Of a stretch of 64,000 bases of DNA, positions 1 to 64,000 are shown in pieces (the stretch's first letter is position 1; each line of letters opens with the position of its first letter). The notes beneath the pieces were generated by a model. The model was not told where the DNA came from and did no database searches. It worked only from the letters and a program-made list of their open reading frames with translations. Made by a program: the position numbers and the translations under genes. This DNA is from Echinicola marina. GTDB taxonomy: Bacteria; Bacteroidota; Bacteroidia; Cytophagales; Cyclobacteriaceae. Where the stretch lies: assembly GCF_020463795.1 (NCBI RefSeq), contig NZ_CP080025.1:2167501-2231500 (forward strand), in the 5' to 3' direction.

Positions 1-1227
<1,227 letters not shown>

Positions 1228-1313
1228 GTGGAAATGTTGTATTATCTTTAAGTAGTCATTGGTACTTTAAAAACATAAATAGCAAGAACTTAGGCGACCT
1301 AGCCAGAAGAATT

Positions 1314-1422
1314 TGGGCGGTACGGCGCAGGGGATCCACCTCTTCCCATCCCGAACAGAGAAGTTAAGCCCTGTCGCGCCGATGGTACTGGGGTTACACC
1401 CGGGAGAGTAGGTCGCCGCCCT
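1314..1422 (+). rRNA. 5S ribosomal RNA
   Basis: The core CCATCCCGAACAGAGAAGTTAAGCCC is the standard 5S signature in split form (CCCGAACAGAGAAG near 1351), followed by CGCCGATGGTACTG and GGGAGAGTAGGTCG. Helix I is seen directly: GGGCGG at 1315-1320 pairs with CCGCCC at 1416-1421. Length of about 109 nt is normal for the phylum. It follows the 23S after about 86 nt, as in a standard rRNA operon. No tRNA is visible in the spacer or after the 5S. Confidence 0.96.
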
Positions 1423-1430
1423 CACCTATC

Positions 1431-1468
1431 AGGCCCCTTTTACAGAAATGTCAAAGTGGCCTTTTTTT
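1431..1468 (+). terminator. rRNA operon intrinsic terminator
   Basis: AGGCC at 1431 pairs with GGCCT at 1458, extended by CTTTT against AAAG, followed by a run of seven T. It sits just after the 5S and is the expected end of the rRNA transcript. Confidence 0.75.
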
Positions 1469-1663
1469 ATGCCCTCGTCCTTTCAATAATTATACAGGGC
1501 TTTATGGAAGGAGTAATTTAAATATCGCTGGTTTAGTTGTATCAGTTAATACTATATGCGCCTTTTTTCAATAGTTATAAAAACGGCTTTAGATTTTTGT
1601 TTTTTCTACCTGTTCTAAACAGATTCTTTTTTAAATTACCTCTTAAACGTATTACATTTTATT

Positions 1664-2416
1664 ATGAGTAGAATAGCATTGATTACTGGAGCGACCTCCG
1701 GAATCGGTAAAGCTTGTGCCATTAGTTTATCCAAAGAAGGTTATAGTATTATAGCTACTGGTAGAAGAGAAAACCGTCTTAAGGAATTGAAAAGTGAATT
1801 GGCAAAAAATGTCGCGTATCACTATTTGGTTTTTGATGTGAGTGATAGGGAAGCAGTAGAAGCTGCCATAGGGGCATTGGATGATGATTGGAAAGAGATA
1901 GACGTACTAATTAATAACGCAGGTAATGCACATGGACTAGACCCGATAGATAAGGGAAGTATCGATGATTGGGATGCGATGATGGATATTAATGTAAAAG
2001 GACTATTGTATGTTTCGAAACAAATTATGCCTTTGATGAAAGAAAGAAGGGCAGGGCATATTGTTAATATCGGTTCCATTGCTGCAAAAGAAGTGTATCC
2101 TAACGGTAATGTATACTGTGCTTCCAAACATGCGGTCGATGCCATTACAAATGGGATGAGGTTAGATTTGACACAGCATGGTATAAAAGTAACAGGGATA
2201 CATCCTGGTCTTGTGGAAACGGAATTTTCAAAGGTGAGATTTAAAGGTGATGAGGAAAAGGCTAAAAAAGTTTATGAAGGATTTGAACCTTTGAAGGCTC
2301 ATGATATAGCAGATATTGTAAGGTTTGCCGTTACTAGGCCTAATCATGTAGTGATGACTGATATTACTGTGTTGGCTGGGGGGCAAGCAAATAGTAATAC
2401 GGTATATAGGAAATAG
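1664..2416 (+). CDS. SDR family NAD(P)-dependent oxidoreductase (YdfG-like)
   Basis: A 250-residue classical short-chain dehydrogenase. The cofactor motif TGATSGIG is at residues 8-15, the structural NNAG at 84-87, the catalytic Ser near 138, and the YCASK active site gives Tyr151 and Lys155. Arg33-Arg34-Arg-like basic residues after the second strand (TGRRENR) favour NADP(H). Overall resemblance is to the YdfG group, which reduces 3-hydroxy-acid-type substrates such as malonic semialdehyde; the true substrate here is not known. It is followed after one base by the dipeptidase gene, suggesting a shared transcript. The 195 bp between the rRNA terminator and the start are AT-rich and hold no other gene. 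Confidence 0.9.
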   Translation: MSRIALITGATSGIGKACAISLSKEGYSIIATGRRENRLKELKSELAKNVAYHYLVFDVSDREAVEAAIGALDDDWKEIDVLINNAGNAHGLDPIDKGSIDDWDAMMDINVKGLLYVSKQIMPLMKERRAGHIVNIGSIAAKEVYPNGNVYCASKHAVDAITNGMRLDLTQHGIKVTGIHPGLVETEFSKVRFKGDEEKAKKVYEGFEPLKAHDIADIVRFAVTRPNHVVMTDITVLAGGQANSNTVYRK

Positions 2417-2417
2417 T

Positions 2418-3185
2418 ATGTTCATGTTGTATAGATTTTTTGTTCTAGGATTTTTATGGGGGGCTTTTAGCTGTAAGCCTGGAGGTAATGGGGAAGGCAG
2501 TGGCGCTGAATACTTTCTTGAGGGAGAGAACAAAACTATTGTTATAGCTGATGAATCCAAAGCTGATTCTATAAGTGATTTTGAGCAAGGACTTATAGAT
2601 GCGGGACTGGTTAATGTTAAAAGTGTATTGCCAGAGGTGTTGGTGGAATTGAAGTATAGTACTACTGATAATTTTTTCGGTAGGGATGTTTATGGCGCAT
2701 TGACTAACTGTTATTTACAAAAGGAAACGGTGGAGAAGCTAAAGCTTTCATTGGATTATTTGAAGGCTAATTATCCTGAATTGATTTTTTTGATATATGA
2801 TGGTGTAAGGCCTAGATCGGTTCAGCAAATCCTATGGGATAATTTGGACAAACCAGACAGCATTAAGCCTTTGTATGTGGCCAATCCGCAAAAAGGTAGC
2901 TTACATAACTATGGTGTGGCCATTGATCTTACTCTTGCTTATAGGGCGACAGGTGAGGCGTTGGATTTAGGAACGCATTATGATTTTTTTGGCTATCCGG
3001 CATATCCGGATCGTGAAGCTGAAATGTTGGCAGCGGGAAAAATTAATACAGATCATATTGAAAGAAGACGTGTTCTTCGCCAAGCGATGAAAAAGGGTGG
3101 ATTTACTGGTATTGGTTCGGAATGGTGGCATTTTAATGCCTTTAGCTTGGATGAAGCAAAATCTAAATTTGAAATAGTACCTTAA
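2418..3185 (+). CDS. M15 family D-alanyl-D-alanine dipeptidase-like (VanX/DdpX) lipoprotein
   Basis: A 255-residue zinc peptidase. The M15D signature is complete: SLHNYGVAID at 161-170 supplies the first His and Asp ligands, and EWWH at 235-238 supplies the catalytic Glu and the third zinc ligand. Arg131 and Arg133 in GVRPRS match the substrate-binding arginine region of VanX. The N-terminus is a short hydrophobic stretch ending in Cys19, a plausible though imperfect lipobox (AFSC), so the enzyme is probably anchored in the periplasm. The family hydrolyses D-Ala-D-Ala. In this context peptidoglycan dipeptide scavenging is more likely than vancomycin resistance, because no vanH, vanA or vanRS genes are present. 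Start lies one base after the SDR stop. Confidence 0.88.
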   Translation: MFMLYRFFVLGFLWGAFSCKPGGNGEGSGAEYFLEGENKTIVIADESKADSISDFEQGLIDAGLVNVKSVLPEVLVELKYSTTDNFFGRDVYGALTNCYLQKETVEKLKLSLDYLKANYPELIFLIYDGVRPRSVQQILWDNLDKPDSIKPLYVANPQKGSLHNYGVAIDLTLAYRATGEALDLGTHYDFFGYPAYPDREAEMLAAGKINTDHIERRRVLRQAMKKGGFTGIGSEWWHFNAFSLDEAKSKFEIVP

Positions 3186-3213
3186 TATATTTTAGTAACA
3201 ATAAATTCATGCA

Positions 3214-3993
3214 ATGAACCTATTAAAAAGTAAGGGGCTGTATAAGGCCTTATTAATGTTGAGTTTTATTTTATTTGTAAGTGTCAGCAGTTCTTTTGCC
3301 CAAGGACAGTTCAGAGCTTTGGTGTTTAGCAAGACACAGGGGTTTAGACATCAGTCTATACCAAATGCGGTTAAGGCAATTAAGGACATGGCCCAGAAAA
3401 GGGTGTTCAGTGTTTACACTACGGAAGATGCAGCAGTTTTTACTGATGAATCTTTAGCAAAATATGATTTGATTATTTTGGCAAGTACAACAGGTAATAT
3501 TTTAAATGACGAGCAAAAGGCAGCATTTATAAAATTTGTCCAAAGTGGTAAAGGTGTAGTAGGGATCCACAGTGCTACTGATACGGAGTATGATTGGGAA
3601 TGGTATACCAAAATGATAGGAGGACAGTTTAAACACCATCCAGCTCAGCAAACAGTAAGGATTAAAGTGATGGACTCTAATCATCCATCTACATATCACC
3701 TGGGCAATAAATATTGGTTGTGGACAGATGAGTTATATGAATATCAAAACTTCAATGATGATGTAAATGTTTTATTGCAGTTGGATGAAAGTACTTATGA
3801 TGTTGGAAGTAGAAATGGTAAAAAGATGGGGATGGGTGATGTTCACCCCATCGCTTGGTATCATGAATATGATGGAGGAAGGGTTTTTTATACTGGATTA
3901 GGGCACGTAGAAGCTGCTTATGAGGATCCGGACTTTCTTAATCACCTGTATGGTGGTATTTGGTGGGCAGCCAAAGGATACCCTCTTGATTAA
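3214..3993 (+). CDS. ThuA domain-containing exported protein
   Basis: A 259-residue protein with a signal peptide of about 29 residues (hydrophobic core LLMLSFILFVSVSSS, cleavage after SFAQ). The mature part starts FRALVFSKTQGFRH, the typical opening of the ThuA domain, a glutamine-amidotransferase-like fold that includes GVVGIHSATD and the C-terminal GRVFYTGLGH block. ThuA proteins were first found with trehalose/sucrose use in rhizobia, where the pathway runs through 3-keto sugars. Bacteroidota carry many paralogues. Function here is open, but it is worth relating to the 3-keto sugar locus at 54-63 kb. It lies 28 bp after the dipeptidase and may belong to the same transcript. Confidence 0.88.
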   Translation: MNLLKSKGLYKALLMLSFILFVSVSSSFAQGQFRALVFSKTQGFRHQSIPNAVKAIKDMAQKRVFSVYTTEDAAVFTDESLAKYDLIILASTTGNILNDEQKAAFIKFVQSGKGVVGIHSATDTEYDWEWYTKMIGGQFKHHPAQQTVRIKVMDSNHPSTYHLGNKYWLWTDELYEYQNFNDDVNVLLQLDESTYDVGSRNGKKMGMGDVHPIAWYHEYDGGRVFYTGLGHVEAAYEDPDFLNHLYGGIWWAAKGYPLD

Positions 3994-4007
3994 TCCTTAT
4001 TATTGAA

Positions 4008-4650
4008 TCATAAAATCTCCCTCAATACGGCCGGATATATATCATGTCCTCCGTTGTAGGAGATTTTTTCTTTTTTGAGTTTTATCTTTTTCAATAGTGT
4101 TTTCTGCTCATTGATCCGTTCTTCATTGAGGAAGGGTCCTGTTTGCCCCAGACCAATAATATTGGGGTGTGGATCAAGGTATTATGAACCTGACTGAGGT
4201 CTAAGTCATGGGCGAATCCGCCTCCCCAAAGCACTAATTTATTAACAGGAATAGTCAGTTGTGCGGCCCATCTGGTGGAAGTGGTGCTTCCTTGAGAGAA
4301 TCCTAGGATATTGATCGGGGGCATTTTTTTGAAATCTTTTAGTATTTTATCTAAGACAGCATTTAAAAATCGATTGTTGTTTTCTATGGCCAGTTCCCTT
4401 TGGTGTTTAGTCATCCAGTTTGCACCTACTCTCCCAGAAAAACCTTTTAAGTAGGTATGATTCATCGCTTCGGGTGCTATGATCAGTCGGTTTTTGCTAA
4501 ATATGGTTTCAAACTTTCTTAAAAGAAGGGAGCCAGCTGACCATACCCATGAAGTACTATCCAAATTTCTGTTTCATAGCCTGTGGGCTCATGTGAAGTG
4601 AGGTAAGAAGCTTTGCTGTTAAAACTGACTTCCTGGTACATTTGGTTCAT
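4008..4650 (-). pseudogene. alpha/beta hydrolase (esterase/phospholipase-like), two frameshifts
   Basis: Reading from ATG 4650 gives MNQMYQEVSF... to the oxyanion-region motif LHGYGQLAP, then a stop at 4519. From about 4525 the reading continues in another frame (LLRKFETIF) through the nucleophile elbow GFSQGS to WGKQDP near 4130. From there a third frame continues FLNEERINEQ through NGGHDIYP to a stop at 4008. Each break is repaired by adding one T to a coding-strand T run (complement of 4520-4527 and of about 4133-4136). With two bases added the length is 645, exactly 215 codons. Ser, Asp and His of the catalytic triad are all present in the repaired reading. The ATG overlaps the stop of the cytidine deaminase gene (ATGA at 4647-4650), which fixes the true start. 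Either a recent pseudogene or homopolymer errors in the assembly. Confidence 0.85.
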
Positions 4651-5126
4651 TTGAAATTATTGAATTTAAAAGGGAGTAACTGACTGATATTATCAGCTTT
4701 GAATATTTCTCCTGAAGGGTTTAGCATATAGATGGCAATCTCCTGATTGAATTTTAACTCATATTCATTGATTGTCTGTCGACAAAGTCCACAAGGAGAA
4801 ATGGAGGAATAATTTTTACTTCCTAAAGCCTTAGCTGCTAAGGCAATTTTTAGCGGCGCTTGGTTGGGATAATTGGCATTGGCATATGATAGTAAAACGC
4901 GCTCTGCACATATCCCTACAGGAAAGGCCGCGTTTTCCTGGTTGTTTGCGGAAAGCATTTCTCCACTTTCTAAGAGTAAGGCTGCTCCAACAGCAAATTG
5001 AGAATAAGGCGCATAAGCGTTTTGCAGGGATTTTTTAGCCATTGCCATCAAATCCATTTCGTCCTTGTCCAGCTCTCCTTGTTCAAGGATATGTAAGCAG
5101 ATATTTTGTGCTATTTTTTTAGCCAT
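4647..5126 (-). CDS. cdd: cytidine deaminase
   Basis: A 159-residue zinc-dependent deaminase that converts cytidine and deoxycytidine to uridine forms in pyrimidine salvage. Zinc site and proton shuttle are clear: GICAER gives Cys73 and Glu75, and PCGLCRQ gives Cys112 and Cys115. NAYAPYSQFAVGAA near 37-50 is the usual N-terminal substrate region (YSxFxVGAA). The length fits the homotetrameric class with three Cys ligands. It overlaps the hydrolase by four bases, indicating translational coupling. Confidence 0.96.
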   Translation of the reverse strand: MAKKIAQNICLHILEQGELDKDEMDLMAMAKKSLQNAYAPYSQFAVGAALLLESGEMLSANNQENAAFPVGICAERVLLSYANANYPNQAPLKIALAAKALGSKNYSSISPCGLCRQTINEYELKFNQEIAIYMLNPSGEIFKADNISQLLPFKFNNFK

Positions 5127-5256
5127 TGTAATGGAAGGATTGTAATTGTGCGATAAATGGATACATAATTTAACCTTTAGTTGGAGGATTTGAAAGAATA
5201 AATTTCTTCAATATGAAATTATTTGGCATCTTGGAAGAATCCAGAATTTTAGCAAA

Positions 5257-6597
5257 ATGAAAACGATTTTAGTTATTGGCGCAGGAAAGTCCTCCCATGT
5301 ATTGGTGGATTATTTATTGGAACAAGGTTTTATAAAGGACTATTACCTAATCCTCGCAGATGCAAGAGTCGAATTGGCTGAAAAGATGCTTCAGTCCAGA
5401 GAAAATGCTGAGGCTATTCAAATGGAAGTTGAGAATCAGGCTGATAGACGATTGGCCATTGTAAGGGCGGATGTAGTTGTTTCTATGCTCCCGGCCTTTT
5501 TACATCCCTTAGTGGCAAGGGATTGTCTTGCGCTTGGGAAACATTTCTTCTCAGCTTCCTATGAATCTGAGGAGATGCGTGCATTGGGAAATGAAGTTGC
5601 TGAAAAGGGATTATTCTTTCTGAATGAATGTGGTTTGGACCCTGGGATTGATCATATGTCTGCCATGAAGATAATTGATTCGGAAAAAGCTGCGGGGAGT
5701 TCAATTGTCCTTTTTAAATCGTACTGTGGTGGAGTACTTTCTCCTGAGAGTGAGAATGATAATCCATGGAAATATAAATTTACTTGGAATCCAAGAAATG
5801 TCGTATTGGCAGGGCAGGGAGTCTCCAGATTTATCCGAAACGGGAAATATAAATTTGTGCCCTATCATATGCTTTTTAGAAGAACGGATAAAGTGCGTTT
5901 TGATGATGTAGGAGAGTTTGATGGTTATGCCAACAGGGATTCCTTAGGTTATAGAGGAGTGTATGGCCTGGAGGATATCCCAACGATAATTAGGGGGACG
6001 CTAAGAAGAGCTGGTTTTTGTAAAAGCTGGGATGTACTGGTCCAGTTGGGAATGACGGATAATACGTTTACTGTCGAGCTTCCAGAAGATTTTACCATGA
6101 GGACATTTTTTAATGCCTTCTTGCCATTTGACCCTGTTCAAAAAGTGGAAGAAAAACTGCAGACCTTACTTCCATGGGTGGATGATGAGATTTTATGTAA
6201 ATTAGAATGGCTGGGACTTTTTAGTAATGAACCTTTGCCCTTATTAGAGGGGAGTCCTGCAGCAATCCTTCAAGTGATTTTAGAGAAAAAGTGGGCCATG
6301 CAAGAGAATGATCATGATATGGTGGTGATGCAGCACCAATTTGAGTCAATTACTGTCCAAGAAGTCAAAAAGCATATTCATTCAAGCTTGGTGATCAAAG
6401 GGGAAAACAGAACCTATACCGCTATGGCAAAAACAGTGGGGTTACCGTTAGGCATCGCAGTGGATATGTTTTTACAAGGAGAAATTAAACTGAAAGGCTT
6501 GCACCTGCCCATCAAAAAAGAAATCTATTTACCTATTTTAAACAAATTGGCCGAAAGAGGAATTGTTTTCAGAGAAGAGGTATGGTATGCTTCATAA
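5257..6597 (+). CDS. saccharopine dehydrogenase family protein
   Basis: A 446-residue protein. The N-terminal Rossmann motif GAGKSS (residues 8-13) is followed by a family-typical block with SMLPAFLHPLVA and the ECGLDPGIDHMSA motif near 124-136, which is strongly characteristic of lysine-ketoglutarate reductase/saccharopine dehydrogenase proteins. The C-terminal half is the saccharopine dehydrogenase domain (YRGVYGLEDIPT, RGTLRRAGF). Known members interconvert saccharopine with glutamate and aminoadipate semialdehyde in lysine degradation. No other lysine-catabolism gene is next to it, so the exact reaction is inferred. It ends two bases before the convergent trmN6 stop, leaving no room for a separate terminator. 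Confidence 0.88.
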   Translation: MKTILVIGAGKSSHVLVDYLLEQGFIKDYYLILADARVELAEKMLQSRENAEAIQMEVENQADRRLAIVRADVVVSMLPAFLHPLVARDCLALGKHFFSASYESEEMRALGNEVAEKGLFFLNECGLDPGIDHMSAMKIIDSEKAAGSSIVLFKSYCGGVLSPESENDNPWKYKFTWNPRNVVLAGQGVSRFIRNGKYKFVPYHMLFRRTDKVRFDDVGEFDGYANRDSLGYRGVYGLEDIPTIIRGTLRRAGFCKSWDVLVQLGMTDNTFTVELPEDFTMRTFFNAFLPFDPVQKVEEKLQTLLPWVDDEILCKLEWLGLFSNEPLPLLEGSPAAILQVILEKKWAMQENDHDMVVMQHQFESITVQEVKKHIHSSLVIKGENRTYTAMAKTVGLPLGIAVDMFLQGEIKLKGLHLPIKKEIYLPILNKLAERGIVFREEVWYAS

Positions 6598-6599
6598 AT

Positions 6600-7319
6600 T
6601 TAAAAAATTGTCAAAAAATCCTTTAATAAATGCTTATATGCTTGACTGTAGCTGAAATCCTCATCTTTAATGCATATGGAGGTTGGCTCAGGAATAGTCA
6701 GTTTACTAAATGAAAATGATTTGATTTGTCTTAGCACCTTTGTACTTGGCCGATCTCTCAGTTCATAAAATGCATTGGAATATAGTTCGAAAAAATTGGC
6801 GATTTTCTCCAGTTCTTTCATTTGATTTGGAGGGAGGATTACCCAGAATTTCCCCTTGTTGGGTTCCAGTAATTTAAGGACTCCCTTGATCAAATCGCCA
6901 AAGGGTAATTCATCATTGTGAAGGGCTAGGTTGCGTTGTTTGTCTTTGGATTTGTTATGGTTAGTGTAATAAGGAGGGTTGCTGACGATTAAATCGAATT
7001 TTTCAGAACAGCTCTTTGAAAAATTTTGGAAGGAACCCTTTTCTATTTTTACCTGATCAGCCCAAGGGCTTTGGGCTATATTTTCGCTGGCTTGGGTAAA
7101 TGCCTTGCTATCAATTTCCAATGCCTTAATTTGGGCTTTTTCAAATCGTTGTGCCATCATCAAAGCGATGACACCAGTGCCTGTACCAATGTCTAGGATA
7201 TTTTCAGGTTGATCTTGGCTGGCCAATGCTCCCAAAACCGCTGCATCGGTGCTTACCTTCATGGCGCATTGGTCTTGAAAAATGGTAAACTGTTTAAATT
7301 GGAAATAATTATTGGCCAT
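6600..7319 (-). CDS. trmN6: tRNA1(Val) (adenine(37)-N6)-methyltransferase
   Basis: A 239-residue class I SAM methyltransferase. The SAM-binding motif DIGTGTG is at 43-49, the acidic motif ALEID at 66-70, and the catalytic NPPY at 114-117, which marks N6-adenine methylation. The opening FxFKQFTIFQDQCAMKVSTDA is typical of the YfiC/TrmN6 family, which modifies A37 of tRNA1(Val) in Escherichia coli. It starts 5 bp after the rnhA stop, so both are probably co-transcribed. Confidence 0.92.
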   Translation of the reverse strand: MANNYFQFKQFTIFQDQCAMKVSTDAAVLGALASQDQPENILDIGTGTGVIALMMAQRFEKAQIKALEIDSKAFTQASENIAQSPWADQVKIEKGSFQNFSKSCSEKFDLIVSNPPYYTNHNKSKDKQRNLALHNDELPFGDLIKGVLKLLEPNKGKFWVILPPNQMKELEKIANFFELYSNAFYELRDRPSTKVLRQIKSFSFSKLTIPEPTSICIKDEDFSYSQAYKHLLKDFLTIF

Positions 7320-7324
7320 TATAA

Positions 7325-7792
7325 TTAGTTCAATTTGTTTTCCTGTTCGTAAACTTCGTCGATCAATAGGTTTTTCGATTCTGCGGCATCTACGGCTAAC
7401 TGATCACATCGCTCATTTTCAGGGTGGCCTGCATGACCTTTCACCCATTGAAATTGGGGCTTGTATTTATTATGCAATGGGATATAACGCTTCCAAAGGT
7501 CTACGTTTTTTTTGTCTTTGAACCCCTTCTTTTGCCAAGTCCATATCCAACCTTTGGTAATGGCATCCACTACATATTTACTGTCTGAGTAGACTTTTAC
7601 TGGGATTCCTTCTACTTTGATGGCTTCAAGCCCCTTGATTACTGCTAGCAGCTCCATTCGATTATTGGTCGTCAATCGAAATCCTTCAGAAAGCTCCTTT
7701 TCATGCTGTTTAAATTTCAAAATGGTGCCATAGCCCCCGTTTCCAGGATTTCCCTTAGCTGCTCCGTCAGTGTAAATTAAAATCATGTTCAA
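7325..7792 (-). CDS. rnhA: ribonuclease HI
   Basis: A 155-residue enzyme that cuts the RNA strand of RNA-DNA hybrids. Acidic metal ligands are in place: Asp9 in YTDGAAKGNPG, Glu47 in NNRMELLA, Asp70 in VYSDSKYV, and an Asp in the C-terminal ERCDQLAVDAA block. WVKGHAGHPENE is the conserved His loop. A start at Met3 (MILIYTDG) is equally possible. It forms a two-gene unit with trmN6. Confidence 0.97.
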   Translation of the reverse strand: MNMILIYTDGAAKGNPGNGGYGTILKFKQHEKELSEGFRLTTNNRMELLAVIKGLEAIKVEGIPVKVYSDSKYVVDAITKGWIWTWQKKGFKDKKNVDLWKRYIPLHNKYKPQFQWVKGHAGHPENERCDQLAVDAAESKNLLIDEVYEQENKLN

Positions 7793-7799
7793 AAGTATT

Positions 7800-7831
7800 A
7801 AAAATGTCAGCTATTTCTAGCTGACATTTTT
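7800..7831. terminator. intrinsic terminator between marC and rnhA
   Basis: A perfect 13-bp inverted repeat, AAAAATGTCAGCT at 7800-7812 and its complement at 7819-7831, with a six-base loop. A and T runs flank it on both sides, so it could work in either direction. Here it would end the marC transcript before rnhA. Confidence 0.85.
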
Positions 7832-7855
7832 AATTCGTTAAATATAAACTGTCGA

Positions 7856-8434
7856 TTACAGTGCCTCAAATAAGTTTGTTTTGAATATTTTGATAGCAAT
7901 GGATAAGAGAATGATACCGAAAATCCTCCTCAGTACATCCAAGCCGGTTTTGCCCAGCTTTTTTTCCAGCCAATTGGTACTCTTTAATACGATATAGACG
8001 ATCACCAAATTGATCAAAATACCTATCGCAATATTGGTCTGCGCAAATTCTGACTTCAGGGTCAAAATAGTGGTCATCGTTCCAGCCCCAGCAATCAAAG
8101 GAAAAGCAATAGGGACAATGGAAGTACTGGAAGCATCTGCTTCTGGATCGGGTTTGAAAATTTCAATACCCAAGATCATTTCCGCACCCAGTGCAAAAAT
8201 GATCAGTGCTCCTGCGATGGCAAAATCATCTACCCCAATTCCGAAAAGATTGAGGATGTTTTTGCCCAACAGTAGAAAAAGGACCATAAGGATACCTGCC
8301 ACAATGGTCGCTTTTTCAGACTGAATGTGCCCCGATTTTCGGCGTAGGTTGATAATAATGGGGATGGAACCCAAAATATCAATTACTGAAAACAAGATCA
8401 GTGTCACCGATAGAATTTCTTTGAAATCAAACAT
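7856..8434 (-). CDS. MarC family integral membrane protein
   Basis: A 192-residue protein made almost entirely of hydrophobic segments; about six membrane helices can be read. IPIAFPLIAGAGTMTTIL near 107-124 is the hallmark MarC/UPF0056 repeat, with GAEMILGIEIF before it. The family is widespread in the inner membrane. Its transport substrate is unknown, and the old link to multiple antibiotic resistance has not held for the family as a whole. It is followed by a strong terminator and so is probably monocistronic. Confidence 0.9.
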   Translation of the reverse strand: MFDFKEILSVTLILFSVIDILGSIPIIINLRRKSGHIQSEKATIVAGILMVLFLLLGKNILNLFGIGVDDFAIAGALIIFALGAEMILGIEIFKPDPEADASSTSIVPIAFPLIAGAGTMTTILTLKSEFAQTNIAIGILINLVIVYIVLKSTNWLEKKLGKTGLDVLRRIFGIILLSIAIKIFKTNLFEAL

Positions 8435-8450
8435 TGTTTAAATTTTTCCG

Positions 8451-8484
8451 CAAAAGTAAAATTAAAATTTTGAATAATCTCAAA
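8451..8484 (-). promoter_or_regulatory. possible promoter of marC
   Basis: On the minus strand TACTTTTG (complement of 8451-8458) matches the Bacteroidota -7 consensus TAnnTTTG exactly, 17 bases before the marC ATG. A TTTG (complement of 8481-8484) lies 22 bases upstream, slightly longer than the usual 19-21. Confidence 0.5.
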
Positions 8485-8491
8485 TTTTAGA

Positions 8492-9547
8492 TTAATATTC
8501 TTTTAGGAATTTGATTAATTTATCAAATTCGTCATCGCTGATGGCAGGGAAATTGGCTATTCTAAAGCTGGTAGGCTTTAAAGGTCCATAACCGCTGCCC
8601 ATTTGCATTCCTGCCTTTTCTGCTGCGGCCTTGATTTCCTTGATGAATTCTTCCTTACCTGAAATTCCCATTACAGTCTTACTTCTGGTTTTCGGATTTT
8701 GAACGAGCATCATGAGCTTTTCAGATTGAGCAATGGTGTTCTCCAGTTGTCTCATTCTTGCTCTAAGTAATTGATCAGTCTCCTGGATTTCTGGTCTGTC
8801 CTCCAAGCTTCTTTTTAGCAAATAAATACCCAAAACATTTGGAGTATAATGCGTCTGGTAATTTGAAGCATTTTCCAACATGAAGCTTAAAGAATTATAT
8901 CTTCCAACTTCTCCTTTACGATGACATTTTTCAATGGCCTTAGGGGAGAGGATCAATAGTCCTAATCCAGCAGGAAGTCCAAAGCATTTTTGTACAGAAG
9001 CATACCAAATATCTGCCAATGAGAAATCCAATTCAATTCCCGCCATGGAAGAAGTAGTATCCACCGCAATCATTTTACTGGGGTATTTTTGTCCTAGCTC
9101 AGCAATCAATTCATTGCTCACTTCTGTGGCGTTCGATGTCTCGTTTTGGGTAATAGCGATTAGGTCGAATTTCTCGTCAATATCCAAAGAAGCTACATCC
9201 AGTTCTGTTTCCGTATCCAATTTTAAGGATTCCGTTTCTGGATTTAAATGGGAAGCAAAGCTCAACCATTTTTTTCCAAATGAACCTGAATATATATGAA
9301 AACTGGCACGCTCCACAATTGACTGGGCAAGGATCTCCCAGTTTTCTGTCGCACTAGAGGTGAAAAGCAATTTATAATCCTCAGGAACATGAAGCTTTTC
9401 TTTTATTAAAGTTTCAGTTTCCTGATAAAGGTTCATAAATGTAGCACTACGGTGATTGGCGCTTAAGATGCCTTGATTGAAAGCATCCTGTAAGTATTCT
9501 GCTACTTTGTCATAGACCTTAGAAGGTCCTGGTGAAAATGTGATCAT
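8492..9547 (-). CDS. class V aminotransferase (phosphoserine/alanine-glyoxylate type)
   Basis: A 351-residue PLP enzyme of fold type I. It opens with FSPGPSKV, typical of the serine-glyoxylate/phosphoserine branch, has FTSSATENWE near 63-72 for phosphate binding, AVDTTSSMAGIELD for the aspartate that contacts the PLP ring, and SVQKCFGLPAG with the Schiff-base lysine near 189. SerC-type enzymes of this branch make phosphoserine; alanine-glyoxylate transaminases look similar, so substrate is left open. It starts 16 bp after aroQ and probably shares its promoter. Confidence 0.87.
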   Translation of the reverse strand: MITFSPGPSKVYDKVAEYLQDAFNQGILSANHRSATFMNLYQETETLIKEKLHVPEDYKLLFTSSATENWEILAQSIVERASFHIYSGSFGKKWLSFASHLNPETESLKLDTETELDVASLDIDEKFDLIAITQNETSNATEVSNELIAELGQKYPSKMIAVDTTSSMAGIELDFSLADIWYASVQKCFGLPAGLGLLILSPKAIEKCHRKGEVGRYNSLSFMLENASNYQTHYTPNVLGIYLLKRSLEDRPEIQETDQLLRARMRQLENTIAQSEKLMMLVQNPKTRSKTVMGISGKEEFIKEIKAAAEKAGMQMGSGYGPLKPTSFRIANFPAISDDEFDKLIKFLKEY

Positions 9548-9563
9548 CGGTTTGGGAGGTTTG

Positions 9564-9983
9564 TTAAGATTGAAGAAAATACTGGATGCCTAATTCATAG
9601 CCTTTTAATCCTAGACCAGAAATCATGCCTATACATTCTTTGGAAATAATGCTTTTATGACGAAATTCTTCTCTTTTGTAAATATTGGAAATATGAATTT
9701 CGAGGACAGGAGTGGTCACGCCTGCAATGGCATCAGATATGGCCACAGAAGTATGGGTATAGGCTCCCGCATTAAGCAATACGCCATCATAACTGAACCC
9801 TACTTCGTGGATCTTATCCACCAGTTCTCCTTCAATATTGCTTTGGTAATAGGATAATTCCACTTCTGGGAAGGTACTTTTGAGTTGTTCGAAGTATTCT
9901 TCAAAAGATTGGCTTCCATAAATTTCCGGTTCTCTCTTGCCTAAAAGGTTTAAGTTTGGGCCGTTTATTATCAGTATTTTCAA
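9564..9983 (-). CDS. aroQ: 3-dehydroquinate dehydratase, type II
   Basis: A 139-residue shikimate-pathway enzyme that removes water from 3-dehydroquinate. NGPNLNLLGKREPEIYG at 8-23 contains the catalytic Arg and the Tyr22 of the flexible lid. NAGAYTHTSVAI is the conserved substrate-binding block, and EIHISN carries the catalytic His near 97. Size matches the dodecameric type II class. First gene of a two-gene unit with the class V aminotransferase. Confidence 0.97.
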   Translation of the reverse strand: MKILIINGPNLNLLGKREPEIYGSQSFEEYFEQLKSTFPEVELSYYQSNIEGELVDKIHEVGFSYDGVLLNAGAYTHTSVAISDAIAGVTTPVLEIHISNIYKREEFRHKSIISKECIGMISGLGLKGYELGIQYFLQS

Positions 9984-10023
9984 AATATAAAATGGTTTTT
10001 AGCTTTTAGATCCAAATATTGGG

Positions 10024-10057
10024 CAAAGTTAAGGATATGCTGATTGATTTGGACAAA
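10024..10057 (-). promoter_or_regulatory. probable promoter of aroQ
   Basis: On the minus strand TAACTTTG (complement of 10024-10031) fits TAnnTTTG, with TTTG (complement of 10054-10057) 22 bases upstream. It faces away from the xer gene, so the 117-bp gap between the coding starts is a divergent promoter region. Confidence 0.5.
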
Positions 10058-10075
10058 AAAGCCCAGCTTAAATTT

Positions 10076-10083
10076 TATCTTTG
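10076..10083 (+). promoter_or_regulatory. probable -7 element for the xer recombinase gene
   Basis: TATCTTTG matches the Bacteroidota -7 consensus exactly and would start RNA near 10090. This lies before ATG 10101 but after the upstream ATG at 10044, supporting the shorter protein. A TTTG at 10048-10051 is 24 bases upstream, longer than usual. Confidence 0.5.
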
Positions 10084-10100
10084 ATACAAAATATTTGTCT

Positions 10101-11006
10101 ATGGAGGGCTATTGGGAGAAATATATCAAGCAGTTTGTCTATTATTTAAAGATAGAGCGCTCTCTGAGCCAAAATTCAATTATTGCCTATCAGCATGATA
10201 TCAAAAGATTGACCCAGCATTTTAATGAATATTATCCTGGTTTGCAGTTGCAAGGAGTGCAGCTGGTACATTTAAGATCATTTGTACATGACTTGGCCTC
10301 TTTGGAAGTTTCAGCATATACCCAGGCAAGGGTGATTTCAGGAATAAAGGCATTTTTTAAATTCTTGATGTATGAGGATATTATTTTTGAAGATCCTTCT
10401 GTATTATTAGAGACGCCTAAGTTGGGAAGGAAATTGCCAGATACCTTGAGCTATCAAGAAATCAGTCAAATTTTGGAAGGGATCAAATTGGGAGAAGGAG
10501 AAGGTCACCGAAATAGGGCGATGTTAGAGGTGCTTTATAGTAGTGGGCTACGTGTGTCGGAACTTATAGAACTAAAGCTATCTAATGTTTACACGGATAT
10601 TGGCTTTTTAAGGGTTATTGGAAAAGGGAATAAGGAGCGACTAGTGCCTGTTGGCAGAGATGCATTAAAATACCTTCAAATTTATATGAAAGAAATTCGT
10701 CGTCACCAAAAAATAGCGGCAGGTCATGAGGAATATGTGTTCCTGAATCGGCGGGGGAAAAAGCTAACCAGGGTAATGGTGTTTTTGATGATCAAAAAGA
10801 TTGTGGCTGAAGTAGGGATTCAAAAAAAGGTTAGTCCACATACTTTTAGACATAGCTTTGCCACTCATTTGATAGAGGGGGGGGCAGATCTAAGGGCTGT
10901 GCAAGAAATGCTAGGGCATGAAAGTATTACTACGACAGAAATTTATACCCATTTGGACAGGGAATATTTAAGGCAGGTACTGACCGAGTTTCATCCAAGG
11001 AAATAA
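10101..11006 (+). CDS. tyrosine recombinase XerC/XerD family
   Basis: A 301-residue site-specific recombinase, normal length for the chromosome-dimer resolvases. The N-terminal SAM-like core-binding domain covers about 1-100, and the catalytic domain has Arg151 in SSGLRVSELI, Lys175 in GKGNKER, His247 and Arg250 in HTFRHSFATH, His273 in LGHES and the nucleophile Tyr282 in IYTHLD. It resembles XerD more than XerC, but the two cannot be separated safely here. An upstream in-frame ATG (10044) would add 19 residues with no family likeness and lies above the promoter, so ATG 10101 is chosen. A strong terminator follows. Confidence 0.93.
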   Translation: MEGYWEKYIKQFVYYLKIERSLSQNSIIAYQHDIKRLTQHFNEYYPGLQLQGVQLVHLRSFVHDLASLEVSAYTQARVISGIKAFFKFLMYEDIIFEDPSVLLETPKLGRKLPDTLSYQEISQILEGIKLGEGEGHRNRAMLEVLYSSGLRVSELIELKLSNVYTDIGFLRVIGKGNKERLVPVGRDALKYLQIYMKEIRRHQKIAAGHEEYVFLNRRGKKLTRVMVFLMIKKIVAEVGIQKKVSPHTFRHSFATHLIEGGADLRAVQEMLGHESITTTEIYTHLDREYLRQVLTEFHPRK

Positions 11007-11028
11007 AATACGGAAAGACTGAAAAGAA

Positions 11029-11063
11029 AAAAACCAGCCAAACTTCAAGAATGGCTGGTTTTT
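11029..11063. terminator. bidirectional terminator between xer and the Sus operon
   Basis: AAAAACCAGCCA at 11029-11040 pairs perfectly with TGGCTGGTTTTT at 11052-11063 around an eleven-base loop. It sits between convergent genes and carries a T run in each reading direction, so it can end both transcripts. Confidence 0.88.
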
Positions 11064-11086
11064 ATGCTCAATTGAAAAGATCAATA

Positions 11087-12193
11087 CTATTCATCCAATT
11101 TGGTATAAGGGATTTTCATTTTCAATTCCCAGGTACCCGTATCATTTATTTTAACCCCCCATCTGATGTAGGCGTGGTTTCTGATTTTGCCAGTTTCAGG
11201 ATCCCTGTATGGTGCCCAAAACTCATCCCATTCTGCAGCTGTTTTGGGGCCTTTGTCAGCTTCATAAGCCTCTGTATCTACCACAAAGGCACTTCCTTTG
11301 GAAAGGTAGTACATCAAATAAGTGCTGTTGCCACTGTAGTTTCTCCCGAATTGTGGGAAGGGAGGAGCAGGCAGGAAGAAAGAAGTCTTCTTATCTCCTT
11401 CAACAGTTTCTACAGAATTGTCGTGGTAGTTTTGAAGATAGGATGATCCGCTTGGGTAAAAGGTGATTTCGTCAGTATCTACAGCATTGCCATAGCTGTC
11501 TTGAATGATCATATCTACCTTTACAGAGTTAGCAGGTTCATTACTTATTTTCTGAACAGAAAAGTAAGGATTGGTTCCATCAAGTACACTAGGGATATTC
11601 TCATCGCTAGATCCTGTAATCACTCCTGTATGGGCTATGGAGCTACCTTCATCTGAATCAAATAATAATCTAGACCTCATTTCGGTAGGAAACTCTACCG
11701 CTAGAAAAGGCTTCAATTTAATGATAGTGAAATCCTGAAGTAATTTTTCTCCTTTGATATTGGAAACCTGTACGTCTGCCTTGAATAGATCATTTTGAAC
11801 AAACTTGGTAGCTTGCGTGAATGCAAATTCCCCACTGACTTCGTTTATCATAATGGATGGTTCTTCCGAAAGCTCCAATTTTGCTTCCGCAAGAGCTAAA
11901 GTAGTGTCTGTATCACCGTTAAAGGATTCTTTCCAAATTCGGATCTCATGGGTTTCCAATAATTCGTTGTTTGGATTGCCGTCCAAGTCTGTAAAACCCA
12001 CAATTTCCCATTTCAATGGTGCGGTGGAGTTTTCTATGGCTGGACGTGCAGAAACAGCAAAGGTCCCTCTATCGACACTTATAGTGTCTTGTGTAGCGTG
12101 AACGTTGTCGCTTAGATAACCTACTTCAGGAGGGGTACAAGAGACCACGCCCAAAAATGATAACGCTAGTATTTGAAATAATGCTTTTTTCAT
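11087..12193 (-). CDS. DUF5007-like lipoprotein of the SusCD operon
   Basis: A 368-residue protein. The start at 12193 gives a clean lipoprotein signal (MKKALFQILALSFLGVVSC), whereas an upstream in-frame ATG at 12268 would overlap the fasciclin gene and bury the signal. The mature part has no catalytic motif I recognise. Its C-terminus, with WDEFWAPYRDPETGKIRNHAYIRWGVKIN, looks like DUF5007, a family found beside SusCD pairs, usually with a fasciclin protein as here. It is probably a surface lipoprotein that contributes to ligand binding. Last gene of the four-gene operon, 28 bp after the fasciclin gene. Confidence 0.78.
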   Translation of the reverse strand: MKKALFQILALSFLGVVSCTPPEVGYLSDNVHATQDTISVDRGTFAVSARPAIENSTAPLKWEIVGFTDLDGNPNNELLETHEIRIWKESFNGDTDTTLALAEAKLELSEEPSIMINEVSGEFAFTQATKFVQNDLFKADVQVSNIKGEKLLQDFTIIKLKPFLAVEFPTEMRSRLLFDSDEGSSIAHTGVITGSSDENIPSVLDGTNPYFSVQKISNEPANSVKVDMIIQDSYGNAVDTDEITFYPSGSSYLQNYHDNSVETVEGDKKTSFFLPAPPFPQFGRNYSGNSTYLMYYLSKGSAFVVDTEAYEADKGPKTAAEWDEFWAPYRDPETGKIRNHAYIRWGVKINDTGTWELKMKIPYTKLDE

Positions 12194-12221
12194 TTTCAAA
12201 GTGTTTTTGTAGAATAATGAT

Positions 12222-12860
12222 TTACTCTCTTTCATAATTAAACAGGGTATGGGTTCCTTGTAATACATGTATTACTCCGCTCGTAGACAATAAATTAGAT
12301 GTCCTGACTATTATTACGTCGTCATCTGTGATGTTGTCCCATTCGTCCCATTCCTCACCCTTTTTATAGGTGAAAAACACATACTCAGGAAAGCTACTCA
12401 ATTGGTTCGTGTATTCTTCCCTTGGTTCTAAGGAAATTCTTTTCTGCTCACCATTTAATGCCGTCATGATTTCTCCTTGGTTGCTCATATCTTCTCTGGT
12501 GATTTTTCCAGGAAAGATATAACCTCCCATATATTTTTGTAAAGTGTCCACGGGTATGTCATTTACGGTGTATTCTGCCTCAGCGTCGTCTTCTCTCATG
12601 TCAGCCAAAACGGCATCCACATATTTTTGGATAGAAAGATTATTAGGAGCAAAAAGGGTGTTTTCTCCATTTACCTCGTCGATTAGCCCTGCTCTTTCGA
12701 TCAATAACGCAAGCGTGTCCAATTGTGAATGCGACTGCAGGAAGGTATAAGTATCAGTGCCTACGTAAGGGCTGCTGACTCCTCCATCTACCAGATAATC
12801 ATCATCAATACATGAAATGAAGCCAAGTGATATAGCTAGGATATAAATATATTTTTTCAT
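12222..12860 (-). CDS. fasciclin-domain lipoprotein
   Basis: A 212-residue protein with a lipoprotein signal ending at Cys17 (LGFISC). Residues about 40-200 have the fasciclin (FAS1/BIgH3) pattern: TFLQSHSQLDTLALLIERAGL, then NTLFAPNNLSIQ, a YIFPGKITREDM region, and a late SGVIHVLQGTHTLF strand. FAS1 domains are binding or adhesion modules, not enzymes. Its position directly behind SusD suggests a surface component of the uptake complex. It starts 22 bp after SusD. Confidence 0.87.
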   Translation of the reverse strand: MKKYIYILAISLGFISCIDDDYLVDGGVSSPYVGTDTYTFLQSHSQLDTLALLIERAGLIDEVNGENTLFAPNNLSIQKYVDAVLADMREDDAEAEYTVNDIPVDTLQKYMGGYIFPGKITREDMSNQGEIMTALNGEQKRISLEPREEYTNQLSSFPEYVFFTYKKGEEWDEWDNITDDDVIIVRTSNLLSTSGVIHVLQGTHTLFNYERE

Positions 12861-12882
12861 TATTCTTTATTTTAAAGGGTGA

Positions 12883-14421
12883 TTACAAACGTCCTTGCCA
12901 ATATTCAGTTTGAACTATTGAAGGATTCCTCAGAATTACATCTTTGGAAACTGGCCAGAATTGCCCGCTTTTGGCTTTTCTGTCGCTGTTCATCCAAGAA
13001 ACGCCTTCAAAATAATCCATTCTGATACGGTCATAAGCTACGTGTGCCTCTGCTACCAATTCAATGGCTCTTTCATCAAAAATAGCTTTGATAAGACCGC
13101 TTTGATCAAGTGTTCCCGAATAATCTGGCACACCCGCTTTGCTTCGGATCAGGTTGAGGTCGTCTATTGCTGCTGAATATTCTCCTAGTTTCGTATAGGC
13201 CTCGGCTCTCAATAGGTATATGTCCGCAAGTCTGAAGATAAGAATGTTAGATTCTGAGAAAACTGCGTAAGGATCTTCAGATGCAGGATCATCAGAGCTT
13301 AATGAATATTTGAGCGGGAAGGTTCTGGCGCCCATTCTATCAAATTCATTAAAGAACAACTCTTTTCTTACATCATTTTCTCTTTCTGGTTCGATCATGA
13401 ATTCAAAGCCGTAGAAGTCAGGATTGCCTTGTGGGCCAGCACCATTGTTTCCGTCTAATATAGGCTGATCCAAGGTCATGCCTGTATGGTTTCCGCCACC
13501 TTTTGCCAACCTGAAAGACTCATCCATACTGGCATTGATGTTGATTTCAAAAAGACCGGTTTTAGATTGGCCTTTGATCATTTTTTCAAAACCTTCTTGG
13601 CCTTCCGCAACATAATCAATAAGGCTAGTATTGCTATTATTGATTACAGAAGTGGCGGCATCTATACTTTGTTGGATGAGCTCATTATTGCCCCCTTCCC
13701 TGCTGGCATACCAAAGAAGAACATGGGCCTTAAGTGCTTCTGCACTGGCTTTATTGGCAGTGATCGCCCAATTGTTAGAACCAGGGCTGGCATATTCCAA
13801 AAGACCAATTGATTTTTCAGTGGTTTCTAGGATATACTCTAGCACTTCTTTTTCTTCTGATCTAGCAACTTCTACGATATATCCGTCTTCAGTGATCAGC
13901 TGATCTGAACTCTCGATGGATTCGTGTACGATCGGAATTTCTCCCCATACTCTGGTCATATAGAAGTAGGATAAGGCTCTTACGAATGCAGCTTCACCCA
14001 AAATTCTGTTTTTTTCCTGAGGAGTATTGAAAAGCTCCTCTGGCATTCCTTCTACATACTGTTCAATCGTAAATGCCCAGTTGGCTGCTCTATAGAAGAA
14101 CTTCCACTCCTGAGTATTTTCCCTGTAGGGTAAAACATAATTGCCATTTCCCTCGATATAGTTGGTGATCCAGAATTTACTGTCCATAAAGGTTTTTCCT
14201 GGAAATTCACCCCAGTGTAGAAAGTTTGCTTGGTAGGTCATCGCATATTTGAATAAAGCGTATGATCCTGCCAAAGCTTGCTCAGCTTCACTTTGAGAGC
14301 TCCAGTAGACATCAGGATGGGTGATACTAACAGGTTCCCGATCAAGAAGGTCTGAACAGCCGAAAAAAACAATTGAAATAATTGTTGCTATAAATATGTT
14401 TAATTTTCCTAGTTTTCTCAT
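12883..14421 (-). CDS. RagB/SusD family nutrient-binding outer membrane lipoprotein
   Basis: A 512-residue SusD homologue. The signal MRKLGKLNIFIATIISIVFF ends at Cys22 with a good lipobox (FFGC), then DLLDREPVS, the usual start of mature SusD. Four TPR-like helical units are spread along the chain (for example ALSYFYMTRVWGEIPIV near 148-164). The C-terminal block RLADIYLLRAEAYTKLGEYSAAIDDLNLIRSKAG near 390-425 is typical. SusD forms the lid over the SusC barrel and captures the ligand at the cell surface. It is translated 11 bp after SusC. No hydrolase is next to it, so the ligand is unknown. Confidence 0.95.
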   Translation of the reverse strand: MRKLGKLNIFIATIISIVFFGCSDLLDREPVSITHPDVYWSSQSEAEQALAGSYALFKYAMTYQANFLHWGEFPGKTFMDSKFWITNYIEGNGNYVLPYRENTQEWKFFYRAANWAFTIEQYVEGMPEELFNTPQEKNRILGEAAFVRALSYFYMTRVWGEIPIVHESIESSDQLITEDGYIVEVARSEEKEVLEYILETTEKSIGLLEYASPGSNNWAITANKASAEALKAHVLLWYASREGGNNELIQQSIDAATSVINNSNTSLIDYVAEGQEGFEKMIKGQSKTGLFEININASMDESFRLAKGGGNHTGMTLDQPILDGNNGAGPQGNPDFYGFEFMIEPERENDVRKELFFNEFDRMGARTFPLKYSLSSDDPASEDPYAVFSESNILIFRLADIYLLRAEAYTKLGEYSAAIDDLNLIRSKAGVPDYSGTLDQSGLIKAIFDERAIELVAEAHVAYDRIRMDYFEGVSWMNSDRKAKSGQFWPVSKDVILRNPSIVQTEYWQGRL

Positions 14422-14432
14422 GGTGTTGGTTT

Positions 14433-17400
14433 TTAGAATCTTGCATTTAGACCAAAGGAGAACGTTTTTGCCTGAGGATAACCATTGCCTAAAACGTGAC
14501 CTCTTGCATCAACCATAGAAGCATCTACTATGCTTTTCGATCTTTGCCACTGATAAGGGTTTAGTACAGAGAAATAAACTCTCAGTCTGTCTAGCCCCAT
14601 TTTGTCGATGAAGGTGTTCTTATTGAAATTGTAGCCTACAGAAGCGTTGGTTATTTTCCAATAATCACCGTTTTCGATCCAAAGAGTTTGGTTACCTCTG
14701 AATGCATAGAAAGGACTTTCTCCTCCACCGGCAGGGAATAAGGCAGGGAAGCGTACGCCTGCAGCACCATCACCAGGCTGTTCCCAGAAGCTGTATTCGC
14801 TAAGGTCTGCTAGCCCTGAAGTGGCCCATCCATCTCCTCCTCTGTCATATCTGTCCATATAGCTGTTTAGAACAGTGTTCTTGATGTCTGCACCAAATGA
14901 GAACTGGCTATAGGCTTGAAGGTACCAACCCTTGTATCTCATGTTGATATTGAAGTTTCCTTGGATATCAGGAACTGGAGAATAATCCAGAGACATGATC
15001 TGGTCTCCTGCTTCATCTAATAAGTAATCGCCGTTAATATCCTCCCAGATTGGAAGCCCTGGTCTGATGGAAGCCCAAGCGGACTTTCCTGTAAGAGGTT
15101 CACCTGTATAAGGGTTTACAGGAAGTTGTTCCAAATTGTCAATGATATAATCATTCACGAATACATAGTACAAGTTGAGTGGTCTACCCACTACATAACC
15201 ATAACTTCCCAGCAAATAGTCTCTGTTTCCGTTTGGCAATGCGCTGACAAAGTTTTGGTTTCTTGCAAAACCTGCAGTCAATTCTATCTTCCAATCACTC
15301 GCTCGTGGAAGTAGGTCATAGCGAATCTGTCCTTCCCATCCATAGTTCAGCACGCCTGCGACATTGGCTTTGGCATTGTTGTACCCAGAGTAAGATGGGA
15401 ATTCAATGTCAAAAAACAGTCTGTCGGTGTTTTTGTTATAAGCATCAAAAGTGATGTTTAAACGTTGGTTGAGAAAGGCAAGGTCAAAACCAAAGTTCCA
15501 TTGTCTGGATTGCTCCCAAGAAAGTTTGTCATTTCCGATAGCGTTGTAATTGGGTACCACGCCTGTGATGCCTCCATAGGATGATACGCTCATTTGATTA
15601 GAGCCGTATCCAGCAGAAAGTCCACCGTAGCCAAGATCATATGCGCCGTAGCGTAGGTAGTTGTTACTAAACTGCTTACCGTTGATACCCCAGCTGGCCC
15701 GTAGTTTACCAAAGTCAAGGATGTCACCGACCATCTCCTGAACAAAAGACTCGTCAGAGAATACCCAACCGATAGATGCTGATCCAAAGTTGGCCCAACG
15801 GGAATCTTCACCGAAACGTGAAGAGGCGTCCCTACTATAATTTACGCTGACCAAATACTTGTTTTTGAATTTATAGTTAAATCGGCCATAGAAAGAAACG
15901 AGGGCGTTTTCACTGATATCAGTGAAGCCTCCGATATTGTCTTTCTCATATCTGCTGTTGATAACTTGGATGGCGTCACTACCAAATCCAACCGCATTGA
16001 TGCCCATGTCTTCGTATTTGTTGTAGTCAATACGGTTACCTGCAATGGCGATGATTTCATGATCTCCAAAGTTTTTGAGGTAATCTAGGTACAGGTCTGA
16101 GGCATTGTTCTTTCTGGTGTACAAAGAATAAGCAGCATAACCGTCTCCGTTTGGCCTGATAGAAGAAGGTTCATAGAAGTTCTTCTTATTGAAATCAAAC
16201 TGATAGGTCAATTGAGAATTGAGCCTTATGTCCTTGGTGACCTTGAACTGAGCAAAGTTAGAGAAGGTAACCTTTGTTTGTTCGTCTGTGTTTAATTTAT
16301 CATTTAGCTCACCCTGCAAGGAAAGAATTTTTGCTTGTGGCAAATAAAACAGCGAAGAATTCAGGTTGTTTGGACTGGTAGGAAGACTGTTGTCCAAGTT
16401 GAATGATCCTCCTCCTGGGTTCCCTTGTCCAGTTTGGTTTTCTGTAATGGAAGAATTGATGATAAACTGGTTGTTGAACTTTTTCCCAACCTTAGAGTTA
16501 AGGTTGGCATTAAGCGTATACCTTTTAAAGCCTGTAGCTTTGATTACGCCTTTGTCATCATTATAACCTAGAGAGATGCGGTAGTTGGATGATTCACTTC
16601 CTCCTCTCATACTTAAATTATAGCGTTGAGAGACACCTTTTTGATAAAACAGGCCTTGATAATCCACATTGTTGTTGAATGCGGGGTTAAGGCTGTCTGT
16701 TAACATGATCGGTACATTGTTGGAAAGCAAGAAGTCATGATCCCACCATTTTTCCAACATTCCCATTTTTTCCCTTCTTTCAGCAGCCCCCACAAGCATG
16801 GGAACCTGTTGAGGAATAGGTTGAAAACCTATACTTGTAGTGAAATCAAATTGTGGTTTGTCAAGAGCAGCTCCTCTCTTGGTTTTGATGATGATAACCC
16901 CGTTTGCACCACGGGAACCATAAATAGCGGCTGCAGAAGCATCCTTGAGAATGTCTATACTCTCTATGTCATTTGGGTTTAATGATGCCAGGTAGTCAGT
17001 ATTGGAAACTCCATAGCCGGCAAGGTCTTCAAGTGAGGTTTGTACACCATCTACTACATATAGCGGAGTACTGAATGCTGTAAATCTATCGCCTCCATCA
17101 AGTCCTCCGGATACAGTGGCATTACCTCTGATGATGAGGGCTCCTCTGGCACCAGCAGCACCACTGACGTTGACGGTTTGGATACCCGTGCCTTGGGTTC
17201 CTATTAGGGAAGCCACGTTAGTCACAGGAATGTCTTCCAACTGGTCACTTTTGATACTGGTCGTGGCACTGGTTACGTCTCTTTTGATAACGGACTGGTA
17301 ACCTACTACTACGAATTCTTCGAGTTCGGATTCTTCCGCTTCCAAAGAAATATTCAAGGTTTGGTCATTGTTTACTGTCCTTTCTTGAGGTTTGTAACCA

Positions 17401-17624
17401 ATGAATGAAAATATTAACGTCTTACCTTGCTCAACGCCAATCTTAAAATTTCCATCGATGTCGGTAACCATACCTTTTGTAGAACCTTTTACCAGAATAT
17501 TAACACCTGGAATAGGTTCCTGGGACTCGGCATCGATGACAGTCCCGCTTACTGAAATTGTCTGGGCAGAAACAAGTCCGCTCAGGCAAATGATAAATAA
17601 AAAACTTAGTAGAGTTTTTAACAT
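14433..17624 (-). CDS. SusC/RagA family TonB-linked outer membrane receptor
   Basis: A 1063-residue receptor. A signal peptide of about 20 residues is followed by a carboxypeptidase-regulatory-like beta-sandwich domain (ISVSGTVIDAESQEPIPG), a TonB-contact stretch and a plug with the SusC signature YGSRGANGVIIIKTK near 235-249. The rest is a 22-strand-type barrel ending in Phe (LNARF), as required for outer membrane insertion. It imports an oligomer captured by SusD using TonB energy. It is the first gene of the operon. No sigma/anti-sigma pair or hybrid sensor lies beside it, so control is not local or acts through the long upstream region. Confidence 0.96.
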   Translation of the reverse strand: MLKTLLSFLFIICLSGLVSAQTISVSGTVIDAESQEPIPGVNILVKGSTKGMVTDIDGNFKIGVEQGKTLIFSFIGYKPQERTVNNDQTLNISLEAEESELEEFVVVGYQSVIKRDVTSATTSIKSDQLEDIPVTNVASLIGTQGTGIQTVNVSGAAGARGALIIRGNATVSGGLDGGDRFTAFSTPLYVVDGVQTSLEDLAGYGVSNTDYLASLNPNDIESIDILKDASAAAIYGSRGANGVIIIKTKRGAALDKPQFDFTTSIGFQPIPQQVPMLVGAAERREKMGMLEKWWDHDFLLSNNVPIMLTDSLNPAFNNNVDYQGLFYQKGVSQRYNLSMRGGSESSNYRISLGYNDDKGVIKATGFKRYTLNANLNSKVGKKFNNQFIINSSITENQTGQGNPGGGSFNLDNSLPTSPNNLNSSLFYLPQAKILSLQGELNDKLNTDEQTKVTFSNFAQFKVTKDIRLNSQLTYQFDFNKKNFYEPSSIRPNGDGYAAYSLYTRKNNASDLYLDYLKNFGDHEIIAIAGNRIDYNKYEDMGINAVGFGSDAIQVINSRYEKDNIGGFTDISENALVSFYGRFNYKFKNKYLVSVNYSRDASSRFGEDSRWANFGSASIGWVFSDESFVQEMVGDILDFGKLRASWGINGKQFSNNYLRYGAYDLGYGGLSAGYGSNQMSVSSYGGITGVVPNYNAIGNDKLSWEQSRQWNFGFDLAFLNQRLNITFDAYNKNTDRLFFDIEFPSYSGYNNAKANVAGVLNYGWEGQIRYDLLPRASDWKIELTAGFARNQNFVSALPNGNRDYLLGSYGYVVGRPLNLYYVFVNDYIIDNLEQLPVNPYTGEPLTGKSAWASIRPGLPIWEDINGDYLLDEAGDQIMSLDYSPVPDIQGNFNINMRYKGWYLQAYSQFSFGADIKNTVLNSYMDRYDRGGDGWATSGLADLSEYSFWEQPGDGAAGVRFPALFPAGGGESPFYAFRGNQTLWIENGDYWKITNASVGYNFNKNTFIDKMGLDRLRVYFSVLNPYQWQRSKSIVDASMVDARGHVLGNGYPQAKTFSFGLNARF

Positions 17625-18096
17625 TGTTTAGTCGTCTTAGTTTTGTTAAAATTTTTCAAATAAAGAATAACAACATTTTGTTCTATTCTCAGTAAACCTT
17701 AATCCGTGCTGCTTTTATATAGGATTGACCGCTTTCTGTTTTTCAGATTTTTTAAGTTGAATCACTCCATGACACTGTTAAAAAGTGAATCAATTAAAAA
17801 AAGAATAGCCTAGTTGTTTTATTAAATAGGTTCAATTCTGACTGAGAAAATAGCATAAGCCACGTATTAAAACATCGGGTTAAGATACCATAGTGCTAGG
17901 TTGTTTAGGTGTTACTATTGGATAGCTTGGATTGATTTTTGATCCTATTCTTACGACAATTCCAGTCTTTTGTAAGTATTAGGTTCTTTCATTAACTAAT
18001 CTTTATGGTTTTGAATATAAGGAATAAGTTACGAAACATAAAATAATATCCGTTTTTTAGTTTCAAAACACTTCTTATTTTTCTTGTTTTTAAGAG

Positions 18097-18163
18097 TGTG
18101 AAATGTTTTGTTAGTGAAACGAAGGGTTTGTTGTAAATGTGAAATGTTTGCCCTGAAGGGTTT
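18097..18163. repeat. pair of imperfect direct repeats
   Basis: TGTGAAATGTTTTG at 18097-18110 and TGTGAAATGTTTG at 18138-18150 are each followed by GAAGGGTTT (18121-18129 and 18155-18163), with a seven-base difference in spacing. They lie midway between the divergent SusC and cytochrome genes. A regulator-binding array is possible; chance similarity in AT-rich DNA is not excluded. Confidence 0.4.
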
Positions 18164-18329
18164 AAAACCATTTTTTTGAGACCAAAGGATAGCTGGGTGT
18201 TTCGTGTTCAAATAGAAGAAGGTTTTAGTTAGAAAAAAATGAAAAAAATGTGTTTCATACAATAATATGTATGTCTATTTTAGAATAGTTGTGATTTTCA
18301 GTTTTACTTATGGATATTCGAAGGAGGAA

Positions 18330-18545
18330 ATGGGGAAGGGGATTTTAATTCCTTGCTCTAATAGCTGGAAGCTTTCAGAAGTTGATGTTTATATCAAATG
18401 GTTATCTGGATTCACTTTTAATATTTTATTGGCGTCATGGCTGCAATATTACCAGAATAGCAGGATTAAGAATGAAATTAGAAAGGAGGCTATTGCTGGT
18501 TTCTGGATTGCAGTGATTCAGTATATGGCTGAAGAATGTGTTTAA
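18330..18545 (+). CDS. possible small protein, unknown
   Basis: A 71-codon frame preceded by AGGAGGAA seven bases upstream of ATG 18330. It contains a hydrophobic stretch (KWLSGFTFNILLASWLQYY) and a basic segment, but no family I know. Purine-rich Shine-Dalgarno sites are uncommon in this genome type, and codon quality looks ordinary at best. It could be a relic of a larger gene or a chance frame. Confidence 0.22.
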   Translation: MGKGILIPCSNSWKLSEVDVYIKWLSGFTFNILLASWLQYYQNSRIKNEIRKEAIAGFWIAVIQYMAEECV

Positions 18546-18611
18546 AATGTATTTTTTTGTATGTAAATTAATTTTATGTATATTTTATCATATTTTGTAA
18601 ACAAACAGCAT

Positions 18612-19586
18612 ATGAAAAGGTTTTTTAAGATTGTTCTTTACGTCCTATCTGCATGTATAGTTGTCATTGGTGTAGGGATAGCCTATGTGGGCTTTGGCTT
18701 GCCCAATGTGGCTGATCCTGAAGAAATAGTAATTGCTGGAACTGCCGATCAAATTGCTCGAGGGGAATATTTGGCTCATCATGTCATGTTGTGTATGGAT
18801 TGTCATGCGCAAAGGGACTTTTCCTTATTCTCAGGCCCGCCAAAACCCAATACATTAGGAGCGGGGGGAGATAGGTTTGACCATTCTATGGGGTTTCCGG
18901 GAGTTTTTATTGCCCCTAATATAACACCGGCAGGAATAGGGGACTGGACAGATGGAGAGCTTTTTAGACTAATAACTACAGGGGTAAAGAAGGATGGTGA
19001 CCCCATTTTTCCTGTTATGCCCTACCAAAGTTATGGGAAAATGGATCCTGAAGATATAAAATCGGTTATTGCCTATATCCGGACATTAGCCCCTGTGGAG
19101 AATGAATTGCCTTCCTCAAAGGCTGATTTTCCGATGAATTTGATATTGAATACCATTCCCCAGGCAGCATCACTGAAGCCAATGCCTCCCAAGGAAGACT
19201 TGGTAAAGTATGGAGAATATTTAGTGACAGCAGGAGCTTGCGCTGATTGTCACACCAATTTTGAGAATGGGGCATATACAGGCCCACGTTTGGGAGGAGG
19301 AAGGGAGTTTCCTTTTCCTGATGGTACGGTGGTCCGCTCTGCAAACTTGACCGCTGATGAGACTGGTATAGGAAATCTTACCGAAGATACTTTTGTGGCA
19401 CTTTTCAAAAAGTACAATACAGCACCCTTCCAGAATATGGCCGTAAAACAGGGCGAATTTCAGACCATTATGCCTTGGGTAATGTATGCCGGGATGGACA
19501 GTACTGATTTGAGAGCCATTTACAAATATTTGAATTCACTGGAACCAGTAAAAAACCAAGTTGAAAAAGTATCATTTGCAAACTAA
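18612..19586 (+). CDS. dihaem c-type cytochrome, membrane-anchored
   Basis: A 324-residue protein from ATG 18612; an upstream in-frame ATG at 18576 adds only a poor leader. Residues 4-30 form a single hydrophobic anchor or signal. Two haem-binding motifs are seen, CMDCH near 57-61 and CADCH near 208-212, each followed by the GPxLGGG/APNITP type segments of the cytochrome c subunit found with alcohol, aldehyde and sugar dehydrogenases. Axial Met candidates are in PVMPYQSY and IMPWVMY. It likely carries electrons from a periplasmic dehydrogenase to the respiratory chain. No dehydrogenase gene is adjacent; the nearest candidate in this window is the GMC enzyme at 60.4 kb. Confidence 0.88.
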   Translation: MKRFFKIVLYVLSACIVVIGVGIAYVGFGLPNVADPEEIVIAGTADQIARGEYLAHHVMLCMDCHAQRDFSLFSGPPKPNTLGAGGDRFDHSMGFPGVFIAPNITPAGIGDWTDGELFRLITTGVKKDGDPIFPVMPYQSYGKMDPEDIKSVIAYIRTLAPVENELPSSKADFPMNLILNTIPQAASLKPMPPKEDLVKYGEYLVTAGACADCHTNFENGAYTGPRLGGGREFPFPDGTVVRSANLTADETGIGNLTEDTFVALFKKYNTAPFQNMAVKQGEFQTIMPWVMYAGMDSTDLRAIYKYLNSLEPVKNQVEKVSFAN

Positions 19587-19624
19587 TATAGATTGAAAAA
19601 GTGGATTAATTAACCCTGTAATCT

Positions 19625-19662
19625 CATCGCCTCCTTCTGATCCTAGGGGGCGATGTTTTTTT
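19625..19662 (+). terminator. terminator after the dihaem cytochrome
   Basis: CATCGCCTCC at 19625-19634 pairs with GGGGGCGATG at 19646-19655 with one mismatch, followed by about seven T. Confidence 0.85.
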
Positions 19663-19828
19663 ATAAAGTTGGGGGCATTCTGCCTTATATTATATTTTTA
19701 GGGATACGGGAAGGCTAAAACTTGATATAAAAGCCTTTAGAATGCATGGGGTGAAATATTTGCCGATCTCTTCTTAAATAAGGTGCAGCTTTCATTGAAT
19801 TCAATTAATTTAGCGGTTAAATTAATTC

Positions 19829-20878
19829 ATGATGTCTGTGTATAAATCCTTAATGAAGCCCTTTCTTTTTAGAAAGGGGGCTGAAGATGCCCACCATTTC
19901 ACCTTTTCTATGACCAAGTTGACTTTCAATTTGCCTCTTTTTAAAGGGATTATCAAGCGCATGTTTTATTTTGAAGATCCATCATTGGAAAAAGAGGTGT
20001 TTGGCTTGAAATTTAAAAACCCAGTGGGGCTAGCAGCTGGATTTGACAAAGACGCCAAGTTAATTGACGAAATGTCCATGTTGGGTTTTGGCTTTATTGA
20101 AATAGGAACTTTAACCCCAAAGGCTCAGGATGGAAATCCACAACCAAGACTTTTTCGCCTACCTGAAGATGAATCGCTGGTAAATAGAATGGGCTTCAAT
20201 AATGGGGGCGTGGAAGGAGCCATAAGCAGGCTGAAAAACAGAAAGTCCAAGGTGTTGATCGGAGGGAATATAGGAAAGAATAAGGTGACTCCAAATGATA
20301 AAGCCGAGGATGATTACCTGATTTGCCTTAAGGCACTTCATCCCTATGTGGATTATTTTGTGGTCAATGTGAGTTCCCCAAATACCCCAAATCTTAGGGA
20401 TTTGCAGGAAAAAGAACCGCTTAAAAAGCTTCTGATGTCTATAAAGGCTGAAAACGATAAAATGGATCATCCTAAACCAATTCTGCTAAAAATTGCCCCT
20501 GATCTTACAAATGGCCAGCTTGATGATATCATTACAATTGTTCAAGAAAGCAAGATAGATGGGGTAATCGCGACCAATACCACGATTGATAGGAGTCAAC
20601 TGAAGACTTCACAGGAAAAAGTGGAGGCCATTGGAGCTGGAGGTGTGAGTGGAAAGATTTTGGGCAAAAGAAGCACAGAAGTGATTAAATATTTGGCGGA
20701 AAAGTCCAATCATTCATTTCCTATCATTGGTGTGGGAGGTATTTTCAGCCCAGAGGATGCCATAGAAAAGCTAGAGGCTGGCGCAAGTTTAGTACAAGTG
20801 TATTCTGGTATGATATATGAAGGTCCAGCGCTCATGAAGAGAATTAAAAAAGGCTTAAAAAAGTATTACAGCCGCTGA
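19829..20878 (+). CDS. pyrD: dihydroorotate dehydrogenase (quinone)
   Basis: A 349-residue class 2 enzyme that oxidises dihydroorotate to orotate and reduces quinone at the inner membrane. The N-terminal amphipathic extension ([19 protein letters not shown]) is the membrane/quinone docking region that class 1 enzymes lack. The FMN domain shows [37 protein letters not shown] and [15 protein letters not shown], where the catalytic Ser lies (SSPNT). GVGGIFS and [12 protein letters not shown] bind FMN phosphate. A Met2 start is equally likely. It is the first of two pyrimidine-synthesis genes here, with pyrF 3.4 kb downstream. Confidence 0.97.
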
Positions 20879-20942
20879 TATTTTCTATATTTCAAGATTA
20901 CAATTATCTTATTGTTCATTAAAAGTGGATCATTGAAGAATT

Positions 20943-23444
20943 ATGGCTTCAAATACATATAAATCAAATACCTTCAGGAAGAAAGAAAAAGCCAAAAAGA
21001 AGAAACGATCTTTTAATTTTTCCATAGATGCCTTTAAGGATAAAAAAATAGCTTTATCCTTCGGTATTTTGTTTATGATGGTTGGTGCGTTTTTGTTTTT
21101 TGCATTTTTAGGTTACTTATTCACTGGACCTTCGGATCAAAGCGTGGTCACTAGTGTAAGTGAAGAAGGGGGGTCTTTTAGGGAAAATGCAGCTGAAGCA
21201 AGGAATTGGTTGGGATATGCTGGTGCCTGGATTTCACATTGGCTGATATTCAGGTGGTTTGGTCTGGCGGCATTTTTGCTGCCTCCGTTCCTGTTTATAT
21301 TGGGCTTTAAATGGGCTTTTAAGAAGACATTGATCCCTCTTACCCAATACAGTGCTTTTGGGCTGTTTTTTATTTTTTGGATTGGTTTGTTGTTAGGTTA
21401 TGTGGTACATATCCTTGATGGCTTTAATTACCTTCAATTTCTAAGTGGAGGGTTTGGATATGAGATGGCGGTGCTTTCAGATGAGTTTTTGGGCTGGGGA
21501 ACCTTTATTTTGATATTTGGTTCCTTGCTGATTTTTGTCGTGTTTTTCTTTAATATTACTCATATTGAATGGTTACAGGGAGATGGGAAAAGTGAAAGTA
21601 ATGATAGCCAAATGGATGCTGATTTAGCCGTTGCAACTTCTCCAGCTGAAAGGACTCCGACAGTAGCAAGGACAACTCCCGAAGATATGCAAGAAGGAAA
21701 AAGTGAGGATCTTACTGATTCCGAGTTGGAAGAAGAGGAGGACGATGGGCAAAGTTGGACCATCAAAAATGAAAAACCTGCCAAGAATAAACCAAATTCC
21801 CCAGAGCCTGCATTTAATATTGAAGGGCAGGATCTGGTCAGTGAGGAAATGGTGGAGGATGAAAGAGAAGATGAAAAGAAGTTTACGGTAGAGAAGGCGG
21901 CCAAGGAAGAAAAGACTGTAAGTGAAGTAGAAAATTTGGATCCGTATGACCCTACTTTGGATTTAGCTTCTTACCAGTATCCCAATATAGATCTGCTCAA
22001 TGAGTATGATCAGCAAAAAGTGACAGTGTCCAGGCAAGAGCTGGAAGAAAATAAAAATAAGATCGTAGAGACTTTGGTGAATTTCAAAATTGGAATTCAG
22101 GAAATCAAAGCGACCATTGGTCCCACAGTTACTTTGTATGAGATTGTGCCTGATCCGGGAGTGAAGATATCCAAGATCAAGAACTTAGAAGATGACATTG
22201 CCTTGAGTTTGGCTGCATTAGGGATTAGGATCATTGCACCGATTCCAGGAAAAGGCACCATCGGTATTGAGGTACCTAATAAGAATCGGGAGTTAGTAGC
22301 TGCAAGGTCTGTTTTAGGAACCGAGAAGTTCATGAAGAGCGATAAGGATCTTCCTGTTGCCTTGGGTAAAACCATTTCCAATGAGGTCTTCGTCGTGGAT
22401 CTGGCCAAGATGCCCCACCTTTTGATGGCCGGTGCAACGGGGCAAGGTAAATCTGTAGGCTTGAATGTTATTTTGGCTTCATTGGTTTATAAGAAACATC
22501 CTGCTCAGCTTAAGTTTGTTTTGGTGGATCCCAAAAAGGTGGAACTTACGCTTTTCAATAAAATCGAGCGGCACTTCTTGGCTAAATTGCCGAATGCGGA
22601 AGATGCTATTATTACGGATACCAAAAAAGTGATCTATACGCTGAATTCACTATGTATCGAGATGGACAATCGATATGATCTTTTGAAGGATGCTGGCTGT
22701 AGAAATCTGAAAGAATACAATGCAAAATTTGTGGCCAGAAAGCTCAATCCTGATAAAGGGCACAAATTCATGCCTTATATAGTGTTGGTCATAGATGAGT
22801 TGGCAGATTTGATGATGACGGCAGGTAAGGAAATCGAAGCACCTATTGCTAGATTAGCTCAGTTGGCAAGGGCCATTGGTATTCATTTGGTGGTAGCGAC
22901 TCAGCGACCATCAGTAAATGTAATTACCGGTATTATTAAGGCCAATTTCCCCGCGAGGCTTTCCTTTAGGGTTACTTCAAAAGTTGACAGTAGGACCATT
23001 TTGGATGCCGGCGGTGCAGAACAGCTGATAGGAATGGGAGATATGTTGCTTTCGCAAGGATCAGATGTAATCCGTATACAATGTGCCTTTTTGGATACGC
23101 CAGAGGTGGAAGCAGTCTGTGAATGGATTGGTGAGCAGCGAGGATACAGTGATGCGTATATCTTGCCGGAATTTGAAGGAGAGGATGGAGATAGCAGTGT
23201 CGGAGATGTGGATCTTTCCGATAGAGATCCGCTATTTGAGGATGCAGCTAAGTTGATTGTATTGCACCAACAGGGAAGTACTTCATTGATCCAGAGAAAA
23301 CTTAAACTAGGCTATAACCGTGCAGGAAGGATTATTGATCAGCTAGAGGCAGCGGGAGTGGTAGGGCCTTTTGAGGGAAGTAAAGCCCGAGAGGTCTTGG
23401 TGCAGGATGAAGTTAGTTTGGAACAGTTATTGAGTAACCTCTAA
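20943..23444 (+). CDS. ftsK: DNA translocase FtsK/SpoIIIE
   Basis: An 833-residue hexameric motor that pumps chromosome ends across the division septum and activates XerCD. Residues about 30-200 hold four membrane helices. A charged acidic linker (about 215-345, rich in Glu and Asp) follows, much shorter than in E. coli but normal for the phylum. The motor has Walker A GATGQGKS near 497-504, Walker B VLVIDELADLMM near 615, and the RFRV/ARAIGIHLVVATQRPS block. The winged-helix gamma domain at the end (STSLIQRKLKLGYNRAGRI) reads orienting sequences. An unlinked xer gene lies 10 kb upstream. Confidence 0.96.
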   Translation: MASNTYKSNTFRKKEKAKKKKRSFNFSIDAFKDKKIALSFGILFMMVGAFLFFAFLGYLFTGPSDQSVVTSVSEEGGSFRENAAEARNWLGYAGAWISHWLIFRWFGLAAFLLPPFLFILGFKWAFKKTLIPLTQYSAFGLFFIFWIGLLLGYVVHILDGFNYLQFLSGGFGYEMAVLSDEFLGWGTFILIFGSLLIFVVFFFNITHIEWLQGDGKSESNDSQMDADLAVATSPAERTPTVARTTPEDMQEGKSEDLTDSELEEEEDDGQSWTIKNEKPAKNKPNSPEPAFNIEGQDLVSEEMVEDEREDEKKFTVEKAAKEEKTVSEVENLDPYDPTLDLASYQYPNIDLLNEYDQQKVTVSRQELEENKNKIVETLVNFKIGIQEIKATIGPTVTLYEIVPDPGVKISKIKNLEDDIALSLAALGIRIIAPIPGKGTIGIEVPNKNRELVAARSVLGTEKFMKSDKDLPVALGKTISNEVFVVDLAKMPHLLMAGATGQGKSVGLNVILASLVYKKHPAQLKFVLVDPKKVELTLFNKIERHFLAKLPNAEDAIITDTKKVIYTLNSLCIEMDNRYDLLKDAGCRNLKEYNAKFVARKLNPDKGHKFMPYIVLVIDELADLMMTAGKEIEAPIARLAQLARAIGIHLVVATQRPSVNVITGIIKANFPARLSFRVTSKVDSRTILDAGGAEQLIGMGDMLLSQGSDVIRIQCAFLDTPEVEAVCEWIGEQRGYSDAYILPEFEGEDGDSSVGDVDLSDRDPLFEDAAKLIVLHQQGSTSLIQRKLKLGYNRAGRIIDQLEAAGVVGPFEGSKAREVLVQDEVSLEQLLSNL

Positions 23445-23477
23445 AATGCTATAAAAGCCTAAAATAGAAGGTTAATT

Positions 23478-24131
23478 ATGTTGAAGAGAATATTATTATT
23501 TACAGTACTCATTATAGGTTTTCAAGGGCTAGTTTGGGGGCAAAAAGATCCCAAAGCCAAATTGGTTCTTGATCAAGTAAGTGAAAGATATCAGTCATTG
23601 AGTGGCGTTCAAGCTACTTTTGAATATTATTATTATAATGATATTGACGGTGCCAGTCAGTCCAGTACTGGAGAAGTCGCGGTCAAAGGAAATAGATATA
23701 AGCTGGTCTTGGATGATCAGGAGATATACAATAATGGTGAAACCGTCTGGACTTATATCAAGACAGGGGATTATAAGGAAGTAACCATCAATACAGTCAG
23801 TGATGATCCTGATGAATTGACTCCTTCGAGCATTTATAACCTCTATAAAAAAGGTTATGATTATGTCCTTATCGGCGATGAAAAGCTAAGCGGTAAATTG
23901 GTTCAGAGAATCAAACTTACTGCTGAGAATCAAAATGCCCAGTTTAGTACCATTATCTTGTATGTGGACAAAGCGAACAAGGATTTGATGGGCTGGGAAG
24001 TTTCTGATGCAGATGGGGGAAGCTTCAAATATCAATTCAAAAATGTGAAAACGAATGTGGATTTGAAGAATTCGTTTTTTGCCTTTGATGTTTCTGCTCA
24101 TGTTGATGTAGAGGTAATAGATCTGCGTTAA
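23478..24131 (+). CDS. LolA-like outer membrane lipoprotein carrier protein
   Basis: A 217-residue periplasmic protein. The signal peptide ends near residue 20 (GLVWGQ). The mature part has the LolA pattern: LDQVSERYQSLSGVQATFEY, a GEVAVKGNRYKL strand pair, NGETVWTYI, and a late FKNVKTNVDL.NSFFAF segment. LolA carries lipoproteins from LolCDE to the outer membrane. In Bacteroidota this paralogue group usually sits behind ftsK, as here (33-bp gap). LolA itself is a reasonable name, but several paralogues exist in the phylum, so no symbol is given. Confidence 0.87.
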   Translation: MLKRILLFTVLIIGFQGLVWGQKDPKAKLVLDQVSERYQSLSGVQATFEYYYYNDIDGASQSSTGEVAVKGNRYKLVLDDQEIYNNGETVWTYIKTGDYKEVTINTVSDDPDELTPSSIYNLYKKGYDYVLIGDEKLSGKLVQRIKLTAENQNAQFSTIILYVDKANKDLMGWEVSDADGGSFKYQFKNVKTNVDLKNSFFAFDVSAHVDVEVIDLR

Positions 24132-24159
24132 GTTCCCTTTTTTAGAACGAAAAAATAAG

Positions 24160-24209
24160 AATAGCACAGATACTAAACGAATTTAAGTTTAGTGCGTGCT
24201 ATTTTTTTT
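24160..24209 (+). terminator. terminator after the lolA-like gene
   Basis: AATAGCAC at 24160-24167 pairs with GTGCTATT at 24195-24202, and ACTAAAC pairs with GTTTAGT inside. Eight T follow. The T run merges with the pyrF -7 element. Confidence 0.88.
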
Positions 24210-24216
24210 ATTTTTG
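24209..24216 (+). promoter_or_regulatory. possible -7 element of pyrF
   Basis: TATTTTTG fits TAnnTTTG and lies 16 bases before the pyrF ATG. No exact TTTG is at the right distance; the upstream hexamer region is inside the terminator stem. Confidence 0.4.
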
Positions 24217-24232
24217 CCAAAACAATTGAAAA

Positions 24233-25051
24233 ATGGACAAACAAAGCCTCTTTAAGCAAATTCAAGGTAAATCTTCTTTTCTGTGTGTAGGGTTAGATAC
24301 AGATCTTGCCAAAATCCCTTCACACTTACTAAAGGAAAAAGATCCGATATTCGAGTTCAACAAACAGATCATTGATCATACAGCGGATTATGCAGTGGCT
24401 TATAAACCTAATATCGCTTTTTATGAGGCATTGGGGCCAAAGGGCTGGGAAAGCCTCCAGAGAACCTTGGAATATATTCCTAAGGATATTTTTACTATTT
24501 CTGACGCCAAGCGTGGAGATATAGGCAATACCTCTAAATTGTACGCCAAGGCTTTTTTTGAACAGATGAATTTTGATGCTGTTACTGTCGCTCCATATAT
24601 GGGAAAAGATAGTGTAAGTCCTTTTTTGGAGTTCGGAGGAAAGTGGGTGATTCTCTTGGCACTGACTTCAAATGAAGGAAGCAAGGATTTTCAAGTTTTG
24701 GAGACGGAAGGGGGAAAGCCGTTATTTCAACAGGTTTTGGAAAAAAGCCAGGAATGGGGTAGTGATGAAAATTTAATGTATGTGGTGGGAGCAACTAGAG
24801 GTGAGAAAATAGCAGAAGTGAGAAAATATGCCCCTGATCATTTTTTCTTGGTGCCAGGTGTAGGTGCCCAAGGCGGAAGCCTTCAGGAAGTGGCCCAATA
24901 TGGGATGAACAAAGAATGTGGCTTGTTGGTTAATTCATCTCGAGGAATTATTTATGCTTCAGGTGGTGAGGATTTTGGTGCGAAAGCTGGGACAGCAGCA
25001 AGAGCACTACAAGTAGAAATGTCCCAATTATTGGACCAGTATTGTAAATAA
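24233..25051 (+). CDS. pyrF: orotidine 5'-phosphate decarboxylase, type 2
   Basis: A 272-residue enzyme for the last step of UMP synthesis. CVGLDTD near 18-24, [13 protein letters not shown] near 62-74 and the catalytic [12 protein letters not shown] near 89-100 (Asp-Lys-Asp network) are all intact. The length above 260 residues and the [18 protein letters not shown] phosphate-binding blocks mark the longer PyrF group. Its own terminator follows. Confidence 0.97.
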
Positions 25052-25092
25052 TCTGGGGCGATCGAATAATTGACCATAGAAAGAACCTAATG

Positions 25093-25126
25093 GCCTGTTT
25101 CTAATTAGAAGACAGGCTTTTATTTT
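25093..25126 (+). terminator. terminator after pyrF
   Basis: GCCTGT at 25093-25098 pairs with ACAGGC at 25112-25117, with the inner palindrome TTCTAATTAGAA extending the stem, followed by TTTTATTTTTT. Confidence 0.8.
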
Positions 25127-25226
25127 TTAGTGAAGCCATCTTGATTTTTAGTTTTCAATAAATACTTTTAAATTATGTTTCCTGCTGTTGTACAGTTGGT
25201 TGTGTTTTTTTTGGCTTTAATTTTTT

Positions 25227-26525
25227 ATGCAGATGAATTTTAAAGAGAATTTTATCCATGCAATATGGAAGTACCAGTATTTTGATAAACGTGATTTGAG
25301 GACCTGCCATGGCGTGAGCTTGGAGGTCAAGAAAATTGGCTATTATAATTTTCATGAGGGGCCTGATTTCAGGGAATCACATTTGAGCATTGGTCAGTTG
25401 GAGCATCATGGCAATGTGGAGGTTCATTTAAAATCTTCAGATTGGTACCAGCATGCACATGACAGGGATCATCATTACGATTCCGTGATATTGCATGTAG
25501 TATGGGAACATGATACAGAGGTAAAAAGAGCAGACGGAACACTGATTCCTACTTTGGAACTAAAGGGTAAGGTGTTTTTAAGTGTTTTAAGGAATTATGA
25601 GCGACTGGTGTCAGCAAGGAATCCTATTCTGTGTCATGAATTTTTACCAGGCATTAATGAGATTATCAAGTTTTCCGCTTTAGAAAAAGCCTTGGTGGAA
25701 AGACTGGAAGAAAAAAGCAAGTTGGTGGACCAAGAAATAATTTCCACAGCGGGAGATTGGGAGGAAGTGGCCTATCGCTGGCTGTTTTATTGTTTTGGCT
25801 TCAAGGTGAACAATGTCCCAATGCTTAAACTGGCCCATTCAGTACCTTATAAAGTATTGAAAAAGCATTCAGGAAAAAGAGGTGTTTTAGAAGCTGTTTT
25901 GATGGGACAGGCAGGGTTTCTAACGGGAGATCAGCTGGATGAGTATTCGGCCTTTGCCCAAAAAGAACATGGTTTTTATCATAGAAAATATTCATTGCCC
26001 GAACCAGTTTATCCTACTGAATGGAAATTCATGCGGGTTCGTCCCAGTAACTACCCTCCAGTTAGAATAGCTCAGTTGGCCACCGTTTTATCCCAAAGCC
26101 CGAATTTATTTTCCCTGATTACTCAGGAAGTTGATAGCGTTTCGGCCTTGCAGGGAATCTTCTCTGGAGGCACCTCTACGTATTGGGAATATCACTATTT
26201 CCCTGGAAAGGAATGCAAAAAACACCAAAATAGGGTTTTGAGCAAAAGGACAATTCATTTATTGGCGATTAACTATCTGGTACCACTTTGGTTTTCTTAT
26301 GGTAAATATTTGGATGATGAAAGGTGGAGGGCGCGTTGTTTCGATCTTTTACAAGAGATCCCGCCAGAAGAAAACCATATTATTTCCGACTTTATAGTAG
26401 AGGGATGGAGGCCTTTGAATGCATTTGATAGCCAGGGCATGATAGGTTTGCATCATGCTTACTGTAGTCAAAAGAAGTGCCTGAATTGTAAGGTGGGGCA
26501 AAACTTGCTCAGTGCAAGTGATTAA
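25227..26525 (+). CDS. DUF2851 family protein
   Basis: A 432-residue protein of a family almost confined to Bacteroidota. The conserved opening ENFIHAIWKYQYFD, the GPDFRESHLSIG and HGNVEVHLKSSDWYQHAHDRDHHYDSVILHVVWEHD blocks match DUF2851. The His/Asp-rich HVEVH...HxHD..Y..V.LHVV stretch looks like a metal- or nuclease-type centre, but no activity is established. The C-terminus has a cysteine cluster, CSQKKCLNCK. Met3 (25233) is an alternative start. Its 3' end lies just before the promoter of the next gene. Confidence 0.88.
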   Translation: MQMNFKENFIHAIWKYQYFDKRDLRTCHGVSLEVKKIGYYNFHEGPDFRESHLSIGQLEHHGNVEVHLKSSDWYQHAHDRDHHYDSVILHVVWEHDTEVKRADGTLIPTLELKGKVFLSVLRNYERLVSARNPILCHEFLPGINEIIKFSALEKALVERLEEKSKLVDQEIISTAGDWEEVAYRWLFYCFGFKVNNVPMLKLAHSVPYKVLKKHSGKRGVLEAVLMGQAGFLTGDQLDEYSAFAQKEHGFYHRKYSLPEPVYPTEWKFMRVRPSNYPPVRIAQLATVLSQSPNLFSLITQEVDSVSALQGIFSGGTSTYWEYHYFPGKECKKHQNRVLSKRTIHLLAINYLVPLWFSYGKYLDDERWRARCFDLLQEIPPEENHIISDFIVEGWRPLNAFDSQGMIGLHHAYCSQKKCLNCKVGQNLLSASD

Positions 26526-26530
26526 TGAAT

Positions 26531-26562
26531 TTTGGTTAGCTTGGGATTTTGGCGTAATTTTG
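26531..26562 (+). promoter_or_regulatory. promoter of the acyltransferase-trhO operon
   Basis: TTTG at 26531-26534, a 20-base spacer and TAATTTTG at 26555-26562 match the Bacteroidota sigma-ABfr pattern. The start of RNA would be near 26569, which fixes the coding start at ATG 26584 rather than the in-frame ATG at 26512. Confidence 0.72.
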
Positions 26563-26583
26563 CGCACTAAACCAAAAATAGAT

Positions 26584-27222
26584 ATGGAAAAACCGGTAAT
26601 CATTTTAGGTGCAAAGGGAATCGCACATCCCGCATTGGAAATCTTTAATAGCAATGAGGTGGTTGTGTATGGCTTCCTAGATGAGGATAAAGAAATGCAT
26701 GGCACAGAAATAAATGTAGTGCCGGTATTGGGAGATCCTGAGGACGATGGTTACTTAAAGTTGGTAGGTAAGAAATGTGAGGCTTTTGTGGCTGTGGATG
26801 ATAATAAATACCGTCAGTTTTTGGTGAAGTTATTGAATGAGCGCAGAAAGGTTCAGCCTATCAATGCGATCCATAAAACATCCTATATTTCTACTGATGC
26901 TAGCATTGGCCACGGGAATTTCATCAATGCAAAGGTAAATATCGGAGCAGGGGCTAAACTCGGTAGCCACTGTATCATTCATTCTGGGGCTATTATAGAT
27001 CATAAGGTGACAGCAGAAGACTTTGTCCAAATAGGCGCTGGTGCAGTAATTAATTCAGGTGTGAGTATTGGAAAAGGTGCTTTTATTGGTTCTGGAGTAA
27101 CTGTAGTATCTGGGGTGAAAATTGGTGGAAATGCCAGAATTGGCGCTGGATCGGTTGTGGTGGCAGATGTAGAAGAAGAAAGTACAGTTTTTGGGAATCC
27201 TGCAGCTCCTATTAAGGCTTAG
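26584..27222 (+). CDS. NeuD/PglD-like sugar O- or N-acyltransferase
   Basis: A 212-residue protein. An N-terminal Rossmann-like domain (PVIILGAKGIAHPALEIF, GFLDEDKE) is followed from about residue 95 by left-handed beta-helix hexapeptide repeats (IGHGNFINAKVNIGAGAKLGSH and on), ending in the usual VFGNPAAPIK. The layout is that of NeuD/PglD acetyltransferases, which acetylate a sugar from acetyl-CoA. No sialic acid or glycan cluster is nearby, so the acceptor is unknown. The upstream in-frame ATG at 26512 is rejected because it lies inside the DUF2851 gene and above the promoter. Confidence 0.88.
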   Translation: MEKPVIILGAKGIAHPALEIFNSNEVVVYGFLDEDKEMHGTEINVVPVLGDPEDDGYLKLVGKKCEAFVAVDDNKYRQFLVKLLNERRKVQPINAIHKTSYISTDASIGHGNFINAKVNIGAGAKLGSHCIIHSGAIIDHKVTAEDFVQIGAGAVINSGVSIGKGAFIGSGVTVVSGVKIGGNARIGAGSVVVADVEEESTVFGNPAAPIKA

Positions 27223-27283
27223 ATTATTATATTTAATTATCATAAAAAAACCAGAACACCCTGCTGGAATCAGGGCAAAAGTT

Positions 27284-28267
27284 ATGGAAAATTCAAATTA
27301 CAGTGTACTTCTGTATTATTGCTATGCAGAGATCAAAGATGCTGAGGCATACAGGGAAGAGCATCACCTATTCTGTATTGAAAACAATATCAGGGGGAGA
27401 ATCATTATTTCGTCAGAAGGTCTGAATGGAACGGTTTCTGGCCTTAAGGAGGACTGTGAGAAATACATGGCCTATGTAAAGTCTGATCCTAGGTTTGCTA
27501 AGACAGACTTTAAAGTTGATGATTTTGACCGTCATGCCTTCGCAAAGATCCATGTCCGTGTGAAACCTGAAATTGTTCACTCTAGCCTAAGGCATATTAA
27601 TCCACTGGAGAAAACAGGTAAGCACCTGGAGCCGGAAGAGTTTAAGAAATTAAAAGATCAGGAAGATGTAGTGATCTTGGATGTGCGTTCCAACTATGAA
27701 CATGAATTAGGGCACTTCAAGAATGCATTGACCCTTGATATTGATAATTTCAGGGATTTTCCAGAAAAGGTGAAGGAGCTTGAGCATTTAAAAGGCAAAA
27801 AAGTATTGACCTATTGTACTGGCGGCATCAAATGTGAAAAAGCCAGCGCTTATTTGTTGGATCAAGGTTTTGAGGATGTTTACCAGTTACACGGTGGAAT
27901 TATCAAATATGGTATGGAAGCTGGCGGAGAGGATTTTGAAGGGAAATGTTATGTGTTCGATAACCGACTAGCAGTAGATGTCAACAAGGTGAATCCAACG
28001 GTGATCTCAAAATGCCATTGTTGTGGAACACCTTCTGACAGAATGGTCAATTGTGCCAATCCTGAATGTAATATCCATGTGCCGATCTGTGAGGAATGTG
28101 GGTGGAAGTATGAAGGGGCTTGCTCCGATGAGTGTAAAGCACATCCCGAAAAGAGAGAATATAATGGGACGGGATATTACCAGAAAAATACCAATGGCTA
28201 TAACCCTTATAAAGGATTGCAAAGAAAGCCGAATAAGGATAAAATAAAATCTATTCTCCATGACTAA
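27284..28267 (+). CDS. trhO: tRNA uridine(34) 5-hydroxylase, rhodanese family
   Basis: A 327-residue protein. An N-terminal acylphosphatase-like domain (YYCYAEIKDAEAYREEHHLFC, GRIIISSEGLNGTVSG) is followed by a rhodanese domain with VRSNYEHELGHF and the catalytic Cys in YCTGGIKCEKA near 183. The C-terminal region is rich in Cys pairs (CHCCG, CANPEC, CEECG) as in Rhodanese_C. TrhO/YceA hydroxylates U34 of certain tRNAs using oxygen-independent prephenate-linked or oxygen-dependent routes in different bacteria; TrhO is the oxygen-dependent one. Start at ATG 27284 removes a hydrophobic leader that has no family match. It overlaps the next gene by eight bases. Confidence 0.92.
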   Translation: MENSNYSVLLYYCYAEIKDAEAYREEHHLFCIENNIRGRIIISSEGLNGTVSGLKEDCEKYMAYVKSDPRFAKTDFKVDDFDRHAFAKIHVRVKPEIVHSSLRHINPLEKTGKHLEPEEFKKLKDQEDVVILDVRSNYEHELGHFKNALTLDIDNFRDFPEKVKELEHLKGKKVLTYCTGGIKCEKASAYLLDQGFEDVYQLHGGIIKYGMEAGGEDFEGKCYVFDNRLAVDVNKVNPTVISKCHCCGTPSDRMVNCANPECNIHVPICEECGWKYEGACSDECKAHPEKREYNGTGYYQKNTNGYNPYKGLQRKPNKDKIKSILHD

Positions 28268-29123
28268 GGTTATCCCTTCATCAGAACTTATCATTAATCC
28301 AGATGGTAGCATCTACCATCTCAACTTGAAGCCAGAATTTCTGGCTTCAACTGTTATTACAGTAGGAGATCCAGAGCGTGTGTCTAAAATCACCCAATAC
28401 TTTGATGAAGTAGAGCTGAAAGTTTCCAAAAGAGAATTTGTCACTCATACAGGTACTTATAAAGGGAAGAGGCTGACAGTGATGAGCACTGGCATGGGGA
28501 CGGACAATATTGAAATCTTTATGACAGAGTTGGATGCTCTGGTCAATATTGATCTGCAAACTCGAAAATTAAAACCCAAGCACAGTTCTTTGGAAATTAT
28601 CAGGGTAGGTACATCGGGAAGCATGAGAAAGGATATTCCTGCGGGGGCACTTTTGGCTACTGATTATGGGATAGGCCTGGATACCTTGATGCAGTATTAC
28701 AATGCCGCCTATAGTTCCAAAGAGTTGGCCATAGCTGAAGCAGTTCAAAAGGCCCTTGGTCTTCAATTTAGGCCATACTGTTTCAAAGGCTCAGGTGCCT
28801 TGATGGGGAAATTGTGCAAAGGAGAGGTAATAGAGGGCAATACAGTAACCTGTCCAGGTTTCTTTGGGCCTCAAGGGCGGGAAGTTCGGTTGAAGCCAGC
28901 TATTCCAGATATCATTGAGAGGCTCTCAAAAGTAGTTGCTGGAGGCGTCCAATTGACCAATTTTGAAATGGAAACTGCTGGTTATTATGCCATGGGGAAA
29001 ATGCTGGGCCATGAAGTACTTAGCCTGAATGCCATTGTTGCCAATAGGATCACTCGGGAATTTGTAGAAGATGCAGACAAAGTGATGGAAAAGCTGATTT
29101 TGCATACCTTGGAAAATGTATAA
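28260..29123 (+). CDS. nucleoside phosphorylase (uridine phosphorylase-like)
   Basis: A 287-residue PNP/UDP superfamily enzyme. VITVGDPERVSKI near 32-44 binds phosphate, VMSTGMGTDNIEIFM near 74-88 is conserved, RVGTSGSMRKDIPAGALL near 116-133 is the central motif, and TNFEMETAGYYAMG near 233-246 carries the ribose-binding Glu-Met-Glu. It splits a nucleoside into base and ribose-1-phosphate; uridine is the best guess from overall form. It is translationally coupled to trhO by an eight-base overlap. Confidence 0.9.
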   Translation: MTKVIPSSELIINPDGSIYHLNLKPEFLASTVITVGDPERVSKITQYFDEVELKVSKREFVTHTGTYKGKRLTVMSTGMGTDNIEIFMTELDALVNIDLQTRKLKPKHSSLEIIRVGTSGSMRKDIPAGALLATDYGIGLDTLMQYYNAAYSSKELAIAEAVQKALGLQFRPYCFKGSGALMGKLCKGEVIEGNTVTCPGFFGPQGREVRLKPAIPDIIERLSKVVAGGVQLTNFEMETAGYYAMGKMLGHEVLSLNAIVANRITREFVEDADKVMEKLILHTLENV

Positions 29124-29299
29124 TTGAGTTTACTGAATTATCCCATCATACATAGCCTTTTTGATGAGTGGTGAAACAAGTGTTTAAGTTATTGAGTTAA
29201 AGTAAAATAGGAGTTGTTTTAGGAGCATCTCGGGAACTTTGCTTTAACCCGAAGAATGAATAGCACAAGCTTGTTTTTAACAATCAGCATATTCGTCTC

Positions 29300-31735
29300 A
29301 TGAAAGGCCTTTATTTCTTTTTATTCATTTGTGCATTTTTATTTATTGGCTTTCCTTCATTAGGTCAGTCCAGCCTACTCAGGGGAAAGGTGCAAGATGA
29401 ACAAAGTGGAAAAGCATTGGAATTTGCGAATATCGCATTGCTTCATCCTGTAGATTCCGCTGTAGTTACCGGAGGAATGACGGATTTGACTGGGCATTTC
29501 GAATTTGAGGCTTCCTCAGGGGATTATATTTTTCGTGTGGGGTTTATAGGTTATAAAAGTTATCATGAAAACATTAGTGTTGGTGATAAGAAAAACCTGA
29601 ATTTTGGCTTGATCAAACTGGCGTCTGAGACATCCGATTTGGATGAGGTTTTGGTGGAGGGAGTGACATCCATGTTTGAATCTGATATTGATAAGCGGAG
29701 ATATAATGTTGAAAACAGCATTGTAGCTGAGGGAGCCACTGCCTCAGAGCTATTGGAAACTTTGCCTTCTATTCAAGTGGATGAAGAAGGAAGTATAAGC
29801 ATGCGTGGCAGTGGAAATGTATTGATTTATATCAATGGCAGGCCCTCCAACCTGTCTGGGGAAAATACAGAAGCCATCCTGTCGCAATTTCCCGCCAATA
29901 GCATCAAAGAAGTTGAATTGATCACCAATCCCTCCTCTAGATATGATGCCGCAGGAGTGGGAGGAATAATCAATATTGTCTTGAAGAAAAACAGTTTTCA
30001 GGGATTAAACGGGCAGGTTAATACCTCAGTAGGAACCAGGGATAAATATGCCGGTGGCTTAACATTAAATTATGGTGCCGAAAAGATCAACTTCTTTACA
30101 TCCTATAATTATCAAAACAGGAGGAGATTCCGAAAAAGTGATGAAAAAAGGTATAATGAGCTGTCCAATGCTTCCCCTTTACTGGACCAGGATTCCTATA
30201 ATGAAGAGGTGGAGAAATCCCATTTGATGAGGGGAGGCTTTGATTGGAACCTTGTCCCTACACAGGTACTGGGCTTTTATGCACAGTTTAATGTCAATGA
30301 AGAAGTGGAGGAAGAAACCCTTAACCAAAGGAGTATCAATTCTGCGGGGGACTTGGATAGTTTGTCGGTTAGAGATGCCATTGAGGATGAAGAAGGAGAT
30401 AATTTTGAAACAGGATTCACTTATAATTGGCAAATAGATACACTGGGCCAAAAGCTTTATGGGAGCTTCTCTTATGCACAGGATAGTAGGGATCAAACGG
30501 ATACTTATGAACAGACATTTTATGATGAGGCAGTGCAAGAGGTGCCCCATAAATGGATAAAGCAACTGAATGGTAGGACTAGGGCCAGCGAACTCTATAT
30601 TGTCCAAATGGACTATGAAAAGCCCCTAGGTAAAACTTCAAAAATTGAAGGGGGATTGAAAGGAACTTTTGGCTCTTGGGATAGAGGACAGGAATTTTTT
30701 CAGGGTGATATAAATACTGAATTTGAATTGGTAAGGAACGATACCGTAAGTGATGAATTTACTTTTAATGAGGATGTCTATGCGGCTTATTTTATTTATA
30801 GAAATAAAATGGGGGACTTTGGTTATCAGCTTGGTTTAAGAGGGGAGGCAACCAGAACCCTTGGTGTACAGGAGAGAGAAGATTTAGAGGTGGTAAATGA
30901 TTATTTCAATCTTTTTCCCAGTGTTTACCTGAGTTATTCTTTACAGGAAGAGGAGGAATTGACCATTAACTTTAGTCGTAGGATATCTCGGCCAGGGATT
31001 TGGGATTTGGCGCCTTTATATTATGTGTCTGATCCTTTAAATGTGCGAACTGGGAATCCCTATCTGAAACCAGAGTATACCAATAGCTATGAATTTGGCT
31101 ATATGAAAGCTTGGGAAAGGTGGTTGCTGAATGCGACCATTTATCACCGTTATTCGACGGATATTATTAGTAGGATCACACGAATAAACGATAATAATGT
31201 TACTGTCCAGACCCGGGAAAATATAAATGACCGAAGTAGTACAGGGCTAGAGTTGATCAACCAGTTTCAGTTTGGGAACTGGGTAGATGCCACCCTTACA
31301 GGTAATCTATTCCATAGCAAGATCAATGGAGATAACTTGGAAGATGGAGCAAATAATTCCAATTTTAGCTGGACCGTCAGTTTGTTGTCAAATATTATCA
31401 TTCCCAAGGTTGCCAATGTGCAAGTTCAAGGTAATTACCGAGGTCCAATTGTTTTGCTGCAAGGTAAATTGCTACCTTATTGGGGGATGAACATTGGCTT
31501 TCGTCGAGACGTGTTGAAAAAGAAAGGTACTATAAGTTTAAACTTTAGTGATGTTTTTAATACTAGGATCTTTAAAATTGAAACCAAAGGTCCAGGATTT
31601 TCTCAGGACCGGGTTTATAATAGAGAAACTAGGATAGTTACGCTCTCTCTGAATTATAAGTTTGGTGGATTTAAGGAAAGAAGAAATGAAAGAGACCGTC
31701 AAAGTGGAGGCGGAGATGAAGATGGGGAATTTTAA
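29300..31735 (+). CDS. TonB-dependent receptor, outer membrane beta-barrel family
   Basis: An 811-residue receptor. After a signal peptide of about 22 residues comes a CarboxypepD_reg-like domain (LRGKVQDEQSGKALEFANI), then a plug with LPSIQVDEEGSISMRGSGNVLIYINGRP and NPSSRYDAAGVGGIINIVLKKN, followed by a barrel. It belongs to the OMP_b-brl_3 type of receptors rather than SusC and has no SusD partner. The last residues form a charged tail (KERRNERDRQSGGGDEDGEF) still ending in Phe. Ligand unknown; small molecules or peptides are possible. Its stop overlaps the stop of the convergent flavoprotein gene. Confidence 0.92.
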   Translation: MKGLYFFLFICAFLFIGFPSLGQSSLLRGKVQDEQSGKALEFANIALLHPVDSAVVTGGMTDLTGHFEFEASSGDYIFRVGFIGYKSYHENISVGDKKNLNFGLIKLASETSDLDEVLVEGVTSMFESDIDKRRYNVENSIVAEGATASELLETLPSIQVDEEGSISMRGSGNVLIYINGRPSNLSGENTEAILSQFPANSIKEVELITNPSSRYDAAGVGGIINIVLKKNSFQGLNGQVNTSVGTRDKYAGGLTLNYGAEKINFFTSYNYQNRRRFRKSDEKRYNELSNASPLLDQDSYNEEVEKSHLMRGGFDWNLVPTQVLGFYAQFNVNEEVEEETLNQRSINSAGDLDSLSVRDAIEDEEGDNFETGFTYNWQIDTLGQKLYGSFSYAQDSRDQTDTYEQTFYDEAVQEVPHKWIKQLNGRTRASELYIVQMDYEKPLGKTSKIEGGLKGTFGSWDRGQEFFQGDINTEFELVRNDTVSDEFTFNEDVYAAYFIYRNKMGDFGYQLGLRGEATRTLGVQEREDLEVVNDYFNLFPSVYLSYSLQEEEELTINFSRRISRPGIWDLAPLYYVSDPLNVRTGNPYLKPEYTNSYEFGYMKAWERWLLNATIYHRYSTDIISRITRINDNNVTVQTRENINDRSSTGLELINQFQFGNWVDATLTGNLFHSKINGDNLEDGANNSNFSWTVSLLSNIIIPKVANVQVQGNYRGPIVLLQGKLLPYWGMNIGFRRDVLKKKGTISLNFSDVFNTRIFKIETKGPGFSQDRVYNRETRIVTLSLNYKFGGFKERRNERDRQSGGGDEDGEF

Positions 31736-32763
31736 TTTTTTTGTTTGGTAATTGCTCTGGAGATGATGAAAGCGGCATCTTTGGCCGATCCATAAATTAA
31801 GTGTGAGCTTCTTGATCTTTGATGTGGTAGGCCTAGGAAATAAATGCCTTCAATGATAGATAGCCCTTGGTTTTCCTTTAGCTTTTCAAGGTCATATTCG
31901 AAACCATCAATATTGATGAAGTCAAAATTGATTTCATTGCCCGTTGCAAATAACACAAAGTCAATCTCCTGGCTATGTTGGTTTTTAAAAGTTACTATGT
32001 TCCCATCTGCTGCGATTATTTCTGGATGAAGTATTGCTTTTTTAGCTTTTTTCTTAATACCGTTGAAATTATAAATTGGAGCTGTTTTGTTTCTTTTTTT
32101 CTCGCTGAGTGGTTTTTCTAAGCGATTGAATTTTTTGTCCCAGAAGAATTTGTTTTTACCAAATGAGTCCAAGGACTTGAATTTAGGTTTTTCATTAGTG
32201 GACCAATGGACTTCAAAATAGGCGGTTAGTTCAGCTATAATCTGAGCAGCTGTATTGCCCGAGCCAATTACCAGTACTTTTTTGCCTTTTATAGATACAG
32301 GACTTCTATATTGATTACTGTGAATATAGGGAATGCTTAAGCTCTTTGCCCATTGTGGTACGGACTTGGTTTGCAGACATCCATGACTAATGATGATATT
32401 TTTGGTGGTAATTTTCTCAAAGGTAGATTCTACGAGGAATCGCTTGCCCTCCTGTGTGATTTCAGTAACTTCATTTTTGGGATGCAAAGGGAAATCAAAG
32501 TGTGCAGCGTATCTGGAAAAATAATCTGCAATCTGATTTTTATTGGGCAAACTGGTCGGCGATAAGGCCATAGGTAGTTCTGGGAGACTACAGAAAACCG
32601 CTGGGGTAAATAGCTTCATGGTTTCGAAGCTATTTCTCCAGTTATCTCCAACTTCCTGCTCTTTTTCCAGGATAATGAAATCTTTGCCAGCTTTTTGTAA
32701 GTGGCGGGCAGCAGATAGTCCACTTTGCCCAGCCCCAATGATTAGAAAATCAGTTTCTTTCAT
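31732..32763 (-). CDS. FAD-dependent NAD(P)-binding oxidoreductase (flavin monooxygenase-like)
   Basis: A 343-residue protein. It has an N-terminal FAD motif (GAGQSGLSAARHL) and a second dinucleotide motif (VIGSGNTAAQII) in the middle, the arrangement of flavin-containing monooxygenases and the CzcO group. The late ATG motif FATGNEINF is present. A substrate cannot be named. The start at 32763 follows the ABC-F stop by one base, so the two are co-transcribed; the longer in-frame start at 32790 would overlap that gene. Confidence 0.88.
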   Translation of the reverse strand: MKETDFLIIGAGQSGLSAARHLQKAGKDFIILEKEQEVGDNWRNSFETMKLFTPAVFCSLPELPMALSPTSLPNKNQIADYFSRYAAHFDFPLHPKNEVTEITQEGKRFLVESTFEKITTKNIIISHGCLQTKSVPQWAKSLSIPYIHSNQYRSPVSIKGKKVLVIGSGNTAAQIIAELTAYFEVHWSTNEKPKFKSLDSFGKNKFFWDKKFNRLEKPLSEKKRNKTAPIYNFNGIKKKAKKAILHPEIIAADGNIVTFKNQHSQEIDFVLFATGNEINFDFINIDGFEYDLEKLKENQGLSIIEGIYFLGLPHQRSRSSHLIYGSAKDAAFIISRAITKQKN

Positions 32764-32764
32764 A

Positions 32765-34663
32765 TTAGTCCATAATGTCATCAAGTTCACTCAATTCCAG
32801 CCATCTAAATTCCAATTCTTCCAATTCCTCGGTGATGTTCTGAATGGAATTGGACCATTCCAAAAGTGCTGCATGGTCCTCAGTGCCTTGGTTGATCTTC
32901 TCCACCAAGGTAGACTTTTGTGTTTCAAGTTCTGCGATTTGTTTTTGCACCTGCTTGAATTCCTGTTTTTGTTTATAAGAAGCCTTTTGGTTGGAACTAT
33001 TGCTCTCTTTTGGCTTTTGAATGGCCTTTTCTTTCTCTTGCTGTTTTTGGCTAGTAGCGAGGGCTTCTTGTTCTTTTTCCCATTCTCTAAGATCAGTGTA
33101 ATTACCAGGGAAATCTTTGATCTGTCCCTTTCCTTGGAATACAAATAAATGGTCTACCAATCTGTCCATAAAATACCTATCATGGGAGACAATGATCAGG
33201 CAGCCAGGAAAACCATCTAAAAATTCTTCCAAAGTATTCAATGTCATGATATCCAGGTCATTGGTAGGTTCATCGAGAATCAGGAAGTTAGGGTTTTTGA
33301 TCAGTACCATCAGCAATTGCAGGCGACGTCTTTCCCCACCACTGAGTTTAGCGATTGGTGTGTGTTGCTGTTTTGGCGGAAAGCCGAATTTGTTTAAAAA
33401 TTGAGAAGCAGTGATAGTGCTGCCTCCTGCCAATGTAACTACTTCAGCCACCTCCTTGACGATGTCCAAAAGTCTTTTTTCTTCGTCAAAAGCACCTTCC
33501 TCCTGTCTATAATAGCCAAAAGCAGTGGTTTGTCCAATTTCAATTTCCCCTGAGTCCGGCTGAAGCATTCCCGTAATCAAGTTTAGGAAAGTGGTTTTTC
33601 CGGCACCATTTGGTCCGACAATGCCTATTTTATCGCCTTTTTTGAAGGTATAAGAGAAGTTGTCAATGAATTTTTGTCCATCGTAACTTTTAGAAAGTTT
33701 TTCGATTTCTATGATTTTGCTTCCTAGTCTTTGGGAAGATACCTGTAGGTCGATTTCCCGTTCTTCTTTTTTCTGGAAGGCCTTTTCTTTGGTTTCTTCA
33801 AAAGCATCGATACGGTATTTGGCTTTGGTGCCCCTGGCTTTGGGTTGCCTGCGGATCCAGTCAAGTTCCTTTTTATAGAGGCTTTTGGCTTTTTCTTGTT
33901 CTGTGGCTTCTATTTCCCTCCTTTCTGCCTTTTTGTTCAGGAAATAGCTGTAGTTTCCTGTGTAGCGAAATATTTTACCAGCGTCCAATTCAAGGATTTC
34001 ATTGGTGACTTTTTCCAGAAAATACCTGTCGTGGGTCACCATGAAAATGGAAAGGTTGGCTTTGGCAAGATAATCTTCCAACCATTCTATGGTGGCCAAA
34101 TCCAAGTGGTTGGTAGGTTCATCCAAAAGGAGTAAATCTGGCTTCTCCAAAATTGCTTTGGCCAGGGCTACTCTTTTTCTTTGACCACCTGAAAGGTTGC
34201 CTACTGGTAGGTCGGTGTCATTAAGGCCTAATTTTCCCAGTACTTCTTTGACTTGGTATTCGTAATCCCATGCCTGCAAAGCGTCCATTTTTTCCATCAA
34301 ATTGTTGAGTTCATCAACATTGTCTTTACCGGCTTGGGCATTGACCATGGCTTTTTGATAAGCTTCCATTACCTGAAGTGTTTCGTTGGAAGAATCAGAA
34401 AAAACAGTTTGGTAAATACTGAGGTTTGCGTCAAATACGGGGTTTTGATGAACATAGGCTAGCTTGACCTGTTGATTGATAGCTATATCACCCGCGTCTG
34501 CTACTTCAAGGCCCATGATTATTTTCATCAAGGTGGATTTTCCGGCACCATTGATCCCAACAAGCGCGACTTTTTGACCTTGATCTATTCCGAATGAGAT
34601 ATTATTGAAAAGGGGCTTATCACCATAAGCCTTGGAGAGATTTTCTACTGACAAGTAATTCAT
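32765..34663 (-). CDS. ABC-F family ATPase (Uup-like)
   Basis: A 632-residue protein with two ABC domains in tandem and no membrane segments. Domain 1 has Walker A GINGAGKS, signature LSGGQRKR and LLLDEPTNHLDL; domain 2 has GPNGAGKT, LSGGERRR and LILDEPTNDLDI. They are joined by a basic linker (RRQPKARGTKAKYR), and a C-terminal coiled coil follows (about 540-630), as in Uup. ABC-F proteins act on the ribosome or on DNA-repair intermediates. The start at 34663 gives the standard MNYLSVENLSKAYG opening. Confidence 0.93.
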   Translation of the reverse strand: MNYLSVENLSKAYGDKPLFNNISFGIDQGQKVALVGINGAGKSTLMKIIMGLEVADAGDIAINQQVKLAYVHQNPVFDANLSIYQTVFSDSSNETLQVMEAYQKAMVNAQAGKDNVDELNNLMEKMDALQAWDYEYQVKEVLGKLGLNDTDLPVGNLSGGQRKRVALAKAILEKPDLLLLDEPTNHLDLATIEWLEDYLAKANLSIFMVTHDRYFLEKVTNEILELDAGKIFRYTGNYSYFLNKKAERREIEATEQEKAKSLYKKELDWIRRQPKARGTKAKYRIDAFEETKEKAFQKKEEREIDLQVSSQRLGSKIIEIEKLSKSYDGQKFIDNFSYTFKKGDKIGIVGPNGAGKTTFLNLITGMLQPDSGEIEIGQTTAFGYYRQEEGAFDEEKRLLDIVKEVAEVVTLAGGSTITASQFLNKFGFPPKQQHTPIAKLSGGERRRLQLLMVLIKNPNFLILDEPTNDLDIMTLNTLEEFLDGFPGCLIIVSHDRYFMDRLVDHLFVFQGKGQIKDFPGNYTDLREWEKEQEALATSQKQQEKEKAIQKPKESNSSNQKASYKQKQEFKQVQKQIAELETQKSTLVEKINQGTEDHAALLEWSNSIQNITEELEELEFRWLELSELDDIMD

Positions 34664-34765
34664 GTCCAAAATTAAATAAAAAATAGCCACTAATGGTATT
34701 TCCACCTGTACAATAAATTGCTACTAATAAGATAGCTTGTCTTATGGCAATTTTGATGCCGCTTA

Positions 34766-35080
34766 TCAATCGAATAGGGTTTTAATGGCTGCGGAAAGTT
34801 CCTTCAGGCCTGCTTTGAAATGTTCTTTTGATTTTTCCAACATTGGCTGAATGGTCTTTTTCTGGGAAGCGTATTTTTCTTCAAATTCCTGTCTTCGTTT
34901 ATTGAATTCCTTTTCCAAGGAAGCTTTGTCTTCTTTGAGTTCTTTTACTTTCTTTTCTACTTCTACCTTTGCTTCTCCGCTCACTTCAGCGCCTTTGCTG
35001 ATGAGTTCCTCGATTTTGAGACCAATTTCCTGTAATAGATTTTCGACTTCCTCAAAGGAGGATTTTTCTTTCGTAGCCAT
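34766..35080 (-). CDS. small charged coiled-coil protein, unknown
   Basis: A 104-residue soluble protein with strong heptad character and many Glu and Lys (VEKKVKELKEDKASLEKEFNKR). It has no signal peptide, cysteine or enzyme motif. Overall composition recalls the short helical proteins of stress or structural type, but I do not recognise a family. It stands alone between the ABC-F gene and porT, with about 100 bp on each side. Confidence 0.7.
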   Translation of the reverse strand: MATKEKSSFEEVENLLQEIGLKIEELISKGAEVSGEAKVEVEKKVKELKEDKASLEKEFNKRRQEFEEKYASQKKTIQPMLEKSKEHFKAGLKELSAAIKTLFD

Positions 35081-35180
35081 GATAAAGTAGGTTTAAATGA
35101 AATAGTGAACTTTATCAATATACAAAGCAAGCCTGAATTTCTGATAAGAAATCAAGTTTATTTTGATCTAGTGAGTTGGT

Positions 35181-35960
35181 CTATTGGAAGTTAAGGTAGA
35201 CGGTGATGGATTTTCTCTTTAGCTCCTTGATGGCTCCTGCAAACTCGGGATTGGTTTCAGCTTCTTCATAAATATTTGTCAAGCCATGAGAGAACCTGAT
35301 TTCAGGAGAAAATTTGAAAAATTTGAAATAAAAATCAAAGCCCATACCCATTTCCAAGGCAACATCCTTGCCGCTGATGACCAGTGGATCGGCGTTGGCC
35401 TCATCTTGTGATTTTGTCCTGAACATAGGGTTGATACCTCCTGTAAAGAACATTCTGGTATTATTGAACCTTTGGGATTTGTATTTCAATAAAAGTGGAA
35501 GCTCAATCATGGTGGCTTCAGTGACCAAGGATTCTGTTCTGACCCCCAAACCAGTTTCCTCAAATTCATCATCTTCAAGGTAGTTGATATCTGTGCGGTA
35601 TTCGTAAAAACCTACTTTGGGAGTGGCCAAGAAATTTAATTGATCATGAAGTCTCAGTTTCAATAAAAAGCCCAGAGAAAACCCTGGAGAGAAAACCGGC
35701 ATTATACTTTGGATTTGCCCAAATTGACCTTGGTTAGGATCCATATAGGCATCGCTGTATTTAAGACGAAGAGAAGTAGTGTGACCTGCTAGAAAAAAAC
35801 CGTAGGTCATAAATTGGTCATCCTGTCCAGATTTGTTTAAAGGCCTATATGTGGCACGTTGTCCAAAAACCTGAACTGCCAAAAATATGATGAAAAATAG
35901 GGAAAACCCTATTTTTCTCCAATGTAAATTGAGCTGATGCCGAATGTAAGCGGTTTGCAT
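35181..35960 (-). CDS. porT: PorT-like outer membrane beta-barrel protein (type IX secretion)
   Basis: A 259-residue protein. An uncleaved-looking lead of about 15 residues precedes a signal peptide (KIGFSLFFIIFLAVQVFGQ), and the rest is beta-strand rich and ends NFQ, a barrel terminus. In Bacteroidota the gene directly behind ubiE is regularly porT/sprT, needed for type IX secretion and gliding; size and context agree. It overlaps ubiE by 52 bases. No in-frame ATG or GTG occurs between the overlap and the signal core, so the overlapping start must be used. Confidence 0.8.
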   Translation of the reverse strand: MQTAYIRHQLNLHWRKIGFSLFFIIFLAVQVFGQRATYRPLNKSGQDDQFMTYGFFLAGHTTSLRLKYSDAYMDPNQGQFGQIQSIMPVFSPGFSLGFLLKLRLHDQLNFLATPKVGFYEYRTDINYLEDDEFEETGLGVRTESLVTEATMIELPLLLKYKSQRFNNTRMFFTGGINPMFRTKSQDEANADPLVISGKDVALEMGMGFDFYFKFFKFSPEIRFSHGLTNIYEEAETNPEFAGAIKELKRKSITVYLNFQ

Positions 35961-36631
35961 TTTGTCTGGGTAAAGCCTACTTTTTTTAATACAGCCAGAA
36001 AGTCTTCACCATCTGGGAAAGCCTGAACGGATTCAGGGAGATAGGTATAAGCCGATTGGTCTTTGGAAATCACTTTGCCGATCTGCGGTAGAATATACTT
36101 GAAATAAAAATTATATGCTTGTTTAAAAGGAAACTTTTTTGGTTTGGAAAATTCTACAATGACGGTTTTTCCTCCAGGTTTTAGCACCCGGTACATATCA
36201 GCAAGACCTTTTTCCAGGTTTTCAAAGTTCCTTACGCCAAATGAAACGATGACAGCATCGAATTTATTATCTTCAAAAAGCAACTTTTCAGAGTCGCCCA
36301 TTTGTAATTCGATAAGGTGGTCCAGCTTCTTGTTCTTGATTTTCTTCTTGCCCTCAGCAAGCATTCCTTCAGAAATATCTACACCGATGACTTTGTCAGG
36401 ATTCAATGCCAAAGCCTCAATGGCAAAATCTCCAGTACCTGTGGCAATGTCCAAAATCATTTTAGGCTGGTCTTTTTGGAGCATTTTAATGGCTGTTTTT
36501 CGCCAAATAATATCAATTCCTAAGCTTAGAACGTGGTTTAGTAGATCATATCGCTTACTGATATTATTGAACATATTAGCTACTTGAGCCTTTTTACCAT
36601 CATTTTGATTTTTGTAGGGTACTACTGACAT
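35909..36631 (-). CDS. ubiE: demethylmenaquinone methyltransferase
   Basis: A 240-residue SAM methyltransferase for the last step of menaquinone synthesis. NNISKRYDLLNHVLSLGID near 21-39 is the UbiE signature, DIATGTGDFAIEA near 60-72 binds SAM, SFGVRNFENLEKGLAD near 128-143 is the second signature, and VLKPGGKTVIVEFSKP near 147-162 follows. The final residues overlap porT. Menaquinone is the usual quinone of the phylum, so menG is the equivalent name. Confidence 0.96.
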   Translation of the reverse strand: MSVVPYKNQNDGKKAQVANMFNNISKRYDLLNHVLSLGIDIIWRKTAIKMLQKDQPKMILDIATGTGDFAIEALALNPDKVIGVDISEGMLAEGKKKIKNKKLDHLIELQMGDSEKLLFEDNKFDAVIVSFGVRNFENLEKGLADMYRVLKPGGKTVIVEFSKPKKFPFKQAYNFYFKYILPQIGKVISKDQSAYTYLPESVQAFPDGEDFLAVLKKVGFTQTKCKPLTFGISSIYIGEK

Positions 36632-36729
36632 GGAGTTTCACTGTTTAGATGCGCAATATTACTAAGGAAACATGAGCAATGGAAAAATGTTAAAGATTAA
36701 TTGGTGCAAGGGTTTTGAGAGGAAAGGCT

Positions 36730-36737
36730 TACCTTTG
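36730..36737 (+). promoter_or_regulatory. -7 element of engB
   Basis: TACCTTTG matches TAnnTTTG and lies 17 bases before the engB ATG. A clear -33 TTTG at the normal distance is missing; TTGG at 36701 is a distant candidate. Confidence 0.5.
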
Positions 36738-36754
36738 TAAAAAATGAAAGAAAA

Positions 36755-37360
36755 ATGATTAAAAAGGCTACATTTTTGACCAGTAATTCGGACTATAGGA
36801 AGTGTCCATCTAATCATAAACCTGAATTTGCTTTTATTGGGAGGTCCAATGTGGGCAAAAGCTCCTTAATTAATATGTTGACCAATAATAAGGGACTGGC
36901 CAAGATTTCAGGAAAGCCTGGTAAAACCCAGCTGATCAATCATTTTGAGATCAATGATAAATGGTATATAGTGGATTTGCCAGGATATGGATTTGCCCAG
37001 GTGAGTAAAACGCTTAAGTCTGACTGGGAAAAAATGATCAAAGGCTATCTTACAAACAGGGAAAACCTGGAAGCCACTTTTGTTTTGATTGATAGTCGTC
37101 TTGATCCACAGAAGAAAGATCTTGACTTTATTCTTTGGTGTGCCCAGAATAATGTGCCTATCGTCTTGGTATTCACCAAAGCGGATAAACTGTCTGTCAG
37201 CAAAGTGAAAGGCAATGTGAATAAATTCCTAAAAGCATCCAGTGCTATATTTGAAGAGGCTCCTCTGTATTTCGTGACTTCTTCTTCTACAGCTGTGGGT
37301 AGGGAAGAACTCTCCGATTTTATGGATGAGTTAAGTGAAGAATTTTACGCACAACAATGA
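36755..37360 (+). CDS. engB: ribosome biogenesis GTP-binding protein EngB/YsxC
   Basis: A 201-residue GTPase needed for 50S assembly. G1 is GRSNVGKS near 29-36, followed by GKTQLINHF (G2), VDLPGYG near 71-77 (G3), TKAD near 144-147 (G4) and VTSSS near 173 (G5). KAEFAFIGRSN-type opening (PEFAFIGRSNVGK) is standard. The first ATG in the leader (36744) is closed by a stop after four codons, so the start is at 36755. Confidence 0.96.
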   Translation: MIKKATFLTSNSDYRKCPSNHKPEFAFIGRSNVGKSSLINMLTNNKGLAKISGKPGKTQLINHFEINDKWYIVDLPGYGFAQVSKTLKSDWEKMIKGYLTNRENLEATFVLIDSRLDPQKKDLDFILWCAQNNVPIVLVFTKADKLSVSKVKGNVNKFLKASSAIFEEAPLYFVTSSSTAVGREELSDFMDELSEEFYAQQ

Positions 37361-37365
37361 TTCAT

Positions 37366-37396
37366 CTTGAGCTTTTGAGGTGAAATCCTATATTTG
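37366..37396 (+). promoter_or_regulatory. promoter of the DUF5606 gene
   Basis: CTTG at 37366-37369, exactly 19 bases, then TATATTTG at 37389-37396. This is close to the ideal Bacteroidota promoter and places the RNA start near 37403, 17 bases before the ATG. Confidence 0.7.
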
Positions 37397-37419
37397 CAAC
37401 TTGATTAAAAAGAAGAGAT

Positions 37420-37854
37420 ATGGAATTTAATGAAATAGCTACCGTAGCCGGAAAACCAGGCTTATATAAAGTACTTAAACCGAGCAGAAGTGGAGTGATT
37501 TTGGAATCTATGGATGCCAAGAAATCTAAATTAGTGGTTGGAGCAAACCATAGAGTGTCCATCCTTAGTGAAATATCCATTTACACACTGACAGAGGAGG
37601 GATCTGAGCCTTTGCAAGATGTAATGATGATTATTGAGAAGGAGTTTGCTGGAGACACAGGCTTGGCCAAGGGAGCTGATAATGATGAGTACATGGCTTT
37701 TATGAAGCATATTCTTCCTGAATTTGATGAAGAAAGAGTTTACCCTTCTGATATCAAGAAATTGATTTCTTGGTATAAGATTATTCGTGAGCATGCTCCA
37801 GAGGTATTAGAAGAAAAAGCCTCTGAAAGTGAAGAAGCTAAAAAAGAAGCTTAA
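37420..37854 (+). CDS. DUF5606 domain-containing protein
   Basis: A 144-residue acidic protein. The opening ATVAGKPGLYKVLKPSRSGVILESMD and VSILSEISIYT match DUF5606, a family of small cytoplasmic Bacteroidota proteins with an SH3-like N-terminal half. The C-terminal half is helical and ends in a Glu/Lys-rich tail. No function is established. It has its own near-consensus promoter and a strong terminator behind it, which suggests a well-expressed single gene. Confidence 0.87.
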   Translation: MEFNEIATVAGKPGLYKVLKPSRSGVILESMDAKKSKLVVGANHRVSILSEISIYTLTEEGSEPLQDVMMIIEKEFAGDTGLAKGADNDEYMAFMKHILPEFDEERVYPSDIKKLISWYKIIREHAPEVLEEKASESEEAKKEA

Positions 37855-37878
37855 TAAGAAAATTTATTGAAAAAATGT

Positions 37879-37923
37879 AGCTACCTAATGAGTTGATTGC
37901 TTATCTCGTTAGGTAGCTTTTTT
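37879..37923 (+). terminator. terminator after DUF5606, touching the next start codon
   Basis: AGCTACCTAATGAG at 37879-37892 pairs with CTCGTTAGGTAGCT at 37905-37918 around a twelve-base loop, with one mismatch, followed by seven T. The T run ends three bases before ATG 37927 of the following gene. Confidence 0.88.
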
Positions 37924-37926
37924 ATT

Positions 37927-38226
37927 ATGGAGTATCAATATATCTTAGAAAGTGTTCAGTTGCTGCAAAAGGATTTTGATCTACCAAGTCCTCATGAATC
38001 CATCAGTAGAGAAGAGCTTATAGCGTTGCTAGAGCCAGTTGTCCGTCAGTTATTGGATCGGGATTTTGAGCGACTGCTTCAGATTTGTTACAGGGTGGAT
38101 TTGGGAGAAGTACGTCTAAAACAAATTCTCCATGAATCCAATCCAGAGCAAATGAGCAGAGAGCTGAGTGAAGCTTTGGTCAATCGCCAAATTCAGAAGA
38201 TCGAAATCAGAAAGAGATATCAATAA
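37927..38226 (+). CDS. conserved small Bacteroidota protein, unknown
   Basis: A 99-residue helical protein beginning MEYQYILESVQLLQKDF. I have seen this opening, with the DRDFERLLQICYRVDLGE block, in uncharacterised small proteins across the phylum, but no function is known to me. It has no cysteines of note, no signal peptide and no membrane segment. The coding start lies directly behind the terminator of the preceding gene, so translation depends on read-through or on a very short leader. An upstream in-frame start at 37897 would lie inside the hairpin and is rejected. Confidence 0.75.
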   Translation: MEYQYILESVQLLQKDFDLPSPHESISREELIALLEPVVRQLLDRDFERLLQICYRVDLGEVRLKQILHESNPEQMSRELSEALVNRQIQKIEIRKRYQ

Positions 38227-38246
38227 ACCTATTGTTTTTTAATGTT

Positions 38247-39290
38247 TTAATATTTGTGAACAGGAGAAGGTTGTTTTTCATTGAGGTAAAACTGCGCTTC
38301 CTCTACCATGGCTTTGGAGCCTATATAAAGAGGGGTTCTTTCGTGGAGGGCAGTTGGCAATATATCCAAGATCCTTTTTTCGCCGTTGCTGGCAGCAGCT
38401 CCAGCTTGTTCGGCAATATAAGCCAGGGAATTGGCCTCATACAGCAATCTTAGCTTGCCTTTAGGCGCTTTATTGGTTTTAGGGTAGATATAGATGCCTC
38501 CTTTCAGTAGATTTCTGTGAAAATCAGCGACTAAACTGCCTATATACCTTGCACTGAAATTTCTCACTTTACACGATTCAATATAGTTTTTGTCACCTTC
38601 GCTTATTTGTGAGGTAAGGCCTTCATTGATACTGTAAATTTTCCCGTCTTCCGGAGCCTTCATATTGGGGTGAGACAAGAAAAATTCTCCCAAGGATTGT
38701 TCGTAAGTGAAGCCATTTACGCCCTTACCAGTGGTGTAGACGAGCATGGTGGAGGATCCGTAAAGGACATAGCCTGCTGCTACTTGTTTGTTTCCGGGCT
38801 GCATGATGTCCTCAGGTTGAATCGGACTGCCAATGGGCGTGACACGTCTGTAAATAGAGAAGATGGTTCCGATGGATATATTGACGTCTATATTCGAGCT
38901 GCCATCCAATGGATCCATGGCTACCACATATTTTCCTCGGCTGTTTTGTAGGTCAATGACCTCATCATCTTCTTCTGAAACTATGGCACATACTTCACCT
39001 CCTTTGGTCAATGCCCTAGTGAATCGGATATTGGCAATTACATCTAGTTTCTGCTGTTCCTCGCCTTGTACATTGGTGCTGCCAAAGGCTCCGCCTATTT
39101 TGGAGAGTCCAGCCCTGTTAATCTCACGATTTACTATCTTTGAAGCCAAGGCGATATCCCTGAGGATTTGAGATAGTTCACCTGAAGCAAAAGGGAAGTC
39201 GTCTTGTTTGATTTTGATAAAACGGTCCAATGTTACCCCTACTGAATAACCCAATGCTGAGTGGTCTGGTTGATATGGTTTTGTCTTCAT
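38247..39290 (-). CDS. fbp: fructose-1,6-bisphosphatase class 1
   Basis: A 347-residue gluconeogenic phosphatase. Metal site motifs are in order: VSEEDDEV near 92-99, [16 protein letters not shown] near 112-127 and the later [16 protein letters not shown] and [16 protein letters not shown]-type block (here [15 protein letters not shown]). Start at 39290 gives the normal N-terminus; an in-frame ATG at 39338 would enter the divergent promoter region of the aspartate kinase. The 59-bp gap between the two starts must hold both promoters. Confidence 0.96.
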
Positions 39291-39349
39291 GTTTATTGGA
39301 AAAGTACAATTTATTGAATAACCCACTGAAAAATACAACTTAAATTTTT

Positions 39350-40624
39350 ATGACAAAAGCAATTGTATATAAATTTGGTGGAGCCTCTGTTAAAGATGCT
39401 TCTGCGATTAAAAACCTTCATACTGTTTTGTTAAATCGATTGCAGAATAAAATGGTGATAGTTGTTTCAGCGATGGGCAAGACTACAAATTCTTTGGAAG
39501 AGATTTTGAAGTGTAAATTTTCTGGAAATGATTATTATTCGAATTGTGCAATTTTAAGAAAAAACCATTTAGCAGTATGCTCAGCGCTTTTTGAAGAACA
39601 AAACCCTGTGTTTTCTATTGTGGAAAATCTTTTTTTGCAATTGGAGCGGGATTTGGAACATCCACTGAATAGGGAGAATTATGACCAATATTATGATCGT
39701 ATAGTGAGTTACGGAGAAATCTTGTCCAGTAAGATTATTCATGCATATCTCTGTACAATGGGTTTGTATTGTGTTTGGCAGGATGCCAAAGAAATAATCG
39801 CGACAGATGAAAGTTTTCGATCTGCCAAAATAGATTGGTCACTCACGGCGAAGCAATGTGCAAAGCAATTAGGGGAAAAGTTGAAAAAATTTCCTGTGAT
39901 TACTCAAGGGTTCTTGGGAGCAAGTCCTGCGGGTAAGTGGACCACATTGGGTAGGGAAGGATCGGATTTTTCCGCTGCTATTATTGCTCATAGTATACAG
40001 GCCAAATCAGTCACTATTTGGAAGGATGTCCCCGGGGTTCTAAATGCGGATCCCAAGCGCTTCGCAGATACGGTCAAGTTTGACCGAATAGATTATAAGG
40101 AAGCTGCTGAAATGACTTATTATGGGGCATCAGTGATCCATCCAAAGACCATTAAACCATTGGCCAATTTAAAAATTCCTTTAAATGTCCGCTCATTTCT
40201 TGATCCAGAAGGGAATGGGACAATCATTGGGGATTTTCCTGAAGAAAGGCATACTATTCCTACTATTGTGGTGAAAGACAGGCAGGTGTTAGTGACCTTT
40301 GAGGTGACTGATTATACCTTTATTAATGAATCCCATATTCATCATGTTTATGCGGAGCTGGAAAGGTTACGTTTGGGGGTAAATATGCTGCAGACCTCTG
40401 CTATATCTATTTCTATTTGTGTCAATGAAGAGTTATTTAAGGTAGAACAGCTTTTAGAGGAAATGGGAGATTCTTTTAAGATTAGGTATAATGAGGGGTT
40501 GCAATTGCTGACGGTTAAAAATTACGATGAAGCTTCTAAAGAACAGTTTTTGGGTCGAGAGGGGATATTGGTAGAGCAGACCACACGAAGTACTATACAG
40601 CTGGTGTGCAAGCCCGATGTTTAA
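39350..40624 (+). CDS. aspartate kinase, monofunctional
   Basis: A 424-residue enzyme for the first step of the aspartate pathway (lysine, threonine, methionine). KFGGASVKD near 8-16 is the nucleotide-phosphate motif, GFLGASPAGKWTTLGREGSDFSAAI near 185-209 is the catalytic block, and an ACT-type regulatory region covers about 305-424. The regulatory part is short and only partly typical, so feedback control may differ from LysC. Its TAA stop is inside the left end of the palindromic repeat that follows. Confidence 0.93.
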   Translation: MTKAIVYKFGGASVKDASAIKNLHTVLLNRLQNKMVIVVSAMGKTTNSLEEILKCKFSGNDYYSNCAILRKNHLAVCSALFEEQNPVFSIVENLFLQLERDLEHPLNRENYDQYYDRIVSYGEILSSKIIHAYLCTMGLYCVWQDAKEIIATDESFRSAKIDWSLTAKQCAKQLGEKLKKFPVITQGFLGASPAGKWTTLGREGSDFSAAIIAHSIQAKSVTIWKDVPGVLNADPKRFADTVKFDRIDYKEAAEMTYYGASVIHPKTIKPLANLKIPLNVRSFLDPEGNGTIIGDFPEERHTIPTIVVKDRQVLVTFEVTDYTFINESHIHHVYAELERLRLGVNMLQTSAISISICVNEELFKVEQLLEEMGDSFKIRYNEGLQLLTVKNYDEASKEQFLGREGILVEQTTRSTIQLVCKPDV

Positions 40625-40797
40625 ACCCGAAATATGCATTAGCTTATCTATTACGGACTGAAAATGCTTTAAAATCAGTCGCTTTGCTGCTGTTTTCGAC
40701 GTCACCATAGCGGTGCTATGCCTCAGTCTCCAAACAGCCTGATTTTCTTGCATTTTCAGCCCTCACTACGATTGCTAATGCATAATCCGGGTTAAAG
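40620..40797. repeat. long palindromic repeat (MITE-like) between convergent genes
   Basis: About 178 bp that folds into one long imperfect hairpin. The ends are GTTTAAACCCG and CGGGTTAAA, followed inwards by TATGCATTAGC at 40633-40643 and its exact complement at 40774-40784, CTGAAAATGC at 40658-40667 and complement at 40750-40759, AAAATCAG at 40671-40678 and complement at 40739-40746, and a tip of CATAGC-GGT-GCTATG at 40706-40720. It contains no coding frame of its own. The stop codons of both flanking genes (40622-40624 and 40792-40794) lie within its terminal repeats. I see no second copy in this window. Confidence 0.8.
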
Positions 40798-41667
40798 GAA
40801 TTTTTTGAGTACCTTTTTAATGCCAGGCAGGTAGCTTTGACCAAATAGGTTGAGGTGGACTAAAAGTGGATATAGATTATGGATGTCGGCCCTGGTTTCA
40901 AAGTCGGGTTCTAAGGGGAAGATGTCATTGTAGGCTTCATAAAAGCGGCTTTGGAATCCACCGAAAAGTTTTGAAAAAGCCAGGTCGATTTCCCTGTGTC
41001 CATAATAAACGGCAGGATCTATCAAGCAGGGGGCTCCTTGTTGGTTGACAATGATGTTCCCAGACCATAAGTCACCATGAAGTAATGCTGGTTTTTCGTT
41101 GGGGATCAGATCTGGTAGTTTTGGGTAGAGTTTTTGGGACTTTTTGTAAAAGTCTTTAGTGATCAAACCGTCATAGAAGGCTTTGCCCAGCATAGGTTCC
41201 AGTCTTTGTTCGGCGTAGAACTGAGCCCAGTTATTGCTGTATTTATTGTTTTGGGGGAGTATGGCGATATAGTTGTCCTCATCAAACCCAAATTTTGGGA
41301 AGGTAGCCATGTGCAGTTCTGCTAGTCCATGGCCCAAAGTTTCCCAATATTGAGGATTAGGGTAGCCTCCTGGGATCCATTCTATGAGCAGGTAGTTTTG
41401 GTTGTCTATTCTTCCTGCTCCTATAGTCTTTGGGATTTGGAGTGGAGTGTGTTTGTGTAATAAGGTAAGTCCTTTCAGTTCTTGGTGAAAAATGTTTGCA
41501 GATTCAAAATAGTTTGATTTCAAAAAAAGCGCACCCTTGTCAGTATCCAAAAGTACGCTTTGATTCATTGTTCCTGCAGATATGAGTCTGACAGAGTTTA
41601 TTTTTGTAGATTCATGTATAGCATTATATAAGACTTCTTTGTAAAAAGAATTTTGCCTACTAAGCAT
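40792..41667 (-). CDS. fructosamine kinase family protein
   Basis: A 291-residue kinase-fold protein. ALFLKSNY gives the ATP-binding Lys, LLIEWIPGG is the hinge, LLHGDLWSGNIIV near 197-209 is the catalytic loop and LIDPAVYYGHREIDLA near 216-231 the metal motif, all typical of FN3K/YniA enzymes. They phosphorylate sugar adducts on amines so the adduct falls off (deglycation). It overlaps the low-molecular-weight phosphatase by eight bases; this pairing suggests the phosphatase dephosphorylates fructosamine-phosphate or its products, which is inference. Its stop lies in the repeat element. Confidence 0.93.
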   Translation of the reverse strand: MLSRQNSFYKEVLYNAIHESTKINSVRLISAGTMNQSVLLDTDKGALFLKSNYFESANIFHQELKGLTLLHKHTPLQIPKTIGAGRIDNQNYLLIEWIPGGYPNPQYWETLGHGLAELHMATFPKFGFDEDNYIAILPQNNKYSNNWAQFYAEQRLEPMLGKAFYDGLITKDFYKKSQKLYPKLPDLIPNEKPALLHGDLWSGNIIVNQQGAPCLIDPAVYYGHREIDLAFSKLFGGFQSRFYEAYNDIFPLEPDFETRADIHNLYPLLVHLNLFGQSYLPGIKKVLKKFL

Positions 41668-42145
41668 ATACTTGATGTTCTTTTTGTAGTTGGGAAATTA
41701 ATTCTTTGATGGATTCGTCCAAGATTTGGTAGACTTTTTCAAATCCATCTTCACCACCATAGTAAGGATCGGGAACCTCGTCGGATTCAGCATTGGGCTG
41801 GAAATCCCGCATGAGATGAATTTGGTCGTGAGTTTGGCTGTAAGTGTCCATTAATTTATAAATATTGGACCTATTGGATTTGTCCATGGCTATGATATAA
41901 TCAAAATCACGGATATCTACATGGGAAAGTTGCCTTCCTCTGTGGGAAATTTTTATACCATGATCGTTGGCGCATTTAAGGCTTCGCTCATCAGGGAGCT
42001 CGCCAATATGGTAATCAGAAGTACCGCAGCTGTCACTTTTGAATTTGTGTGGCAAATTCAATTTTTGGATTTGATGATTAAAGATGGCTTCCGCTAGAGG
42101 AGACCTACAAATATTTCCTAAGCAAACGAATAAAACTTTGATCAT
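41660..42145 (-). CDS. low-molecular-weight protein-tyrosine phosphatase
   Basis: A 161-residue phosphatase. The P-loop VCLGNICRSP gives the nucleophile Cys8 and Arg14, and DPYYGGEDGF near 127-136 carries the general acid Asp. No tyrosine kinase or capsule gene is adjacent. Translational overlap with the fructosamine kinase points to sugar-phosphate or glycated-protein repair rather than capsule control. It starts two bases before the DUF6588 stop... on the same strand, so the three genes form one unit. Confidence 0.93.
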   Translation of the reverse strand: MIKVLFVCLGNICRSPLAEAIFNHQIQKLNLPHKFKSDSCGTSDYHIGELPDERSLKCANDHGIKISHRGRQLSHVDIRDFDYIIAMDKSNRSNIYKLMDTYSQTHDQIHLMRDFQPNAESDEVPDPYYGGEDGFEKVYQILDESIKELISQLQKEHQVYA

Positions 42146-42147
42146 TA

Positions 42148-43137
42148 TTATCTGATTGATACTCCTAATCCTACATTAATAGTGTTGTATTCCTGGAAGG
42201 TATAGTCCCCACTGAGGAATATTGGGCCAAACTTAAATCTTGCTCCCAAGGTGCCCATTGCTCCCGCTACTTCATATTTCAGGTCCACAGGGTCAGTCAA
42301 TGGTTCAGATACACCTTCGACATAATAGTCTCCCAGTACGCTGTAAGCAGACTTGCCAGTGTTATAGCCAAAAGCGCCATAGAAGGTAATAATGGATAGC
42401 TTTTTACTGATGATGCCTTGGAAGGTCCAAGATTCGACATCCATTTTGCCATGTTGATTTTCTGTCTCATCAATGATATAGCTTGCTTTTAGATTATTGT
42501 AGGCAACCAAGCCGGATAGGTCAAAAGGCAATAGGTTGAAGCCAGGGATGTGTTGTTTGATGTCGTGTTTTACGCCCAGTCCCCATTGTGAAACTTTGGC
42601 ATCATCTATTTTTATTTCAGGAATAAATCTTCCTATTATTTCAAAGCCTGCAGGAAGCCCCAATGCTGCCTGAATGGTTGGTGCAGGTACGTACTTTACT
42701 GGGATATCTAATCCAGGAGGAACTTCTACTTCTGCAATTAATTCACCTTCCTCATAGATTCCCAAAGTGGCATCCGTTTCGGTTTCTCCAAAGAGGGTTG
42801 GAAGTTCTTCTGGGCCGCTGGCTCCGACTATCCTAAGCTTATCGTATTCGTTGGGGTCGAAGGTGAAAGATTCGTGTTTGCTGGGTACGGCTGCTACTCC
42901 TGCTCCAAATTTAATGTCAAAGCCTAATGTACTATGAGGTTTGGCAGTTTGAGCCCAGCCACTTCCCATGCTGTATATAAAACCTTTTGCGGCAGGTTCT
43001 ACATAATAGCCCATATAGGTATTCAGATCTTTCGCCCCTGCACGGAGAATTTGCTCAACATCTACATCACCCTGTCCAAAAGCTTTGGAACTCACTAATA
43101 TGAGGCCTACTAAACAAAAATGTAATGTTTTCTTCAT
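42148..43137 (-). CDS. DUF6588 family exported beta-barrel-like protein
   Basis: A 329-residue protein with a signal peptide of about 22 residues (LVGLILVSSKAFGQ). The mature region opens GDVDVEQILRAGAKDLNTYMGYYVEPAAKGFIYSMGSGW, which is typical of DUF6588, and the rest alternates in beta-strand fashion with a barrel-like end (NVGLGVSIR). Most likely an outer membrane protein of unknown cargo. First gene of a three-gene minus-strand unit ending at the palindromic repeat. Confidence 0.82.
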   Translation of the reverse strand: MKKTLHFCLVGLILVSSKAFGQGDVDVEQILRAGAKDLNTYMGYYVEPAAKGFIYSMGSGWAQTAKPHSTLGFDIKFGAGVAAVPSKHESFTFDPNEYDKLRIVGASGPEELPTLFGETETDATLGIYEEGELIAEVEVPPGLDIPVKYVPAPTIQAALGLPAGFEIIGRFIPEIKIDDAKVSQWGLGVKHDIKQHIPGFNLLPFDLSGLVAYNNLKASYIIDETENQHGKMDVESWTFQGIISKKLSIITFYGAFGYNTGKSAYSVLGDYYVEGVSEPLTDPVDLKYEVAGAMGTLGARFKFGPIFLSGDYTFQEYNTINVGLGVSIR

Positions 43138-43218
43138 TGATAATGGTGGTTTTAAAAGATAAAGGTAAGGAAATTTAGAGTAATCTTTTAGGGTAAAAAG
43201 TACCTGAAAAAAATAATT

Positions 43219-43249
43219 TTTGAAAAATTAAAGATCTTTTATAGTTTTG
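43219..43249 (+). promoter_or_regulatory. promoter of the Fur-family regulator
   Basis: TTTG at 43219-43222, exactly 19 bases, then TAGTTTTG at 43242-43249: a full match to the Bacteroidota promoter. The RNA start would be near 43256, ahead of the operator at 43266. Confidence 0.78.
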
Positions 43250-43265
43250 CGGAACTATTACTAGA

Positions 43266-43280
43266 TAAGAATCATTCTTA
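43266..43280 (+). promoter_or_regulatory. Fur/PerR-type operator
   Basis: TAAGAATCATTCTTA is a perfect 7-1-7 inverted repeat, the form of Fur-family boxes. It lies just downstream of the predicted RNA start and eight bases before the regulator's ATG, so the regulator probably represses itself and the peroxiredoxin gene behind it. Confidence 0.75.
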
Positions 43281-43287
43281 ATACCGA

Positions 43288-43701
43288 ATGAATATTGAAA
43301 CGGTAAAAAATAAGATCTCAAGTGGTGGACTGAAGTTTACCCATCAGCGCATGGTGATATATGAAGCTGTTTCGCAAGCACATAATCATCCTACTGCCGA
43401 ATGGGTTTATGAGCAGGTCAAGGAAAATAATCCTAGTATTTCGCTTGGTACGGTCTATAAGACTTTGGAGACTTTTGTCAATGCTAATATCATTCAGAAG
43501 TTTATGGATACCAATGGTGTCATGCGATTTGATGCAGTATTGGAAGCACATAGTCATTTATATGATAAGGAGACGAATGAAATCAGGGATTATTATAATC
43601 ATGAATTAGAAGCGATGATTAAAGCGTTTCTTGAGAAAAATAAAATCAAGGATTTTGAGGTAGAAGACATAGAAGTGGTTCTAAAAGGCCACAACAAATA
43701 G
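43288..43701 (+). CDS. Fur family transcriptional regulator, PerR-like
   Basis: A 137-residue regulator. The winged helix covers about 10-80 (KFTHQRMVIYEAV, NPSISLGTVYKTLETF as the recognition part). The dimer-domain metal region is LEAHSHLYD near 85-93 with His88 and His90, and Asp82. It contains no cysteine at all, so the four-Cys structural zinc site of classical PerR is absent. Position before an AhpC-type peroxiredoxin and the operator in its own leader argue for a peroxide-sensing role through Fe-catalysed His oxidation. The name PerR is inference from context. Confidence 0.88.
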   Translation: MNIETVKNKISSGGLKFTHQRMVIYEAVSQAHNHPTAEWVYEQVKENNPSISLGTVYKTLETFVNANIIQKFMDTNGVMRFDAVLEAHSHLYDKETNEIRDYYNHELEAMIKAFLEKNKIKDFEVEDIEVVLKGHNK

Positions 43702-43742
43702 AAAATAAATTAAACATAACTAATCAATTAAAATTAAAAAGT

Positions 43743-44372
43743 ATGTCATTAGTAGGAAAAAAAGCCCCTTTATTTAGCGCACCAGCAGTGATTAACGGAG
43801 AGGAAATCGTTGAAAACTTCTCTTTGGAGCAGTTTATCGGTAAGCAGGAAGTTATCTTCTATTTTTACCCAAAAGATTTCACTTTTGTTTGCCCTACTGA
43901 GATCTTGGCTTTCCAAGAGAAATTGGCCGAGTTCGAGAAAAGAGGTGTAGCGGTTGTAGGAGCTTCTTGCGACACAGAAGAAACTCACCTTGCATGGTTA
44001 GCTACTCCTAAAGCTAACGGTGGTATTGAAGGTGTGACTTATCCATTGGTTGCTGATCCAGCTAAAACCATTGCCCATAACTTTGGTGTTTTGGCCGGTG
44101 AGTGGAATTACAACGAAGAAGGTGAACTTACTTATGAAGGTGCTCCAGTAGCATTCAGAGGTTCTTTCTTGATCGACAAAGAAGGCGTAGTAAGACACGA
44201 AACTATCAACGATCTTCCTCTGGGAAGAAACATCGATGAGATGATCAGATTGGTGGATGCGCTTCAGCACGTAGAAAAGTATGGAGAAGTTTGTCCTGCT
44301 AACTGGGAAGAAGGAAAAGAAGCAATGAAAGCGACTAAAGAAGGTGTATCTGAATACCTTTCTAAAAACTAA
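43743..44372 (+). CDS. 2-Cys peroxiredoxin (AhpC/Prx1 type)
   Basis: A 209-residue peroxidase that reduces hydrogen peroxide and alkyl hydroperoxides. DFTFVCPTE gives the peroxidatic Cys50 with Thr and Arg partners (Arg140 in AFRGSF), and GEVCPANW gives the resolving Cys184. The C-terminus beyond 195 is long enough for the YF-type sensitive region, here altered (EGVSEYLSKN). Codon use is notably biased and C-ending (for example AAC, TTC), in keeping with high expression. Likely controlled by the PerR-like gene 41 bp upstream. Confidence 0.95.
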   Translation: MSLVGKKAPLFSAPAVINGEEIVENFSLEQFIGKQEVIFYFYPKDFTFVCPTEILAFQEKLAEFEKRGVAVVGASCDTEETHLAWLATPKANGGIEGVTYPLVADPAKTIAHNFGVLAGEWNYNEEGELTYEGAPVAFRGSFLIDKEGVVRHETINDLPLGRNIDEMIRLVDALQHVEKYGEVCPANWEEGKEAMKATKEGVSEYLSKN

Positions 44373-44397
44373 TCATTGAAGCTTCAATGAAATATTG

Positions 44398-44430
44398 AAA
44401 GCCCCGGTAAGATTTCCGGGGCTTTTTTTG
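44398..44430 (+). terminator. terminator after peroxiredoxin
   Basis: AAAGCCCCGG at 44398-44407 and CCGGGGCTTT at 44416-44425 form a perfect stem with an eight-base loop, followed by seven T in total. Confidence 0.93.
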
Positions 44431-44493
44431 TCGCAATTTTTGAGTTTGTCCCGTCTTGGCAGAGAATATTATTTTTAACTAAACTATTTCAAT

Positions 44494-45012
44494 ATGAATG
44501 CTTTTAAATATACTGCCGTAATCTTGCTTACTCTATTCTTTTCTTCTTGTAATGATGATCAAAAAGATACCCAAAACCAATTAGAGAGAAGTGAGAAAAA
44601 ATGGGGACTCCTTAAGTCCGAGAATAATGAGTCATACCGCTATACGGTAAGTACTTCCTCGTGGACAGGCTATAGTTCACTGACCACCATTACTGTCCAA
44701 GATGGTTTCGTCACCAAAAGAGAGTTTGAAAGTTATAATGTGGATAATGAAGGAGGAAAGGAACTGGTGGACTTTTATGTGGAGGAGGGAGAAGAAATAG
44801 GGGTAAATGAGGAAGGAACTGCCCCTCTTACCTTGGATAAACTTTATGATATTTGTAAGGAAGAATATTTGTCCGTTGATCCTAAAACAAATACCATCTA
44901 TTTTACGGCCTTTGACAATGGACTTGTGCAGAGCTGTGGGTATGTGCCTGATAACTGTGTCGATGATTGTTTTTTTGGTTTCAATCTGGAAATTATCGAA
45001 TGGATGGATTGA
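44494..45012 (+). CDS. small lipoprotein, DUF6174-like
   Basis: A 172-residue protein with a good lipoprotein signal (ILLTLFFSSC, Cys19). The mature part WGLLKSENNESYRYTVSTSSWTGYSS followed by TITVQDGFVTKREFE resembles the W...YRY.....G....V.V..G pattern of DUF6174. Four cysteines cluster near the end (SCGYVPDNCVDDC), perhaps as disulphides. Function is unknown. It has its own terminator and appears monocistronic. Confidence 0.75.
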   Translation: MNAFKYTAVILLTLFFSSCNDDQKDTQNQLERSEKKWGLLKSENNESYRYTVSTSSWTGYSSLTTITVQDGFVTKREFESYNVDNEGGKELVDFYVEEGEEIGVNEEGTAPLTLDKLYDICKEEYLSVDPKTNTIYFTAFDNGLVQSCGYVPDNCVDDCFFGFNLEIIEWMD

Positions 45013-45043
45013 ATTAGGAATTAGCAATAATTATAATGATGGG

Positions 45044-45072
45044 GCCTTACAGGAATACTGTGAGGCTTTTTT
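45044..45072 (+). terminator. terminator after the DUF6174-like gene
   Basis: GCCTTACAG at 45044-45052 pairs with CTGTGAGGC at 45058-45066 (one G-T pair), followed by six T. Confidence 0.82.
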
Positions 45073-45120
45073 CTTGGTGAAAAATAGAGGTGGTTTGTTC
45101 TGATCTTGTTAATTTTGGGC

Positions 45121-46371
45121 ATGAAGGTGTTATATGATTTTTCTGTTTGGGCGATGTCGGGAATGTTACAACTGACTAAAAGTGGAGATTCCAAGTTGGC
45201 CAGATTAGTAAAAGGAAGGGAAGGCGTTTTCAATCAACTCAAATCTTTTAGGGCTGGGTTTTCAGGTAAGTTAGTATGGTTTCATGTAGCATCTTTGGGT
45301 GAGTATGAGCAAGCTAAGCCTGTCATAGCCGCTTTCAAAGAGGCATGTGCGGATAAGGCCATCTTGGTGACTTTTTTTAGTCCAAGTGGCTATGATAATG
45401 TGATAAAAAAAGTTCAGCCCAATGTAGATTTGATTACCTATTTACCCTTTGATACTCATTCCAATGTCCAACAGTTTTTGGACATTGTAGCACCTGAGTT
45501 GATTTTCTTTGTGAAATACGATTTATGGGCGAATTATATTTTAGCGGCTAAAAAGCGCGGGATTCCACTGATTTTATTTTCGGCTTCCATGAGGAAGGAG
45601 CAAATTTATTTTCAATCTTATGGTGGTTTTTTTAGGAAGGTTTTAAAGTCTTTTGACCATATTTTTACCCAAAATCAGCAAACTGTAGATTTGCTGAGAA
45701 AGTTTGGTGTAGAGCAGGTTTCCATTGCCGGGGATACACGCTATGATAATGTTCAGGCGATCTGTGAACATCCAAAAGTTTTTCCGGAAGTGGAAAGTTT
45801 TGTTGATGGAGCACCGGTTATTGTAGTGGGAAGTGCTTGGCAAGAAGATATGGATTTGATTATCCCATTTATCAATAAGCATGATCAGTATAAATATATC
45901 ATTGCCCCACATGATATAGATGAATCGATGATTCAAGCATGGTCTAAGGCGATAAATAAATCAAGCATTAAGTATTCAGCGCTTAAAGAAGCTGTTCGCC
46001 ATGATAAACAAGAAGTATTGTTTATAGACAATGTGGGGATGCTGTCTTCTCTGTATCAATTTGCACATATTGCTTATGTGGGAGGTGCTTTTGGTAGGGG
46101 CTTGCACAATATTTTGGAACCTTTGGCTTTCAGGGTTCCAGTACTTTTTGGGAAGTTGAAAAGGGTTAGCAAGTTTCCTGAAGCAGTAATCAGTCAGGGA
46201 GCAGGCTGTGGTTTTGAAGTGGAGGATGCGGCTGCTTTTGAGAAAATAATAGTAGCTTTGGAAGTGCCTAATGTGTATAAGAAAACTGCAGAGTCAGCAG
46301 ATATTTTGGTGAGGAAAAATCTGGGAAGTGCCCAGAAAATCATCGATGGTGTGAAAAGAATCATACAATGA
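45121..46371 (+). CDS. waaA: 3-deoxy-D-manno-octulosonic acid transferase
   Basis: A 416-residue glycosyltransferase that adds Kdo to lipid A precursor on the inner membrane. VWFHVASLGEYEQAKPV near 49-65 is the acceptor/catalytic motif with the Glu, TFFSPSGYD near 85, and the GT-B C-terminal donor motif YVGGAFGRGLHNILEPLAF near 320-338. A membrane-associated stretch at the N-terminus is short. ATG 45121 is preferred; an in-frame TTG at 45106 would be the alternative. The stop overlaps rsgA in ATGA. Confidence 0.94.
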   Translation: MKVLYDFSVWAMSGMLQLTKSGDSKLARLVKGREGVFNQLKSFRAGFSGKLVWFHVASLGEYEQAKPVIAAFKEACADKAILVTFFSPSGYDNVIKKVQPNVDLITYLPFDTHSNVQQFLDIVAPELIFFVKYDLWANYILAAKKRGIPLILFSASMRKEQIYFQSYGGFFRKVLKSFDHIFTQNQQTVDLLRKFGVEQVSIAGDTRYDNVQAICEHPKVFPEVESFVDGAPVIVVGSAWQEDMDLIIPFINKHDQYKYIIAPHDIDESMIQAWSKAINKSSIKYSALKEAVRHDKQEVLFIDNVGMLSSLYQFAHIAYVGGAFGRGLHNILEPLAFRVPVLFGKLKRVSKFPEAVISQGAGCGFEVEDAAAFEKIIVALEVPNVYKKTAESADILVRKNLGSAQKIIDGVKRIIQ

Positions 46372-47297
46372 ACAATAAAGGAAGGGTAATTCGGTCTACG
46401 GGAAGTTGGTATACCGTGGCGCTGGATGGTGAATATATTCAGGCCAGGTTAAGGGGGAAATTCAAACAAAATGATTTGAAGTTGACCAATCCAATAGCTG
46501 TGGGGGATTATGTTTCTTTGACTAGGGAAGAAAATCAGGAAACGGCAATAATTTCTGAAATACTGCCGCGTGAAAATTATATCATCAGGAAATCTACCAG
46601 AAAGACCAATTTCTCCCATATTCTGGCTTCCAATATCGATCAAGCGTTTTTAGTGGTAACATTGAGGCAGCCCCGGACTTCTTTGGGGTTTATTGACCGG
46701 TTTATTGTCAGTACAGAAAGTTTCAGGATTCCTACGACCATTGTGGTCAATAAAATGGATTTGGTTTCTAAGTCAAAGGATCAAGCTTTTTTACAAGATA
46801 TCCATGAAATATATGAGCCATTAGGATACCCTGTGTTGGAGATTTCCGCTTTAAAAGATGAGGAACTGCAAAGGGATTTTTTTGACAAACTTCAGGGGAA
46901 AACCACCTTGCTTTCCGGTCACTCCGGGGTAGGTAAATCCACCTTATTGAACAGATTGATTCCGGATGCACAGCAGTCTACAAAGGAAATTTCTAATTTT
47001 ACCTCAAAAGGTGTTCATACCACCACCTTTGCTGAAATGTTTCCGGTAAAAGGGGGCGGGTATCTCATTGATACTCCGGGTATCAAGGAATTTGGGATAT
47101 TGGACATAGATGAAGTGGAGCTCTCCCATTATTTTGTGGAAATGAGAAAATACCTTGGACAATGCAAGTATAACAACTGCAAGCACCTTACTGAACCAGG
47201 CTGTAAGGTGTTGGAAGTATTGGAAGAAGGGTATATCCATCCATACCGTTATGATAGTTACGTGAAAATCATGCATGAGGAAGATTCTCATCGCTGA
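46368..47297 (+). CDS. rsgA: ribosome small subunit-dependent GTPase A
   Basis: A 309-residue circularly permuted GTPase that helps 30S maturation. An N-terminal OB-fold domain (about 1-65) is followed by G4 NKMD near 124-127, G5 SALK, G1 GHSGVGKS near 183-190 and G3 DTPG near 230. The zinc finger is present as CKYNNCKHLTEPGC near 264-277. It begins within the last bases of waaA (four-base overlap). Confidence 0.96.
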   Translation: MNNKGRVIRSTGSWYTVALDGEYIQARLRGKFKQNDLKLTNPIAVGDYVSLTREENQETAIISEILPRENYIIRKSTRKTNFSHILASNIDQAFLVVTLRQPRTSLGFIDRFIVSTESFRIPTTIVVNKMDLVSKSKDQAFLQDIHEIYEPLGYPVLEISALKDEELQRDFFDKLQGKTTLLSGHSGVGKSTLLNRLIPDAQQSTKEISNFTSKGVHTTTFAEMFPVKGGGYLIDTPGIKEFGILDIDEVELSHYFVEMRKYLGQCKYNNCKHLTEPGCKVLEVLEEGYIHPYRYDSYVKIMHEEDSHR

Positions 47298-47437
47298 TAA
47301 ATATAAAATTTAGTTCAGTGGTAAAATACGTTTAATTTGGATTGATGTGATCGGCAGAGATTTTATCATATTCAAATCTTTGAATCCATTGGCATTTGAG
47401 CTAATTTTCAGCTTTCAAACAGTTTGAAGGAACAAAC

Positions 47438-47941
47438 ATGAGCGAAATCAAGACATTGGTATTGAACCACAAGCAGATCCAGCAGAAAATCACCAGGATT
47501 GCTTTTGAGATATATGAGAGAAATGTAGGGGAAGAAGAGATTATTTTTGCAGGTATATCCGGAATGGGCTATGTATTTGCAGGGGTATTAGCTGATAAGG
47601 TGAAAGAGATTTCTTCTATTGAGGTGAAGAAGATGATGATTACCATTGATAAATTTACCAAAGTGCAGCCTCCAGTGCAGCTGTCAGAAGAACTTGATTT
47701 TAAAAACAAGTGCCTGATTGTAGTAGATGATGTGCTTAATTCAGCGAGAACTTTGACCTATGCCATTGATCCGTTTTTGAAATATGAGGTCAAGAAAATA
47801 GAAGTGGCGGTTTTGGTGAATAGAAGTCACAAGCTTTTTCCTATTGCTGCTGATTATACTGGTTATGAGTTAGCTACCACGCTTAGCGAAAATATTGTTG
47901 TGAACCTTTCCGAGGAAGGCTCGACTGTTTATTTACAATAA
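47438..47941 (+). CDS. phosphoribosyltransferase, PyrR-like
   Basis: A 167-residue PRTase fold. The PRPP motif IVVDDVLNSARTLTYA near 91-106 and the C-terminal AVLVNRSHKLFPIAADYTGYELAT block match the PyrR group (uracil phosphoribosyltransferase/pyr mRNA attenuator). The canonical DDVLxTGRT is changed to DDVLNSART, so the Thr-Gly of the PRPP loop is replaced and activity may be altered. It stands between rsgA and panB with a 9-bp gap to panB. No PyrR-type leader is visible in front of pyrD or pyrF here. Confidence 0.83.
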   Translation: MSEIKTLVLNHKQIQQKITRIAFEIYERNVGEEEIIFAGISGMGYVFAGVLADKVKEISSIEVKKMMITIDKFTKVQPPVQLSEELDFKNKCLIVVDDVLNSARTLTYAIDPFLKYEVKKIEVAVLVNRSHKLFPIAADYTGYELATTLSENIVVNLSEEGSTVYLQ

Positions 47942-47950
47942 CCCACTGCT

Positions 47951-48772
47951 ATGTCTGTCCATCAATCTTCGAATATTAAGAGAATAACTACTCATGTGCT
48001 GCAGGAAATGAAAAATCGTGGAGAGAAAATTTCCATGTTGACAGCATATGATTTTTCCATGGCAGGAATTTTAGATGCTGCGGGAATAGATATTATTTTA
48101 GTGGGCGATTCCGCCTCCAATGTAATGGCGGGGCATGAAACTACCCTTCCGATCACACTTGATCAGATGATTTACCATGCTTCTTCGGTGGTAAGGGCTG
48201 TTAAGCGCTCATTTGTGGTGGTGGACATTCCTTTTGGCTCCTACCAGGGCAATTCTTCTGAGGCCCTTAGGTCGACCATTCGCATCATGAAGGAGTCTGG
48301 AGCCCATGCTATAAAGGTAGAGGGAGGGGCTGAAATAAAAGAGTCGGTGGTGAGGATTTTAAGTGCTGGAGTACCTGTGATGGGGCATCTGGGACTTACC
48401 CCACAGTCTATTTATAAATTTGGGACTTATACGGTGCGTGCTAAAGAGGAGGAGGAAGCCGAAAAGCTGATTTCTGATGCCAAGGTTTTAGAGGAATGCG
48501 GTTGCTTTGCCATAGTATTGGAGAAAATTCCTGCGGCTTTGGCCAAGCGAGTAGCGGAGACCGTTTCCATTCCTGTGATCGGTATAGGAGCTGGTCCACA
48601 TGTGGATGGGCAGGTATTGGTCGTGCATGATATGTTGGGGATCACCCAAGAGTTTAAGCCGCGTTTTCTTAGGCAGTATGCCGATTTGCGAGGAATCATG
48701 ACTGAGGCTGTTGAGGGCTATATTAAAGATGTCAAATCCAATGATTTTCCGAATGAGAAGGAAAGTTATTGA
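47951..48772 (+). CDS. panB: 3-methyl-2-oxobutanoate hydroxymethyltransferase
   Basis: A 273-residue enzyme that makes ketopantoate from ketoisovalerate in pantothenate and CoA synthesis. [30 protein letters not shown] near 34-63 with the metal Asp, DIPFGSYQ near 95-102, AIKVEGG near 123, [11 protein letters not shown] near 146-156 and [17 protein letters not shown] near 207-223 are all conserved. Expressed together with the PRTase by spacing, and closed by a terminator. Confidence 0.97.
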
Positions 48773-48786
48773 TATTGTAATATATG

Positions 48787-48821
48787 AATGGTCCAGGAAT
48801 TTGTTTTTGGACCATTTTTTT
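48787..48821 (+). terminator. terminator after panB
   Basis: AATGGTCC at 48787-48794 pairs with GGACCATT at 48809-48816, followed by seven T. Confidence 0.88.
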
Positions 48822-48825
48822 ATGC

Positions 48826-49917
48826 TTACTTTTTAAATGTTGCTATAAATACCACTGGGTTTATTTCGTCCTTGGAATTAAATAATCGTTCTTTCTCTGG
48901 TATTTTATTTCGATTAAGTTGATAGAATCTTTGAAGTTCGTCTGCAGTATGGTAATACCATGCAAAATTTTCATTTGCTCCTGCAAAATTGACCGTTGAT
49001 GGGGAAGGGAATAAATCGTTCTGTAATTCTTTAAGTAGATAACCCTTTTGGTGTTTCCAGTCGATTAATAGAAATCGCTGGGCGAAGCGGTACCTTATAT
49101 TAAAGAGTAGTTCATTAGAGGGTAGTTCAATGCCGTTTCTCAAGTTGGAGTACCCTTGGAATGAATTAAAGGAGTTTAACCTTTCCAAAGGATTATCCAA
49201 TTTTCCATATTTTTCAATTGGATAAAATTGACCATGAAAATCTAGGTGTCTAGTTTTTATTTTATTTTTCTCAATCAAATATAGGGTGTCAATAAATGGA
49301 TGGTAGTGGATCAATTTTCTGTCATTTTTTATGAAATAATCTTCATCAGATAGGTGTGGTCTCACCGAGCCGTTAGTTATCCATTTGGACAGTGTTTTTC
49401 CATTTTTATTTAATATATAGATTGTTTCTCCATTGGAATTATTAAGATAAGCAATGATCCTTTTGCCTTGAATACTTATGCCCTCAAATGGTTGTGAGAT
49501 TGAGATAGCACCAATGTCTTTCAAGAATGGATCAAACAGAAAAAGCTTTTTCTGGTAAGTGTCTAAGGCATAGATGGTGTCTTTATGGAAGGCTAAATCA
49601 TTTATATAGCTACCTTCTAAAATTCCTTCTCCAAAATCACTTTTAGTGGCGATGAGTTTGCCAGTTGTTATATCGAAAATTTTAATTGTTTTCGTCATGT
49701 CAAAATCCAATATAATGATTGATTTCTCTGTGACGATAAGTCTGTCGATGTTACCCAGAATAGAACGGTCATCAAGTTTTATAGGTCTGATATCGTTAAA
49801 TATTTTACTAAATGGATAGCTGACATCTGTTTGCTGTATAGGTATGCTTTTGTGAGTGACATGTGACTCGCAGGATAGTAAGTGACAGATTAACAGAGCT
49901 AAAAGTAAATGTCTCAT
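48826..49917 (-). CDS. 6-bladed beta-propeller lipoprotein
   Basis: A 363-residue protein with a lipoprotein signal (ALLICHLLSC, Cys16). The chain shows repeated blades of the type KTIKIFDITTGKLI, IYALDTYQKKLFLFDPF and ETIYILNKNGKTL, as in the 6-bladed beta-propeller family abundant in Bacteroidota. Several tend to sit near uptake systems, but none is next to it. No enzyme motif is visible. A promoter must lie in the 320-bp gap shared with icd. Confidence 0.82.
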   Translation of the reverse strand: MRHLLLALLICHLLSCESHVTHKSIPIQQTDVSYPFSKIFNDIRPIKLDDRSILGNIDRLIVTEKSIIILDFDMTKTIKIFDITTGKLIATKSDFGEGILEGSYINDLAFHKDTIYALDTYQKKLFLFDPFLKDIGAISISQPFEGISIQGKRIIAYLNNSNGETIYILNKNGKTLSKWITNGSVRPHLSDEDYFIKNDRKLIHYHPFIDTLYLIEKNKIKTRHLDFHGQFYPIEKYGKLDNPLERLNSFNSFQGYSNLRNGIELPSNELLFNIRYRFAQRFLLIDWKHQKGYLLKELQNDLFPSPSTVNFAGANENFAWYYHTADELQRFYQLNRNKIPEKERLFNSKDEINPVVFIATFKK

Positions 49918-52481
<2,564 letters not shown>

Positions 52482-52483
52482 GA

Positions 52484-52505
52484 TATGACTAGTTGACGAG
52501 TCATA
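52484..52505 (+). other. hairpin after icd, next to the IS end
   Basis: TATGACT at 52484-52490 pairs with AGTCATA at 52499-52505 around an eight-base loop. No T run follows; the sequence soon runs into the IS left end. It may be the upper part of the original icd terminator separated from its T run by the insertion. Confidence 0.35.
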
Positions 52506-52565
52506 AATAGTAAAAGGAGCTGTCTCAAAACAAGAGTTAAAAAAGTGGGACAGTCGATTTTAGCC

Positions 52566-52605
52566 AATAGAGGCCGATTTTCATTAATCGGCCTCTATTT
52601 TTTTT
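52566..52605 (+). terminator. terminator inside the IS left end
   Basis: AATAGAGGCCGAT at 52566-52578 pairs perfectly with its complement at 52587-52599, followed by about eight T on the plus strand. It would stop transcripts arriving from icd before they run antisense through the transposase. Confidence 0.88.
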
Positions 52606-52706
52606 GACTTACGGTCAATTCAGCTCTAGGTTCTTTGTTCTGAAGCGACAGTTTAAACTTGGGGGATCAGAGGGTTTTTGAACTTAAAAACGGCGTCAGC
52701 TCCTTC

Positions 52707-54245
52707 TTACCCGGCCATTTTTGCCAGGTTGTGGGCGATGGCAATCAATCCGGTTTCAATTGCTACTTTTTCGGCTCCTCTTAACATAAACCTTGCCCTC
52801 CCTTTGTTGTGTTTGAAGTCTGCAAATACCGGTTCCACATCGGTGGCCCGTTGCCTTCGTTTCTGGACTCCCTGCTCAGAGGTGAGTCGTTGTTTTGCCC
52901 TTGTCTTCTGTTGCTGTAACCTGGTGTTTACCCTGAGGGTTTTGTTACCGGCCCCTGGTCTACAACTAGCAGCCAGTGGGCACCCCTGGCAATTTTTGGC
53001 TGCATAGTGCCGGTAATGCTGGACAAAACCGGTCGAGGTTTTTCCGGTACTTTCCCCACTGGGTTTCATCGCCTGTCCCATCGGACAGATGTAGTGATCT
53101 TTCTGTGGATCGTAATACAGGTTTTCCAGCAAGCCATGGACTTTCTTTGATTTGGATTCCTGACGGAGTTCTTTGTGGAAGGTGTTGTACTTGACGTAAG
53201 CTTCGATCCGGTTCTGCTCCAGAAAGCAATAGTTCTCTTCACTTCCGTATCCAGCATCTGCTGTACAACAGGAAGGGTAGAATCCGTAATGCTGATGGTA
53301 CTGCTGTAGATGAGGCTTCAGGGTTAAGGTATCATTGGGATTGGGATGCAGGGAATAGTTGACCACGAACCGTCCATGGGTGCTGAGTTGAAGGTTGTAG
53401 GCAGGTTTGAGCTGGCCATTTCTCATATGGTCTTCCTTCATCCGCATGAACGTGGCATCCGGATCGGTTTTGGAATAACTGTTCCGTCCAGCCAGTACTT
53501 CCTCTTTCTGGGCATATTCTTCCAGTTTGGCAGGCCAGTTCTTTTGGGCATAACCCAACTTCTGTTTCACCTTCTTGTCAACGGCTTTCCCTTCCAGCGC
53601 CTGATTGATCTTTTCGATGGTTCGGGAAACTTTCTCTGCACTCGGATTCACAAAGTCGGGTTCTTCTGTCCCCAACTCAGCGGAGGCTACCGAACCGGCA
53701 TAGTTCCAAAGTTCCTGAAGCTGGGAGCTGATCCGTTCCTTGCTCTTTTTAATCGCCTTGCCCCAGACAAAGGTGTAGCGGTTGGCATTGGCTTCTATCT
53801 TGGTCCCATCGGTGTACACTTCTTTGATGTCCAAAAGTCCTTCTTCATGCAGCAACAGCACCACTTGGGCAAAAATATCACCAATCACATCTCGGAGACG
53901 TTCTGAACGGAACCGATTGATTGTATGGTGATCGGGACGCTGCATTCCGGCAAGCCACATGAACACAATATTCTCCCGGACCGCTTTTTCAAGCTTGCGG
54001 GAAGAATAACAGTTCTCTAAATATCCATAAACCAGCACCTTTAACAACAGCTTGGGATGATAACTGCTAGATCCGTTCTCTGAGTATCGACCATACACCT
54101 CGCTCAGATCTATCCGCTCAATGATCTGGTGAACTACACGGCCTGGATGATGGACGGGAATCAATTCCTCCAAACTGGGAGGAAGAAACATCAGTTGGTT
54201 GGGATTGTAGTCTTTAAAAGCTACATTTAAGTCTTGTTTTTGCAC
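52707..54245 (-). CDS. IS1182 family transposase
   Basis: A 512-residue DDE transposase, apparently intact. The N-terminal DUF772-type helical domain (HPKLLLKVLVYGYLENCYSSRKLEKA) is followed by the catalytic residues: Asp in YTDGTKIEANANRY near 143, Asp in CCTADAGYGSE near 327 and Glu in DVEPVFADFKHN near 477. A Cys-rich insertion (CQGCPLAASC) sits between the second and third acidic residues, as usual in IS1182. Codon and base use are more GC-rich than the neighbours, consistent with arrival from elsewhere. Confidence 0.95.
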   Translation of the reverse strand: MQKQDLNVAFKDYNPNQLMFLPPSLEELIPVHHPGRVVHQIIERIDLSEVYGRYSENGSSSYHPKLLLKVLVYGYLENCYSSRKLEKAVRENIVFMWLAGMQRPDHHTINRFRSERLRDVIGDIFAQVVLLLHEEGLLDIKEVYTDGTKIEANANRYTFVWGKAIKKSKERISSQLQELWNYAGSVASAELGTEEPDFVNPSAEKVSRTIEKINQALEGKAVDKKVKQKLGYAQKNWPAKLEEYAQKEEVLAGRNSYSKTDPDATFMRMKEDHMRNGQLKPAYNLQLSTHGRFVVNYSLHPNPNDTLTLKPHLQQYHQHYGFYPSCCTADAGYGSEENYCFLEQNRIEAYVKYNTFHKELRQESKSKKVHGLLENLYYDPQKDHYICPMGQAMKPSGESTGKTSTGFVQHYRHYAAKNCQGCPLAASCRPGAGNKTLRVNTRLQQQKTRAKQRLTSEQGVQKRRQRATDVEPVFADFKHNKGRARFMLRGAEKVAIETGLIAIAHNLAKMAG

Positions 54246-54276
54246 ACCTCAAAATAACATTTTTGAGTTAAACAAG

Positions 54277-54306
54277 AAAGGCTAGCCGAGAAATCGACTA
54301 GCCTTT
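54277..54306. repeat. subterminal hairpin of the IS right end
   Basis: AAAGGCTAG at 54277-54285 pairs with CTAGCCTTT at 54298-54306. No strong T run follows in either direction. It could protect the transposase start from outside transcription or be a transposase contact. Confidence 0.5.
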
Positions 54307-54365
54307 TAAACTATCTACTTTTGAGACAGCCTCTTTTTAAATGATCAGAAAATAGACAAGGGAAA

Positions 54366-54393
54366 TAAAAAAAGCCGGCAAATGCCAGTTTTT
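54366..54393. terminator. weak terminator between DUF1080 gene and IS
   Basis: GCCGGC at 54374-54379 pairs with GCCAGT-side sequence at 54384-54389 (one wobble, one mismatch), with A runs on the left and T on the right, so a T run is present in either reading. It would end the DUF1080 transcript before the IS. Confidence 0.5.
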
Positions 54394-54415
54394 CATAGTT
54401 TATCGATCTTAATTA

Positions 54416-55162
54416 TTACAACTCTTTGATCATGATGTTTTTAAAGAAAACATTGTTCCCGTGATCTTGGAGGGCGATTTTGCCTTTTTTGTAAATACCA
54501 AAATGTTCTGCGTTTTTGAATTTGCTTCCCGCGATAAGCGCTTTCCAGCTGTCATCCCACATGGTGGTTTCTACGGTAGTTACACCATTCAGTTTGAAGG
54601 TCAGTTTGCCGTCATTGACAATAATTTCAGTGGTATTCCAGTCGCCTACTGGATTGGAAGCTTCTTCAGTTGCCTGGATCATGTCGTATAGATCTCCTGT
54701 GCGGTGTTTTAGGTTTTTGCCGTCAGGGTGGCCTTCATCATCCAATAACTGGTATTCAGGTCCTGTTACATAAGGATGTCTGAATTGCTCCTCTTCATGG
54801 ACCATAAACATGATTCCGGAGTTGCCATTATCAGAAATTTTCCATTCCAGTTTAAGATGGAAATTGCTGTATTCGTCTTTGGTTACAAGGTCTCCTCTGC
54901 CTTCCTTTTCAGAAGAGTCTAGGTATAAGACACCATCTTTTGTTTTCCAGGCTGAACCTAGGGTTTCTTTATTATAAGTTTTCCAGCTGTCCGTATTGGA
55001 GCCATCAAAGAGAACGATCCAGTCACCTTCTCTTTTATCTGATGTACTTTCTGCTTTAACTTCCTCTTCTGAGGTGGAAGTGTTTTCGTTATGCTGACCA
55101 GATCCACATGCGGTAGTGGCCAGCATAACAAGGGCTGATAGGGATAATAAGGTTTTTTTCAT
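54416..55162 (-). CDS. DUF1080 lipoprotein, putative 3-keto-disaccharide hydrolase
   Basis: A 248-residue protein with a lipoprotein signal (VMLATTACG, Cys19) and a low-complexity Ser/Glu linker. The DUF1080 domain is a concanavalin-like beta-sandwich: WIVLFDGSNTDSWKTYN, GVLYLDSSEKEGRGDLVTKDEYSNFHLKLEWKISDNGNSGIMF and a final strand block. Some members are known to cleave 3-keto glycosides made by glucoside 3-dehydrogenases. The order of genes upstream (cytochrome c, isomerase, Gfo/Idh/MocA) and the GMC dehydrogenase on the other strand fit that role well. Separated from the cytochrome gene by a terminator, so its level can be set independently. Confidence 0.88.
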   Translation of the reverse strand: MKKTLLSLSALVMLATTACGSGQHNENTSTSEEEVKAESTSDKREGDWIVLFDGSNTDSWKTYNKETLGSAWKTKDGVLYLDSSEKEGRGDLVTKDEYSNFHLKLEWKISDNGNSGIMFMVHEEEQFRHPYVTGPEYQLLDDEGHPDGKNLKHRTGDLYDMIQATEEASNPVGDWNTTEIIVNDGKLTFKLNGVTTVETTMWDDSWKALIAGSKFKNAEHFGIYKKGKIALQDHGNNVFFKNIMIKEL

Positions 55163-55174
55163 AGGGATAATGAT

Positions 55175-55197
55175 AAAAAAGAGGGCACTAAGCCCTC
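55175..55197 (-). terminator. terminator or attenuator between cytochrome c and DUF1080 genes
   Basis: GAGGGC at 55181-55186 and GCCCTC at 55192-55197 form a perfect stem with a five-base loop; read on the minus strand it is followed by six T. It lies between co-oriented genes only 45 bp apart. Confidence 0.8.
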
Positions 55198-55207
55198 TTC
55201 ATTGGGT

Positions 55208-55630
55208 TTATTTTTTTAATAATAAAATGTATTTCACCATTTTTTTTGCATCATCTTCGGACAGGCCGGGGTGAGCAGGCATTGGTACCTCACCCCAAAC
55301 GCCAGAGTTTCCTTTGACTACGTGTTCGGCCAGGGTAGCAATATTTTCTTCAGTGTTTTCATACTTGGCTGCTACATCCTTATAAGAAGGGCCTACAATT
55401 TTTCGCTCAACCATATGACAGCTCATACAATCAGATCCTTTAACAAGCGTCTGTCCTTCAAGGTAGGCAGGATTGTCCTTGTACATTTCGTCAAAACTCA
55501 TTTCCTTTTCAGGTGCAGTAGCAGCTGGAGTGGAAGTAGTTTCTGTTTTTGTGTCTGATCCACCTCCACATGCGTAGGCAAATCCTGCAAGAGCTATTGC
55601 GCCTGCGCTAGCTAATTTGCTGATATTCAT
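55208..55630 (-). CDS. c-type cytochrome lipoprotein (class I, single haem)
   Basis: A 140-residue protein with a signal ending at Cys21 (FAYAC) and a Thr/Ala/Glu-rich linker. One haem motif CMSCH is near 68-72, preceded by GQTLVKGSD and followed by VGPSYKDVAAKY; MPAHPG near 118 supplies the axial Met. This is the standard periplasmic cytochrome that accepts electrons in sugar and alcohol oxidation. Here the donor would be the GMC/subunit-3 dehydrogenase 5 kb away on the other strand (inference). It follows the isomerase gene by 29 bp. Confidence 0.92.
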   Translation of the reverse strand: MNISKLASAGAIALAGFAYACGGGSDTKTETTSTPAATAPEKEMSFDEMYKDNPAYLEGQTLVKGSDCMSCHMVERKIVGPSYKDVAAKYENTEENIATLAEHVVKGNSGVWGEVPMPAHPGLSEDDAKKMVKYILLLKK

Positions 55631-55659
55631 TGATTCTATAGGTTTGATTTGGTATGTAA

Positions 55660-56712
55660 TTAAATTCCTAATATTTTTTTGTTCAGCGCTTCATCTGTGC
55701 CGGCAGATGCAAAATCATCAAAGGTTTTTTCTGTTACTCTGATGATCTTTTCACTGATAAATTTAGCGCCTTCGATGGCACCGGCTTCAGGGTGCTTGAT
55801 GGCGCATTCCCACTCAAGTACTGCCCATCCGTCAAAGTCGTACTGGGACAATTTACTGAAAATGGCATTAAAGTCGACTTGCCCATCTCCAAGGGAACGG
55901 AATCTGCCTGCCCTATTGATCCAACTTTGATAACCTCCGTAGACGCCTTGTTTTCCGGTTGGGTTGAATTCAGCATCCTTGACATGGAACATTTTGATTC
56001 TGTCATGATAGAAGTCAATGAATTCCACATAATCCAAGCATTGCAAAAGGAAGTGACTTGGATCGTAAAGGATATTTGCTCTTGGATGGTGATTTACTTT
56101 TTCAAGGAACATTTCGAAAGTCACTCCATCATGCAAATCTTCTCCGGGATGCAATTCATAGCATAAATCTACACCATTTTTATCAAATTCATCCAATATT
56201 GGTAACCACCTTTTTGCCAGTTCTTCAAAACCAGCCTCTACCAGTCCTGCAGGTCGTTGCGGCCAAGGGTAAACGGTGTGCCACATAAGTGCACCGCTAA
56301 AAGTGGCATGGGCTGTGAGTCCAAGGTTTTTGGATGCTCTGGCAGCATACATTAGTTGCTGACTTGCCCAGGCAGATTTACCGGCTAGGTCTCCCTTTAG
56401 TTCTTCAGGAGCAAAAGCATCAAATAATTCATTATAAGCGGGGTTGACTGCTACCAGTTGTCCCTGTAAGTGTGTACTCAGTTCTGAAATCTCTAGTCCC
56501 GCATTTTCAACAGTACTCTTGATCTCATCAGCGTAGGCCTGGTCCTCAGCAGCCTTTTGCAGATCAATAAACCTGCTATCCCAACTAGGGATTTGTATGG
56601 CTTTGTATCCAATACTGCTGGCCCACTCGCTGATACTTTTTAGGCTGTTAAATGGGGCGTTATCATCTGCAAACTGTGCTATAAATAAGGCAGGGCCTTT
56701 GATGGTTTTCAT
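55660..56712 (-). CDS. sugar phosphate isomerase/epimerase-like TIM barrel (cytoplasmic)
   Basis: A 350-residue xylose-isomerase-like TIM barrel. There is no signal peptide, unlike the two TIM-barrel proteins on the plus strand. Metal ligands can be read: Glu in CYELHPGED near 181, Asp in LYDPSHF near 214, His in FHVKDAE near 240 and Glu in VLEWECA near 294. AP endonuclease family 2 proteins of this kind include 3-keto-sugar epimerases and hydratase-like enzymes; the exact step is unknown. It follows the Gfo/Idh/MocA gene after a 148-bp spacer with a long hairpin. Confidence 0.88.
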   Translation of the reverse strand: MKTIKGPALFIAQFADDNAPFNSLKSISEWASSIGYKAIQIPSWDSRFIDLQKAAEDQAYADEIKSTVENAGLEISELSTHLQGQLVAVNPAYNELFDAFAPEELKGDLAGKSAWASQQLMYAARASKNLGLTAHATFSGALMWHTVYPWPQRPAGLVEAGFEELAKRWLPILDEFDKNGVDLCYELHPGEDLHDGVTFEMFLEKVNHHPRANILYDPSHFLLQCLDYVEFIDFYHDRIKMFHVKDAEFNPTGKQGVYGGYQSWINRAGRFRSLGDGQVDFNAIFSKLSQYDFDGWAVLEWECAIKHPEAGAIEGAKFISEKIIRVTEKTFDDFASAGTDEALNKKILGI

Positions 56713-56804
56713 ACGGTAGGTATTTATAAGTTTATATCATTAATCGTTTTAGCAAATGTCGTTCCTGCAAATTAAGTTCTTTAGAAGTATTTTTTAGCAT
56801 TTCT

Positions 56805-56837
56805 GAAGCATTTTGTCTTCAAAAGACTAAATGCTTC
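56805..56837 (-). other. intercistronic hairpin in the sugar operon
   Basis: GAAGCATTT at 56805-56813 with GTCTT at 56815-56819 pairs with AAGAC at 56823-56827 and AAATGCTTC at 56829-56837: 14 paired positions, one mismatch and a three-base loop. No T run follows in either direction, so it is not an ordinary terminator; an RNA stability or processing element between two co-transcribed genes is the simplest reading. Confidence 0.65.
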
Positions 56838-56860
56838 ATCACAGGATTTTGTCCAAAACA

Positions 56861-58027
56861 TTATAATTCAAATTTAGTCCATTTTTGCTCGGATTGTCCA
56901 CTTTTGACTACATGCTCTATAAAAGCCATTCCTCTTAGACCATCTTCGGTTCCAGGAAAGTCAAGCCATTCTTTTTCAGGTATCTGTCCATTGGATTGGG
57001 CCAGAAGCGTCCTAGCGAAATTTCTGTAATGGTTGGCAAATGCTTCAAGGTATCCTTCTGGGTGTCCTGCAGGAGTTCTGCTATTGGCCAAAGCATAGGA
57101 GGAAAGATAGCTATTATTGGCTCCTGCGCGATATATTTGGTCAGGCTGCTCGGGGTGTCTAATGATGAGGCTATTGGCATCCTCTTGCTGCCATTCCAGA
57201 CCTGCCTTGTCACCGTATATTCTGATTTTGAGGTTGTTTTCTGCTCCTGTTGCGATCTGGCTTGCCATTAGTACGCCAGAAGCGCCATTGTCAAATTTGA
57301 GTAATACTATTCCATCATCATCCAAGACCCGTCCCGGAAGGGTGGTGTTTAAATCTGCACAAAGCTTGTCCAGTTTAAGTCCACTTACATATTCCGCTAA
57401 GTTCATGGCATGGGTACCAATGTCTCCCATACATCCTGCTACTCCACTTCTCTTGGGGTCAGTTCTCCAGCCAGCCTGTTTGTTTTCTTCTTCCGAGAAG
57501 TCTTTCCATAACCAGCCCTGAGGGTATTCTACATACACCTTTCTGATATTTCCCAAGGTGCCATTAGCTACTAATTGTCGGGCTTCTTTTACCATGGGGT
57601 ATCCCGTATAAGTATGGGTCAGGCAAAATAGCAATCCTGTTTCTTCGATCACCTTATTTAACTCCTTGGCCTCTTCGTAAGTCAGGGTCATTGGTTTATC
57701 AAGGACCACATGGAAACCGTTTTTCAGTGCTTTTATGCTTGGATCGAAATGGACATGATTAGGGGTGACAATACTGACGAAGTCGATTCTTTGGTCTTCA
57801 GGGAGTTGTTTCTCCTTTTCGAACATTTCATCATAGGATTGGTAAATTCTATGGCTTTCCAAGCAAAGTTCTGCTCCTGCTTGGGCAGATTTTTCAGCAT
57901 TGCTACTAAAAGCTCCTGCTACCAATTCTATTTTACCATCCATATTTGCAGCTATGCGGTGGACTGCTCCAATAAAGGAACCGGGGCCCCCGCCGATCAT
58001 GCCCATACGAAGTTTGCGTTGATCCAT
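56861..58027 (-). CDS. Gfo/Idh/MocA family oxidoreductase
   Basis: A 388-residue NAD(P)-dependent sugar dehydrogenase. The Rossmann motif GMIGGGPGSFIGAVHR is near 8-23, the DKPMTLTYEEA motif gives the catalytic Lys near 110, and GCMGDIGTHAMNLAEYV near 203-219 carries the active-site Asp and His. No signal peptide, so it works in the cytoplasm. In 3-keto sugar pathways such enzymes reduce the keto sugar back to the ordinary hexose. First gene of the minus-strand operon, starting opposite the permease gene. Confidence 0.93.
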   Translation of the reverse strand: MDQRKLRMGMIGGGPGSFIGAVHRIAANMDGKIELVAGAFSSNAEKSAQAGAELCLESHRIYQSYDEMFEKEKQLPEDQRIDFVSIVTPNHVHFDPSIKALKNGFHVVLDKPMTLTYEEAKELNKVIEETGLLFCLTHTYTGYPMVKEARQLVANGTLGNIRKVYVEYPQGWLWKDFSEEENKQAGWRTDPKRSGVAGCMGDIGTHAMNLAEYVSGLKLDKLCADLNTTLPGRVLDDDGIVLLKFDNGASGVLMASQIATGAENNLKIRIYGDKAGLEWQQEDANSLIIRHPEQPDQIYRAGANNSYLSSYALANSRTPAGHPEGYLEAFANHYRNFARTLLAQSNGQIPEKEWLDFPGTEDGLRGMAFIEHVVKSGQSEQKWTKFEL

Positions 58028-58302
58028 TTTTGTTTTATTGATTATATGTTGGGATTAATTTTCATTAATTAAGTATTAATTCGTCTAATTTTTAGTCTTT
58101 TTACAGACAAAAGTGACCAAAAGCAATATAGTATTACGAGTGGTTGTGTTTTTAAGGAATAGATAATTTATACTTACGTCCTTGAGATACAAAAACTAAA
58201 ATTAAATGAAAAACGCTAAAATTTAAATTAATATTTAAGTAGTTTGGCTTTTCATTTTAATGATGAAATTTTAACAACAATCAAAAACCCGTATTAAACC
58301 TT
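58028..58302. promoter_or_regulatory. 275-bp divergent control region of the sugar locus
   Basis: The gap between the Gfo/Idh/MocA gene (minus) and the permease gene (plus) is the only place from which both operons can start. It is very AT-rich. I found no exact TAnnTTTG on the minus strand; TAGTTTG near 58240 is one base short on the plus strand. No regulator gene lies in the locus. Confidence 0.5.
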
Positions 58303-59535
58303 ATGAATTTTACCACCAAGTTTAAGCTGTCCTTCATGATGTTTCTTGAATTTTTCATCTGGGGCGGTTGGTTTGTAACTTTGGGATTGTTCCTAGAGAA
58401 GAACCTTAGCACAACGGGGGCGCAAAGTGCTGCGGCATTTTCCACCCAGTCATTTGGAGCCATTATCGCTCCTTTTATTATAGGCTTAATTGCCGATAAA
58501 TACTTTAACGCAGAGCGAATTTTGGGAGTGTTGCACATCATCGGAGCGGTCTTGATGTTCCAGATGTACAATGCCGAAGATTTTTCCACGTTTTACCCAT
58601 ATGTGTTTGCCTATATGGTAGCCTATATGCCGACCTTGGCATTGGTCAATTCGGTTTCCTTCAACCAGATGAGCAATCCTGAAAAAGAATTTGGATCCAT
58701 CAGGGTTTGGGGTACCATTGGCTGGATTGTAGCAGGATTGGTGATCAGTTTGGTGTTCGGTTGGGATTCAGCCGAAGGAGCAGGCCAAGGCTTGCTAAGG
58801 AATACCTTCTTGATGACTTGCATTGCTTCTGGTGTTTTGGGTATTTATAGCTTTGCCCTTCCAAAAACACCGCCTAAAATCTCTAAGGGAGAGAAAAAGT
58901 CTGTTTCAGAGATATTGGGATTGGATGCCTTTGCCTTACTCAAGGATAAGAACTACTTGATATTTTTCCTTGCTTCGATCATGATTTGTATTCCGTTGGC
59001 CTTTTATTATCAGAATGCCAGTTTGTTTTTGGGAGAGATTGAAATGACGAATTTAACAAGTAAAATGGCTCTGGGTCAGGTGAGTGAGGTGCTGTTTATG
59101 TTGCTTCTGCCAGTTTTCTTTAGTAAGTTCGGAATCAAGAAAACCTTATTGGTGGGGATGATTGCCTGGGTTGTCCGGTATGCATTATTTGCATTTGGCA
59201 ATGTAAATGAGCTTTCATTCATGCTTTTGATAGGGATTGCTCTTCATGGAATTTGCTATGATTTTTTCTTTGTATCGGGTCAAATCTATACAGATTCCAA
59301 GGCGGGCGAGAAGTTCAAAAGTGCTGCTCAAGGTATGATTACTTTGGCTACTTATGGTGTAGGTATGTTGATTGGTTTCTGGGTAGCCGGAATGATCACC
59401 GATGCCAATACAGGTGCTGATGGATTGCACAATTGGGAAACTATTTGGTTGATTCCGTCTGGTATTGCGGTTTTGGTAGCTTTGATTTTTGCTTTGGCAT
59501 TCAAAGAAAAGAAACCAGCACCAGTAACGGCATAA
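58303..59535 (+). CDS. MFS transporter, nucleoside:H+ symporter type
   Basis: A 410-residue permease with about 12 membrane helices. FEFFIWGGWFVTLG near the N-terminus and FGSIRVWGTIGWIVAGLVIS near 131-150 are typical of the Nuc_H_symport/NupG-like MFS group, which in Bacteroidota often accompanies sugar oxidoreductase genes. Substrate here is probably a sugar or keto sugar (inference). First gene of the plus-strand operon; the TIM-barrel gene follows after 14 bp. Confidence 0.9.
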   Translation: MNFTTKFKLSFMMFLEFFIWGGWFVTLGLFLEKNLSTTGAQSAAAFSTQSFGAIIAPFIIGLIADKYFNAERILGVLHIIGAVLMFQMYNAEDFSTFYPYVFAYMVAYMPTLALVNSVSFNQMSNPEKEFGSIRVWGTIGWIVAGLVISLVFGWDSAEGAGQGLLRNTFLMTCIASGVLGIYSFALPKTPPKISKGEKKSVSEILGLDAFALLKDKNYLIFFLASIMICIPLAFYYQNASLFLGEIEMTNLTSKMALGQVSEVLFMLLLPVFFSKFGIKKTLLVGMIAWVVRYALFAFGNVNELSFMLLIGIALHGICYDFFFVSGQIYTDSKAGEKFKSAAQGMITLATYGVGMLIGFWVAGMITDANTGADGLHNWETIWLIPSGIAVLVALIFALAFKEKKPAPVTA

Positions 59536-59549
59536 TACAGGTCTAGAAA

Positions 59550-60416
59550 ATGTCAGAGAGAAGATCCGCATTAAAGAAAATGATAATGGGCACTGCTGCG
59601 ATAAGCGGCATGCCCTATTTGAATTTAAACGCAAAGAATAACCAAAAAATGCTTAAAGGGAATATCAACCATTCTGTTTGTAGATGGACTTATGGTCATT
59701 TATCCTTAGATGAATTATGTGTATTGATTAAGGATATTGGATTTAATGCAATAGACTTAATGGGACCAAAAGATTGGCCTATAGCCCAAAAACACGGGGT
59801 GTACAGTTCTATGTGTAATGGAGCTGAAATCAGTCTTGAGGAAGGTTTTAGTCATACTGAATTCCATGATGAGCTGATTAAGAATTATACTGAAATGATT
59901 CCTCTGGTAGCAAAAAATGGTTATAAAAATCTTATCTGTTTCAGCGGGAACAGAAACGGAATGGATGATGAGACTGGACTCCGGAACAGTGTGAAAGGCT
60001 TACAGCAATTATTGCCTTTGGCAGAAAAGCATGGAGTGACCTTGGTGATGGAATTATTGAACAGTAAGATTGATCACCCAGATTATATGTGTGATAAGAG
60101 TGTATGGGGCGTGGAATTGTGTAAGCGCCTTGATTCAGATAATTTTAAACTGCTTTATGATATTTATCATATGCAGATCGATGAGGGAGATGTGATCAGG
60201 ACAATTGGAGAGAACCATCAGTATTATGGACATTACCATACAGCTGGTAATCCAGGAAGAAATGAAATAGATGATACCCAAGAGCTAAATTATCCTGCGA
60301 TTATCAAGGCTATAGCTCAGACGGGTTTCAAAGGATATATTGCCCAAGAATTTATTCCAAAGGCAAAAGATAAGAACGCTTCCTTAAGGGAGGCCATAGC
60401 ACTATGTGATATTTAA
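59550..60416 (+). CDS. hydroxypyruvate isomerase-like TIM barrel, exported
   Basis: A 288-residue TIM barrel with a twin-arginine-like leader (SERRSALKKMIMGTAA). Metal ligands are readable: Glu in VMELLNSK near 168, Asp in LLYDIYHMQ near 204, His in GHYHTAGNPGR near 228-238 and Glu in GYIAQEFIP near 264. NPGRNE is the hydroxypyruvate isomerase signature. With an export signal, however, it should act outside the cytoplasm, which argues against its namesake reaction and for a role on keto sugars. It lies 14 bp after the permease and 28 bp before the GMC gene. Confidence 0.87.
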   Translation: MSERRSALKKMIMGTAAISGMPYLNLNAKNNQKMLKGNINHSVCRWTYGHLSLDELCVLIKDIGFNAIDLMGPKDWPIAQKHGVYSSMCNGAEISLEEGFSHTEFHDELIKNYTEMIPLVAKNGYKNLICFSGNRNGMDDETGLRNSVKGLQQLLPLAEKHGVTLVMELLNSKIDHPDYMCDKSVWGVELCKRLDSDNFKLLYDIYHMQIDEGDVIRTIGENHQYYGHYHTAGNPGRNEIDDTQELNYPAIIKAIAQTGFKGYIAQEFIPKAKDKNASLREAIALCDI

Positions 60417-60444
60417 CTTAAACCTATAAACCTTTAAATTTATT

Positions 60445-62124
60445 ATGGCTAATCAAGAGTACGATGCAATCGTAGTGGGCTCTGGAATAAGTGGTGGCTG
60501 GGCCGCCAAGGAGCTTACTGAGAAAGGCTTGAAGGTTTTGCTGCTAGAAAGAGGGCAAAATGTAGAGCACATCAAAGACTATAAAAATGCCACCAAGGCA
60601 CCTTGGGAAATCCCTCATAGGGGAAGAAGAACCACTGAGATGGTGGAAAATCACCCTAATTTGAAGCGGGACTATGTGCTCAATGAGCAGGTCCTTGATT
60701 GGTGGGCCCATGAGGATGATAGTCCTTATGTAGAAGAGAAGCCCTTTACTTGGTTCAGAGGATACCAAGTAGGAGGTCGTTCTTTGTTATGGGGGAGGCA
60801 AAGCTATCGCTGGTCTGATTTGGATTTTGAGGCCAATTTAAAAGAGGGGATTGCTGTTGATTGGCCGATAAGATATAAGGATATTGCTCCCTGGTATGAT
60901 TATGTAGAAAAGCATGCCGGTATCGCAGGGAATAAGGATGGTTTGGATGTTTTGCCTGATGGGCAGTTTATGCCTCCAATGGCCATGAACTGCGTGGAGA
61001 AGGATGTAAAGGAGAGGCTCGAAAAAAGTTTCGAAGGAAGACGTCACCTGATCAATGCCCGTATTGCCAATATCACAGAACCCCTTCCCGGGAGACCGGG
61101 TTGCCAATACCGAAATAAGTGTTGGTTGGGATGTCCGTTTGGTGGATATTTTAGTACACAGTCTTCTACTTTGCCTGCGGCAATGGCTACTGGGAATTTG
61201 ACCTTAAGGCCTTTTTCCATTGCCAACAGGGTGATCTATGACAAAGATGCCAAGAAAGCCACAGGGGTTGAGGTGATTGATGCTGAGACCATGGAGACTA
61301 TCGAGTATAAGGCTAAGATAGTGTTCTTGTGTGCTTCTGCTTTTAATTCTACTCAAATACTAATGCGTTCTGCCACTGATATCTGGCCAGAAGGATTGGG
61401 TAGTAGTTCTGGTGAGCTCGGTCATAATGTGATGGACCACCACTTCAGGTTAGGAGCCAGTGGAAGGGTAGATGGCTATGATGATAAGTATTATTTTGGC
61501 AGAAGACCAGGAGGTGTTTATGTGCCAAGGTTCCGTAACGTGGGGGATGACAAGAGAGATTACGTTCGTGGATTTGGCTATCAGGGAGGAGCCAGTAGAA
61601 GTGGGTGGAGCCGTAATGTAGGAGAAATGAATATTGGCGGTCCGCTTAAGGAGGCCTTGACAGCGCCAGGACCATGGAGCATGGGGATGATGGCTTTTGG
61701 TGAGATTTTGCCATATCATGAAAATACCATTAAATTGAGTAAAGAAGTAAAGGATAAGTGGGGAATGTATGCCTTGGTGATGAATGCTGAAATCAAGGAA
61801 AATGAGGAGAAGATGAGGAAGGATATGATGAACGATGCCGCTGAAATGCTTGAGGCTGCAGGTGTTAAGGATGTCCATACTTATGATTCGGGTTACACCT
61901 TTGGTCAGGGAATCCATGAAATGGGCACTGCTAGGATGGGGAGAGATCCTAAGAGTTCGGTTTTGAATGGTAATAATCAAGTTTGGGATGCGAAAAATGT
62001 TTTTGTAACTGATGGTGCGGCAATGACTTCTGCATCTGCGGTGAATCCATCCTTGACGTATATGGCTCTGACGGCCAGAGCAGCGAGTTTTGCAGTGGAG
62101 GAATTAAAAAAAGGTAACCTATAA
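60445..62124 (+). CDS. GMC oxidoreductase (putative glucoside 3-dehydrogenase catalytic subunit)
   Basis: A 559-residue flavoenzyme. The FAD dinucleotide motif VVGSGISGGWAAKELTEKG is near 9-27, RGYQVGGRSLLWGRQSYRW is near 104-122, HEMGTARMG near 491-499 carries the catalytic His, and VTDGAAMTSASAVNPSLTYMAL near 512-533 the second catalytic position. Cys clusters (CQYRNKCWLGC near 216-226) suggest an iron-sulphur or disulphide site. There is no signal peptide; in such systems the small subunit 3 carries the Tat signal and the pair is exported together. The next gene is exactly that subunit, 17 bp away. Confidence 0.92.
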   Translation: MANQEYDAIVVGSGISGGWAAKELTEKGLKVLLLERGQNVEHIKDYKNATKAPWEIPHRGRRTTEMVENHPNLKRDYVLNEQVLDWWAHEDDSPYVEEKPFTWFRGYQVGGRSLLWGRQSYRWSDLDFEANLKEGIAVDWPIRYKDIAPWYDYVEKHAGIAGNKDGLDVLPDGQFMPPMAMNCVEKDVKERLEKSFEGRRHLINARIANITEPLPGRPGCQYRNKCWLGCPFGGYFSTQSSTLPAAMATGNLTLRPFSIANRVIYDKDAKKATGVEVIDAETMETIEYKAKIVFLCASAFNSTQILMRSATDIWPEGLGSSSGELGHNVMDHHFRLGASGRVDGYDDKYYFGRRPGGVYVPRFRNVGDDKRDYVRGFGYQGGASRSGWSRNVGEMNIGGPLKEALTAPGPWSMGMMAFGEILPYHENTIKLSKEVKDKWGMYALVMNAEIKENEEKMRKDMMNDAAEMLEAAGVKDVHTYDSGYTFGQGIHEMGTARMGRDPKSSVLNGNNQVWDAKNVFVTDGAAMTSASAVNPSLTYMALTARAASFAVEELKKGNL

Positions 62125-62141
62125 TCTAACAAGACACGACT

Positions 62142-62693
62142 ATGGCAATGAACAGAAGAGATGCATTAAAGAGTGTTGTCCTCATGATGGGAGGAACCAT
62201 GGTGGGCGCTAATGCCATCCTGACAGGGTGTACACCGGAGAAGCAAATTGAAGGATTGGACTTTTCTCCGGAAGAGATCGCCTTTTTAGATGAAATAGGA
62301 GATACCATTATTCCAACTACAGATACCCCTGGTGCCAAGGCCACCGGAATAGGGGCGTTTATGGTGATGATGGTGAAGGATACCTATTGGGAAGAGGAGC
62401 AAAAGGAGTTTGTTGATGGTTTGAATGCCCTGAGGTCAGGTTTCAAAAGTGAAGTTGGTAAAGACTTCATGAAAGCAAGCCAAGAGGAAAGAACGGAATA
62501 TTTGAACAAGCTTAATGCAACTGTAAATGATGAAAATGGTCCGAAGTATTTTAGAATGCTTAAGGATTTGACCGTGTTGGGCTATTTTAGTTCTGAAATT
62601 GGGGCAACGCAGGCATTGAATTATGTGGAGGTTCCTGGTAGATGGGAGCCATGTATAGACTATAAAAAAGGCGATAAAGCCTATGCGATTTAA
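62142..62693 (+). CDS. gluconate 2-dehydrogenase subunit 3-like, Tat lipoprotein
   Basis: A 183-residue protein with a twin-arginine motif (NRRDALKSVVLMMGG) and a lipobox Cys (AILTGC, Cys28). The mature part (FSPEEIAFLDEIGDTIIPTTDTPGAKATGIGAFM) is the Gluconate_2-dh3 pattern. This small subunit escorts the GMC flavoprotein through the Tat system and ties it to the membrane. The pair forms an FAD dehydrogenase that hands electrons to cytochrome c. A strong terminator follows. Confidence 0.93.
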   Translation: MAMNRRDALKSVVLMMGGTMVGANAILTGCTPEKQIEGLDFSPEEIAFLDEIGDTIIPTTDTPGAKATGIGAFMVMMVKDTYWEEEQKEFVDGLNALRSGFKSEVGKDFMKASQEERTEYLNKLNATVNDENGPKYFRMLKDLTVLGYFSSEIGATQALNYVEVPGRWEPCIDYKKGDKAYAI

Positions 62694-62703
62694 ATTTTGA
62701 TAT

Positions 62704-62731
62704 AAAGGGGGAAGTATTTTCCCCCTTTTTT
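62704..62731 (+). terminator. terminator after the dehydrogenase operon
   Basis: AAAGGGGGAA at 62704-62713 pairs with TTCCCCCTTT at 62719-62728, followed by more T. The next gene starts 19 bases later. Confidence 0.9.
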
Positions 62732-62749
62732 AACCTATACCAACCCTGT

Positions 62750-63652
62750 ATGAAAGAAAGAAGAAAATTTATTAAGTTGGGCGCTGCATTTGCAGCAGGG
62801 GCCTTTTTACCTTTTCAGTTTTGCTCGTCTCCCAAGAAGGAGTCAGAGGTAATAGAAGAAGCAGTATCTGAGGCGGTAAAAGGGACTTTGGAAAGTTTTG
62901 GTGTTCAGCTTTATTCAGTAAAAGAGGACATGGCCGAAAATGCTCAAGAAACCATTAAAAAGATAGCTGGATTTGGTTATAATCAAATCGAAGGTTATGA
63001 TGGTGGAAAGGGAATCTTCTGGGGAATGAAAAATACAGAATTCAAATCCTTTACGAGTGATTTAGGATTGAATTTTATTTCTTCCCATGCTAATGTTTTT
63101 GAGAACACTGAGCAACTAGCAGAAGAGGCTGGAACTATTGGGATGAAGCATTTGATTTGTCCATATATTGGTCAGCAGGAGTCGATTGAAGCATGGAAGA
63201 AGATGGCTGATCGTTTTAACAAAGTAGGGGAAGCCTGTAAGCAAAATGGATTGAGGTTTGCTTATCATAATCATGGTTATACATTTGAAGAAATGGAAGG
63301 TCAATTGCCTCAAGATGTCCTCTTAGAGTATACAGACCCTGAACTAGTGGATTTTGAATTGGATATCTACTGGGCCGTGACTGCAGGTGTGGATCCTGAA
63401 ACTTATTTTAAGAAGTATAAGGACCGTTTCCGTCTTTGTCATGTGAAAGACAGGGAAAAAGGTGCTGCGAGTGGAGAGGGAAATGCTTCCACGGTTCTGG
63501 GTACGGGAAGTATAGACTTTGCGAAAATTCTAAAGACTGCCAAGGAGAATGGAATGGAATATTATGTGGTGGAGCAGGAAAAATTTGAAGGAACTACTCC
63601 TTTGGAAGCAGCAAAAGAAAATGCCTTGTATATGAAAAAATTGGTGTTTTGA
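62750..63652 (+). CDS. sugar phosphate isomerase/epimerase-like TIM barrel, exported
   Basis: A 300-residue protein with a twin-arginine-like leader and lipobox (ERRKFIKLG...FQFCSS, Cys25). The barrel shows His and Glu ligands in AYHNHGYTFEEM near 171-182, Asp in DFELDIYWAV near 199-208, His in LCHVKDRE near 226-233 and Glu in YVVEQEKF near 279-286. It is the third AP-endonuclease-2-type barrel in the locus and, like the one at 59.5 kb, is exported. It sits behind a terminator, so it may be transcribed by read-through or from a short promoter in the 56-bp gap. Confidence 0.88.
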   Translation: MKERRKFIKLGAAFAAGAFLPFQFCSSPKKESEVIEEAVSEAVKGTLESFGVQLYSVKEDMAENAQETIKKIAGFGYNQIEGYDGGKGIFWGMKNTEFKSFTSDLGLNFISSHANVFENTEQLAEEAGTIGMKHLICPYIGQQESIEAWKKMADRFNKVGEACKQNGLRFAYHNHGYTFEEMEGQLPQDVLLEYTDPELVDFELDIYWAVTAGVDPETYFKKYKDRFRLCHVKDREKGAASGEGNASTVLGTGSIDFAKILKTAKENGMEYYVVEQEKFEGTTPLEAAKENALYMKKLVF

Positions 63653-63670
63653 TTGATATTTACCGAATGT

Positions 63671-63707
63671 GATCCGGCTGTAAATTTTTATGGTCGGATT
63701 TTTTTTG
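63671..63707 (+). terminator. terminator after the last sugar-locus gene
   Basis: ATCCGGC at 63672-63678 pairs with GTCGGAT at 63693-63699 (one G-T pair), followed by eight T. Confidence 0.8.
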
Positions 63708-63915
63708 TCTATTTTTTTAAATTTAGCTGCTTCAAATTGTTTTAAAGACGTGATAATCATCTTTTGATGATTTTGGTTTTAATTTTGTCAACCAATTTTT
63801 GCAGCTTTATTGTGCTTAAAGCAATGGTGGCGTGATGGGAGATTGTCTGGCTTGGTATCTTTGGGAAATAATTTACGTTTGTAATAGTGAGGATGGGTGA
63901 ATTGTATTGAAAAAA

Positions 63916-64000
63916 ATGGAGCTGATGAGCGTTGTATTACCATTATTTCCCTTAAAACTAGTTGCTTTTCCTAGAGAAAATTTAAACCTCCATATTTTTG
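63916..64000 (+). CDS. LON peptidase substrate-binding domain protein, 5' fragment
   Basis: The first 28 codons are seen before the window ends. The reading MSVVLPLFPLKLVAFPREN followed by LNLHIF matches the opening of the stand-alone Lon N-terminal domain (LON_substr_bdg) proteins, whose role is unknown. Two in-frame starts are possible, ATG 63916 and ATG 63925; the second gives the usual N-terminus. The rest is outside the window. Confidence 0.75.
   Translation, partial: MELMSVVLPLFPLKLVAFPRENLNLHIF

Follow-up and report, generated by a model that had tools for sequence, protein, structure and literature searches.

We propose, with a probability of about 0.78, that a nine-gene locus of Echinicola marina allows glycosides outside the cell to be used through successive oxidation, elimination, hydration and reduction. 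The early steps probably take place beyond the cell membrane, and hydration and reduction within it. Sugar-sugar bonds would in this way be opened by a path other than plain hydrolysis. The window, that is the whole stretch of DNA analysed, comprises 64,000 nt of assembly GCF_020463795.1 (contig NZ_CP080025.1, positions 2,167,501-2,231,500, forward strand). In the proposed route, a GMC flavin dehydrogenase, taken out by the twin-arginine signal of its subunit 3, would oxidise C3 of the terminal sugar and pass the electrons to a cytochrome c lipoprotein. The weakened bond would be cut outside by TIM barrel B acting as a lyase and/or by the DUF1080 lipoprotein, yielding the leaving sugar or aglycone together with 2-hydroxy-3-keto-glucal or 3-keto-glucose, and the MFS protein would carry the cleavage product inward. 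In the cytoplasm, the hydratase would turn the glycal into 3-keto-glucose, which the Gfo/Idh/MocA protein would reduce to glucose using NAD(P)H. TIM barrel A would work outside on a 3-keto intermediate, possibly as an epimerase.

Gene content and conservation of the locus

All nine open reading frames were present at 54416-63652, with four genes on the minus strand (54416-58027) and five on the plus strand (58303-63652), separated by a gap of 275 bp. The features are as follows, with the basis of each assignment in brackets:

54416-55162, minus: DUF1080 / 3keto-disac_hyd lipoprotein; putative external enzyme that cleaves 3-keto-glycosides, as a lyase or a hydrolase (PF06439)
55208-55630, minus: cytochrome c lipoprotein with a single haem; presumed to take electrons from the dehydrogenase (PF00034)
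55660-56712, minus: cytoplasmic TIM barrel of 350 aa; by similarity a 2-hydroxy-3-keto-glucal hydratase of the AtHYD family (8ro4 match)
56861-58027, minus: cytoplasmic Gfo/Idh/MocA oxidoreductase; presumed 3-keto-glucose reductase (PF01408/PF22725)
58028-58302, no strand: region between the divergent operons, 275 bp (gene coordinates)
58303-59535, plus: MFS permease belonging to the nucleoside:H+ symporter family; presumed to import a 3-keto-glycal or 3-keto sugar (PF03825)
59550-60416, plus: TIM barrel A, twin-arginine export, hydroxypyruvate isomerase / ketose epimerase type; candidate 3-keto-hexoside 4-epimerase (sequence and fold)
60445-62124, plus: GMC flavin dehydrogenase; presumed catalytic subunit of a glycoside 3-dehydrogenase, LacA type (PF05199/PF00732)
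62142-62693, plus: Gluconate_2-dh3 subunit (subunit 3) with twin-arginine signal; presumed to carry GMC outward (PF13618)
62750-63652, plus: TIM barrel B, twin-arginine export; 3-keto-beta-glucoside 1,2-lyase by similarity (fold and profile matches)

Each of the nine proteins exceeded its Pfam cut-off, and the families matched were 3keto-disac_hyd (PF06439), cytochrome c, AP_endonuc_2 (three proteins), Gfo/Idh/MocA, Nuc_H_symport/MFS, GMC N and C, and Gluconate_2-dh3. As had been predicted, no classical glycoside hydrolase was evident: PF06439 was the only glycoside hydrolase family matched by the nine proteins in Pfam at E 0.001. A PADLOC scan of two proteins, DUF1080 and TIM A, gave no match in favour of a defence role.

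The nine genes are conserved together far above chance. We compared 80 named loci, which are the best GMC matches and hence a biased sample, and used a family survey as a less biased check. All nine genes were found in 22/80 named loci, and 34/80 held the eight genes other than TIM B. Individually, subunit 3 was present in 78/80, the cytoplasmic TIM barrel and the reductase each in 65/80, and DUF1080 in 58/80, as against 40/80 for TIM B. This low count for TIM B speaks against the route, and DUF1080 or an unlinked lyase must serve the remaining loci. The hydratase and reductase genes lay on the same strand in all 64 loci holding both and less than 500 bp apart in 63 of these, and the divergent layout was kept in 59/64. 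Also counting against the route, both genes were missing in 14/80 loci within the stretch examined, where some contigs end nearby. In the family survey, we looked for homologues scattered among relatives and found the cytoplasmic TIM barrel no more than 12 kb from the GMC gene in 38 of 45 close GMC genes, which bears out the linkage expected in the original prediction.

A shared operator of the divergent operons was also sought by counting common 10-mers and palindromes in 40 of 43 intergenic regions (the window and 42 named loci, with the three nearest relatives omitted). The best 10-mer occurred in 13/40 regions and was AT-rich; no operator common to these regions emerged, and nothing is claimed from the 10-mer.

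Compartments and likely reactions of the encoded proteins

Export signals were judged by pattern counts and not by a trained predictor. As evident from these counts, the twin-arginine (RR) pattern was present in 79/79 subunit 3 proteins, 66/69 TIM A and 41/41 TIM B proteins, of which only 25/69 TIM A and 19/41 TIM B passed the hydrophobicity cut, and it was found in 0/66 hydratases and 0/66 reductases. These counts fit the predicted division of the pathway across the membrane. The expected export of the GMC/subunit-3 pair holds for subunit 3 (PF13618, 128 bits), but not for a signal on GMC itself, where RR within the first 25 residues was found in 0/81 proteins, window included; GMC can thus be called exported only as a presumed passenger of subunit 3. 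The DUF1080 orthologues, window included, had a hydrophobic N-terminus in 54/59 and a lipobox-like pattern in 44/59. The cytochrome c orthologues contained CxxCH in 59/59, with a hydrophobic N-terminus in 59/60 and a lipobox-like one in 39/60, and this lipoprotein is the presumed acceptor of electrons from GMC.

The GMC protein was 82.6% identical to the GMC protein of Indibacter alkaliphilus LW1, and the motif Cys-x5-Cys-x3-Cys at 220 together with H-x-[MT]-G was present in 80/80 loci. The Asn pattern [VP]NP was seen in 35/80; this pattern is too narrow or wrong, and no conclusion was drawn from it. Among solved structures, GMC is nearest in sequence to fructose and glucose dehydrogenases, which attack other carbons and count against oxidation at C3. 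Such relatives do not settle which carbon is oxidised; it is from the hydratase and lyase acting downstream that GMC is presumed to oxidise C3 of a glycoside.

The three TIM barrels had all been predicted to be isomerases, a view that is not supported for two of them. The cytoplasmic barrel matched 8ro4, titled AtHYD from A. tumefaciens, over its full length (E 2.8e-170, 569 bits), which points to an AtHYD-type 2-hydroxy-3-keto-glucal hydratase and not an isomerase. TIM B, whose predicted model had a mean pLDDT of 88.5, matched by fold the AL1 (8tcd, 8tcr) and BT1 (8tct) lyases at E about 1e-20 and AtOGE (8bvk) at 8.8e-14, and by profile 8tcd at 5.1e-49 and 8bvk at 6.5e-26; by similarity to these named relatives, it would be a 3-keto-glycoside lyase. 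What the original prediction inferred from the locus is supported as to linked genes of a 3-keto route split across the membrane, but not as to three isomerases.

TIM A matched 3ngf, psicose epimerases and YcjR (6wn6) by sequence and by fold, the fold being judged by Foldseek alone, and reached 3.9e-28 against TIGR03234, which is under the family cut-off. YcjR matched at E 4.7e-07 by sequence and stood fifth by fold, after 3ngf and the psicose epimerases. The model alignments covered 44/68 TIM A and 33/40 TIM B orthologues, each plus the window. In the 45 aligned TIM A sequences, E168, D204, H230 and E267 were invariant, and we take these to be the metal and acid-base residues; a Hyi-like motif, H-x-AGN-[PD]-GR, was present in 36/68. 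From sequence and model, we consider TIM A an exported candidate 3-keto-hexoside 4-epimerase. Since the C-glycoside lyases 8un2 and 7drd stand at positions 24 and 25 of its Foldseek matches, TIM A may also have a lyase role.

The Gfo/Idh/MocA protein was 50% identical to the Gfo protein whose gene adjoins that of the hydratase on a plasmid of Agrobacterium, and by analogy with its named relatives it is presumed to be the 3-keto-glucose reductase. A glycine pattern was found in 0/65 reductases; the pattern is too narrow or wrong, and nothing was inferred from it.

Cleavage, import and the other dehydrogenase pairs

The DUF1080 protein scored 182.7 bits against PF06439 (cut-off 26.8) and matched 14 solved sequences, among them 4jqt as the best, 8tda and 8v31. 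It is possible, though we hold it on balance improbable, that this protein is the true bond breaker, an external 3-keto-glycoside hydrolase; 3-keto-glucose or 3-keto-galactose would then enter the cell for reduction, leaving the lyase/hydratase branch secondary or confined to beta-glucosides. A 3'-ketolactose hydrolase role has been proposed for DUF1080, and CCNA_01705 mutants are strongly impaired on lactose, according to the extract of that study used here (PMC9007349). The greater frequency of DUF1080 than of TIM B among the loci also favours hydrolysis, whereas a hydratase held beside the reductase in 63/64 loci would be substrate-less under hydrolysis alone. Counting against the proposed route, the same extract reports Pedobacter DUF1080 mutants without a lactose phenotype (PMC9007349), and another reports unimpaired use of raffinose-family sugars upon deletion of BT2157/BT2158 in Bacteroides (PMC11501099).

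Three further GMC/subunit-3 pairs were found elsewhere in the genome, giving four in total versus one hydratase, which was the sole genome match at E 0.001. As a tentative and rather unlikely extension of the oxidation-elimination route, all four pairs might share one funnel: TIM A would flip C4 of 3-keto-galactosides to give 3-keto-glucosides outside, the lyase would make 2-hydroxy-3-keto-glucal there, the MFS protein would import this glycal, and the sole hydratase and its reductase would finish the pathway. If so, this would answer where 3-ketogalactose goes, and the MFS protein would be the first importer of a 3-keto-glycal known to us. In the openly licensed literature, no publication joining 'ketolactose' with 3-keto-glycal terms was found, which does not show absence from print.

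The three other pairs were considered as further copies of the pathway and rejected; tblastn with the nine window proteins (1e-4) hit only GMC and subunit 3 in the 12-kb stretches. Among ten chosen neighbours of these pairs, Pfam revealed one Gfo/Idh protein, the rest belonging to unrelated families or to none. This Gfo/Idh protein had escaped tblastn with the window reductase.

Import of the intact 3-keto-glycoside with cleavage inside, as in loci with ABC transporters, is quite unlikely. An Agrobacterium plasmid locus does combine the hydratase and reductase with ABC transporters, and a GMC match was absent from the 17-kb stretch there; however, DUF1080 and TIM B both begin with an export-type sequence in most or all of their orthologues. 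The MFS protein is presumed to import a 3-keto-glycal or 3-keto sugar. It scored 389 bits against PF03825, over the Pfam cut-off, and the naming of this family for nucleosides counts against the route. That the substrate is a nucleoside or other alcohol, oxidised by a system merely resembling the 3-keto route, is very improbable: this family match and the GMC similarity to fructose and glucose dehydrogenases speak for it, but the full-length AtHYD match, the lyase match of TIM B and an MFS score of 376 bits against the NCBIfam nucleoside permease TIGR00889, which does not reach the cut-off of 446, speak against it.

Relation to known systems

Among proteins whose activity is named, compared by PDB titles, those nearest to TIM B are the 3-keto-beta-glucopyranoside-1,2-lyases AL1 of Alistipes (8tcd) and BT1 of Bacteroides thetaiotaomicron (8tct). 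In the gut, the system begins with a dehydrogenase of Gfo type, whereas the window has a GMC protein. The dehydrogenase GlycDH is presumably also of the GMC type.

The type of cluster and its reaction types are already in print, and the locus is not new in kind (PMC9007349, PMC10628242, both in extract). The available text on Agrobacterium describes an operon of GlycDH, an eliminase, a hydratase (on evidence there termed preliminary) and a Gfo reductase (PMC10628242). Rhizobium GlycDH has reportedly been expressed together with a Tat-signal protein. Like the locus studied here, the GlycDH-AtOGE-AtHYD-Gfo operon combines a dehydrogenase with an eliminase of TIM-barrel type, an AtHYD hydratase and a Gfo reductase; in contrast, its description in that extract does not mention DUF1080, cytochrome or MFS proteins, and our locus has a divergent layout in which two TIM barrels are exported. 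The levoglucosan pathway LgdA/B1/B2/C likewise proceeds by oxidation, elimination, hydration and reduction, but has an NAD-dependent first step and was demonstrated with four purified enzymes, with no export step in the portion consulted (PMC7676230).

The 2022 paper, as excerpted, describes clusters of LacABC, DUF1080, a transporter, two epimerases and a reductase, and places LacABC and DUF1080 clusters in Caulobacter crescentus, Halomonas titanicae, Algoriphagus aquaeductus and Indibacter alkaliphilus LW1 (PMC9007349). The same study also used the strain Echinicola vietnamensis KMM 6221. The window shares the traits of these clusters, with GMC, Gluconate_2-dh3 and cytochrome c together and DUF1080, a transporter, epimerase-like proteins and a reductase nearby. 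In the excerpt, the TIM proteins are termed sugar epimerases and cleavage is hydrolysis, whereas we read the window as encoding a hydratase and a lyase; it also states the fate of 3-ketogalactose as unknown (PMC9007349).

Our analysis adds likely reactions for two 'epimerases' out of the three, a division between compartments that is conserved, the ratio of one hydratase to four dehydrogenase pairs, and an exported 4-epimerase candidate. Two proteins of the published 'epimerase' kind thereby gain testable reactions, and cleavage outside with hydration and reduction inside is suggested as a conserved division of the pathway. The TIM A candidate could explain galactoside use and reduces the 3-ketogalactose question to the activity of one enzyme. 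If the glycal is the molecule imported, the locus would encode a transporter that handles a reactive intermediate. In I. alkaliphilus LW1, we found all nine window genes in identical order (49 to 83% identity), and nowhere else in that genome were subunit 3 and DUF1080 found less than 10 kb apart.

Layout and conservation of the nine-gene locus

The surrounding genome is a single contig of 5.69 Mb. Nine ORFs, arranged as two divergent operons, were found from 54416 to 63652, and they matched the gene families named in the original prediction. The features needed here are as follows.

52707-54245, IS1182-family transposase ORF, left of the locus, where it immediately adjoins the DUF1080 gene at its 3' end
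54416-63652, the nine genes, four on the minus strand and then five on the plus strand
59550-60416, TIM A, an exported TIM barrel
62750-63652, TIM B, a second exported TIM barrel

On the right, the next ORF (L081, DNA right of the locus, 16408-17052) begins 255 bp past the last gene and, on inspection by eye, has no resemblance to a gene of the pathway; the locus was therefore taken to end near 63652. Further right (L081:18026-20000 and the rightward DNA L082), there is a run of four tRNA genes, for Lys, Pro, Arg and Lys. The last tRNA-Lys gene (18424-18497 of L081) is overlapped by the 3' end of a recombinase-like ORF on the opposite strand, and conjugation genes of Tra type come after it in L082 (identities by eye). 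This looks like an integrated conjugative element at tRNA-Lys, about 2 kb beyond the locus.

Among the matches listed, the nearest named relatives by the GMC gene were Echinicola shivajiensis and E. salinicaeni, both at 97%. Components were then counted in 80 named loci, all containing the GMC gene by selection, using scripted identity cut-offs and a match covering at least half of the query; these counts are lower bounds because some contigs end inside or near the locus. We found subunit 3 in 78/80, TIM A in 68/80, the hydratase and the reductase in 65/80 each, the MFS protein and the cytochrome in 59/80 each, DUF1080 in 58/80 and TIM B in 40/80, with the complete set in 22/80. Neither hydratase nor reductase was found in 14/80 loci, some contigs again being truncated. 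Where both were present, they lay on the same strand in 64/64 loci, no more than 500 bp apart in 63, and the divergent layout was kept in 59/64.

Across 148 genomes sampled from the whole family, the hydratase was found in 104 (E 1e-80 or better) and GMC in 107 (1e-150 or better). The hydratase lay within 12 kb of 38 of the 45 GMC genes with at least 69% identity, at a median distance of 4.8 kb. The seven unlinked GMC genes comprised three in genomes without a hydratase match at E 1e-80 and four with the hydratase on another contig. Additionally, two loci of Paraglaciecola (Gammaproteobacteria; L067 and L075) carried the reductase, hydratase, MFS, TIM A, GMC and subunit 3 genes all on one strand, the GMC being 73% identical to that of the window; transfer between phyla is the probable origin.

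Probable TIM-barrel reactions and compartments

The observation behind the original prediction was confirmed and its interpretation partly supported, the predicted functions of the cytoplasmic TIM barrel and TIM B being revised. The main correction concerns the TIM barrels. The cytoplasmic one, which had been called an isomerase, instead matched AtHYD: PDB entry 8ro4, entitled '2-hydroxy-3-keto-glucal hydratase AtHYD from A. tumefaciens', aligned over residues 1 to 350 with 569 bits, and an Agrobacterium plasmid homologue showed 68% identity. TIM B, also labeled an isomerase, was best matched by sequence profile and predicted fold to the 3-keto-beta-glucopyranoside-1,2-lyases of Alistipes (8tcd, 8tcr) and B. 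thetaiotaomicron (8tct), with the eliminase AtOGE (8bvk) lower among its matches.

For TIM A, the nearest group was hydroxypyruvate isomerase/ketose 3-epimerase, at scores far under curated cut-offs, and the E. coli 3-keto-D-glucoside 4-epimerase YcjR (6wn6) was the fifth row by fold. TIM A immediately preceded the dehydrogenase gene in 64/69 loci. In three Fulvivirga loci (L046, a short contig, L047 and L048), the genes found together were limited to TIM A, GMC and subunit 3, with neither hydratase nor reductase in the stretches examined; TIM A may therefore act right at the dehydrogenase step. A ketone at C3 erases the difference between galactosides and gulosides, and YcjR reportedly interconverts D-gulosides and D-glucosides. 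On fold-level evidence, exported TIM A, encoded just ahead of the dehydrogenase, might thus convert 3-keto-galactosides into compounds that the glucose-type lyase and hydratase can accept.

Export signals were counted by pattern in the orthologues from the 80 loci together with the protein encoded in the window itself. A double arginine within the first 25 residues was present in subunit 3 (79/79), TIM A (66/69) and TIM B (41/41), and absent from GMC (0/81), hydratase (0/66) and reductase (0/66). DUF1080 and the cytochrome had a hydrophobic N-terminus in 54/59 and 59/60 and a lipobox-like pattern in 44/59 and 39/60, respectively. The hydrophobicity cut was passed by only 25/69 TIM A and 19/41 TIM B proteins, and by one hydratase, one GMC and 8/66 reductases, the last perhaps owing to a Rossmann strand. 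Such subunits are known to pair with GMC proteins, and in keeping with that pairing subunit 3 presumably carries GMC. The simplest reading of these patterns would place oxidation and cleavage outside and hydration and reduction inside. The GMC cysteine motif, found in 80/80 loci, aligned with three of the four cysteines of fructose dehydrogenase; we take these to be Fe-S cluster ligands.

Published systems and the wider use of the hydratase

One report describes LacA and DUF1080 encoded near one another in Caulobacter, Halomonas titanicae, Algoriphagus aquaeductus and Indibacter alkaliphilus LW1, states that a transporter, two sugar epimerases and a reductase of Caulobacter matter on lactose, and gives the fate of 3-ketogalactose as unknown (PMC9007349). 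The Indibacter locus contained the same nine genes in the same order as the window, with identities of 49 to 83%; that genome has five subunit-3 and eleven DUF1080 matches, and the single pair within 10 kb is at this locus. For Agrobacterium, a dehydrogenase (GlycDH), an eliminase (AtOGE), a putative hydratase (AtHYD) and a Gfo reductase are described (PMC10628242), and the four-step logic is shown for levoglucosan (PMC7676230). NCBIfam models named for Bacteroides glycoside/disaccharide 3-dehydrogenases matched the window's reductase weakly. The locus is thus known in kind; the present analysis adds more specific assignments for two enzymes, a probable division between compartments that is conserved, and one good testable idea.

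The genome of the window contained four GMC_oxred_C and four Gluconate_2-dh3 matches, arranged as four adjoining pairs, and twelve DUF1080 matches (eleven over the cut-off), but just a single hydratase match (E 0.001 or better). Around the other three pairs, tblastn (1e-4, 12-kb stretches) gave no hydratase, TIM, cytochrome, MFS or DUF1080 match. One of them adjoins a different Gfo/Idh/MocA gene (L088:7405-8778) and a GDSL lipase, and is perhaps a different oxidation locus. Among the 104 hydratase-bearing family genomes, 102 had one match and 2 had two (E 1e-80). With four dehydrogenase pairs but one hydratase, the locus is likely a common end point for 3-keto-glycals.

Hydratase relatives were found on 310 of 72,556 plasmid records (E 1e-60). 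The Agrobacterium plasmid locus carries hydratase and reductase amid ABC transporters, with no GMC match within 17 kb, whereas the 330-kb Hymenobacter volaticus plasmid NZ_CP095062.1 has every kind of pathway component, almost all of them encoded on the same strand. Hydratase and reductase thus appear to form a module that is coupled to differing entry steps. SusD and GH65 genes were also observed near the pathway genes of the Hymenobacter plasmid.
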